The position numbers and the translations under genes were made by a program. The notes under the pieces were generated by a model. It did no database searches. It was not told the DNA's origin and worked only from the letters and a program-made list of their open reading frames with translations. Below, one piece after another: positions 1 to 37,197 of a DNA stretch of 37,197 nt; position 1 is the stretch's first letter; each line of letters begins with the position of its first letter. The DNA is from Acidobacteriota bacterium (GTDB lineage Bacteria > Acidobacteriota > Thermoanaerobaculia > Multivoradales > J023), in NCBI GenBank assembly GCA_029263395.1, contig JAJCXO010000277.1, positions 1 to 37,197 on the forward strand, given 5' to 3'.

Positions 1-770
1 CCACCGCCGTGTTACTGCGCCGCAACTACGGCCAGACCGCTGCATTTGCGGCGGGCTTTGCCCAGGCACGGGGTGAGATCGTGGTCACCATGGACGGTGA
101 TTTGCAGAACGACCCCAACGACATTCCCAGTCTACTCGCCAAGCTAGACGAGGGGTCCGACGTAGTGAGTGGATGGCGAGTCGACCGGCAGGACAATCTG
201 ATGCGGCGGCTGCCTTCGATGCTGGCCAACCGCCTGATCTCTGCCGTCACCGGAGTCCGCTTGCACGACTACGGCTGCTCGCTCAAAGCTTACCGATCCG
301 AAATCATGAAAGACGTCCGCTTGTACGGTGAGATGCATCGTTTCTTGCCAGCCTTGTGTCATTGGCAGGGTGCGACAATCGACGAGGTCGAAACCCACCA
401 CCGACCTCGTACCCGAGGCACTTCGAAGTACGGCATTGGCCGCACCTTGCGGGTGATCATGGATCTGCTGACGGTCAAGTTCTTAATGAGCTTCTCCACC
501 CGGCCGCTGCACGTTTTCGGCAGCGTTGGCTTGATCTCTTTGGCCCTCGGGATGGCAGTCAACCTCTACCTCAGCTTTCAGAAGCTGGTCCTCGGTATGG
601 CCATCGGCAATCGACCCCTGCTGCTACTCGGTGTTTTGCTACTGTTCACCGGCTTTCAATTCCTGAGTATGGGTCTGCTTGGAGAGATGCTGGCTCGCAT
701 TTACCATGAGTCCCAACAGAAACCCATTTACTCGATTCGACGGATCCTTTCCGGAGACCCCCAAACATGA
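1..770 (+). CDS. GT2 glycosyltransferase, polyprenyl-phosphate type (5' truncated)
   Basis: The frame is open to the left edge, so the N-terminus lies outside the window; the first GTG at 9 is internal. The visible part starts at the family block RRNYGQTAAFAAGF, followed by the metal-binding DGDLQNDP stretch of GT2 enzymes of the DPM1/ArnC/GtrB kind. A late R-x-R-xx-G-x-SKYG block matches the region just before the membrane anchor in this family. Two C-terminal hydrophobic segments (about residues 167-190 and 202-228 of the visible part) fit the usual two-helix anchor. Such enzymes load a sugar onto undecaprenyl or dolichyl phosphate on the cytoplasmic face for later transfer by membrane GT-C enzymes. 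The stop overlaps the methyltransferase start (ATGA), so the two are probably co-translated. The sugar cannot be told from sequence. Confidence 0.9.
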   Translation, partial: TAVLLRRNYGQTAAFAAGFAQARGEIVVTMDGDLQNDPNDIPSLLAKLDEGSDVVSGWRVDRQDNLMRRLPSMLANRLISAVTGVRLHDYGCSLKAYRSEIMKDVRLYGEMHRFLPALCHWQGATIDEVETHHRPRTRGTSKYGIGRTLRVIMDLLTVKFLMSFSTRPLHVFGSVGLISLALGMAVNLYLSFQKLVLGMAIGNRPLLLLGVLLLFTGFQFLSMGLLGEMLARIYHESQQKPIYSIRRILSGDPQT

Positions 771-1465
771 CGACCGTGCGCAGCTCGGAGTACGCCGAGA
801 AGGGCGACTATCACCGCCAGCTCGACAAGAATTGGCGCTTCTATCCCATTTATGTCGCCAAGATGGCCAGGGTGCGCGAGCAGCTCGCCAAGCTGCCATC
901 GGACGCCAAAATTGCCGACTTGGGCTGCGGCGAAGGCATTCTGGTGGAGGAGTTACGCGGCCAGGGACGCGATGCGATCGGCATCGATCTCAACTACGAA
1001 TCCGAGGCGGTGATCAAAGACGACATCACCCAGACCCAATTCGAGAGTGAGTCGTTCGACGCCATTCTCTGTCTCGATGTTCTGGAACACCTGCAGTTCG
1101 ACGATCAGGTCAAGGCGCTGGGAGAGATCCGTCGACTGCTGCGTCCAGGTGGTCGTTTGATCGCTACCTTGCCCAACCTGGCTCATTTTTCGTCACGGTT
1201 TTCGTTCTTGCTCTTGGGACGCCTGCTGCGCACCTCCGAGGTCGAGCGTCATCCTGGGGATCGGCCGATTGCCGAATACATCGACCTGATCGAGCCCCAT
1301 TTTGTGATCGAACACCGCAAGGGAATTTTCCCGACGTTCCCGTTGGCGCTTTTTCTGACCGTCAAGATCCCCAGCAAGATGGTGGGATGGCACCGCTTTC
1401 TGAACACCTTCTTCGCCGTACCCGGCTGGTGCTTCTTGAACCTGTTGGTCTGTCGCAAGAAGTAG
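767..1465 (+). CDS. class I SAM-dependent methyltransferase
   Basis: This 232-residue protein has a Rossmann methyltransferase core. Motif I is IADLGCGEG (about residues 46-54). The acidic end of beta-2 is GIDLNYE, the D-V-LEHL block is the usual post-II motif, and RLLRPGGRLIATLPN is the motif III region typical of Methyltransf_11/23-like proteins in glycan clusters. The C-terminal third has a hydrophobic stretch that may touch the membrane. The ATG overlaps the upstream GT2 stop by 4 bp. Methylation of a sugar or lipid carrier is inferred from context only. Oddly, the last six codons are the first unit of an 18-bp tandem repeat, and the TAG stop is the first codon of the second unit. Confidence 0.88.
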   Translation: MTTVRSSEYAEKGDYHRQLDKNWRFYPIYVAKMARVREQLAKLPSDAKIADLGCGEGILVEELRGQGRDAIGIDLNYESEAVIKDDITQTQFESESFDAILCLDVLEHLQFDDQVKALGEIRRLLRPGGRLIATLPNLAHFSSRFSFLLLGRLLRTSEVERHPGDRPIAEYIDLIEPHFVIEHRKGIFPTFPLALFLTVKIPSKMVGWHRFLNTFFAVPGWCFLNLLVCRKK

Positions 1466-1516
1466 GTCTGCCGCGAGACGTGGGCCTGCCACAAGACGTA
1501 GGTCTGCCGCGAGAAG
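1445..1516 (+). repeat. 18-bp tandem repeat (4 units) across a stop codon
   Basis: Four consecutive 18-bp units start at 1445, 1463, 1481 and 1499. All follow the pattern TNGGYCTGYCNCRAGAMG. Unit 1 encodes LVCRKK, the methyltransferase C-terminus. Its first codon is TTG, while units 2 and 4 begin with TAG and unit 3 with TGG. The stop therefore arose as a one-base variant inside a repeat unit. Confidence 0.85.
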
Positions 1517-1531
1517 TCGCCGCGGCGAGCG

Positions 1532-3403
1532 TCAGGACCCCGGTGTACCAAAGACGATGGGCTCGATGCTGGCCGGCAACGGGTAAAACATCGGATCGCC
1601 TTCGAAGCGAACCACAACGCGAATCTCGCCGGTGCTCGAAGCGCTCTGGTCTTCATTGAGCGCCGGTTCATCGAGCACTTCTTCAAGCACATCGGCTTCG
1701 ACCTCCGGCTCGTCGGTCATCGTGACGACATACCCTTCCCACCCGGCGGTCAAGGCATCGCGATGAAGGTTCTTCGCAACGTCGGGACGATGGACGCCGG
1801 TCACCAACTCGCCGCGGATTGCGCCTTGACCGTCGAGCACCAGCACTTCGGCAACCTCCGCGTCGGGGTTGTACGCCCAACCTCCGAGTCGAACGAACAC
1901 CTCACTGATCTGGGTCGAACGATCAACATAGCCTGCCATGCCGTCCGCTAGACGATCCGCGATCAGCTCCGGCTCGATGCGCACTCCGAGACGCAGGCGT
2001 ATCGGGCGATCGAACGGCACATGGCCGGTGCGCTCGAGATACGGTCGGCGGATCCAGATGTGTTCAGGCCAGGGCGCAACCGTCGCGATGATGATCTCGT
2101 TGTCGGGTACGCCATGAACCACCGCGAGAGCGGCAACCGGCTGCCGTGCGCCGCGCGCTGCGAACCGATCGACCACCGGCCCACCACGGACGTGCATCGC
2201 CGTTGCCAACCCTGCAACCAGCGTCAACAACATCCCAGCAACCGCGGCCCGTGCCAGCGTTGGGCTCGGACGGTAGCGCCAGGCCAAGACACCCATCGAC
2301 GTCAACAACCCGATCCAGAACACCGCTGCCAACGAGCCGTAACGCGACGACATCGCTTGCGCTTCGCCGAACCCGGAGCGCCCGACGGCGGTCATCAAGG
2401 CATTCCCAAGGCCATAAAGCTGGACCATCAGCCACGGCGCGAGGTCGAAGCGCAAAGACTTCGAGGTGAAAGACAGCACGGCACATCCCGCCACCACCAA
2501 GGCACAAGCGCCGATCGCAATCAAGCCAATCGTCCGCGCTGTCGCGAGCTCACCCGAAAAGATCGACCCTAGGTAGACCGCTGCATATCGTAGCAACGAG
2601 GTGGGGTGACGGGTCTGCATCTCCGGGTGATACGGCAGCGACTCATAGGACAAGGCGAATAAGGCAACGACGAACGCCATCCCACCGCCGAGCAACACCA
2701 AACGGCCCCAGCTCAAGCGCAGGAAAACGCCGCCAGCAATCAGGACTGGCCACAGGATCAAGTGAGTCGAGTGACTGAACGCGGCGGCGATACCGAACAC
2801 CAACACCGGCCATAACGCCCATATCTGGCCGACCTCGGCACGTCGGACCAGGGTCGTAATAGCCGCCACCGCCAACACATTGGCGAAAAACCAAATCGAG
2901 CCACTGAAGCCCATCGCCACGTTGTGCGCCGCCACAGGAGTAAAACAAAACAACGCAGCACCCAACCCAAAGAGCACTTGGGCCCAGGGACTGGCACGGA
3001 TACTCGCTGGTAAAGCCAACACCAACAGCACCAGCTGTAGCGTCAACAGCAGCAGCGAAAAGAAGGTCAAGCCGAGGTTGTGGCCATCGGTCAGCATGAT
3101 GTTGAGGGCATAAACCACCAACGGCAACGACGCACGATGCTCGTTCGACTTCAGATTCAGCCAGTGCAACGGGTCCGTCGATAGTCCCCCGCCGTCTGCT
3201 TCAGACTCGATCATGTCGCCGAGAATGGCGTAATAATCGTTGTGCTGCATGCGGCCGAAGCTCGAAAAGTCGACCAGGTAGACCACAATTGGCGACATGA
3301 TGATCAACCAAGACAGGACGCTGAGGAGCAGGCCTCGCTGCTGAGGCTTCGCCCCCCCCGGGGGTGGATCGATCGATGGCGGCTCGTCTTCAGGGGGCAT
3401 CAT
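1532..3403 (-). CDS. polytopic membrane protein of unknown family, paralog A
   Basis: I do not recognise the family. The 623-residue protein has a short proline-rich cytoplasmic N-terminus, about ten hydrophobic helices up to roughly residue 400, and a soluble C-terminal domain. It is clearly paralogous to the neighbour at 3547-5361. Shared blocks include NDYY (residues 55-58), LK-x-NEHR (84-90), GHNLGLT, GFSGSIWFFAN, AFSHSTHLILWP and a C-terminal GWAY...TG-x-HRP...AGWEGYV...EGDP-x-FYPLP. Helices with a polar first loop carrying Asp and Glu-His recall GT-C-fold glycosyltransferases, but that is only an analogy. Compared with the paralog it has an acidic insertion of about 20 residues near the C-terminus. 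Two adjacent ATGs are possible starts; the first is used. Expected in the inner membrane. Confidence 0.85.
   Translation of the reverse strand: MMPPEDEPPSIDPPPGGAKPQQRGLLLSVLSWLIIMSPIVVYLVDFSSFGRMQHNDYYAILGDMIESEADGGGLSTDPLHWLNLKSNEHRASLPLVVYALNIMLTDGHNLGLTFFSLLLLTLQLVLLVLALPASIRASPWAQVLFGLGAALFCFTPVAAHNVAMGFSGSIWFFANVLAVAAITTLVRRAEVGQIWALWPVLVFGIAAAFSHSTHLILWPVLIAGGVFLRLSWGRLVLLGGGMAFVVALFALSYESLPYHPEMQTRHPTSLLRYAAVYLGSIFSGELATARTIGLIAIGACALVVAGCAVLSFTSKSLRFDLAPWLMVQLYGLGNALMTAVGRSGFGEAQAMSSRYGSLAAVFWIGLLTSMGVLAWRYRPSPTLARAAVAGMLLTLVAGLATAMHVRGGPVVDRFAARGARQPVAALAVVHGVPDNEIIIATVAPWPEHIWIRRPYLERTGHVPFDRPIRLRLGVRIEPELIADRLADGMAGYVDRSTQISEVFVRLGGWAYNPDAEVAEVLVLDGQGAIRGELVTGVHRPDVAKNLHRDALTAGWEGYVVTMTDEPEVEADVLEEVLDEPALNEDQSASSTGEIRVVVRFEGDPMFYPLPASIEPIVFGTPGS
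1667..1714 (-). repeat. degenerate 12-bp in-frame repeat inside paralog A
   Basis: Four imperfect 12-bp units start at 1667, 1679, 1691 and 1703. They encode an acidic, Val/Leu/Glu-rich stretch inside an insertion that the neighbouring paralog lacks. The first two units are alike; the last two are only loosely related. Confidence 0.45.
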
Positions 3404-3463
3404 GAGCTGGACGTCTCAGACCTTGGCGTGGGAGGTTGGGAGAATCGACGGTGGGAGGGTAGC

Positions 3464-3492
3464 GGTGGGATGCCGACGCAGTGTATCCCACC
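3464..3492. promoter_or_regulatory. 8-bp inverted repeat between the membrane paralogs
   Basis: GGTGGGAT (3464-3471) and ATCCCACC (3485-3492) are perfect complements around a 13-nt loop. The element lies downstream of the 3547-5361 gene and upstream of the 1532-3403 gene, both on the minus strand. It may be a terminator or attenuator. No T-tract follows on either strand. Confidence 0.35.
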
Positions 3493-3494
3493 AT

Positions 3495-3513
3495 TTTCGA
3501 AACGCGTTCGAAA
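3495..3513. promoter_or_regulatory. inverted repeat TTTCGAA-N5-TTCGAAA
   Basis: Perfect 7-bp arms flank a 5-nt centre (ACGCG) in the gap between the two membrane paralogs. Size and symmetry fit a protein-binding operator or a small hairpin. No binding family can be assigned. Confidence 0.35.
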
Positions 3514-3546
3514 CACGTCAAGGGCTACTGAGCCCATAATCAGCCA

Positions 3547-5361
3547 TCAACCGTCTTGCAGCTGTTGAGCGACGGCAGAGCTGGTCGGCAATGGATAAAA
3601 CAGCGGGTCTCCTTCCAATCGCACCCAAGCTTTGAGCTGACGCGCCTCAGGGTCGATCCGGACGTAACCTTCCCAACCCGCAGACAGTGCCTCGTCCCCC
3701 ACCCGTTGGCGCAACTCTGGACGATGGATCCCGGTGAGGACTTCGCCCTGGATGATCCCGGAATTGTCCAATACGACCACCTCGGCCACCGCTGTCGATT
3801 GGCAATAGGCCCAACCGTTCGGCCGAGCAAAGCCGCCGTGGAGATTTTCTGCCAGACGCTGGAATTCGCCCTTGAGCTGCGGATGGGGCTGTTCACTCAG
3901 GCGCGAGGCCTCGATCGGCTCACCCAGGCGCCAACGATACGGGCGGTGGAACGGTACGTGGCCGGAAGCTTTCAAGTACTCGTAAACGCGGTACATCTGG
4001 CGCGGTGCGGGCGTGACTGCGCGGCTGAAAACATGATCGTCGGCGATCCCCAGGTGCAGGGCCAACGCTGCCACCGGCTGACGGCTGCCACGGGCGAGGA
4101 AACGGTCCATCACCTCGGTGCCCCTGGCGTGCATCGCCAACGCCGCGCCACCCACCAGGCCGACCAACACTGCTGCAATGCCAATGCGAGCGGATTTCGA
4201 GACCGGTCGCCACCGCCATGCCACGAGGCCAAGCGGTATCAAGAACCCAACCCAAAACAGAGCCGCCAACGACGCATAGCGCGACGCCAATGCCTGTTCC
4301 ATGCCGTAGCCGGCACGTCCAATCGCGGTCATGGCAGCGTTACCGAGGCCATAAAGTTGGATCATCAGCCAAGGGGCAAGGTCTTTGCGCAACAGGTCAG
4401 CACGTTCCTGGTCGACACGCATCCCAGTCGAACGGAGTACTTTCGGAGACCAGGTAACACCAGCCATCAGTATCAGGCCGACCGCACATCCGACAATTGC
4501 AACCATTCCCAACACTCGGGCAAGGGGGACGTCGGAGCTGAATAGCCCACCGAGGTAAACCGCAGTGTAGCTCAGGAGACTCCATACGCCGCTAGTGGTC
4601 GGGGCGGGATGCCTGGCGAGAGATTGGTAGGTGAAGACGAAGAGCGTCAGGATGCCGATCAGACCGACGCTCAAGAAAATCAACCGTCGAAAGCTCTGGC
4701 GAAGAAAGAACGCACCAGCAAGCACCGCCGGCCACAACATCAGGTGGGTGCTGTGGGTGAAGGCTCCCAAGCCTCCCAAGAGCAACACCGGCCACAACCT
4801 CCAAAATGGCCCGTCCTCGGCACGCCAGCACAGCACTGCAATCGCGGCAATCGACAAGGTGTTGGCAAAAAACCAGATCGACCCACTGAAACCCATCACA
4901 ACGCTATGCGATGCAACGGGCGTGAAGCAGAACAGCGCAAGAGTAAAGCCGAAAGCGGTGCGCGCCCATGGATCCGATCGCAGATCGGCAGGCAGCAGGT
5001 GCACCAGGATGACCAAGGTCGTCGCCAGCAAAAACAGTGAGAAGACCGTCAACCCGAGGTTGTGGCCGTGGGTCACAAAAATATTCGCGACGTACACCAA
5101 CACCGGCAAGCTGACCCGATGCTCGTTGGCTTTGAGGCCTAGCCAACGTGCAGGGTCGAACGAGATCTCTTCACCCTCGAGGATGCGATGCAAAATGCCG
5201 TAATAATCATTACCCTGGAGCTCACCGAAGCCGGCAACCCTGGTCAGGTAGAAGGTCAGTGGCAAGAAGATGACTAGCCACGAAAAGGCGCTTAGACTCC
5301 GGGCCGAGATGCGAGGCCCTAACGAGATACGTTGTCCTAGTAAGCTGCGGTGATTCGACAT
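3547..5361 (-). CDS. polytopic membrane protein of unknown family, paralog B
   Basis: A 604-residue tandem paralog of the protein at 1532-3403, with the same order of blocks: NDYY at residues 51-54, LK-x-NEHR at 76-82, GHNLGLT, GFSGSIWFFAN, AFTHSTHLMLWP and the C-terminal AGWEGYV and EGDP-x-FYPLP motifs. It has roughly ten membrane helices, then a probable beta-rich domain. The start chosen is the ATG at 5361; a TTG at 5373 would add four residues. Neither has a clear ribosome binding site. The divergent gene at 5525 is also a large membrane protein, and both sides lie in a glycosyltransferase-rich region. A role in surface glycan assembly is therefore likely, but the activity is unknown. Confidence 0.83.
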   Translation of the reverse strand: MSNHRSLLGQRISLGPRISARSLSAFSWLVIFLPLTFYLTRVAGFGELQGNDYYGILHRILEGEEISFDPARWLGLKANEHRVSLPVLVYVANIFVTHGHNLGLTVFSLFLLATTLVILVHLLPADLRSDPWARTAFGFTLALFCFTPVASHSVVMGFSGSIWFFANTLSIAAIAVLCWRAEDGPFWRLWPVLLLGGLGAFTHSTHLMLWPAVLAGAFFLRQSFRRLIFLSVGLIGILTLFVFTYQSLARHPAPTTSGVWSLLSYTAVYLGGLFSSDVPLARVLGMVAIVGCAVGLILMAGVTWSPKVLRSTGMRVDQERADLLRKDLAPWLMIQLYGLGNAAMTAIGRAGYGMEQALASRYASLAALFWVGFLIPLGLVAWRWRPVSKSARIGIAAVLVGLVGGAALAMHARGTEVMDRFLARGSRQPVAALALHLGIADDHVFSRAVTPAPRQMYRVYEYLKASGHVPFHRPYRWRLGEPIEASRLSEQPHPQLKGEFQRLAENLHGGFARPNGWAYCQSTAVAEVVVLDNSGIIQGEVLTGIHRPELRQRVGDEALSAGWEGYVRIDPEARQLKAWVRLEGDPLFYPLPTSSAVAQQLQDG

Positions 5362-5410
5362 GGCAAGTTTCAATGAAGATTCGGACAGAGGTTGGTCGGG
5401 CTGAACATTG

Positions 5411-5443
5411 TATGCTTAAAGAGCATATACGGACCGGCGCCGG
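5411..5443. promoter_or_regulatory. two small palindromes in a divergent promoter region
   Basis: The 163-bp gap between divergent membrane genes holds TATGCT-TAAAG-AGCATA (5411-5427) and the 10-bp palindrome CCGGCGCCGG (5434-5443), which are 6 bp apart. They are candidate operators for the shared promoter region. No convincing -35/-10 pair could be assigned. Confidence 0.3.
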
Positions 5444-5524
5444 ACATCATCACAGTTCTGGTCCCACAGCGCCATCCAGGGCTCCGTCATTTAGCTGCAT
5501 TTCACTTACCTACACTGATTCTCT

Positions 5525-7291
5525 ATGCCCTTGCTGTCTTTGTTCGAGCGCCTCGTCATACCACTAGCCGCCTGGCTGGCGGTTGCCGCCTACACCGGGA
5601 GCCAACTCGACCCGGCGGGTAGGGCAGAAGGTTCGTTGCTCGGAGTGCTGATCGCCAGCATCGTGGCTGCGATCGCTGCGATCGGCTCCCGGACTCCGGG
5701 AAGTAGAACATCACCCGAGCTGGCAGCAACTGCCCTGCTGGCAACCGCAGTGGTGTGGATCGCATACCAGGGTCCGTCACGAGGTGCTGTCGTGTCGCTG
5801 ATTCTAGGGCTCGGCCTGGGAGTCTCTACGGTACGGGCTCTGTTCGACAACAGGGGTCGATGGCGCGTCGAGGATCGACTCGATCCCGGAATTTCAGTGC
5901 CGCTGGCGTTTGGCTACCAATGTTTGATGCGCTGCGATCTTCTGTTGCCACCATTGCTCGAGGCTCGGACTCTGGTCAGCCTACTCGTGCTGCCGATGCT
6001 GGCGGGTGGATCCATCAGTGTGTTGGCTAGCCGCTTCGGTACCCGGCGAGCGGTACTCGCTGGCGGCTTGGTGGTCGTCCTGGCCCCCGGTTGGACCCTG
6101 ACATCAACCTTTGCGCTCACCGCCTTGGCGGCGGGCACCCTGGTCACCGATGGCGCCAAGCCCAGTGCTCTCCGTTGGATAGCGATCGCTGGGCTCGTTC
6201 TATTGCCACTGTGGAACCTGCCGAAAGGTCTGCTGCTGTTACTCGCAGCCCTGGCAGTAACCGGCCAAGCCTTCGCTCCGATGCCATTGCTGACGGTAGC
6301 TGCAGCCCTCGTAGCCATCATGAGCCCCCAGCTGCAAAGTCCAATGGTGGCATTGCGCACCTGGGCGGGCGCAGTGCTGCTCGTTCCGGCTGCCATCATG
6401 GCGCCGGCTGCGGGCCGCTGGCAAATGCGCTTGGGCGCTATCCTTGCCTTGGCAGCGGCTCTAGTCTCCTCCTATTCAGAGGCCATGGCAGCAGGAGTTG
6501 CACTCGCCGCCCTCGGCACGCCAATCCGTGGGGCCGTCGCCACATTGCAGCGAGCCTGGTGTGCAACGCTCGTGATCGGCACGGCATTAATCAGTGCCTA
6601 TCCTTGGGTTCGCCAGGAGCCACGGCAGGATCTACTGGAACTGTTGGGATGGCATACCGAAGCCATCGCGCTGCTGGTGGTCGTAACCGCCGTTGTTGGA
6701 CTAGGCCTACTGCTGGAGTTAGGACGCCGGTTTGAGCCACGTTGGACACCGCAACCGGGAGTTGTGGCTGGTTTGCTCCTCGCGATTGCTCTATTGCTCA
6801 GCCAAGGCAACCTCCGCTTCACTCTGCGGCAAGGCATCGCGCCAACGGAGGTGCTGGTCAACAGTTATGGGCCCATCGCTCTCGATGCCACCACCGACAC
6901 TTGGCAAGTGACCGTCTCCGAATCATCAGGCTCCGAGCCACCTATTGTCGCCCTGGCGGTCGACAGCCACCTGACCCGCAGTGGCCAGTTGATCCCAGGG
7001 TCTGCTGTAGCAACAGTCGAATTGCTCGGGGATGGCGACCAGGTGTTGGCTGGATGGCCACTACGTACCGGACAGGAAACCGGCGAATGGTCGTCGGCTC
7101 GCGACGACGTTGTGGCGCCCCCTCATTGGATGACCCGGGTCGCTTCCGAGGGCACGTTCTTCGCCCGTAGCTACCGCGCCCACTTCGAGACAACGAGACC
7201 CATGCCTGTGTCTCGTCTGAGGATTCGACGCGCTGAGGATTTGCCGCCGGAAACCGCACTTTCCATCGTCCGATTGGAGATTCGGCGATGA
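5525..7291 (+). CDS. large polytopic membrane protein, function unknown
   Basis: A 588-residue protein with at least ten hydrophobic helices up to about residue 435. After these comes a soluble C-terminal domain of about 150 residues, probably extracytoplasmic, with alternating beta-like segments (around residues 440-588). No catalytic motif is recognisable. The layout resembles membrane proteins that accompany GT-C glycosyltransferases in O-antigen-like clusters. The TGA stop overlaps the ATG of the next gene (ATGA). It is the first gene of an unbroken run of overlapping genes to 12465, so it probably acts with the next membrane protein. The start is weakly supported: no Shine-Dalgarno sequence is visible before the ATG. 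Confidence 0.78.
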   Translation: MPLLSLFERLVIPLAAWLAVAAYTGSQLDPAGRAEGSLLGVLIASIVAAIAAIGSRTPGSRTSPELAATALLATAVVWIAYQGPSRGAVVSLILGLGLGVSTVRALFDNRGRWRVEDRLDPGISVPLAFGYQCLMRCDLLLPPLLEARTLVSLLVLPMLAGGSISVLASRFGTRRAVLAGGLVVVLAPGWTLTSTFALTALAAGTLVTDGAKPSALRWIAIAGLVLLPLWNLPKGLLLLLAALAVTGQAFAPMPLLTVAAALVAIMSPQLQSPMVALRTWAGAVLLVPAAIMAPAAGRWQMRLGAILALAAALVSSYSEAMAAGVALAALGTPIRGAVATLQRAWCATLVIGTALISAYPWVRQEPRQDLLELLGWHTEAIALLVVVTAVVGLGLLLELGRRFEPRWTPQPGVVAGLLLAIALLLSQGNLRFTLRQGIAPTEVLVNSYGPIALDATTDTWQVTVSESSGSEPPIVALAVDSHLTRSGQLIPGSAVATVELLGDGDQVLAGWPLRTGQETGEWSSARDDVVAPPHWMTRVASEGTFFARSYRAHFETTRPMPVSRLRIRRAEDLPPETALSIVRLEIRR

Positions 7292-9498
7292 CATCCCCTC
7301 ACCGTGTTAGGACGCTGGTCGAGGCGGTGGCAGCGATGCTGACGGCCTGGGTGCTTCGCGGGTGCCTCGGCGTCGAAGATCCATTTCGCGACACGTTTTG
7401 GATCCTTCCCTTGGTGGTCGCGGCACTGCGTGCCATCGAACGTCACACTGAGATTCGGCGGGCCCCACAACGCAACCAGTGGCTGGCGACGTTGACTCTC
7501 GGCGGTTGGATTCTCCTGACCATTTTTCGTCAACGCCTCGGCCTGGTGGCCACTGATTGGTTCCTGGCGGCAGGCTTTTTGCTGTTGCTCTTCCAGCGGG
7601 TGGCGACGCTGCTGATCGGTTTGCGCCCCAGCCTTGGCCGAGAACTCCCACGGCGGCCCCCCCTTGCCTTCTTCTTTCTGCCTTTGGTGGTCTATCTGGC
7701 GATTCAACCGTGGTCGAGCGCCCATCGGCAGCCGGATGGTGACGAGCCCTACTACCTGCTGGTGGCCCACAGCTTGGCTTATGACCTCGACGTCGACTTG
7801 AGCAACAACTACGACGCCGACTGGCAACACTTCATGACGCGACGGATCGAACCGCAGCCCGGCGATCCGGTCGGTACCGATGGTGAAATCTATTCGCGCC
7901 ATGGCTTCCTGTTGCCGTTGGTATTGGCTCCTGCCTACCGCCTCGCCGGCCTCAAGGGTGCAATGTGGATCATGGCCGCGCTGACGGCTGCCCTCGCCTG
8001 GATGGTCTTGCGCCTTGCCTATCGTTACATGCCCGGGTCGCCATCGGCGGCGCTGTTGGCCTACGGTATCGTCGGCTTCAGCCCACCCTTGCTGCTCTAC
8101 AGCTACCAAATCTGGGTCGAAGTCCCCGCTGCGTTGCTGCTGAGCCTTGCTCTCGACCGCCTACTAGACCTGCGACAGATCGACCAACCGCGCCCTTCAC
8201 AACTCGCAGCGTTGGCGGGTCCAACGTTGTTGTTACCGATTCTAAAAATGCGTTTCGGGCTTTTGGTGGCGCCATTACTCCTACTCGCCGTGTGGCGGTC
8301 CCGCGGGCGTAACCTTACGCTCGGCTGGCTGGGTGGTGCCCTCGCGGTGTTGGCGGCGAGCCTGATGGCGTTCAACGCTCTGCGCTTCGGCAATCCCTTA
8401 CGAATCTACTCATGGAGCGAGCTCGATCTGCTGCAGTATTCCGTCATGGATTTTGCACGCGGCGGCCTCGGCATGTTCTACGACTGCGCTTTTGGACTGT
8501 TTCCGAATGCTCCGATCTGGTTCTTGCTGCTGCCAGCCTGCGGCCTCCTGATCCGCCGCCGTGCGCCGTTGCTGATCGACTCACTGATGATCTGTGGACC
8601 CTACGTGTTGTTGATCGCACCTCGGATCGAATGGTTTGGCGGCTGGGCGCCCCCGTTTCGCTACCCCTTGGTTTTCCTACCCCTATTGGCAGTCGCTCTG
8701 ATTCCGATACTCGACCAACGGTGGCGCCCCGGAGTGCGTACTCTGGCCATGGCACTGGCGGCCCTCACCTTGGTCTTGACCGTGGTGTGGGTGGTCATCC
8801 CTGGCTGGACCTACAACTTCGCCGATGGTCGTACCCATCTGCTAGACCAAGCCGGCAACCGGTTGGGTGCCGACATCGCACGATTCTTTCCCAGCACGGT
8901 GCGGCCTCGACCCGCTACCTGGTGGTGGATCGCCACCTCTGTGCTGGCGATCCCTGTTGGTATGCGATTGGACGCCAGACGCCGGCTGACGGGCAATCAA
9001 CCTGCAACGACCTGGGGTGTGGCGGCATTGATACTGTTGCTGCCGACGCTGATGTTCGCTAATCGCACACTACCGACCCGGGTTGTCCATTTTGAAGATG
9101 CATTCGTCTTTCGACCACGAGGGATAGTTTATCCGCCGCCCTGGGTACTGCAACGTCCAACCTTTACTGGGGCTTGGACCTTACCCGCCGGACGCTGGCT
9201 GGCAGCACCGGTGACCGCGGGCGGTGAACGGGTCACCATCCGACTGTTCGCGCTTCCAGAAGCCCAACAGCCGGTACACCTGTGGATCGGCGCAGGCGAG
9301 CACCAGCTGGCGAAGCTCGACCTGCAAACGGCGGTTGCTGAGCAACCGTCTAACGCGAAGCAGCAGTCTGGCACGGCACAGCAAGAGTGGCCGAGCACCA
9401 CCCTAGGGCCAATCGAATGGCCTAGCGGTGAACCGCTGGTGATCCGCACTCTCGAAGGCTCCCTGAGCCTCGACCGGGCAGAGCTCACATGGCAGTGA
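7288..9498 (+). CDS. GT-C-like integral membrane glycosyltransferase
   Basis: A 736-residue protein with about 12 hydrophobic helices (to about residue 600) and a C-terminal beta-rich domain. The first large loop carries GDEPYYLL (D152, E153), then LSNNYDADW and GEIYSRHGF. An acidic pair in this loop is the hallmark of GT-C enzymes such as the ArnT/GT39/GT83 families, which take a sugar from a polyprenyl phosphate donor on the outer face of the inner membrane. This suits the GT2 at the left edge, which could make such a donor. The specific family is not recognised. It overlaps the preceding gene by 4 bp and the next by 10 bp, so translational coupling is likely. The Gln/Ser-rich stretch near residues 688-706 looks like a linker. 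Confidence 0.78.
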   Translation: MTSPHRVRTLVEAVAAMLTAWVLRGCLGVEDPFRDTFWILPLVVAALRAIERHTEIRRAPQRNQWLATLTLGGWILLTIFRQRLGLVATDWFLAAGFLLLLFQRVATLLIGLRPSLGRELPRRPPLAFFFLPLVVYLAIQPWSSAHRQPDGDEPYYLLVAHSLAYDLDVDLSNNYDADWQHFMTRRIEPQPGDPVGTDGEIYSRHGFLLPLVLAPAYRLAGLKGAMWIMAALTAALAWMVLRLAYRYMPGSPSAALLAYGIVGFSPPLLLYSYQIWVEVPAALLLSLALDRLLDLRQIDQPRPSQLAALAGPTLLLPILKMRFGLLVAPLLLLAVWRSRGRNLTLGWLGGALAVLAASLMAFNALRFGNPLRIYSWSELDLLQYSVMDFARGGLGMFYDCAFGLFPNAPIWFLLLPACGLLIRRRAPLLIDSLMICGPYVLLIAPRIEWFGGWAPPFRYPLVFLPLLAVALIPILDQRWRPGVRTLAMALAALTLVLTVVWVVIPGWTYNFADGRTHLLDQAGNRLGADIARFFPSTVRPRPATWWWIATSVLAIPVGMRLDARRRLTGNQPATTWGVAALILLLPTLMFANRTLPTRVVHFEDAFVFRPRGIVYPPPWVLQRPTFTGAWTLPAGRWLAAPVTAGGERVTIRLFALPEAQQPVHLWIGAGEHQLAKLDLQTAVAEQPSNAKQQSGTAQQEWPSTTLGPIEWPSGEPLVIRTLEGSLSLDRAELTWQ

Positions 9499-10454
9499 CT
9501 TCTGCACCGCCGCGCCTGAGCGTCATTGTCCCGACTCTGGGATGGAGCCGTTGGCTGACCGAATGCCTCGACGCCCTACACCAGCAATCAGATCATAACC
9601 TGGAGATACTTCTCGTCAGCCAAGGCGACGGGCGTCATCAAAGTCGCAAGCACCGAGCTGAAGAGCTGGCTGATGTCGTGTTACAACTCGACGAGAACAA
9701 AGGTTTTGCTACCGCCAACAATCGCGGTCTGACCGCTTGCCGAGGCGAATACATAGCCACGGTCAACGATGACGCGATCGTCGATCCCGATTGGAGCGAC
9801 GCGCTACTGTCGGCCCTCGACAGTGACCCTGACCTGGCCGCCGTCCAAGGGATCAACCTCATGCTCGACGATCCGTCAAGGATCGACGGCGCCGGCCTGG
9901 CCTGGAATCATCACTGGCAAGCCGTCCAGATCGGCCACGGTAAACCTGTCACGACGCTGTCGAGCACACCCACCGAAATCTTCGGCGTCTCGGCAACGGC
10001 GGCAATTTATCGCCGCTCGGCCCTGGAGAAGGTCAGCGGCCGCCGACTTGAAGCGTTCGACCCTCGACTCTTCGCCTACTACGAAGACGTGGATCTGGCC
10101 TGCCGTCTAAAGGCTGCTGGGTATCGCGCGCTGCGGGTCCCGGCGGCACGCGCCCGACACGCGGGATCGGTCAGCGGCCGCAAGCTGGCAGGGGGTAGCG
10201 CAACCTTGATCTACCGTAACCGTCTTCTGGTTTTGGCCAAGCTCCTCGGGCGCTCAATCTGGCCTCGCTCACCTCGAATCCTGACGCGCGATATCGTCGA
10301 TCTCTGGCAGGCCGCGGCGCGCCGGGATCGCGCCGCTGTTGCTGGCATTCTTGCAGGCCTTGCCGGTGCGCTGCGTCAGGCACCCTATTTTGCCCATTTC
10401 GGGCCGCCAACCATCCCGCTGGCAGAACTGAGCCGCTTTCGAGTCGACCGATGA
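9489..10454 (+). CDS. GT2 family glycosyltransferase (rhamnosyltransferase-like)
   Basis: A 321-residue soluble GT-A enzyme. The N-terminal LSVIVPTLGWSRWL begins the nucleotide-binding fold, ENKGFATANNRG is the conserved donor-site block, and NDDA (about residues 94-97) is the DxD-equivalent metal site. The acceptor side has FGVSATAAIYRR and FDPRLFAYYEDVDLACRLKAAG, whose ED is the probable catalytic acid/base region. This pattern matches the rhamnosyltransferase-like GT2 enzymes of O-antigen and exopolysaccharide clusters. Linkage and sugar are unknown. Overlaps on both sides (10 bp upstream, 4 bp downstream) place it inside the glycan operon. Confidence 0.9.
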   Translation: MAVTSAPPRLSVIVPTLGWSRWLTECLDALHQQSDHNLEILLVSQGDGRHQSRKHRAEELADVVLQLDENKGFATANNRGLTACRGEYIATVNDDAIVDPDWSDALLSALDSDPDLAAVQGINLMLDDPSRIDGAGLAWNHHWQAVQIGHGKPVTTLSSTPTEIFGVSATAAIYRRSALEKVSGRRLEAFDPRLFAYYEDVDLACRLKAAGYRALRVPAARARHAGSVSGRKLAGGSATLIYRNRLLVLAKLLGRSIWPRSPRILTRDIVDLWQAAARRDRAAVAGILAGLAGALRQAPYFAHFGPPTIPLAELSRFRVDR

Positions 10455-11389
10455 CTGCGGTGGGTGTCCAACTGAGCGCGGTGGTTATTCACTGGCGAGA
10501 CGAGGCCAATCTCGCTGAGCTAGTCGCAGCTTGGCCGAAGAATCCAGCGTATGAACTGCTGGTGGTCGACAATAGCGGTTCACTCAATGGGCTTCCAGCG
10601 CCGACGCGCCATCTCACCCCCGAGCACAACCTCGGTTTTGCTGGCGGCGTCAACCTCGGCACCCGCGAGGCGCAAGCCCCGTGGATTCTGATCCTCAACG
10701 CTGACGCCCGACCTGAGCCAGGGGCCCTCGAGACTCTGGCCGCAACCTCGAAGGCTCTCCCCGCGGCCTCCGGTTTAGTGCCGGCATTGGTCGGACCCAA
10801 CGGTGAGCCCCAACACCGTTGGCAGTTGCAGCCACTTCCAACCCCCGGGACCCTTGTGCTGCAGACGTTGTTTCTCGCCGGCCAACGAGGTGCTGCGACC
10901 GCACCACCCCGAGGCGCCTCGATCGAGCAACCGGCGGCAGCAGCGTTATTGCTGCGGCGCGAGGTGCTGGATCAACTCGGGGGCTTCGACGAAGGTTTCT
11001 TTCCGGCCTGGTTCGAAGATGTCGACATTGCCCGGCGGCTGGCCGACGCTGGTCATCACTTGGTTTATGAACCCGGAGCGCGATTCCAGCACATGGGTGG
11101 CGCAACGGTGCCAACCCTCGGTTACGGCCCCTTTCTGTGGATCTACTACCGTAACCTGCTGCGCTACCTTCGCTTGCACCATGGCGTCAGCTGGACCGTT
11201 CTCGCGAGCCTGACGCTATCGCTCGGCATGCTGTTACGACTCATCACCCTGCCGTTGCGCCGACCACGCCGAGCACGGAGCCGACGCCAAGCTGCTGCGG
11301 GTCTATTGGCGGTCATCGGTGGCGTGATGAGCGGTTGGCTTTGGCCGGCAAGTTATCGGAGGCGGTTCTCGCCCGAGGAGCGTGAATGA
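10451..11389 (+). CDS. GT2 family glycosyltransferase
   Basis: A 312-residue GT-A glycosyltransferase, second of three consecutive GT2 genes. It has EHNLGFAGGVN (donor-site block), LNADARPEPG (metal site) and FDEGFFPAWFEDVDIARRLADAG (acceptor/catalytic block). After the catalytic domain a hydrophobic segment (about residues 253-272) and a basic stretch suggest membrane association. Start ATG and stop TGA both overlap the neighbours by 4 bp. It presumably adds one residue to the repeat unit or core of the surface glycan made by this operon. Confidence 0.9.
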   Translation: MTAVGVQLSAVVIHWRDEANLAELVAAWPKNPAYELLVVDNSGSLNGLPAPTRHLTPEHNLGFAGGVNLGTREAQAPWILILNADARPEPGALETLAATSKALPAASGLVPALVGPNGEPQHRWQLQPLPTPGTLVLQTLFLAGQRGAATAPPRGASIEQPAAAALLLRREVLDQLGGFDEGFFPAWFEDVDIARRLADAGHHLVYEPGARFQHMGGATVPTLGYGPFLWIYYRNLLRYLRLHHGVSWTVLASLTLSLGMLLRLITLPLRRPRRARSRRQAAAGLLAVIGGVMSGWLWPASYRRRFSPEERE

Positions 11390-12465
11390 AGGCTCGGTTG
11401 GGTGAACGGGTTGCGGTCTGCATTGTGACCTACGGCTCCGCTGCAGACCTGCCGGCGTGTTTTGCCGCGATAGCGGCACAAGATCATCAACCGCTCGACG
11501 TGATTGTCGTCGACTGTGCCAGTACCGACGGCAGCGCCGAAGTTGCCCGCCAAACTGATATCCCGGGGGTCCGCAAGGAGATTGTCGCACTCGACCGGAA
11601 CCTCGGCTTCGCGGGGGGCATGAACACTGCCTTCCGACACACCGACGCCAACTACCTGCTGACGCTCAATGCCGACGCCCGACCCGAGCCAGACTACGTG
11701 CGCCGCCTGCTGACCAGACTCACCACCACCCCGCGTGCTGGTGCGGTAACTGGCCGCTTGGTGCGACCCAAGGGTCCAGCGTCAGGACAGCGTCTGATCG
11801 ATGCTTGTGGCATGCGATTGACCTCCACTTGGCGCCATCTCGACCGCGGTTCGGGAGAAGTCGACCGAAGTCAGTGGAACGAAGCACGAGAGGTGTTCGG
11901 CGCCACCGGTGCCGCAACTCTCTTTGCCCGTTCGGCCCTCAATGACGTGGCCTTCGAAGATTCAGTGATCGAGGATTCGGCGATCGAAGGACTAGCGATC
12001 GAAGGACCAGCAACCAAACGACCAGCGACCAGACCTATGATCTTCGATCCATTGTTCCATTCCTTCCGCGAGGATGCCGAGCTCTGCTTCCGGCTTCAAG
12101 AGCGAGGCTGGCGAGTCATCTATGAACCAGCTGCGGTGACTGAGCACCGTCGACGAGTGCTCCCTGACCGCCGACGCCAGCTATCGGCAGCGGTGAATTA
12201 CCACTCGCTCAAGAATCGCTATCTACTGCGGGCCTATCACCAGACCCGAAACAACTTCTGGCGCACCTTGGTACCAACTACAGCACGGGACCTTCAAGCT
12301 CTAATCTACGTGTTGCTCTTCGAACACACATCGTTGCCGGCCTACTCCTGGCTTTGGCACCATCGGCTCCAGATCCGCGACCGACGACGGATGATCCAGC
12401 GCCGTCGGACAGAACCTCCCGAAACGATCAACCGCTGGTTCAAACGCGACAGCCTGCCACTCTGA
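11386..12465 (+). CDS. GT2 family glycosyltransferase with internal 5-residue repeats
   Basis: A 359-residue GT-A enzyme. DRNLGFAGGMN and LNADARPEPD are the donor and metal-site blocks, and FGATGAATLFARSAL begins the acceptor half. The expected catalytic block reads FDPLFHSFREDAELCFRLQERG. Between these two blocks lies an insertion of about 25 residues made of five 5-residue repeats (DSVIE, DSAIE, GLAIE, GPATK, RPATR), which the two sister enzymes upstream lack. The frame is intact, so the gene is probably functional. It is the last gene of the plus-strand glycan operon and converges on the phosphatase gene. Substrate unknown. Confidence 0.88.
   Translation: MKARLGERVAVCIVTYGSAADLPACFAAIAAQDHQPLDVIVVDCASTDGSAEVARQTDIPGVRKEIVALDRNLGFAGGMNTAFRHTDANYLLTLNADARPEPDYVRRLLTRLTTTPRAGAVTGRLVRPKGPASGQRLIDACGMRLTSTWRHLDRGSGEVDRSQWNEAREVFGATGAATLFARSALNDVAFEDSVIEDSAIEGLAIEGPATKRPATRPMIFDPLFHSFREDAELCFRLQERGWRVIYEPAAVTEHRRRVLPDRRRQLSAAVNYHSLKNRYLLRAYHQTRNNFWRTLVPTTARDLQALIYVLLFEHTSLPAYSWLWHHRLQIRDRRRMIQRRRTEPPETINRWFKRDSLPL
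11959..12033 (+). repeat. 15-bp in-frame tandem repeat (5 units)
   Basis: Five contiguous 15-bp units start at 11959, 11974, 11989, 12004 and 12019. The first three share a GCGATCGA-like 3' part; the last two drift to ACCAGCRACCARA. The reading frame is kept, so the array adds 25 residues to the GT2 protein just before its catalytic ED block. Confidence 0.75.
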
Positions 12466-12491
12466 CCCGGGATGTCACAGTAGGCCGATAG

Positions 12492-12508
12492 CTGAGGTCA
12501 AGCCTCAG
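12492..12508. terminator. hairpin at a convergent gene junction
   Basis: CTGAGG (12492-12497) pairs with CCTCAG (12503-12508) around TCAAG. It spans the stop codon of the minus-strand phosphatase gene, 27 bp after the stop of the plus-strand GT2. A bidirectional terminator is plausible, but no T-run is present. Confidence 0.3.
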
Positions 12509-13758
12509 AGCTTGCGGACGACCAACGCTGTAAGGTCGTCATTCTGTGGCACTTCACCCGCAAACGAGATCACAGCGTTGTGCATTGCAGCAATGATCTC
12601 CTCCGCTGGCTGGTCCTTGTGCGTCCGGATCAGCTCCTGAAGCCGATCAATGCCGAACTGCTCCCCAAGTTGATTCTCCCATTCGAAGAAGCCATCGGTC
12701 AGCAACACCATGATGTCTCCAGAGACCATGTTGAAGTCTTCTGCGGCTGGCCACGGCACATCCGGGAAAATCCCAAGCGGGATGCCATGGGCATTCTGCC
12801 TCACAACCCGATCTTCCCCCGCCAGATAACGCAATACAGGGCCATGCCCAGCGCTCAAGAACGACAATGTGTCACCTTTGAGGAAGCCAAGCACTGCAGT
12901 GACCGAGCGACTGTCCGGCAAATCCTCATAGAGCAGCTGATTGACTCGACGAACCACCTCGGTCAGATCGTCAGTGACGAAGGTCGTGGCTCGGAAAAGG
13001 GAACGACAAGTTGCCATCATCAAGGCGGCGCCAATGCCGTGGCCGGTCGCGTCCGCCAGCACCAACGCAAGTGAGCCGCTCGGCAACACGTAATGATCCC
13101 AAAAATCGCCACCGGTATCGTCCGCTGGATCATTCCACCCGGCAATGTCGAATCCCGCCACCGTCGGGTCACCGTTCGGCAGCAACCCTTGCTGAATGCT
13201 CCGGGCCAGCTTGAGATCACGCTCGATCTGCTGCTTCTGGGCATAATGCTCAAGCAGAAGGTGGCGTTGGACGGCTACTCCAACCTGAGCGTCGAAGACC
13301 TTGATCAGCTCGTTGTCCCAAGGATCCAACGGCGGAATATTGTGGACTTGAAGGACACCCACAATGTTCTGCCCATCATCGAGCAGGGGCAACATCATCA
13401 AATTACAGGTTTCGGAGCTGGTGTCGGCATCGAGACCACTGTCGAATCGACTATCGATTGACGGCTGGTCGATTTCGAGCCGCTGACCGCTAGTCACAAC
13501 CTCGAGAGCCATCACCTTTTGCATTCGAAACCTTGGAACACCAGCGTCTTCCGGTCGCCACAGGGTATCTCGCCCGCGATCGTAGAGTAGAAGCGCCGCA
13601 TGCTCACACTCCAACACTTTGCAAGCGGCACGTTCCACCGCCAACACCAAGTGGGCAAGATTGTCGGTCACCGACAGCTCCAAGGAAACTTCCAGAACTG
13701 CCTGGAGGTCAGCGATGTGCTTCTGGTGGTCTATCGAAGGCTGGTGATGCTGATCCAT
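12505..13758 (-). CDS. GAF domain/SpoIIE-type PPM serine phosphatase
   Basis: A 417-residue cytoplasmic protein of RsbU-like layout. An N-terminal GAF domain (about residues 25-165) is followed by a short coiled coil (QQIERDLKLARSIQQGLLP), then a SpoIIE/PPM phosphatase domain (about 190-415). Metal-ligand motifs are intact: DDTGGDFWD, DATGHG, SAGHGP and LLTDGF. In known systems such phosphatases dephosphorylate STAS-domain anti-anti-sigma factors in partner switching. No STAS or RsbW gene is in this window, so the partner is elsewhere or different. The ATG at 13758 is preferred; a TTG at 13773 would add five residues. It is divergent from the pseudokinase receptor at 14010, and a shared signal is possible. 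Confidence 0.9.
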   Translation of the reverse strand: MDQHHQPSIDHQKHIADLQAVLEVSLELSVTDNLAHLVLAVERAACKVLECEHAALLLYDRGRDTLWRPEDAGVPRFRMQKVMALEVVTSGQRLEIDQPSIDSRFDSGLDADTSSETCNLMMLPLLDDGQNIVGVLQVHNIPPLDPWDNELIKVFDAQVGVAVQRHLLLEHYAQKQQIERDLKLARSIQQGLLPNGDPTVAGFDIAGWNDPADDTGGDFWDHYVLPSGSLALVLADATGHGIGAALMMATCRSLFRATTFVTDDLTEVVRRVNQLLYEDLPDSRSVTAVLGFLKGDTLSFLSAGHGPVLRYLAGEDRVVRQNAHGIPLGIFPDVPWPAAEDFNMVSGDIMVLLTDGFFEWENQLGEQFGIDRLQELIRTHKDQPAEEIIAAMHNAVISFAGEVPQNDDLTALVVRKL

Positions 13759-13948
13759 CGTCCAGATTCTCAATGCCTTGCCATATCCAGGGCTCTATGA
13801 TCGGTTCAATTGACTGCAACTATACGCCATTGCTGCTGGCAGTATTCAATCCGAACCCGTCCTCTTGCTGCTGAAGAGCACGGCAGCCTGTTTGATAGAG
13901 TGCGAGCGCAGCTAACGTATCGATCGGTGCCAGGCGGACCTTCCCGCT

Positions 13949-13989
13949 GCTCCGCCAGCCGCAGCCGACTTTTGGTCGGCCCGCGGAGC
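13949..13989 (+). promoter_or_regulatory. interrupted hairpin in the leader of the receptor gene
   Basis: An inner stem GCCGAC (13964-13969)/GTCGGC (13975-13980) sits inside an outer stem GCTCCGC (13949-13955)/GCGGAGC (13983-13989). The structure ends 9 nt before the GGGAG ribosome binding site at 13999. It could affect translation of the TTG-started gene. No T-tract follows, so a terminator is less likely. Confidence 0.45.
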
Positions 13990-14009
13990 ACCGAAAATGG
14001 GAGTCTGAC

Positions 14010-16610
14010 TTGGCCCGAAATGCCAGCGACAAGAGGTTCGAGATTTCTCTCGGCACCTGGATCTTTCTGATCATCGGGCTGCTCGTCCTGCTGACCGCGG
14101 GCGGGGCTTCGGTGGCCACGTGGATTCTCGGAGAACGATTCGCCGAAAGCTCCGCGACCAAGGCTCTGGAGGCTAGCCAGTCGACCCAGATCGTACTCCA
14201 GCAGGAGCGTTATCGACGCCTACAGCTAATCTCGAGAATTTTCGCCACCGACCGCCTGTTGACTTCCTACCTAGCGGATGCCGCGGAAGCCCGAGACCCA
14301 GTGTCGATTCTCGATGCTCTCGAGGAGTACCAAAACCTCCTGACGTTCGACCTGGCCGTAGTTCTCGATCAGCACGGGATCGTGCTCGGACGCACCGATG
14401 ACCGTCAAGCCTTTGGTGAGGACCTCTCAGGCGATCCAATTATCGCGGCCGCCCTGGAAGAAAAGCAGGCCTTTGGCGTCTGGCAGCAGGACCAGGACCT
14501 CTTTCACGCGGTGGCACTGCCGCTGGTGCGCAATTTTGACCAAGTCGGTTTCATCGTCGTCGCCTTGTCGATCAACGAGGCCCTGGCTCGCCAGATACAA
14601 CGCATCGGCGATGCCGATACGGTTTTCCTGATCAACTCGCCAACCGGGCCGGCGGTAGCGGCATCAACTCTTGATCCGGCCGCGGCAGCAGAACTCGTCT
14701 CTGGCCTGCGTCTCAAAGGGGAAATCCTCGGTCGGGTGACTCAGCGCGGAGAAACCGCCAACCGCGTCGACATCACTCTCCAAGAGCGCGATTGGGTGGC
14801 TTTTCTCGCACCTCTACGTGACGCTGCCGACAGATCTCTGGGCGCGATCATCACCTTGACCTCCTTCGACGAACGTCTCTCAGACTACCGTCTCCTGCAG
14901 CTCCTTCTAGCTGGCCTCGGGATCGCTGCCATGATTGCCGGCCTGTTGTTTTCGCAGGTCCTTTCGCGTCGATCTCTCAGACCTCTCGGGCAACTGGCGG
15001 ATGCAGCGCAACGGGCGAGTCAGGGTGATTATTCGGCTCCGTTACCAGCTGGTGGCCCAGGCCATATCGGACAACTCAGAAATTCTCTCGACGGCCTGTT
15101 CGAGGATCTCAGTGGCCAGCAGTCTCTCGACCTCTACGTCTCACGGGTGCAACGCTACCTTCCCGAGCCCGACAAAGGATCGACCCTAGCAAAGGCACAA
15201 GCTCGCCCGACCATCCTGCTAGCGGTCGAAATGCGACGGTTCGCCAATCCCAAGATCGGCTACGATCCAGAGGAGAATCTCGGCCGGTTGTCGCGCGATT
15301 TGCGACGTATCTCGACCGTCGCCAGCTCGCGCCAAGGCCGCCTCGACGCGGTGTATGGACACCGAGCGTTAGTGCTCTTCGATAGTGAAGGGGCACCGTT
15401 TCGTGCGCTTACGGCAGCAACCGAAATCCTCCACATGTTGTCTGAACGCGAGAACGTTTTTGACGAAGTTGAGCCACCCGTGGTGGCGCTGGCCGGTGGG
15501 TCCGTCGTCACCGGCTCGGTGGTGTGGGGAGATCGCCCGACGTCCGCCGTCGCCGGATTGCCAGTTCAGCTGCTCGAGTCGCTGCTCCGAGAGGCAACTC
15601 CGGGCGAGATTTATCTTTCCAAGAATATCCACGCTTTGCTCGCTGAGCTGTTTCAGAGCAGGAACGTCGAGGCCCGGGCACAACGCGGCTTGCTCAGTCC
15701 ACAGCCGCTGTTTGTGCTGACCGGCGAGATGGCCGCACAGGCGACCGGTTTCACGCCGACACCCTCCGCGGCTTCCCCGATAACAGATGAACGACGAAAT
15801 GTTTCCGATATTCAGCCAGGCGTCGTGCTCGGCGGCAGGTACGAGGTGATGGCCGAGTTCGGAGTCGGGCGGATGGGCTCGATTTTCAAAGCTCAAGACC
15901 GCGATCTTGGAGACATGGTGGTCTTGAAGATGCTCAGGCCTGAAGTCACAGCGGACTCCGCAAGGTTCGACCTGTTGATGCGGGTTGTGCAACAGGCCCG
16001 CAACCTGAGACACCCCAATGTGCTGGATGTTCTCGACTTCGGCGAAGTTGAAGGCATGCCCTATATTTCAGTGCAGTTCGTGCGCGCCTTGACGCTGCGA
16101 TACTTGCTCGAACAGGGTGGCAAACTGGACACCGCCGCAGCTCTCTACCTTGCACGACAGATCGGATGGGGATTAGCCGCGGCCCACCGAGAGAATCTGC
16201 TGCACCTCGGCTTGAAACCGGAGAACATCCTGGTCGAGCCTCAAGGCCGCGCCAAAGTGATGGACTTCGGTCTCTCTGCTGCGGCCACTGAAGTGACCTC
16301 CGCTGCGTCCTACCTAGCCCCCGAGCAGCTCGATGGGCGGGGCGGAGACGCTAGAACGGATATCTACGCAATGGGTGCCTTGCTCTATGAGTTACTCAGT
16401 GGCCAGGCGCCCTATCCGGGCTCGACAGTGGATGAGATTCGCCAGCAACATCTGATGCAAGACCCCACGCCGTTGGGCGCAATCATCGAAGATTCACTGC
16501 CAGAGCTCGAGCAGGTTATCGCGCGCTGCCTGAGCAAAGCGCCGGAGAGCCGCTATAGCTCCTTCGACGAGTTCTTGGCTGCACTCGCAAGTCTGCGCGA
16601 TGTTGCATGA
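14010..16610 (+). CDS. membrane sensor with HAMP, cyclase-like and pseudokinase domains
   Basis: An 866-residue receptor. TM1 is at residues 13-40, an extracytoplasmic sensor domain at about 41-290, TM2 at about 296-318 and HAMP at about 319-370. A class III cyclase-like domain (about 395-570) lacks obvious metal aspartates. A Ser/Thr kinase-like domain spans about 609-865. In it the glycine loop (GVGRMG), K640 and DFG (752-754) are kept, but the HRDLKPEN motif reads HLGLKPEN (732-739), so the catalytic Asp is Gly. The alpha-C Glu position appears to be Val by eye. It is therefore probably a pseudokinase that may bind nucleotide and signal without phosphotransfer. The TTG start is chosen because GGGAG lies 6 bp upstream and the membrane helix follows at once. 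It is divergent from the SpoIIE-type phosphatase. Confidence 0.85.
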   Translation: MARNASDKRFEISLGTWIFLIIGLLVLLTAGGASVATWILGERFAESSATKALEASQSTQIVLQQERYRRLQLISRIFATDRLLTSYLADAAEARDPVSILDALEEYQNLLTFDLAVVLDQHGIVLGRTDDRQAFGEDLSGDPIIAAALEEKQAFGVWQQDQDLFHAVALPLVRNFDQVGFIVVALSINEALARQIQRIGDADTVFLINSPTGPAVAASTLDPAAAAELVSGLRLKGEILGRVTQRGETANRVDITLQERDWVAFLAPLRDAADRSLGAIITLTSFDERLSDYRLLQLLLAGLGIAAMIAGLLFSQVLSRRSLRPLGQLADAAQRASQGDYSAPLPAGGPGHIGQLRNSLDGLFEDLSGQQSLDLYVSRVQRYLPEPDKGSTLAKAQARPTILLAVEMRRFANPKIGYDPEENLGRLSRDLRRISTVASSRQGRLDAVYGHRALVLFDSEGAPFRALTAATEILHMLSERENVFDEVEPPVVALAGGSVVTGSVVWGDRPTSAVAGLPVQLLESLLREATPGEIYLSKNIHALLAELFQSRNVEARAQRGLLSPQPLFVLTGEMAAQATGFTPTPSAASPITDERRNVSDIQPGVVLGGRYEVMAEFGVGRMGSIFKAQDRDLGDMVVLKMLRPEVTADSARFDLLMRVVQQARNLRHPNVLDVLDFGEVEGMPYISVQFVRALTLRYLLEQGGKLDTAAALYLARQIGWGLAAAHRENLLHLGLKPENILVEPQGRAKVMDFGLSAAATEVTSAASYLAPEQLDGRGGDARTDIYAMGALLYELLSGQAPYPGSTVDEIRQQHLMQDPTPLGAIIEDSLPELEQVIARCLSKAPESRYSSFDEFLAALASLRDVA

Positions 16611-16617
16611 GCCTTTA

Positions 16618-16652
16618 GCTATCGGATTGACCAAGGTTTTTGCACCGATAGC
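16618..16652. terminator. 8-bp inverted repeat after the receptor gene
   Basis: GCTATCGG (16618-16625) and CCGATAGC (16645-16652) are perfect complements with a 19-nt loop that contains TTTTT. The element begins 8 nt after the receptor stop codon. Position suggests a terminator or a 3'-end structure; there is no T-run after the stem. Confidence 0.35.
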
Positions 16653-16679
16653 CGCAAGTTCTCAGCGTGCCAGGTGTTT

Positions 16680-16696
16680 CACCAAGTGAGTTGGTG
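16680..16696. promoter_or_regulatory. inverted repeat upstream of the ECF sigma gene
   Basis: CACCAA (16680-16685) and TTGGTG (16691-16696) flank GTGAG, 32 bp before the preferred ATG of the sigma gene. It may be an operator or a leader hairpin. Confidence 0.3.
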
Positions 16697-16728
16697 TGCC
16701 GCTGAAATGGCCACCACCGGAACCTGCG

Positions 16729-17334
16729 ATGACGGAGAGCCCCCAGGAACACGAGCATGATCCCGATCGAGACATCCTGGATAGGGTGGCCGGCGGCGAC
16801 ATCGAGTCGTTTGCTGTTCTGGTTGGGCGCCACGAACAACGCCTCGTGGGCTTGTGTGAGCGAATGCTGCACCACCCGGAGGAAGCGCGTGACGCTGCAC
16901 AAGAAGTGTTCCTCAAGGTCTTCCGCAAGGCAGGGACCTACCGTCCTCGGGGTAAGGTCTACACATGGCTGTATCGCATTGCAGTCAATCACTGCCTGAA
17001 CTTGCTGCGTCGCCGCAAGCTGGCAAAATTCTTGTCCTTCGGCGAGGCCGGCGGAACACAACCCGATTACGGAGACGACCACACCACTTTCGATCCAGAA
17101 GACTCGGCTCCTGATGCAGAAAACCGTTTGGCCTCGAAGCGACGATGGCACGAAACACGACGCCAGATCGACGCTTTGCCTTCCGGTCAGCGCGCTGTTC
17201 TGGTGTTAGCAAAATTCGAAAACCTCTCCTACCGTGAAATCGCAGAAGTTTTGGAGATCACCGAAGGTGCAGTCGAGAGCAGATTGTTCCGAGCCATGCA
17301 ACGGCTGAGAGCACCGCAAGAAAACCGAGAGTGA
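16729..17334 (+). CDS. RpoE-like ECF sigma factor
   Basis: A 201-residue sigma-70-family factor with only regions 2 and 4. Region 2 has EEARDAAQEVFLKVFRKA and KVYTWLYRIAVNHCLN (about residues 50-95). Region 4 has LPSGQRAVLVLAKFE, then the helix-turn-helix SYREIAEVLEITEGAVESRL (about 145-190). An acidic linker of about 35 residues joins them. The ATG at 16729 is used; a GTG at 16696 would add a proline-rich 11-residue extension not typical of the family. The next two genes encode a single-pass membrane protein and a periplasmic Spy-like protein. This order is typical of an ECF factor held by a membrane anti-sigma factor. It probably responds to an envelope signal and may autoregulate. Confidence 0.93.
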   Translation: MTESPQEHEHDPDRDILDRVAGGDIESFAVLVGRHEQRLVGLCERMLHHPEEARDAAQEVFLKVFRKAGTYRPRGKVYTWLYRIAVNHCLNLLRRRKLAKFLSFGEAGGTQPDYGDDHTTFDPEDSAPDAENRLASKRRWHETRRQIDALPSGQRAVLVLAKFENLSYREIAEVLEITEGAVESRLFRAMQRLRAPQENRE

Positions 17335-17362
17335 TGTGTTTCACTCCCAAGAGGCCAACGCC

Positions 17363-17902
17363 ATGAACCACGACAAGCGACAACTGATGCGTCTCCTGCA
17401 TGGAGAGCTGACAACAGAGGAAGCTGCACAGCTCGAGGCAAGGATCGAAGGTGACGACGAGTTGCGTGCGGCCTATGAGCACCTCGCGTCGACTTGGCAC
17501 AGCCTTGAACTGCCGACACCTCAACCGGTCCCACTCGAGTTTTCCAACAAGATCGGAGCCGCCGCGAAACAGCAGCTCGAGCTCGGATTGGGGCCCCTGC
17601 CAGCGCCGAGATGGTTTCGGACGGTGGCCGCAACAGCTCTCAGCACCGGCATCATCCTGGGGCTGTTGTTGGGAGGTACCTTCAGTGAAGCCGGGCTGAC
17701 AGCAGACTCGGCCCTTCAGGCTGGGGTCTTTCAGGTTGACGGCCTTAAGGTTGAGTCTCTGCAGGCTGAACTCGATCTCGGCCCACTCAGCCTGGCAGAA
17801 ATCTACTGGTTGTCGGTTGATGATCAGGAACTGCTGTTCACCGAGTCGGCGACAGACGAAGCACCAGCCACCACGACTTCGCCGGGAGGCTCGGTGCCGT
17901 GA
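17363..17902 (+). CDS. single-pass membrane anti-sigma factor (putative)
   Basis: A 179-residue protein starting 28 bp after the sigma gene. The N-terminal 60 residues are charged and helical (LMRLLHGELTTEEAAQLEARI), as in anti-sigma domains. One membrane helix lies at about residues 91-112, and a C-terminal extracytoplasmic tail of about 65 residues follows. The H-x3-C-x2-C zinc motif of many anti-sigma factors is absent, so this would be a non-zinc type. An ATG at 17363 with AAGAGG upstream is preferred to the GTG at 17336. The tail contains four 5-residue repeats (LQAGV, FQVDG, LKVES, LQAEL). The GTGA overlap with the next gene suggests a coupled unit. Function is inferred from topology and position. 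Confidence 0.75.
   Translation: MNHDKRQLMRLLHGELTTEEAAQLEARIEGDDELRAAYEHLASTWHSLELPTPQPVPLEFSNKIGAAAKQQLELGLGPLPAPRWFRTVAATALSTGIILGLLLGGTFSEAGLTADSALQAGVFQVDGLKVESLQAELDLGPLSLAEIYWLSVDDQELLFTESATDEAPATTTSPGGSVP
17714..17773 (+). repeat. 15-bp in-frame repeat in the anti-sigma gene
   Basis: Four 15-bp units start at 17714, 17729, 17744 and 17759, each with a core close to TNCAGGYTGA. They encode [LF]-[QK]-[AV]-x-x repeats in the predicted extracytoplasmic tail, which could form a small beta-solenoid-like strip. Confidence 0.5.
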
Positions 17903-18543
17903 AACGCCGGTGGCTTACGATTCTGCTGCTGATCTCTGTGGGTCTCAACGTAGGCCTGTTTGCTAGTCGCATCTTGCGGAAACCGGCAGAGGGAGTCGAT
18001 ACCGGCGAGCGAACAGTCGACAAGACTCGAGAGGCCACTGAGCGACTACCTAAAGTTGTTCAACGCATGGCACGGGAGCTTGGTCTCGAAGGAGCCAAAC
18101 GCGATGCCTTCGTAGATATTCAACGGGGATTCTTCGAGCAGACGATGGCGGCGCGAGGGCGTATGGCTAGTCTCCAGCTCGAAATCCGTCGCGAGATCAC
18201 CTCCACCGAGCCTAATCGCGACACGCTCGACGTCCTGCTGATCGAGCTTTCGGAAGCCCACACCGATCTCGAGCGAGCCTTTGTCAACAACTTGCTCGAT
18301 TCTCGAGAGTTGCTCGATGCCGAGCAGGAACGGCTTTTCATGCGATTCCTGCGCCGCATGCGCCACGTCCGCTCCGACCTCGAACGACGGTTTCGCGAAC
18401 GCTGGCAATCAGAGCTCGGTGGACGACAGCGACGACGCCCAACTCACAGACGTGCGCGACCGCCGGCCGAGAACGTCGAGCCCGAGGTTCGCCCGGACAA
18501 CTCTTCGTCGTCGGAGAGCACCGGACCCAATCCCTCGCGATAG
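17899..18543 (+). CDS. Spy/CpxP- or CnrX-like periplasmic protein
   Basis: A 214-residue protein with an N-terminal membrane anchor or uncleaved signal (residues 4-24). After it comes a long, highly charged alpha-helical region (about 45-170) of the heavy-metal-resistance/Spy type: LGLEGAKRDAFVDIQRGFFEQ, then EIRREIT and LLDAEQERLFMRFLRRM. The C-terminus is a disordered Arg/Pro/Ser tail. In CnrYXH-type systems a protein of this fold senses metal in the periplasm and controls the anti-sigma factor. Here a His cluster for metal is not evident, so the ligand is unknown and a chaperone role is equally possible. The GTG start overlaps the anti-sigma stop (GTGA). Confidence 0.78.
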   Translation: MKRRWLTILLLISVGLNVGLFASRILRKPAEGVDTGERTVDKTREATERLPKVVQRMARELGLEGAKRDAFVDIQRGFFEQTMAARGRMASLQLEIRREITSTEPNRDTLDVLLIELSEAHTDLERAFVNNLLDSRELLDAEQERLFMRFLRRMRHVRSDLERRFRERWQSELGGRQRRRPTHRRARPPAENVEPEVRPDNSSSSESTGPNPSR

Positions 18544-18569
18544 TCCACCGCCAGCCTGCGGACAAAGCT

Positions 18570-18587
18570 GCCCCGGCTCGACGGGGC
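18570..18587 (+). terminator. GC-rich hairpin after the sigma triad
   Basis: GCCCCG (18570-18575) pairs with CGGGGC (18582-18587) over a 6-nt loop, 27 nt after the stop of the Spy-like gene. It has no T-tract. It could be a weak terminator or an mRNA 3'-end barrier. Confidence 0.35.
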
Positions 18588-18599
18588 TAATGCAGAGGA

Positions 18600-18836
18600 T
18601 TGAGGAGAAGCGTTGCTTTGCTTTCGTTAGGGCTTACGGCCCTAGCGCTCTTCTCGTTTAGACCCGGCGTCGGCAGAGCTCACGTCCGGCGCGTGGTCGA
18701 GGGCACTCTCTCGGTCGGCTCAACCGACCCGTGGGAAGGTGCTGCCGACCTCGTTTTGCAGAATTCGCAACAAAGTTCAACTTTGATGATCCTGTTCTTC
18801 CACCAATCCCGAGGATTGAAACATAGCGGCAAATGA
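18600..18836 (+). CDS. small putative secreted protein (uncertain)
   Basis: A 78-residue frame starting with TTG. Its beginning looks like a Sec signal (RRSVALLSLGLTALALF, possible cleavage after GRA near residue 27). A mature part of about 50 residues with no known motif follows. AGAGGA lies just upstream of the TTG. It fills most of the gap between the Spy-like gene and the repeat protein, which otherwise has no gene. The atypical start and lack of any family make this tentative; it may be a decayed gene. Confidence 0.35.
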   Translation: MRRSVALLSLGLTALALFSFRPGVGRAHVRRVVEGTLSVGSTDPWEGAADLVLQNSQQSSTLMILFFHQSRGLKHSGK

Positions 18837-18914
18837 GGTGGCCACCCCAATCCGCAAGATCTGACAATTCATTGCGACGGGGGGCAATGCCCGCAAACAA
18901 GGGGAAGAAGAGCC

Positions 18915-19220
18915 ATGACTATTCACAAAGAGATCGTCCAAACGACCTTCTGCAGCCTCCTTTTCGTGACCTGTTTCGCCATCCTGAGCTCCACCGGCGA
19001 GACCACCTTAGCGATGGATTTTCGAGGATTAGCCGCGTCGAGCATTTTTTTGACTCCGAGCCCATCCGCTGATCCCGAACAGATCGAGATCGAACCCGAA
19101 GGCTTCAAGCTGGCAGCCGATCCCGAACAGATCGAGATCGAACCCGAAGGCTTCAAGCTGGCAGCCGATCCCGAACAGATCGAGATCGAACCCGAAGGCT
19201 TCAAACTGGTCCTGGTCTAG
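18915..19220 (+). CDS. small exported protein with three 16-residue repeats
   Basis: A 101-residue protein of no family I recognise. A basic start and hydrophobic stretch (about residues 9-27) suggest a signal peptide or membrane anchor. Residues 28-51 form a linker, and three tandem copies of ADPEQIEIEPEGFKLA fill residues 52-99. The last copy ends in V and is followed by LV and the stop. Unit 1 starts GCT instead of GCC, and unit 3 differs by AAA for AAG and GTC for GCA, so the duplication looks recent or homogenised. A good ribosome binding site (GGGAAGAAGAG) precedes the ATG, which supports real translation. It lies downstream of the sigma/anti-sigma/Spy-like genes and could be a target of that sigma factor, though this is not shown. 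Confidence 0.7.
   Translation: MTIHKEIVQTTFCSLLFVTCFAILSSTGETTLAMDFRGLAASSIFLTPSPSADPEQIEIEPEGFKLAADPEQIEIEPEGFKLAADPEQIEIEPEGFKLVLV
19068..19211 (+). repeat. three nearly identical 48-bp tandem repeats
   Basis: Units at 19068-19115, 19116-19163 and 19164-19211 are in frame and 48 bp each. Units 1 and 2 differ at one base; unit 3 differs at a few bases near its 3' end. This is the cleanest repeat in the window. Confidence 0.97.
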
Positions 19221-19482
19221 ATCCCATCCAATGACACGCCTAGAGCTCGGTCGGCCTTGTGGGCTGCGCCGCAGCTCCAGAACTCGCCGGATCTGTTACG
19301 AGAAGCCTAAGCTCTTTTGGTGCTATCGGTTACGGGATGCGAACAGGTGTGAAGCTCAAACATGCTCGCTGCTTGCTCGCTCCACAAGACCTCCCTCACT
19401 GAGCCGAAGATGGCAAAACTGGACGGGAACTAGTCTAGTGGCGGCCCACCGGAAAACACCATAGCGGTGGATCGAGGTGACT
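19221..19482. other. intergenic gap without a recognisable gene
   Basis: This 262-bp gap lies between the plus-strand repeat protein and the 3' end of the minus-strand kinase gene. Frames here are short or are shadows. A weak stem (CCACCG at 19446-19451 with CGGTGG at 19465-19470) lies near the kinase 3' end and could be part of a terminator. Nothing else stands out. Confidence 0.5.
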
Positions 19483-21903
19483 TCAACGAAGCGTTTCCGG
19501 TCCGACCTCCGCTCCGATCGCGACCTCGAACGTCTGGCTCCGCTCGGGATGTCCCCACGCATCATAAAGCTCAGCGATCCGTTGTCGAGATGCCCGTGTA
19601 TAGGCATGATCGCCTCGAACTTCTCGCAGATCTCGGTAGCCCTCGAGCAAGCAAGACTCCGCCTCTTCGAATCGACCTTCTTCGACCAGTAGCGCCCCGA
19701 GGTCACTCTTTGTGGCTGCAATTCTCCAATGTCCTGGCGGTTTGTCGCGACTCAAGACTTCGAAAACCCGCGTCAGAATCGCCCGGGCTGCAACCAAGTC
19801 ACCTTCCGCCAACAACAACAATCCCAGGTTGCGTTCACTCCACACAAGGTCGGCATGATCACTGGTTAGTCTTTGACGGAGTATCTCGAGAGCACGCTGA
19901 AAATGCCGCTCCGCTTGCCAGTGATCACCTTGCGCGAAACGAATACGTCCCAGAAGATCGAGGACCGAAGCAACATCCGTGTGGTCTGGACCGTAGGCGC
20001 GAAGCCGAATTGCCAGGGCTTCGCGCACCATCGGCTCCGCGGCCACGGAGTCTCCACGGGCGTGCAGAACCGCCCCGAGGCTGCGTAGACTTTTGGCTAC
20101 CTGAGGGTCATCACGACCCAGTAGTCGTTGACGGATCTCGAGGCCTTTTCTGTAGAACCCCTCGGCATCATCATAATCGCCGCGATAAAGCGAGATGGTT
20201 GCCAAGTTGTTGAGATTGACGACGTAATTGGGCGATGTGTCGCCTAATTGATCGCGCAGCATCAACGCTTCCCGCAGAGCCTTTTCTGCCGCATCATAGT
20301 CTCCACGCTCGAGATGTAAGGCTCCAAGATTGTTGAATCTGGCGGCGAGGCCGGAGAGGTCGTCAGGCCGCTGAACTTGCCACAGTTCCAACGACTCTCG
20401 CGAAACCTCTAGCGCTTTTTCCGAATTCCCGAGTGCATGGTGTATACGCCCTAACGTGGCCAGTAACTCAGCTTGTAACTCGGGCTCAGCCTCGAGCACC
20501 GTCAGCTCGTCGCGGACACGCTCAAGGGACCGGATGATGGTTGCATCATCCCGTCGGTCGGGATCAGCAATATTCAACAGCCCACGCAATACTTCTGTGA
20601 TGCGCTGCGCACGTTGGCGCTCGGTCTCGAGCCGCTGCTTCTCGCGTACCAGTAAACCTGTCGCCACCAGTAGCACGATCATCGCCGCACACAGTCCCCA
20701 CCGATGTCGGCGAAAGAACTTTCCCCCACGATAGAGCATCGTGCCCTTACGCGCGGTGACCGGCAAACCAGCCAGATGCCGACGAATATCTTCGGAGAAT
20801 TGCTCAACCGAGGCATAACGATGCTGGGGCTCCTTGCGCAACGCCTTCAACAAGATCGCATCGACATCACCCACCAGGCTCCGGCGGAGCTTGTCGACAT
20901 CTCCATCGCGCGAACGGCTCACCGACTCTGGTGTCCACCGTCGAATGCCGGCGGAGGTTCCGATCTCTTCGGTACGACCGACGACTAGGCTGGGTTTGAC
21001 CGGCTCTTGCTCGACGATACGCCATGCGATCTCCCCGAAGCGACAGCTTTCCACCCCACAGGGTAAGCGGCCCGCCAGCAGTCTGTAGAGCAGCGTCCCC
21101 AATGAGTAGATATCGCTGGCTGTAGTGATCGGCTGGCGCTTGACCTGCTCTGGGCTGGCGAAGCGCGGAGTCATCGGTTGCTCGTGCCCACGGGTGAGAT
21201 CACGACGCATCGCCTCTTCATCGTCCAACAACTTGGCGATGCCAAAATCGAGCAGCTTGGGCAAGCCTTCCGGGGTGATCAGGATGTTGCCCGGCTTGAG
21301 GTCACGGTGTACCACCAAGTTCTGATGTGCAAAAGCGAGTGCCGAGCACACGCCAAGAAACAGCTCTAATCGTTTCCGTGTAGACAGTTGATGGGTATCG
21401 CAGTACTCGTCGACCGGTACCCCTTCGACATACTCCATGACCAGGAATGGGCGTCCATCGTTTGTGGTACCGCCATCGAGCAGGCGAGCGATCGATGGAT
21501 GTTCGAGTCGGGCCAGGATCTGGCGCTCATTGTGAAATCGACGAACGGTCGCCTCGCTCACCAGGTCCCGTTGAAGTAGTTTCAACGCCACCTGCTTTTC
21601 GAAATCGTCCTGACGCACCGCCCGATAGACGGCCCCCATGCCACCGCGCCCAAGCAGGTCGAGAATCCGATAGGGCCCGATTCGTTTGCCTTTCTCGAGC
21701 ATCGATTCGGCATCGAGCGGCACCGCCGGCTCGGGCAGAAAACCTTCGGCTTCCTCTTCCAGATCAAGCAAAGACTCGACTTCACGACGTAAGGCAGCAT
21801 CGTTACCGCAAGCTTGCCCAAGGAACGCCGGCCTCGACCCAGGCGGCTCCGAGAGTGTTGCATCGAGCAACTCCATCACGCGCCGCTGACGAGTCTTCGT
21901 CAC
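19483..21903 (-). CDS. receptor-type Ser/Thr protein kinase with TPR repeats
   Basis: An 806-residue PknB-type kinase. The N-terminal helical segment (residues 1-60) is typical of the TPR-kinase family in Acidobacteriota. The kinase domain spans about residues 76-375 with LGRGGMGAVY, the VALK lysine, an alpha-C Glu (NERQILARLEHP), HRDLKPGNIL (about 199-208), DFGIAKLL and ASPEQ. All catalytic residues are present, so it should be active. One membrane helix (about 400-418) precedes an extracytoplasmic-side TPR array (about 470-790) of the kinesin-light-chain-like kind. The GTG start shares one base with the TAG stop of the ECF sigma gene upstream (TAGTG), so translation is probably coupled and the sigma factor may be its partner. 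Confidence 0.93.
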   Translation of the reverse strand: MTKTRQRRVMELLDATLSEPPGSRPAFLGQACGNDAALRREVESLLDLEEEAEGFLPEPAVPLDAESMLEKGKRIGPYRILDLLGRGGMGAVYRAVRQDDFEKQVALKLLQRDLVSEATVRRFHNERQILARLEHPSIARLLDGGTTNDGRPFLVMEYVEGVPVDEYCDTHQLSTRKRLELFLGVCSALAFAHQNLVVHRDLKPGNILITPEGLPKLLDFGIAKLLDDEEAMRRDLTRGHEQPMTPRFASPEQVKRQPITTASDIYSLGTLLYRLLAGRLPCGVESCRFGEIAWRIVEQEPVKPSLVVGRTEEIGTSAGIRRWTPESVSRSRDGDVDKLRRSLVGDVDAILLKALRKEPQHRYASVEQFSEDIRRHLAGLPVTARKGTMLYRGGKFFRRHRWGLCAAMIVLLVATGLLVREKQRLETERQRAQRITEVLRGLLNIADPDRRDDATIIRSLERVRDELTVLEAEPELQAELLATLGRIHHALGNSEKALEVSRESLELWQVQRPDDLSGLAARFNNLGALHLERGDYDAAEKALREALMLRDQLGDTSPNYVVNLNNLATISLYRGDYDDAEGFYRKGLEIRQRLLGRDDPQVAKSLRSLGAVLHARGDSVAAEPMVREALAIRLRAYGPDHTDVASVLDLLGRIRFAQGDHWQAERHFQRALEILRQRLTSDHADLVWSERNLGLLLLAEGDLVAARAILTRVFEVLSRDKPPGHWRIAATKSDLGALLVEEGRFEEAESCLLEGYRDLREVRGDHAYTRASRQRIAELYDAWGHPERSQTFEVAIGAEVGPETLR

Positions 21904-22499
21904 TACACAGCCTCGTCCTTTGGTCCAGCCTGACCTCGTTTGAGCTCGCGCAGTAGCCAGATTTTTGCCGTCTTCAGATCGCGTTTGACAGTCGCGGGAG
22001 ACACCTCGAGGGCGGTTGCAATCTCCTCGAACGTCAGGCCACCAAAATAGCTCAGCTCGATCGCTTCGCTCTGGCGAGGCGCGATGAATCCCAGTTCCTC
22101 GAGAGCGTCGTCGAGTGCGATCAGATCAACATCGACCTTGATCGGCAGCCCCAACGCTTCCTCGAGCGGTATAGGGGGCTGACCACTGCCATGGCGAGCG
22201 GCTTTTTTACGCCGTGCGTGGTCGACCAGGATCCGGCGCATGGTCTCTGCCAACACCGCAAAAAACTGCACTCGATTCTCGAGTTGTACTTGGCGGCGCC
22301 CGACGAGACGCAGGTAAGCTTCGTGAACCAGAGCCGTCGGCTCGAGCGTGTGGCCGGGAGTTTCGCGCGCCAGATAACCCCGTGCGAGGGCACGCAAATC
22401 TCCGATGACCAAAGGCATCAGCCTGTCGAGTGCTTGACGATCGCCGGCACTCCAGGCGTCGAGCAGTTCTGATACTTGCCGCGCCGCGACCTGTGTCAT
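21903..22499 (-). CDS. ECF sigma factor, Acidobacteriota/Planctomycetota type
   Basis: A 198-residue sigma factor of the group annotated as ECF-subfamily Sigma70_ECF (TIGR02999-like). Region 2 has PTALVHEAYLRLVG and VQFFAVLAETMRRILVDHAR. Region 4 has a helix-turn-helix with LTFEEIATALEVSPATVKRDL. Members of this group are often next to Ser/Thr kinases rather than classical anti-sigma factors, as here, and phosphorylation is thought to regulate some of them. AAGGA lies just before the ATG. It is divergent from a paralog at 22723 with the same arrangement. Confidence 0.93.
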   Translation of the reverse strand: MTQVAARQVSELLDAWSAGDRQALDRLMPLVIGDLRALARGYLARETPGHTLEPTALVHEAYLRLVGRRQVQLENRVQFFAVLAETMRRILVDHARRKKAARHGSGQPPIPLEEALGLPIKVDVDLIALDDALEELGFIAPRQSEAIELSYFGGLTFEEIATALEVSPATVKRDLKTAKIWLLRELKRGQAGPKDEAV

Positions 22500-22564
22500 G
22501 TTCCTTATTTTAGCACTTTCCCTGACAGCTAAAGGGTGATCCGACGGACCATACCAGGACTATT

Positions 22565-22578
22565 GATCATTGATGATC
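22565..22578. promoter_or_regulatory. inverted repeat in the divergent sigma-gene promoter region
   Basis: GATCAT (22565-22570) and ATGATC (22573-22578) flank TG in the AT-richer 223-bp gap between the two divergent ECF sigma genes. Symmetry and location fit an operator that controls one or both promoters. Confidence 0.4.
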
Positions 22579-22670
22579 TAAAGGAACTATTTGCGTCGAA
22601 CTGAATATCACGAGAAAATCCTTGTAAATACTCGATTTCCTGGGAACAACCATACTAGTGTGCTGCGCGG

Positions 22671-22686
22671 AGGGCATAATTGCCCT
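22671..22686. promoter_or_regulatory. inverted repeat AGGGCA-TAAT-TGCCCT
   Basis: A perfect 6-bp-arm inverted repeat with TAAT in the middle, 36 bp before the ATG of the plus-strand sigma gene. The following AT-rich stretch (TTATATTTTCATTG) could hold promoter elements, but no consensus pair is clear. Confidence 0.4.
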
Positions 22687-22722
22687 TATATTTTCATTGT
22701 TCGCACATCTTGTAGAACTCCA

Positions 22723-23307
22723 ATGCGTCGCCCTTCACCTTACGAGATCACCCAGATGCTTCGCGAGTGGCGCGGTGGTGACCACCGAGCCGAGGAAGAA
22801 CTCTGGCCGATCATCTACCAAGAGCTTCGGAGCCTGGCCAGAAGCGTCATTCGGAAACGTACCGGCAGTCAACAGTTGGGGGCAACGACCCTCGTGCACG
22901 AAGCCTACCTCCGTCTCGTCGGTTCAACTTCGACCATCGATTGGAATGATCGAGGACATTTCTTCGCGATTGCAGCACGCGCTATGCGTTATGTGCTGGT
23001 CGACGAAGCCCGACGACGACTGACGATGAAACGGGAAGGGGATGCTGTCAAGGCAGACCTTCCAGAGCATATTGCCGATCCCGTTGACCATCGACCAGAG
23101 GATATCTTGGCGGTCCACGAAGCTCTAACTCGTCTGGCAAAGGTCAACCCTCGCCACGAACGTCTCGTGGAAGCCCGTTACTTTGCCGGTTTGTCGGTGG
23201 AAGAGACTGCTGATGCACTGAACGTCTCCCGGCCTACGGTAGTGCGCGATTGGCGCGCGGTGAGGACTTGGCTCTATGGCGAGCTCCAGCGACAACCCCA
23301 GACCTGA
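22723..23307 (+). CDS. ECF sigma factor, second copy
   Basis: A 194-residue paralog of the sigma factor at 21903-22499. The diagnostic blocks repeat: TTLVHEAYLRLVG, GHFFAIAARAMRYVLVDEAR and the helix-turn-helix LSVEETADALNVSRPTVVRDW. The ATG at 22723 matches the usual N-terminus (ITQMLREWRGGD). The frame is open further up to 22591, but that part is AT-rich and carries the inverted repeat, so it is probably leader. No strong ribosome binding site is visible. Its 3' end overlaps the next kinase gene by 32 bp, a tight coupling that mirrors the minus-strand module. Confidence 0.92.
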   Translation: MRRPSPYEITQMLREWRGGDHRAEEELWPIIYQELRSLARSVIRKRTGSQQLGATTLVHEAYLRLVGSTSTIDWNDRGHFFAIAARAMRYVLVDEARRRLTMKREGDAVKADLPEHIADPVDHRPEDILAVHEALTRLAKVNPRHERLVEARYFAGLSVEETADALNVSRPTVVRDWRAVRTWLYGELQRQPQT

Positions 23308-25066
23308 TCACGGTCCGCAGGGGTTCGATGCGAGTTGGGACTCGGGATCCTGTCGCGAGTTCGCCACCAGGCAACAGCTCCGGATCGACGAAATTGTCCT
23401 CACCGCAGCCGGCCTCGAGACCGGTCAACGCGAAGCTTTCCTCAGTTGCCTCGCTCGAACTGAGCCCGACCTCATGCAAGAAGCCCAACGACGGTTGCGC
23501 TGCGCAGCCGATCTCCCGACCGGCTTCTTGGCGGTTCCCGCAGCCGAAATCCTCGACCCCTTGGATCGCCAAGCTGAAACCGAAACACAGGTTTTGTCGA
23601 CGACGATCGCCAGCGTCGAACGCTATGAAATCCAAGAATGCCTGGGCGAAGGCGGTATGGCGAGGGTGTATAAGGCTTTTGACCGGCACCTCCGCCGTCC
23701 GGTTGCACTCAAGTTGCTCAAACGGACCGACAGCAAGACGCTGCACCGTTTTCTGCGGGAGGCACAGACCCAAGCCAGAGTTCGCCACGAATATGTCCTC
23801 AATGTTCACGAAACCGGCGAGCTCGGGGATCAACCCTACATCGCCATGCACTACGTCAACGGTCCGACGTTGATGGCAATCCGTGACAAAACATCTCTGG
23901 AGCAGAAGGTGCGACTGATGGCCCAGGTTGCGGAAGGACTCCACGCTGCCCACCGCGAAGGCCTGGTTCACCGTGACGTCAAGCCCTCGAATATCCTGGT
24001 CGAGAGAACCCCTGACGGCAAACTGAGACCTTGGGTCGCCGATTTTGGTATCGCGATGATGATCGACGACGGTTCCATTTGGAGCGCCGCACATGCTGGA
24101 ACGCCGTTCTACATAGCCCCCGAAAGGCTCAGTGACGAGCGCGATGTCGATGTCCGCAGCGACATCTACAGCCTAGGGGTCACGCTTTACCAATTTCTTT
24201 GTGGTGAGTTGCCCTTCGACCACCCAAGCCTCGGCGAGATGTTGCGCCAGGTCCGGGAAGACGAGCCCATCTCGCTTCGAGCCCGGAACCCGTCCCTGCC
24301 GACAGAGCTCGAGGCAGTGACGATGAAATGCTTGGCGAAGCGGCCTGATCAGCGTTATCCAACAGCGCGAGCAGTTGCCAACGACCTTTGGCGGTTTCTC
24401 GACGGTGAAGTCGTCGAAGCCCACGATTCGACGTTCACCTACCGCCTCAAACGATCCGCTCACAGGCGCACATTAATGCCAATAGCACTGGTTGGCGCTG
24501 CCCTGCTGGTGGGCGTCTTATCGACCATCGCTGTCTCTTCGACGATGCGAGCCAAACGTGCTGCAACGGAAGCAGTCACAGCACTCGACAGCCTGGCACT
24601 CCTGTTCAAGGACCAAGGACGGTATGCAGAGGCAGAGCAACTATACGCTCGCAACCTCGCGATTCGCGAAGAGCACCTGGGCAAAAACCACCCCAGCGTG
24701 GCGCAAGCATTGGTCAACTACTCGAACTTGTTGATCCAACAGGGAAAACACGTCGAGGCCGAGAAGAAAGTCCGCCAAGCCCTGAAGATCTTGTCGCAGT
24801 CCCTGCCGGAAAGTCATTGGCGACGAGCCTACGTCGAGAGCGTCCGTGGCGCGAGCCTCACAGGCCTAGGCCAATTCGAGGAAGCTGAATTGTTGTTACT
24901 CGCCGGATTCTCGACGGTCCGCGAGCAAACAGGACTCGCATCGCTACCCACCCGTGAAATTGCCGAGCATCTCGTCAACCTATACGAAGCCTGGGAACGA
25001 GACGAACGCGCCGACGAATACCGTGCTCTGCACCGCGCCGCCACACTCAGCACCAACGACTCATGA
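23276..25066 (+). CDS. Ser/Thr protein kinase with short TPR region
   Basis: A 596-residue kinase. After an N-terminal helical segment, the kinase domain (about residues 120-385) shows LGEGGMARVYKA, the VALK lysine, REAQ for the alpha-C Glu, HRDVKPSNIL (232-241), VADFGIAMM and AGTPFYIAPERL, all intact. A membrane helix at about 403-422 is followed by roughly three TPR-like units (EAEQLYARNLAIREEHLG and EAEKKVRQAL). It is a shorter relative of the minus-strand kinase. The gene overlaps the sigma gene upstream and the GT4 gene downstream (ATGA). It is thus physically locked between a transcription factor and a glycan enzyme, each a candidate substrate or target. Confidence 0.93.
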   Translation: MASSSDNPRPDHGPQGFDASWDSGSCREFATRQQLRIDEIVLTAAGLETGQREAFLSCLARTEPDLMQEAQRRLRCAADLPTGFLAVPAAEILDPLDRQAETETQVLSTTIASVERYEIQECLGEGGMARVYKAFDRHLRRPVALKLLKRTDSKTLHRFLREAQTQARVRHEYVLNVHETGELGDQPYIAMHYVNGPTLMAIRDKTSLEQKVRLMAQVAEGLHAAHREGLVHRDVKPSNILVERTPDGKLRPWVADFGIAMMIDDGSIWSAAHAGTPFYIAPERLSDERDVDVRSDIYSLGVTLYQFLCGELPFDHPSLGEMLRQVREDEPISLRARNPSLPTELEAVTMKCLAKRPDQRYPTARAVANDLWRFLDGEVVEAHDSTFTYRLKRSAHRRTLMPIALVGAALLVGVLSTIAVSSTMRAKRAATEAVTALDSLALLFKDQGRYAEAEQLYARNLAIREEHLGKNHPSVAQALVNYSNLLIQQGKHVEAEKKVRQALKILSQSLPESHWRRAYVESVRGASLTGLGQFEEAELLLLAGFSTVREQTGLASLPTREIAEHLVNLYEAWERDERADEYRALHRAATLSTNDS

Positions 25067-26184
25067 GAGCTCTGAAGATTGCCCTGCTAGGGAGCCGCGG
25101 TATCCCTGCAAACTACGGTGGCTACGAAACACTGATGGAAGAGGTCTCCGTCCGTCTACACGAGCTCGGACATACGGTCACGGTCTACTGCCGTGCACAC
25201 TACACACCGCGAAGCATGCGTCGCCACCGTGGTGTACGTTTGGTCGTATTACCGACCGTGCGCACCAAGTACCTCGACACACCGGTGCACACCTGCCTCT
25301 CCTGTCTACATGCTCTCAGCCAAGATTACGATGCGGCCCTGGTGGTCAACTCGGCCAATGCCATCTTCATACCACTGCTGCGGCTGGGTGGAACGCCGAC
25401 CGCGCTCCATGTTGATGGGATTGAGAAACGCCGAGCCAAGTGGGGCCCCTTGGGCCGCTGGGTTTATGCGTTATCGGAGCGCCTAGCCTGTATCCTGCCG
25501 AATGCCCTAGTCACCGATGCTGCTGTGATCCGCGATCATTACTTGGCTCGCTACCAAGCGGAGTCGTCGTTGATTACCTACGGTGTCGAACCGCGAGCTC
25601 CCGAGACAACCGAGACTCTGGATCGCCTCGGTCTCCAGCCTCGAGGCTACTTCCTCTATGTCAGTCGGTTCGAGCCTGAGAACAATCCTCACCGTGTTGT
25701 CGAAGCTTACCGTCAAGTCAGCGGTGACACGCCACTGATCATGGTTGGCGACGCACCATATGCCGAACAATTCATCACCGATCTGCGACAAGCTGCGGAC
25801 TCTAGAGTCCTGTTCCCAGGCAGCGTTTATGGAGAAGGTTACCGAGAGCTCCAAGCCAATGCATTGGCCTATGTCCATGCCACCGAGGTCGGTGGCACCC
25901 ATCCAGCCCTCGTCGAAGCCATGGGCTATGGCAACTGCTTGTTGGTCAACGACGCTCCGGAAAATCGTGAAGTGGTCGGCGATGCTGGTCTGTTCTTTCG
26001 AGCCGAAGAGCCTGCTACCCTCAGCGCACTATTCGAACGGGTCCTGAGGGATCACGACGAGACCATGAAGTTCAGACAAGCCGCCGCTCAGCGAGCGAAT
26101 GTCCGTTACTCCTGGAACACCGTGACCGGTCAATACGCCGAACTCTTTCAACGACTCTCGGCACACTCAAACGGAATCGGCTGA
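25063..26184 (+). CDS. GT4 glycosyltransferase with DUF1972-type N-terminus
   Basis: A 373-residue GT-B enzyme. The start ALLGSRGIPANYGGYETLMEE is the signature of DUF1972, found in rhamnosyltransferase-like proteins of capsule and S-layer glycan clusters. The C-terminal half is GT4-like: YVSRFEPENN, then a donor-site region with YVHATEVGGTHPALVEAMGYG (the E-x7-E-like block). The ATG overlaps the kinase stop, so expression is coupled to the sigma/kinase module. It likely transfers a deoxyhexose to a lipid-linked acceptor, but donor and linkage are inferred from family only. Confidence 0.9.
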   Translation: MRALKIALLGSRGIPANYGGYETLMEEVSVRLHELGHTVTVYCRAHYTPRSMRRHRGVRLVVLPTVRTKYLDTPVHTCLSCLHALSQDYDAALVVNSANAIFIPLLRLGGTPTALHVDGIEKRRAKWGPLGRWVYALSERLACILPNALVTDAAVIRDHYLARYQAESSLITYGVEPRAPETTETLDRLGLQPRGYFLYVSRFEPENNPHRVVEAYRQVSGDTPLIMVGDAPYAEQFITDLRQAADSRVLFPGSVYGEGYRELQANALAYVHATEVGGTHPALVEAMGYGNCLLVNDAPENREVVGDAGLFFRAEEPATLSALFERVLRDHDETMKFRQAAAQRANVRYSWNTVTGQYAELFQRLSAHSNGIG

Positions 26185-26212
26185 CCCATCGTACTATGTC
26201 TTCGTAGCATTT

Positions 26213-26232
26213 ATCGAGCATCAAGGCTCGAT
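26213..26232 (+). terminator. stem-loop after the GT4 gene
   Basis: ATCGAGC (26213-26219) and GCTCGAT (26226-26232) form a perfect 7-bp stem with a 6-nt loop, 29 nt after the GT4 stop. A terminator is plausible though no T-tract follows. The rest of the 198-bp gap before the dioxygenase gene shows nothing recognisable. Confidence 0.4.
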
Positions 26233-26382
26233 GGTGAGGATGCCCCTGAGCTATGATTGACCCCATCATGACTGAACGCACAACGTCACACCGTACCGGG
26301 TGTTGCCTCCTCTTGGATCGTCGAGATTAGCTCGATGTCAGCCACTGAAAAACCCGAGAGCGAGCTGGACTGAGTCTTAGCA

Positions 26383-27411
26383 ATGAGCATCCTCGACGTA
26401 ATTCGTGCAAGGCGGCAACAAGGCCCGCTGAATCCTGACGGCCAACTTTGGAGCCGTTTGTGGCTCGATCAACACAATGCCGACCGGCAAATCACCAAAC
26501 GTTTACGCAAAGGGAAAATCAACGAGACGCAAGCTCGGCAACTCCGGCAATATGCCGAGCGGGGCTATCTGAAACTCTCACTCGACCTCGACGAATCGAT
26601 CTATCGTCAATTGGATGACGACGTTGACCGTTTGTGGCAGGAACGACCGGCCGACATAGCCTACGCCTACCACAGCCTTTTGACCCCCTTCTCGTTGGCT
26701 GCTGCCGAGCATCGGCAACCCTCATGCCGAATCGCCGATCTTCAAAGCGTGTCCAAGGCTGCGCTGAGCCTCTACCTGCATCGAGAAATCTTCGATCTAG
26801 TCGATGAGATCTTTGGCGAATCGTCAGTGGCGACCCAGTCACTGTATTTTCAGTGGGGTAGTCAGCAGGGCCTGCATCGTGATCCGGTGTATGTCCACAT
26901 GAACCCGCCTAGCCACCTGGCCGCCGCGTGGATCGCACTCGAGGATATCGGTCCGGACTGCGGACCGCTGATCTACGTCCCTGGCTCGCACAAACTGCCG
27001 TATTACCTTTATGAGCCGGACCGTTATACGTTCGACCACTCCGTCGACGATCAAGAGACTCTCGAAGCCGCCCAGGCATGGGACCAACGGCACTTCACCG
27101 AAGCCGGACTAGAGCTCGAAACCCTGACCTGCCAACGAGGCGACGTCTTGATATGGCACCATTCTTTGCTCCACGGTGGCTCGTACCCAACCGACCCTGC
27201 TCTGACTCGCAAGAGTTTTGTTGTGCACTTCACAACGCTGGCGTCGATGCCGAAGGTCATGAACTGCTACGTGTCTGCCAGCGGCGGCACTAAAGTTCTG
27301 ACTAGCGAGAAGCACCTAGTACGTGATGGTTGTCACGGCTTCGACAGCCCAATCAACGTTCACTCTCAGCAGGCTGAGAGTGAACCCATGGCTGCAGCCA
27401 ACCTCAGCTAG
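26383..27411 (+). CDS. phytanoyl-CoA dioxygenase (PhyH) family protein
   Basis: A 342-residue Fe(II)/2-oxoglutarate-dependent oxygenase-like protein. The iron site is GLHRDP (H165, D167), completed by HHSLLHGGS (H264). AAWIALEDIGPDCGPLIYVPGSH is the conserved core strand region of the family, and an Arg for 2-oxoglutarate follows H264 by eight residues. It sits between a glycosyltransferase and the priming sugar transferase, so hydroxylation of a sugar, lipid or small metabolite for the surface glycan is possible. The family is too broad to name a substrate. The last 18 codons contain a strong inverted repeat. Confidence 0.87.
   Translation: MSILDVIRARRQQGPLNPDGQLWSRLWLDQHNADRQITKRLRKGKINETQARQLRQYAERGYLKLSLDLDESIYRQLDDDVDRLWQERPADIAYAYHSLLTPFSLAAAEHRQPSCRIADLQSVSKAALSLYLHREIFDLVDEIFGESSVATQSLYFQWGSQQGLHRDPVYVHMNPPSHLAAAWIALEDIGPDCGPLIYVPGSHKLPYYLYEPDRYTFDHSVDDQETLEAAQAWDQRHFTEAGLELETLTCQRGDVLIWHHSLLHGGSYPTDPALTRKSFVVHFTTLASMPKVMNCYVSASGGTKVLTSEKHLVRDGCHGFDSPINVHSQQAESEPMAAANLS
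27358..27385. promoter_or_regulatory. perfect 13-bp inverted repeat with 2-nt spacer
   Basis: GTTCACTCTCAGC (27358-27370) and GCTGAGAGTGAAC (27373-27385) are exact complements around AG. The repeat is inside the C-terminal codons of the PhyH gene, with its centre 66 bp upstream of the glycosylphosphotransferase start. A second palindrome, GGCTGCAGCC, follows at 27390-27399. Such symmetry suits an operator for the next gene; a 2-nt spacer is too short for a tight RNA loop unless the stem frays. Confidence 0.6.
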
Positions 27412-27437
27412 GTCGGGTGCTCTTTGGTTAGATTGAG

Positions 27438-28913
27438 ATGCTGAAAGAACAGTCGAAACCCCTAGTGATCGGGATCTTCACCCTCGATCTGGCTCTGGTG
27501 GCGGCCTCTTTTTTTCTCGCCTTCTGGATCCGAGCAACCTGGTTACCCGTACTCTTCCCAGAGTCGATCTCGTCGTTCTATCCGCTGAGTACCTATTTGC
27601 CTCTCTTGCCTTACGTCCTGTTGATCTGGGGCGTTTTGCTCTTGGCCTCGGGTTGTTACCGCTCGCATCGCACGGTGCCTCTGGGAGAGGAGGCTTGGAC
27701 CGTCCTGCGAGTTTGCGCCACCGCCCTGGCAGTCCTCGCCCTGGGTATCTATGCCTTGCGCCTCGATGCCAAGCTGTTGGGTAATGACGAGTTCAGTCGT
27801 GTTTGGGTGCTGCTCGTCGCAGGGTTTGCATGCCTGCTTTTGATCACCGAGAAAATCGCGATCCGAACACTTTCGCGTTATGTCCGCTGGCGCGGCTACA
27901 ACTATCGCACCGTGTTGATTGTCGGCACCCACGAAGGAGCGGTCAAGCTCGCCGATTCGATCCTCGATCACCGCTATTGGGGCTTTCGAATCTTGGGCTT
28001 CGTCGCTCACCCAGAAGGCGCCGCGGATAAGGCCGGAAGCTCAACCGCTGACCAGCTTCCCGCTCGCTATCGATTGCTCGGAGAGATGGAAGACATCTTG
28101 CAGATCGTCGAAGAGAACTCGGTCGATGATGTCCTGTTCTGCGTCAATCGCCGCGACCTCGACCGCATGGAAGATCTTTTCCTTGCCCTCCACGAGCAGG
28201 GTATCAGGACTCGATTCGCCCTCAATCTGTTTCCGCACACCAAGGCCAGGACCCACTTCGAGGATCTCGATGGGGTGCCCCTGCTGACCTTCTCGACTGC
28301 CCCGGAACGCCCGATCCCACTGGCCTTGAAACGCCTGCTCGATATCGCAACCTCGGCAGTGCTGCTGGTGCTGGCGCTACCGGTGGTTCTAGGCATCGCC
28401 GTCGGCATCAAACTCACCGGCCGCGGCGCCGTGCTTTATCGACAGACACGGTGTGGGCTCAACGGCCGACGGTTCACGCTCTACAAGTTTCGCACGATGA
28501 TCTCGGGCGCCGAGGCCAAACAAGGTGAGCTGCTGCACTTGAACGAGATGAACGGCCCCGTATTCAAACTCAAGGACGATCCGAGGGTGACGTGGATCGG
28601 CCGTTTCTTGCGACGGTTCTCCCTCGACGAGTTGCCCCAACTGTGGAACGTCTTGCGGGGCGACATGAGTCTCGTCGGACCCCGCCCGCCGATACCCGAC
28701 GAAGTCGCTCGCTATCAACGCTGGCAACGTCGTCGCCTATCGATGAAGCCAGGTCTCACCTGTTTGTGGCAAATCAGCGGCCGCAATCAAGTCGATTTCG
28801 ACCGCTGGATCGAGCTCGATCTACAATACATCGACTCGTGGTCACCCTGGCTGGATATGAAGATCCTGCTGAAGACGGTACCGGCCGTATTATCTGGACG
28901 CGGCGCGTCATGA
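27438..28913 (+). CDS. undecaprenyl-phosphate sugar-1-phosphate transferase (priming enzyme)
   Basis: A 491-residue polyprenyl glycosylphosphotransferase of the WcaJ/WbaP type. Four N-terminal membrane helices (about residues 10-135) lead to a CoA_binding_3-like nucleotide-fold domain (about 150-270). A fifth hydrophobic segment follows (about 300-322), then the catalytic bacterial sugar transferase domain (323-491). Conserved blocks include LYRQTRCGLNGRRFTLYKFRTM, the DDPR segment, RRFSLDELPQLWNVL, GDMSLVGPRPP and KPGLTCLWQISGRN. It attaches a sugar-1-phosphate to undecaprenyl phosphate and starts a repeat unit. This is the strongest evidence that the surrounding genes make a lipid-linked surface polysaccharide. 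Confidence 0.95.
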   Translation: MLKEQSKPLVIGIFTLDLALVAASFFLAFWIRATWLPVLFPESISSFYPLSTYLPLLPYVLLIWGVLLLASGCYRSHRTVPLGEEAWTVLRVCATALAVLALGIYALRLDAKLLGNDEFSRVWVLLVAGFACLLLITEKIAIRTLSRYVRWRGYNYRTVLIVGTHEGAVKLADSILDHRYWGFRILGFVAHPEGAADKAGSSTADQLPARYRLLGEMEDILQIVEENSVDDVLFCVNRRDLDRMEDLFLALHEQGIRTRFALNLFPHTKARTHFEDLDGVPLLTFSTAPERPIPLALKRLLDIATSAVLLVLALPVVLGIAVGIKLTGRGAVLYRQTRCGLNGRRFTLYKFRTMISGAEAKQGELLHLNEMNGPVFKLKDDPRVTWIGRFLRRFSLDELPQLWNVLRGDMSLVGPRPPIPDEVARYQRWQRRRLSMKPGLTCLWQISGRNQVDFDRWIELDLQYIDSWSPWLDMKILLKTVPAVLSGRGAS

Positions 28914-28932
28914 GCCTGGCCTCGAAGCCTTC

Positions 28933-30012
28933 ATGCCACCCAACGCCATGACACCCGAGTTCGAATCCCCCACGACCGAGCGACTCCTAGAGCTGATCGA
29001 AGGCATGGGCGGCAAAACCGTGCCCATGCTCGTCGACCTGGTGGCCGACCGTTTCATCACTGGAACGCCGAAACGTATCAGTCGCGAGGCACCGGTGTTG
29101 ATCCTGCGCCATGACAAGGAAACGACAACACCCGGCGGCGGCGCCAACGCGGTGGCCAATGTGGCGGCGCTCGATGGTATCCCCTTGCCTCTCGGCGTTG
29201 TCGGCGACGATCCATCAGGCCACGTTCTACGCCAACTCTTGGAGCAGCGGAACATCTCTACCGCAGGCATTCTGACCCGCCCCGGCTATCGCACGCCAAC
29301 CAAAACACGGATCCTCGGCGGCGCACGCCACACCATCAAACAGCAGATTGTACGTTTCGATATCGAAGACGAGATCACCCTCACCGACGACGAATGGGCG
29401 TCCTTGCTCGAGACTCTGCGGAGCTCGATCCACCGCCCGCAGGTCGCGGTGCTCAGTGACTATGGATATGGCGCTGTCGACCCCAAAGTTCTCCCCAAGC
29501 TGCGTGAGGTGCTCGGCCCGGAGTGTGCCGTGGTGGGGGACAGTCGATACCGTCTGGGGGATTTGGTTGGCCTCGACGGGGCGACCCCCAACGCGGAAGA
29601 GGCCGAAGCACTCTTGGGACGCACCATCGAAGGTGATGGTGACGACCTCGAGCAAGCTGGACACCAGCTTCTCACCAGATTGGCAGCCCGGTTTCTACTC
29701 GTAACCCGAGGCAGCGACGGGATGTCGCTCTTCGACGACGCCGGGTCAGCCCATTTCCAGGTCCACGGTACCGATCAAGTAGCCGATGTCACCGGCGCTG
29801 GCGACACGGTGATCGGTGCGTTTGCGCTCGCCCTGGCAGCTGGCGCTACGCCGCTCGAAGCGACTTGCCTCGCCAACTACGCCGGGGGTGTGGTGGTCAT
29901 GAAGATGGGCACCGCAACGCTGACCCGCGAAGAACTGCGACGAGCGGTCGAACGCGATACGACACCCCTCGAAACCATCCGTTGGCAGTCGTACCCCTCG
30001 ACGATAAAGTAA
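28933..30012 (+). CDS. rfaE1: heptose-7-phosphate kinase, PfkB family (RfaE1/HldE N-domain type)
   Basis: A 359-residue PfkB-family sugar kinase. TPGGGANAVANVAAL is the N-terminal substrate/ADP-lid motif, LSDYGYGAV and VGDSRYR are RfaE1-like blocks, and DVTGAGDTVIGAF holds the catalytic base (D291) and anion hole. Length and motifs match the kinase half of HldE, which makes D-glycero-beta-D-manno-heptose 1,7-bisphosphate. Here the kinase is a separate gene, and the nucleotidyltransferase half lies just downstream. An ATG at 28948 is an alternative start. Isomerase (GmhA) and phosphatase (GmhB) genes are not in this window. A different PfkB substrate cannot be excluded, but the neighbour makes heptose likely. 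Confidence 0.88.
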   Translation: MPPNAMTPEFESPTTERLLELIEGMGGKTVPMLVDLVADRFITGTPKRISREAPVLILRHDKETTTPGGGANAVANVAALDGIPLPLGVVGDDPSGHVLRQLLEQRNISTAGILTRPGYRTPTKTRILGGARHTIKQQIVRFDIEDEITLTDDEWASLLETLRSSIHRPQVAVLSDYGYGAVDPKVLPKLREVLGPECAVVGDSRYRLGDLVGLDGATPNAEEAEALLGRTIEGDGDDLEQAGHQLLTRLAARFLLVTRGSDGMSLFDDAGSAHFQVHGTDQVADVTGAGDTVIGAFALALAAGATPLEATCLANYAGGVVVMKMGTATLTREELRRAVERDTTPLETIRWQSYPSTIK

Positions 30013-30109
30013 ACCTGGCAGGCCTTAGGTAGGGTCGGTCTATCAACGCGTAATAGGTCTGTAGAAGCCGTCGTTCTGCAAGATCAACCAGTCTGCGAGG
30101 TCATACACC

Positions 30110-30592
30110 ATGGGTCGAGTCGTCGAATCTGGAGAGCTACGATCTATCCTCCGAGAACTGGGAAACCAGGGCCGCACCACCGCGTTTGCCAACGGGCATT
30201 TCGATTTATTGCATGTCGGCCACCTACGATACCTGCGCGATGCCCGCCGAGAGGCTGACGTCCTAGTCGTCGCCCTCAACAACGACGCCTCCGTCGCATC
30301 GCTCAAAGGTCCAGGCCGACCCATCGTGCCAGCGACAGAGCGCGCCGAGCTGCTCGCCGCACTCGAGCCGGTTGACTTTGTGGTGATCTTCGACGGCGAC
30401 TCTCCAGGCCCTCTCTTGGACGAGCTTCGGCCAGACGTGCACTGCAAAGGCACCGACTACGGCACCCCTGACCGGGTCCCAGAGTATGAGATCGTTCGCG
30501 CCTACGGTGGTCGTACGGCACTGGTTGGCGACCCCAAAGATCATGCCACCAGCGACATCATCTCAGCGGTTAGAGCACTGCCGAACTACTGA
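30110..30592 (+). CDS. rfaE2: heptose-1-phosphate nucleotidyltransferase (RfaE2/HldE C-domain type)
   Basis: A 160-residue cytidylyltransferase-fold protein. FANGHFDLLHVGHLRYL carries the HxGH nucleotide-binding motif, NDDASVASLKGPGRPI is the family block, PATERAELLAAL follows, and the end has KGTDYG and DHATSDII (in place of the usual STS-type ending). This matches the C-terminal half of HldE, which forms ADP- or GDP-heptose from heptose-1-phosphate. It lies 97 bp after the kinase gene, and together they make a split HldE. The product would feed a heptose-containing glycan or LPS core. Confidence 0.92.
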   Translation: MGRVVESGELRSILRELGNQGRTTAFANGHFDLLHVGHLRYLRDARREADVLVVALNNDASVASLKGPGRPIVPATERAELLAALEPVDFVVIFDGDSPGPLLDELRPDVHCKGTDYGTPDRVPEYEIVRAYGGRTALVGDPKDHATSDIISAVRALPNY

Positions 30593-30708
30593 GGCGAGTT
30601 ACGCAGCCAGGGGGCCGCCCAGGCCGCGCAGTCCACAGGGAGCGACCGGACAACCCGTACCCTTCCTTGGCCGGGATCTAGCTCAGCTGCAGAACAAAAG
30701 AGGATGTT

Positions 30709-31266
30709 ATGACACAACGATGCGGCTGGGCGAGCGACGACCCGCTCTACATTGCTTACCACGACGAAGAATGGGGTGTCCCGGTCCACGACGATCAAAC
30801 ACTCTTCGAGTTTCTGCTGCTCGAAGGCGCGCAGGCTGGACTGTCTTGGATCACGATCCTCAAGAAACGCGAAAACTACCGCCAGGCCTTCGACCACTTC
30901 GATCCTCGCTCCATCGCAGACTACGACGAGAGCCGAGTGCAAGAGCTCCTGGCAAATGCCGGCATCGTCCGCAACCAACTCAAGATTCGCAGCGCAATAA
31001 CCAATGCCAAAGCCTTCTTGGATACCCAACAAGAATACGGCAGCTTCGACCGATTCATTTGGCAATTCGTGGACGGCGAACCCAAGATCAATGCTTGGAA
31101 TAGCCTGAAAGATGTACCTGCCAGCACACCGACCTCCGACGCCATGTCCAAGGAGCTCAAGCGCCGCGGCTTCAAGTTTGTGGGATCGACGATCTGTTAC
31201 GCCTACATGCAGGCGACCGGCATGGTCAACGACCACACCACGGATTGCTTCCGATACCCGGACTGA
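30709..31266 (+). CDS. tag: DNA-3-methyladenine glycosylase I
   Basis: A 185-residue protein with the full Tag signature. CGWA and YHDEEWGVPVHDD are at the N-terminus, LEGAQAGLSWITILKKRENYR holds the base-recognition Glu region, and HTTDCFR is near the C-terminus. An N-terminal Cys and His with the C-terminal His and Cys form the zinc site. It removes 3-methyladenine from alkylated DNA. AGAGGA is well spaced before the ATG. It is not functionally related to the glycan genes. Confidence 0.97.
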   Translation: MTQRCGWASDDPLYIAYHDEEWGVPVHDDQTLFEFLLLEGAQAGLSWITILKKRENYRQAFDHFDPRSIADYDESRVQELLANAGIVRNQLKIRSAITNAKAFLDTQQEYGSFDRFIWQFVDGEPKINAWNSLKDVPASTPTSDAMSKELKRRGFKFVGSTICYAYMQATGMVNDHTTDCFRYPD

Positions 31267-31274
31267 TCAAAACT

Positions 31275-31288
31275 CGGGATCGATCCCG
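31275..31288 (-). terminator. palindromic terminator candidate between tag and prfA
   Basis: The 14-bp palindrome CGGGATCGATCCCG lies in the 26-bp gap between convergent tag and prfA. On the minus strand it is followed by AGTTTTGATC, which resembles a weak intrinsic terminator for prfA. Confidence 0.5.
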
Positions 31289-31292
31289 GCAG

Positions 31293-32375
31293 TCAGGCCG
31301 TGCCGGCAGCGTCCTGCTGCATTTTTTCGGCTTGGAAGTGTCCAACCAAGGGGTCGATCACTGGATCCAAGTCCCCCTGGAGAATCATCGGCAGCTTGTG
31401 CAGCGTCAGGTTGATGCGGTGATCCGTAATCCGGTTCTGGGGAAAATTGTAGGTACGGATCTTTTCGGATCGGTCTCCAGACCCCACCATCTTCCGCCGT
31501 TCCGCGCTCAGCTCAGATTGAGCCTTCTCCTGTTCAATCTGCAGCAGCCTTGACTTCAGCACCCGCAACGCCTTGGCTTTGTTCTTAATCTGGCTGCGCT
31601 CGTCTTGACAAGTCACGACGAGACCGGTCGGCACATGCGTCAGTCGCACCGCGGAATACGTTGTGTTGACGCCTTGCCCGCCGGGTCCCGACGAACAGTA
31701 GCGATCAATCCGCAAATCTTTCTCGGCGACCTCGATCTCGACTTCTTCGGCTTCCGGTAGCACCGCAACGGTCACCGCCGACGTGTGGATACGACCAGAG
31801 GCTTCTGTCTGCGGTACCCGCTGAACCCGATGGACCCCACCTTCATACTTCAGACGGCTGAAGACACCCTTGCCTTCGATGATCGCCTCAACATCCTTCA
31901 TGCCGCCAGCTTCGGATTCCGAGATATTCAGAATGCTGACTTTCCAGCCGTTCTGCTCTGCATATCGGCTGTACATCCGAAACAGCTCAGCGGCAAAAAG
32001 TGTCGCCTCGTCGCCACCTGTTCCGGCCCGGACTTCCAGCACGACATTGCGAGCATCATTCGGGTCTTTGGGGATCAGCTCAAGCTTTATCTCTTCATGC
32101 AGCTGAGCGAGCCGGTCATTCAAACCGTCACGCTCTTCCTGAGCCATCAGATAGAGATCGTCGTCCTTAGGCAGGCTAGCAAGCATCTCCTCAGCACCGC
32201 CACGCTCTTCCTCGAGCTTCTTCAGCTCGCGATAGAGGGTCACAACATGAGAGATCTCGGCCAATGCCTTGTTGGTCTCCCGGTACTTTGCCGGGTCGGA
32301 AAACACGTCGGGATCTGCCAACATCAAGGTCAGATCGTCGTACGTGCTTTCTATTTGAGCTAGCTTCTCTTGCAT
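31293..32375 (-). CDS. prfA: peptide chain release factor 1
   Basis: A 360-residue class I release factor of normal RF1 length. The catalytic GGQ is in [18 protein letters not shown] (about residues 229-246), preceded by the [10 protein letters not shown] block. The codon-recognition tripeptide region reads [15 protein letters not shown], so the usual P-A/V-T of RF1 is PQT here. RF2-type SPF is absent, so this is RF1, which reads UAA and UAG. AGGA lies about 9 nt before the ATG. It follows rpmE on the same strand, a common arrangement. Confidence 0.98.
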
Positions 32376-32411
32376 GATGCCGGTTCCTGATTCTCCGCAA
32401 AAATAGCAGGG

Positions 32412-32427
32412 AGGGGCCCATGCCCCT
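32412..32427 (-). terminator. hairpin between rpmE and prfA
   Basis: AGGGGC and GCCCCT form a 6-bp stem with a 4-nt loop. On the minus strand a TTTTT run follows about 9 nt later. It could partly terminate rpmE transcripts and set the rpmE/prfA ratio. Confidence 0.35.
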
Positions 32428-32451
32428 AATCGAATCTGGAGACCGAGCTAG

Positions 32452-32661
32452 CTACTGGCCGGCGGGCAGACCGTAGCGCCGCTTGAAACGCTCGACGCGA
32501 CCGGCGGTATCGATGAACTTCTGCTTGCCGGTGAAGAACGGGTGGCAATCGTTACAGATTTCGAGTCGAAGCTCATCGAGCGTCGAATGCGTCTCAAATT
32601 TATTGCCGCAGGCACAGGTCACTTCGATGAGGTTCAGCGCTGGGTGAAGATCTTTTTTCAT
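32452..32661 (-). CDS. rpmE: 50S ribosomal protein L31
   Basis: A 69-residue L31 of the zinc-binding (C+) form. CACG near residues 17-20 and [14 protein letters not shown] give the cysteines that bind zinc, followed by the usual VERFKRRYG end. The start is set at the ATG at 32661 (MKKDLHP) because AAGGAG is 7 bp upstream. An ATG at 32667 would leave that site only 1 bp away. A zinc-free paralog would be elsewhere if present. Confidence 0.97.
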
Positions 32662-33007
32662 GGCCATACTCCTTCTGCGATCTCGAGGCTTTGTACTCGA
32701 GCGCTATCTTTTTTCGAGACCTGTCTATTCCAGACCCTATCTCGTTTCCAGATGCTGCCTGCTAGGAGATGCTGTCTGCTAGAAGACACTGTCTGTTTCG
32801 AGACTAGTCCGGCCACTATCTCGAGATGTACACATGCTTGAGATGCGTACACTCACTACGTGGTTACAGCCACGCGGCCAGGCTTGGATCATGACGAACT
32901 GGAGGCAACTTGGAATTCCTGGACGGCGAAATGACTTCGCATGCCGAGAGCGCGGCATCTTACACGACTCAAACACCTTCGGCAAGACGGTTGCCTGAAC
33001 CCAGCCG
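32662..33007. other. gap of about 340 bp upstream of rpmE without a gene
   Basis: No supported reading frame lies between rpmE and the trmJ 3' end. The gap holds the rpmE leader and ribosome binding site, a degenerate 17-bp tandem repeat (32718-32804), and then unremarkable sequence with a few AT-rich spots where the rpmE promoter may lie. Confidence 0.6.
32718..32804. repeat. degenerate 17-bp tandem repeat
   Basis: About five 17-bp units run through the rpmE upstream region. The clearest pair starts at 32752 and 32769 (ATGCTGCCTGCTAGGAG and ATGCTGTCTGCTAGAAG), the next at 32786 is more divergent, and two weaker ones precede. The shared core is CTGTCTnnT. Not CRISPR: there are no spacers. 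Confidence 0.6.
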
Positions 33008-33748
33008 TCACAGCTGGTCCCGCCGCCGACCAACCAGGGCGGTCACGATGCCGTGGAGAGTCCGTACCTCGCGATCGGTCAACTCGGCACGGGTGAAGAT
33101 GTTACGAATGACCTGCAGGCTCGAAGGCCTCATCTCCTCGGCTTTGAAATACCCGCTGGCATCGAGCGCCTCTTCGAGATGATCGAGATAGGCCATGACC
33201 TCACCTGTGGTAGCCCTCGGATGCCCATCATCGAGTTGTTGGCGTGCCGGCGTTTGATCACCGGCCCGGAACCACTCGTAGACGACAAGTAACACTGCCT
33301 GGCCTAGATTGAGTGATCGAAAGGCCGGATTGAGCGGCACCTGGAGAATGGCATCGGACATGACCACCTCCTCGTTGGTCAGGCCGATCCGCTCCCGACC
33401 GAAAAGCAGACCACACCGTTCGCCCGCGGCGCACCGGGTGCGGATCTCGTTGGCCGCTGCCACCGGGGTCAACTCGTCTTTGACCATGTCCCGGCGACGC
33501 CCCGTTGTCGCGATGATCCATTGGAGATCCGCGACCGCTTCGGTGAGCGTCTCGAAAACTCGAGCTCCATCGATGACCTCTCGGGCTCCCGAGGCCATCG
33601 CTTGCGCCCGAGGATTAGGCCAACCATCCCGTGGACTGACCAGACGGAGGTCGGTCAACCCACAATTCAACATCGCACGGGCCGCCGACCCGACATTTTC
33701 GCCTAGTTGCGGCTCTACCAAAACGATCGCCGGCTTCAACTCGTCCAT
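33008..33748 (-). CDS. trmJ: tRNA (cytidine/uridine-2'-O-)-methyltransferase TrmJ
   Basis: A 246-residue SPOUT enzyme. The N-terminal IVLVEPQLGENVGSAARAMLN and LRLVSPRDGW are motif 1 of the SpoU family. LLFGRERIGLTNEEV is motif 2, and LNPAFRSLNLGQAVLLVVYE is motif 3 of the knot that binds SAM. Length and the C-terminal extension fit TrmJ, which methylates position 32 of tRNAs. GGAG is 6 bp before the ATG. It follows a small membrane protein gene on the same strand. Confidence 0.9.
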   Translation of the reverse strand: MDELKPAIVLVEPQLGENVGSAARAMLNCGLTDLRLVSPRDGWPNPRAQAMASGAREVIDGARVFETLTEAVADLQWIIATTGRRRDMVKDELTPVAAANEIRTRCAAGERCGLLFGRERIGLTNEEVVMSDAILQVPLNPAFRSLNLGQAVLLVVYEWFRAGDQTPARQQLDDGHPRATTGEVMAYLDHLEEALDASGYFKAEEMRPSSLQVIRNIFTRAELTDREVRTLHGIVTALVGRRRDQL

Positions 33749-33774
33749 AACCTCTCCGTTTGCGGAGGCTAACT

Positions 33775-33987
33775 CTACCTGCTATCGGATGAGTCGACAG
33801 ACGGTGCATCGTGTTTTTTACTCGGTCGAAACAGGTGCCACCAGAACCGACACTCGAAGATCAGCCCCAATGGAAAGAAGAGGATGCAGACGACCATGAT
33901 TCCGAGGCCTCGAGCAGCAAACGCGAAGCCGTAGAACAGCACCGACAGGCCAGCCAGATGGAGCAAATGACGGGTGGTCTCTTTCAT
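33775..33987 (-). CDS. small membrane protein, unknown
   Basis: A 70-residue protein with two hydrophobic segments (about residues 9-25 and 28-45) and a charged tail. AGGAGA is 9 bp upstream of the ATG, which supports translation. It lies 26 bp before trmJ and may be co-transcribed with it. No family recognised. Confidence 0.65.
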   Translation of the reverse strand: MKETTRHLLHLAGLSVLFYGFAFAARGLGIMVVCILFFPLGLIFECRFWWHLFRPSKKHDAPSVDSSDSR

Positions 33988-34142
33988 GAATTAAGTCTCC
34001 TTGCGGTTCTCAGGTTACAGCGCAGCCAGATGATCCATGAGATACCCGGATCGAGCACCCATGCGGCAGGAGAGATGACGGGAACTCTAAGACCTTGCAC
34101 CGGGTCTATGCATTTGAGGAGGACCACTGAAAGGAGCCCCAA

Positions 34143-35369
34143 ATGAAAAGATTCCGCATCGTCACCTTGGTCACCACTCTGATCGCCGTTACGACGGCAA
34201 CTTCATCCTTTGCATCCTGGGAAGACGGTGTTGCTGCCTTTCGTGCGGGTCGATACCAAGAGGCCGCCGAAACCTTCCAGTCCGTCGTCTCCCAGAGTCC
34301 AGACGCCCCTGAAGGGCATTACATGCTCGGCATGAGCCAGTATCGCTTACAGCGTTATGACACAGCCGTGGGTACGCTCAGCCAAGCTCTCACCCTCGGC
34401 CCAACCAACGCTCAATACACGCTGGCCTTGGCACAAGCCCAGCTGAAGCTCAACCGAGCCGATGACGCGCTCGGGACCCTGGGTAAACAATCAGCTGTGC
34501 CACCGGCGCTGAGGGGCAACTACAACAAACTCTTGGCTCGCACAGCAGGTCTCGTCGCCAGAAGCCGAGCCGATGACGCCCGATCTCTGCTCGAAAAGGC
34601 GCTGGCCGTCGACCCTAAATCAAAATCTCTGTGGGTGGCGCTCGCCGAGGTGTCTCAGCAGCTGAATCAGCCGGAAAAGAAATTCTCGGCGCTTAACAAA
34701 GCCTTCGACATCGACCCCGAAGATGCCGAACTCGGCAGAAAAACGCTGTACGTCGCCATCTCCATGGCCCAGTCAGACGCGATCGACGAGAACGCCCAAG
34801 CCGAGTGGTACCGCAAGGCCGCAACGTTTGGCAAACCTCTGGTGGCCAAATTCCCCACCGCCGAGAACCTCAAGCGGGTAGGCGAAGCCGAGATGGCAGC
34901 ACACGAGTACGACAACGCGGTAAAACGATTCGAGAGCATGCATGCTTCAGGGTCGGACGATGCTCTGCTCCACTACTACCTTGGGAGCTCCTACCAGGCT
35001 CTAAAACGCGACGATGATGCCTTGACGCATCTGCAGAATGCGCTGGAACGTTCTCCCGACCCAACCTTGACCCAGAAAATCCACAAAGCTCGCGGTTGGA
35101 CCTACCGCAGCCGAGAAGAGTTTAATCAAGCTGCTGAAGCTTTCCGACTGGCCGGTGACTCGCAAAAAGCCACCGAGATGGCAGGGTATGCTGAGAACCG
35201 TCGCGAATGGGCACAAGCGAAGGCCGATTGCACCCACAAGAAGGTCGAGATTGCCAAGATGCGCGAGGATAGCGCGGACTTGGAAGGGACCCCTGAATGG
35301 GATCAACTCAACCTGGAGTTCGACGCTTTTCTCACCGCCTGTGAGCCCTACTTCCAAGATCAGAGCTGA
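34143..35369 (+). CDS. exported TPR-repeat protein
   Basis: A 408-residue protein with a Sec signal peptide (cleavage probably after SFA, residue 25) and tandem TPR units from about 27 to 330. Examples are AFRAGRYQEAAETFQSVVSQSPD, HYMLGMSQYRLQRYDTAV and HYYLGSSYQALKRDDDALTHLQNALERSPD. The C-terminal 70 residues are charged and helical. It is probably periplasmic or outer-membrane associated and acts as a scaffold. AAGGAG is well placed before the ATG. The next gene also encodes an exported protein, but a strong hairpin lies between them, so they may be separate units. Partner unknown. Confidence 0.88.
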   Translation: MKRFRIVTLVTTLIAVTTATSSFASWEDGVAAFRAGRYQEAAETFQSVVSQSPDAPEGHYMLGMSQYRLQRYDTAVGTLSQALTLGPTNAQYTLALAQAQLKLNRADDALGTLGKQSAVPPALRGNYNKLLARTAGLVARSRADDARSLLEKALAVDPKSKSLWVALAEVSQQLNQPEKKFSALNKAFDIDPEDAELGRKTLYVAISMAQSDAIDENAQAEWYRKAATFGKPLVAKFPTAENLKRVGEAEMAAHEYDNAVKRFESMHASGSDDALLHYYLGSSYQALKRDDDALTHLQNALERSPDPTLTQKIHKARGWTYRSREEFNQAAEAFRLAGDSQKATEMAGYAENRREWAQAKADCTHKKVEIAKMREDSADLEGTPEWDQLNLEFDAFLTACEPYFQDQS

Positions 35370-35414
35370 CACGGTCAGATCAGAGTCGAGTCGGACAGCC
35401 CAGGACTCGATGCC

Positions 35415-35450
35415 GGACCCCTCCGAGCAGGCTCCTCTCGGGGCGGGTCC
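35415..35450 (+). terminator. long GC-rich hairpin after the TPR gene
   Basis: GGACCCCTCCGAG (35415-35427) pairs with CTCGGGGCGGGTCC (35437-35450), with one bulged C and one T-G pair, around a 9-nt loop. It lies 45 nt after the TPR stop. No T-tract follows, but stability and place suggest a transcription end or mRNA barrier. Confidence 0.5.
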
Positions 35451-35484
35451 GCCGACCAACAACCTGCCAAGATGCGGTAGGCTG

Positions 35485-35503
35485 GCGCGAACACATTTCG
35501 CGC
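35485..35503 (+). promoter_or_regulatory. hairpin just before the ribosome binding site of the propeller gene
   Basis: GCGCGAA (35485-35491) and TTCGCGC (35497-35503) form a perfect 7-bp stem over CACAT. GGAGG begins at 35508, four bases later, and the ATG is at 35517. It could modulate translation initiation or be an operator. Confidence 0.45.
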
Positions 35504-35516
35504 TATCGGAGGCATC

Positions 35517-37197
35517 ATGCAGGTCCATACGCTTCGCACTACTTCAATCCAGTCCATCCGGCGCTCGATCTCTCAAGGTCCGCGCATCCATACATGGCTG
35601 TTGGCGCTACTCGCCACGGGGTTCGCTTTGTCGGCATCAGCGGACGACCAGCAATGGGCTGGCTACCGTGGGCCCGGCGTCGCCGGAGTCGCCAGTGACC
35701 CTCACGCAACCAGCGACTTCGGCAAGCTCACCCTGAAAGTTGCCTGGAAAACCGATATCGGTAGCGGCTACTCAGGGATTGCTGTAGCCGACGGCAGGGC
35801 GGTCACCATGTATTCCGCCGGCGCCTCAGATGTGATGGCGGCCTTCGACACGCGGGATGGACGTCAACTCTGGTCCTACTCCTTCGGCGACACCTATGGC
35901 GGGCACGACGGTTCGCATGACGGGCCGATCGCAACGCCTTGGATCGCCGATGGGCGGGTTTTCGGCGTCGGGCCACGCGGTCAGTTTTTTGCACTCGATG
36001 TCGCCACCGGGCAGGAAATCTGGAAGCGCCACCTCGAAGAAGACCACGGTGCTCAAGCGCCGTTTTATGGCTTCGGTACCTCGCCGATTCTCGACCACGG
36101 CACGCTGATCCTTCAGGTAGGGGGCGAAGGCAAGGCGATGATCGCGTTTGATCCAGCAACCGGCGAGAAGCAGTGGAGCGCCGGCAGCGACGTCATCGGC
36201 TATCAGGTGCCTGTCCCGATGGAGCTCGACGGCCACCACCAGATTGTCGGTGCTGGAGAGACCAAACTCTTCGGTATCGACGCCAAAAACGGCAAGCTGT
36301 TGTGGGAGTGGGAACATGGCGGCCAAGGCGGCCGCGGCGCCCACAGCATGACGCCGATCCCGGTGGGTAACAACAAGATCTTCCTCGCCCACCGCGACGA
36401 CTCCTCAACTTTGGTGTCCTTCAGCCAACAGAACAATGCCGTCAGTTTTGAGGCAACGTGGACCGAACGCTCAATCCGCAACAGCTACAACGTGCCGATT
36501 TATCACGACGGCCACATTTATGCCTTCAGCAGCCGCTTCCTCACCTGCGTCGACGCAACCACCGGTGAAAGCCGATGGCGCTCCCGCGAACCGGGCGATG
36601 GCTTCCTCATCGGCGTCGGTGGCAAGCTGGTGATCATCACCAAAAAGGGTAGCGTGCACCTCGTCGACGCGACCCCGGAGGGATACACCGAACTGGCCAC
36701 AACACCGGTTTTCGAAAACCTGTCGTGGACCGCTCCCAGTTTTGCGGACGGCAGCATTTATGTCCGCGGTTTCGACGGCATCGCCCGCCTCGATTTTGCC
36801 GGTAGCGAGCTCTCGACCCGGGTCGATGTTGCGTCCCGGGGTGTTTCGGATTCTGCCTTCGGTCGATTCCTAGCCGAAGTCGACGCTGCAGAAGGTGACG
36901 CCAAGGCCGCCATCGTCGATCGATTTATCGGCGCTCAGAAAAGCTTACCGATCATCGAAGGTGATCATCTGGTCCACTTCGTCTATCGCGGACCGGCCAA
37001 CGACGTAGCCGTTGCCGGCGACCCCTTTGGCGCACGCTTGGAACAGGCGATGACTCGTGTCGCCGGTACCAACCTCTTCTACCGCACCGTGGAGCTCGAG
37101 GCCGACGCACGGGTCAACTACCTCTTCATTGAGGACTATCAGGAAATCATCGATCCACGGAATCCCCTGCAAACAACCACCACCGTGGTCGGCAAGG
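35517..37197 (+). CDS. exported PQQ-type beta-propeller protein with esterase-like C-terminal domain (3' truncated)
   Basis: The frame opens at ATG 35517 (GGAGG upstream) and has no stop before the right edge, so 560 residues are visible. A signal sequence (about residues 25-43) leads to WAGYRGPG, the usual start of PQQ-like propellers, and repeated blades follow such as AFDTRDGRQLWSYSFG, ALDVATGQEIWKRH, AFDPATGEKQWSAG and GIDAKNGKLLWEWEHG (to about residue 435). After a helical linker (FLAEVDAAEGDAKAAIVDRF) comes VHFVYRGPANDVAVAGDPFG and later YLFIEDYQEIIDPRNP. This resembles the E-set/CBM48-like domain that precedes enterochelin-esterase-type hydrolase domains. The hydrolase itself, if present, lies beyond the edge. 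PQQ binding versus a structural propeller cannot be settled. Confidence 0.87.
   Translation, partial: MQVHTLRTTSIQSIRRSISQGPRIHTWLLALLATGFALSASADDQQWAGYRGPGVAGVASDPHATSDFGKLTLKVAWKTDIGSGYSGIAVADGRAVTMYSAGASDVMAAFDTRDGRQLWSYSFGDTYGGHDGSHDGPIATPWIADGRVFGVGPRGQFFALDVATGQEIWKRHLEEDHGAQAPFYGFGTSPILDHGTLILQVGGEGKAMIAFDPATGEKQWSAGSDVIGYQVPVPMELDGHHQIVGAGETKLFGIDAKNGKLLWEWEHGGQGGRGAHSMTPIPVGNNKIFLAHRDDSSTLVSFSQQNNAVSFEATWTERSIRNSYNVPIYHDGHIYAFSSRFLTCVDATTGESRWRSREPGDGFLIGVGGKLVIITKKGSVHLVDATPEGYTELATTPVFENLSWTAPSFADGSIYVRGFDGIARLDFAGSELSTRVDVASRGVSDSAFGRFLAEVDAAEGDAKAAIVDRFIGAQKSLPIIEGDHLVHFVYRGPANDVAVAGDPFGARLEQAMTRVAGTNLFYRTVELEADARVNYLFIEDYQEIIDPRNPLQTTTTVVGK

Follow-up and report, generated by a model that had tools for sequence, protein, structure and literature searches.

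The gene at positions 14010 to 16610 of the window (the whole 37,197-nucleotide stretch of DNA analyzed here) encodes a membrane receptor with two enzyme folds, a class III cyclase domain and a Ser/Thr kinase domain, both of which appear to have lost catalysis. Judging from the sequences of its relatives, the dead cyclase is the older trait and the dead kinase the newer change. We tentatively favor, with confidence a little below even, a reading in which this receptor works by conformation on an adjoining ECF sigma factor cassette without phosphotransfer, and the receptor is probably dimeric. Signalling by shape and binding, and not by chemistry, is probable because the gene is under selection, often lies beside a stress sigma factor, and encodes two enzymes that are both apparently dead. 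The protein most likely serves the cassette as a receptor free of catalysis, either by itself or together with its live paralog.

The receptor gene opens with a TTG codon six bases downstream of a GGGAG motif (13999-14003) in the list of open reading frames, and all 866 codons are open. The 866-residue protein is laid out as a transmembrane helix, a dCache_3 sensor, a second helix, a HAMP domain, a middle domain, and a kinase domain, encoded by the following features:

14010-16610, forward strand: receptor pseudokinase gene (open reading frame with the GGGAG motif; ortholog found in 7/7 genomes of the window's family)
14052-14123, forward strand: transmembrane helix 1, about residues 15-38 (hydrophobic stretch seen by eye; helix 14-80 in the model)
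14205-14843, forward strand: dCache_3 extracytoplasmic sensor, residues 66-278 (Pfam PF14827, E 4.1e-8)
14889-14966, forward strand: transmembrane helix 2, about residues 294-319 (hydrophobic stretch seen by eye; helix 286-337 in the model)
14958-15110, forward strand: HAMP domain, residues 317-367 (Pfam PF00672, E 4.3e-8)
15159-15737, forward strand: putative dead class III cyclase homology domain, residues 384-576 (profile match to 2w01; predicted structure; VIA alignment to 3r5g)
15831-16595, forward strand: pseudokinase domain, residues 608-862 (Pfam PF00069, E 8.7e-37, matching residues 611-850; Foldseek matches to PknB and PknA)

The original prediction of a HAMP receptor combining a cyclase-like domain with a pseudokinase is upheld by the Pfam matches to dCache_3, HAMP, and Pkinase, and by the cyclase fold recognized from the profile and the model. 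The full-length model has a pLDDT of 76.9 and a pTM of 0.45, and the arrangement of domains within it is unreliable. Pfam did not detect HAMP in the ortholog of genome G006, nor at the expected place in that of G005, which counts against the preferred reading. The assembly containing the window comprises 10.68 Mb in 291 contigs, and the relatives found are Acidobacteriota metagenome bins, several of them labelled Thermoanaerobaculia.

The middle domain is, by profile and model, a true class III cyclase fold, and it appears to be catalytically dead. None of 35 family members matched a Pfam cyclase family in this domain, and the fold became evident only from a profile of the 35 relatives' middle domains and from the predicted structure. 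The profile matched cyclases in the PDB (best 2w01, E 6.2e-13; 3r5g, E 5.7e-9), and the predicted structure of the domain (pLDDT 84.6) matched 2w01 in Foldseek (E 4.2e-12) and aligned to CyaB (3r5g) with a VIA Z of 22.4 and an rmsd of 2.0 over 180 aligned residues. An atypical cyclase-like domain had thus been placed correctly between HAMP and the kinase. The four class III catalytic positions, D/D/N/R, read E/H/Q/S in the window protein, so that it shares the fold of Cya2, CyaB, and CyaC but has all four positions replaced. A search of the window's own genome with PF00211 found eight places, none of them on the window's contig.

The second metal-binding Asp and the Asn are absent from all 38 receptors tabulated, namely seven orthologs of the window gene (A), seven second copies in the same genomes (B), 21 relatives from the order and three from the class; L036, most of whose middle domain is missing, was excluded from this table. 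The same two residues are absent from L241 and L242, bringing the count to 40/40. The first metal-binding Asp persists in 10 of the 38 and an Arg at the fourth position in two. Its presence in all 40 receptors, most of which have an intact kinase, marks the dead cyclase fold that separates HAMP from the kinase as an old feature of the family. The original prediction had regarded a signal passed through a cyclase-like domain to a dead kinase as an unusual design; a linking role is supported by the fold, but the dead form is shared by all 40 receptors and does not set this protein apart. The cyclase fold is preserved across an order, likely as a transmission module.

Ten loci from the wider phylum (L246-L255) were compared with the window. 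The open frames of L246-L249 (550-582 residues) follow the same plan of dCache, HAMP, and cyclase but have no kinase, and in all four of these kinase-less relatives D, D, N, and R are complete. L250-L252 combine a kinase with a cyclase fold in which the first Asp alone is left; HRD is intact in L250 and L252, and the L251 sequence is cut before this motif. L253-L255 consist of dCache, HAMP, and a kinase whose HRD is intact, and nothing in them matches the middle domain. Since these three layouts differ, the sensor, cyclase, and kinase must have been assembled in several arrangements, and a history in which the cyclase came first and the kinase was added later is unsupported as the sole account, given the dCache-HAMP-kinase proteins that have no middle domain. 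Among the 40 receptors tabulated, the cyclase is dead wherever it is paired with a kinase.

The kinase domain was examined in an alignment of the window protein with StkP and 35 other family members, in which four sites are of particular relevance:

15927-15929, forward strand: Lys640, the beta-3 lysine, retained (alignment)
15984-15986, forward strand: Val659, in the column of the alpha-C Glu (alignment)
16203-16211, forward strand: HLG (residues 732-734) in place of HRD, with Gly734 at the position of the catalytic Asp (alignment)
16272-16316, forward strand: short activation segment without GTPxY (15 residues from DFG to APE, compared with 22-25 in catalytic relatives)

The alignment agrees with the residues named in the original prediction, in which the glycine loop (Gly618, Gly620, and Gly623), Lys640, and DFG (752-754) are kept, the motif beginning at residue 732 is HLGLKPEN instead of HRDLKPEN, and Val replaces the alpha-C Glu. 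Lys736 and Asn739 are also retained, and the HRD Arg is replaced by Leu733. The spacing from DFG to APE is 14-18 residues in the orthologs, compared with 24-25 in the seven paralogs and 22-25 across the 22 relatives from the order, and GTPxY before APE, scored by eye, is found in 0/9 dead copies and in 29/29 relatives and paralogs. The model shows an intact kinase fold, which matched PknB and PknA best in Foldseek, with TMt values of at most 0.91 among the matches listed. Of the residues expected in an active Hanks-type Ser/Thr kinase, the beta-3 Lys, glycine loop, and DFG are present and the HRD Asp and alpha-C Glu are missing. The absence of the HRD Asp places the protein within the definition of a pseudokinase worded in passages of a 2025 review, that is, a kinase fold lacking the beta-3 Lys, HRD Asp, or DFG Asp (PMC12599244). 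The original prediction was silent on the loss of the HRD Arg, the short activation segment, the dead cyclase of the relatives, and the ECF cassette.

Sequencing error is unlikely to lie behind HLG and Val659 because the ortholog in genome G001 of the same genus, which is 82% identical, shares both HLG and the alpha-C Val. Such a loss is uncommon in the window's own genome, where the other kinase matches keep the HRD Asp in 144 of 146 cases, the beta-3 Lys in 139 of 140, and the DFG Asp in 143 of 145. This census covers 146 of 150 matches, leaving aside the window and three pieces missing the HRD region; of 183 candidates, 150 had been scored, and weaker kinase-like domains of the genome may be absent from the census.

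Residual or unusual catalysis, in which ATP would be bound and slow phosphotransfer or other chemistry would follow, is an unlikely explanation of the kinase domain. It would agree with the retention of the glycine loop, Lys640, Lys736, Asn739, and DFG, and with the presence of the HRD Asp in two of the seven orthologs; SelO and SidJ are kinase-fold precedents for other chemistry. On the other hand, neither Gly734 nor Val659 has an acidic residue immediately next to it, and GTPxY is absent from all nine dead copies.

Both the ortholog (A) and the second copy (B) are present in all seven genomes of the window's family, which span four genera. The alpha-C Glu and the HRD Arg are absent from all seven A orthologs and the HRD Asp from five, being kept in G003 and G005, whereas the B copies and the 22 order relatives have the Asp and Glu in every case (29/29; 7/7 paralogs and 22/22 relatives) and the Arg in 27 of 29. 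These lesions are thus not attributable to chance. The equivalents of Lys640 and the DFG Asp are kept in 6/7 A orthologs. The kinases of L241 and L242, which are second copies in genomes G012 and G020 of another family (f7), are dead too: HRD reads HGR, the alpha-C Glu is replaced by Gly, and GTPxY is missing, but Lys and DFG are kept. The seven orthologs and these two loci form a dead group of nine, in which 9/9 lack the alpha-C Glu and the HRD Arg and 7/9 lack the HRD Asp. The pseudokinase call is thereby supported more strongly than the original prediction could show, as all nine proteins of the group have three lesions in common.

In a tree of 34 rows from which the kinase domain was excluded, the A copies form one clade (100/100) and the B copies another (99/95). 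A second tree of 38 rows again places the seven A copies in one clade (99/98) and unites the nine dead copies at 89/98, with L241 and L242 on a long branch. L035 and L036 were excluded from both trees, and further excluded rows were L009 and L042 (repeats of the window and of L002), L048 (a piece of the G003 gene to which L018 also belongs), and L040 (a 315-residue fragment). A common origin of the dead kinases of L241, L242, and the A copies is likely but not certain, because the two loci join A on a long branch at 89/98. The simplest history consistent with these sequences would be an early loss of the Glu, the Arg, and the normal activation segment, followed later by loss of the Asp on one or more occasions.

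Comparison of genomes G000 and G001 yielded dN/dS ratios of 0.082 for the A pseudokinase (bootstrap 0.048-0.132) and 0.090 for the A pseudo-cyclase (0.044-0.153), compared with 0.025 for the B kinase (0.011-0.044) and 0.148 for the B cyclase fold (0.087-0.221). The ratios are rough because dS, approximately 1 overall, ranges over 0.6-1.8 in the A domains. As estimated from this pair of genomes, both dead domains are under purifying selection and neither drifts freely. Selection is weaker on the dead A kinase than on the live B kinase (0.082 vs 0.025), which counts against the preferred reading. Decay, in which the gene would be disappearing from the window's family with no present role, is quite unlikely. 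Progressive damage in genus g3 points toward it, as the G003 gene is split by a frameshift and the G005 gene no longer encodes the glycine loop, Lys640, Asn739, or the DFG Asp, and so does the missing ECF link in three of the seven genomes; the open window gene, its retention in 7/7 genomes of four genera, and the low dN/dS (0.08-0.09) in both dead domains argue against it. The damage in g3 also counts against the preferred reading.

Downstream of the receptor gene lies a cassette of three genes on the same strand:

16696-17334, forward strand: ECF sigma factor, likely starting at the ATG at 16729 (Pfam Sigma70_r2 and r4_2; recurrent same-strand neighbor)
17336-17902, forward strand: membrane anti-sigma-like protein (NCBIfam NF052375, E 2.2e-9, 37.6 bits, below the cut-off of 100; conserved place; hydrophobic helix seen by eye)
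17899-18543, forward strand: membrane-anchored Spy/Metal_resist-like periplasmic protein (Pfam PF13801, 25.6 bits against a cut-off of 29.2; conserved place)

The order of receptor and ECF cassette on the same strand, 16-232 bases apart, recurs in 10 of the 22 testable catalytic relatives from the order, and one more locus has the cassette inverted (L065). The cassette lies beside six of the nine dead copies, namely four of the seven A copies (the window, G001, G006, and G004) and both L241 and L242, and beside none of the eight testable intact second copies (six B and two from f7, the latter two also counted among the 22). It is missing beside the A copies of G002, G003, and G005 and beside 11 of the 22 catalytic relatives, which counts against the preferred reading. 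In this count L237 and L243, at contig edges, were left uncounted and L236 was scored as having no sigma factor; the contig piece of L077 stops before the third gene of the cassette. As the PF13801 match of the Spy-like protein is under the cut-off, its assignment to the CnrX/Metal_resist periplasmic sensors fails and a role in metal sensing is unsupported.

Under the preferred reading, a ligand or stress perceived by the dCache sensor would alter the HAMP and pseudo-cyclase part, and this change would open or hide a surface of the pseudokinase. The surface may in turn bind either the sigma factor or the anti-sigma, and would thereby set the release of sigma without phosphotransfer by the receptor itself. 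Because the pseudokinase retains the glycine loop, Lys640, and DFG, ATP may serve as its structural cofactor. Catalytic relatives of the receptor probably use phosphorylation to act on this cassette. The ECF sigma factors EcfP and EcfK are phosphorylated by the neighboring kinases PknT and PknS, and PknB acts on anti-sigma factors, according to passages of two papers (PMC13147305, PMC8999054). The window resembles these ECF43 pairs, PknT/EcfP and PknS/EcfK, in having a Hanks-type kinase gene adjoining an ECF sigma gene, but differs in having an anti-sigma-like gene, an acidic region 2.2, and a dead kinase. Region 2.2 of the window sigma reads EEARDAAQ, with its acidic residues kept (scored by eye against the DAED motif of PMC8999054), and therefore an ECF43-type, phospho-activated sigma is a poor fit and the receptor more likely acts through the anti-sigma-like protein. 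A comparison of Ser/Thr residues with kinase state across the sigma, anti-sigma, and Spy-like proteins gave no clear signal of covariation, in a data set whose 'other' cassettes included those of the dead receptors L241 and L242; one sigma column is Ser/Thr in 92% of the other cassettes vs 2/4 in the window's family.

A divergent gene at 12505-13773, encoding a GAF-SpoIIE phosphatase that is SpoIIE-type by Pfam, adjoins the receptor gene in the window and in G001. A switch formed by the pseudokinase and this phosphatase, with no kinase, is conceivable from their adjacency but very improbable, as the phosphatase occurs in just 1 of the 20 other neighborhoods compared (G001). The same count led to its rejection as a general partner.

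An intact copy accompanies the dead one in all nine genomes concerned, as B in seven and as L033 and L034 in f7, and the kinases aligned from 20 one-copy genomes (copies counted at E 1e-50) are intact in every case. The number of evolutionary events behind this pattern is small, as only two families carry a dead copy together with a live one. These counts bear on a HER3-like partnership, in which the dead receptor would pair with its live paralog as an allosteric activator, a brake, or a docking arm, for example by bringing the live kinase to the products of the ECF cassette. Receptor pseudokinases of the HER3 type are known in animals (PMC13259870). Such a partnership is the main rival of the preferred reading, although it seems somewhat unlikely here. 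The constant company of an intact copy (9/9) and the intact kinases of the one-copy genomes (20/20) are in its favor, yet the pattern is confined to two families and may reflect one or two events, the window protein and B are only about 36% identical and encoded at different loci, and the cassette lies beside none of the eight testable intact second copies. Because every genome with a dead copy has an intact one, the preferred reading of action by conformation is weakened, and the partnership with a paralog fits this evidence at least as well. A reading that accommodates both is possible, with the balance against it: the lineage would have lost cyclase and then kinase catalysis, and the doubly dead copies of two families would stay beside the ECF cassette, with the live copy elsewhere, in a kinase route that has become non-catalytic at its target and acts by binding alone or by docking the live paralog.

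Animal receptor guanylyl cyclases carry a dead kinase fold and a live cyclase fold in one chain. The window protein likewise has kinase and cyclase folds in a single receptor chain, but their order is reversed and both are dead; in its catalytic relatives, it is the cyclase that is dead. The Hanks-type kinases PknB, PknA, and StkP, in which the sensor is a C-terminal PASTA region, resemble the window protein in fold, beta-3 Lys, glycine loop, and DFG, with 28-33% identity among the best 30 Foldseek matches. The window protein differs from them in lacking the HRD Asp, the HRD Arg, the alpha-C Glu, and a normal activation segment, and in having its sensor, with HAMP and the cyclase fold, on the N-terminal side of the kinase.

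Bacterial pseudokinases have already been described, and passages of the 2025 review list seven families, ActPs1-3, GLW, CP1, DYD, and DLHK (PMC12599244). With these families, as characterized there, the window protein shares a Ser/Thr kinase fold missing at least one catalytic residue, but it keeps Lys and DFG and loses HRD, and its close relatives are still catalytic. Membership of the GLW family, in which GLW replaces HRD and a bulky residue replaces the beta-3 Lys, was rejected as the window protein has HLG and Lys640. The main text of the review makes no mention of cyclases, HAMP, sigma factors, or Acidobacteria, and a literature search judged by titles and the beginnings of abstracts yielded no paper on a receptor whose cyclase and kinase folds are both dead. 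The abstract of the review describes the roles of bacterial pseudokinases as largely untested (PMC12599244). Live and dead versions of one receptor co-occur here in genomes and in sister families, often with the likely target next door, so that exchanging the two versions on a single reporter would be a direct test of what a dead kinase does. Farther along, the window has glycosyltransferase and sugar-transferase genes in common with the g4 genomes.

Counting the receptor gene itself, approximately 11 kb of the window holds three genes with a kinase fold and two for ECF sigma factors. The two other kinase-fold genes and further features near the receptor are as follows:

12505-13773, minus strand: gene for a GAF-SpoIIE phosphatase, oriented divergently to the receptor
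18915-19220: small ORF whose start looks signal-like by eye, carrying a 16-residue repeat in nearly three copies
19483-22499, minus strand: kinase-TPR gene adjoining a Sigma70_ECF-type sigma gene
23276-25066, plus strand: second kinase-TPR gene

The GAF-SpoIIE phosphatase gene also adjoins the receptor in the same-genus genome G001, the only such case among the 20 other neighborhoods compared. The repeat in the small ORF comprises 2.9 copies of a 48-base unit (98% matches).

Among the orthologs of the receptor, that of G003, a genome of the same family, is split by a frameshift (G003:C304:24686-26453), which may arise from either gene decay or an assembly error. The gene preceding the intact paralog B (L002 783-1499) encodes a small exported protein that, by eye, resembles a cupredoxin-type domain, and this protein is a possible partner of the paralog's sensor.

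In two relatives from family f4 of the order (L032 and L039), the HRD motif reads HGD and HLD, respectively, and the Asp is kept, making these non-RD kinases. Both adjoin the kinase-dead clade A on a weak branch (75/56) in the first tree but not in the second. Family f7 harbors a second, ECF-linked pseudokinase lineage (L241 4663-7236 and L242 4159-6690), in which the activation segment is shorter still.

Elsewhere in the window's own genome, a kinase-like stretch lacking the HRD Asp and DFG Asp is immediately followed by an intact kinase domain (G000:C257:46847-48358; L220 and L106). Both stretches lie in open frames of 1046 aa, and the locus possibly encodes a tandem pseudokinase-kinase.
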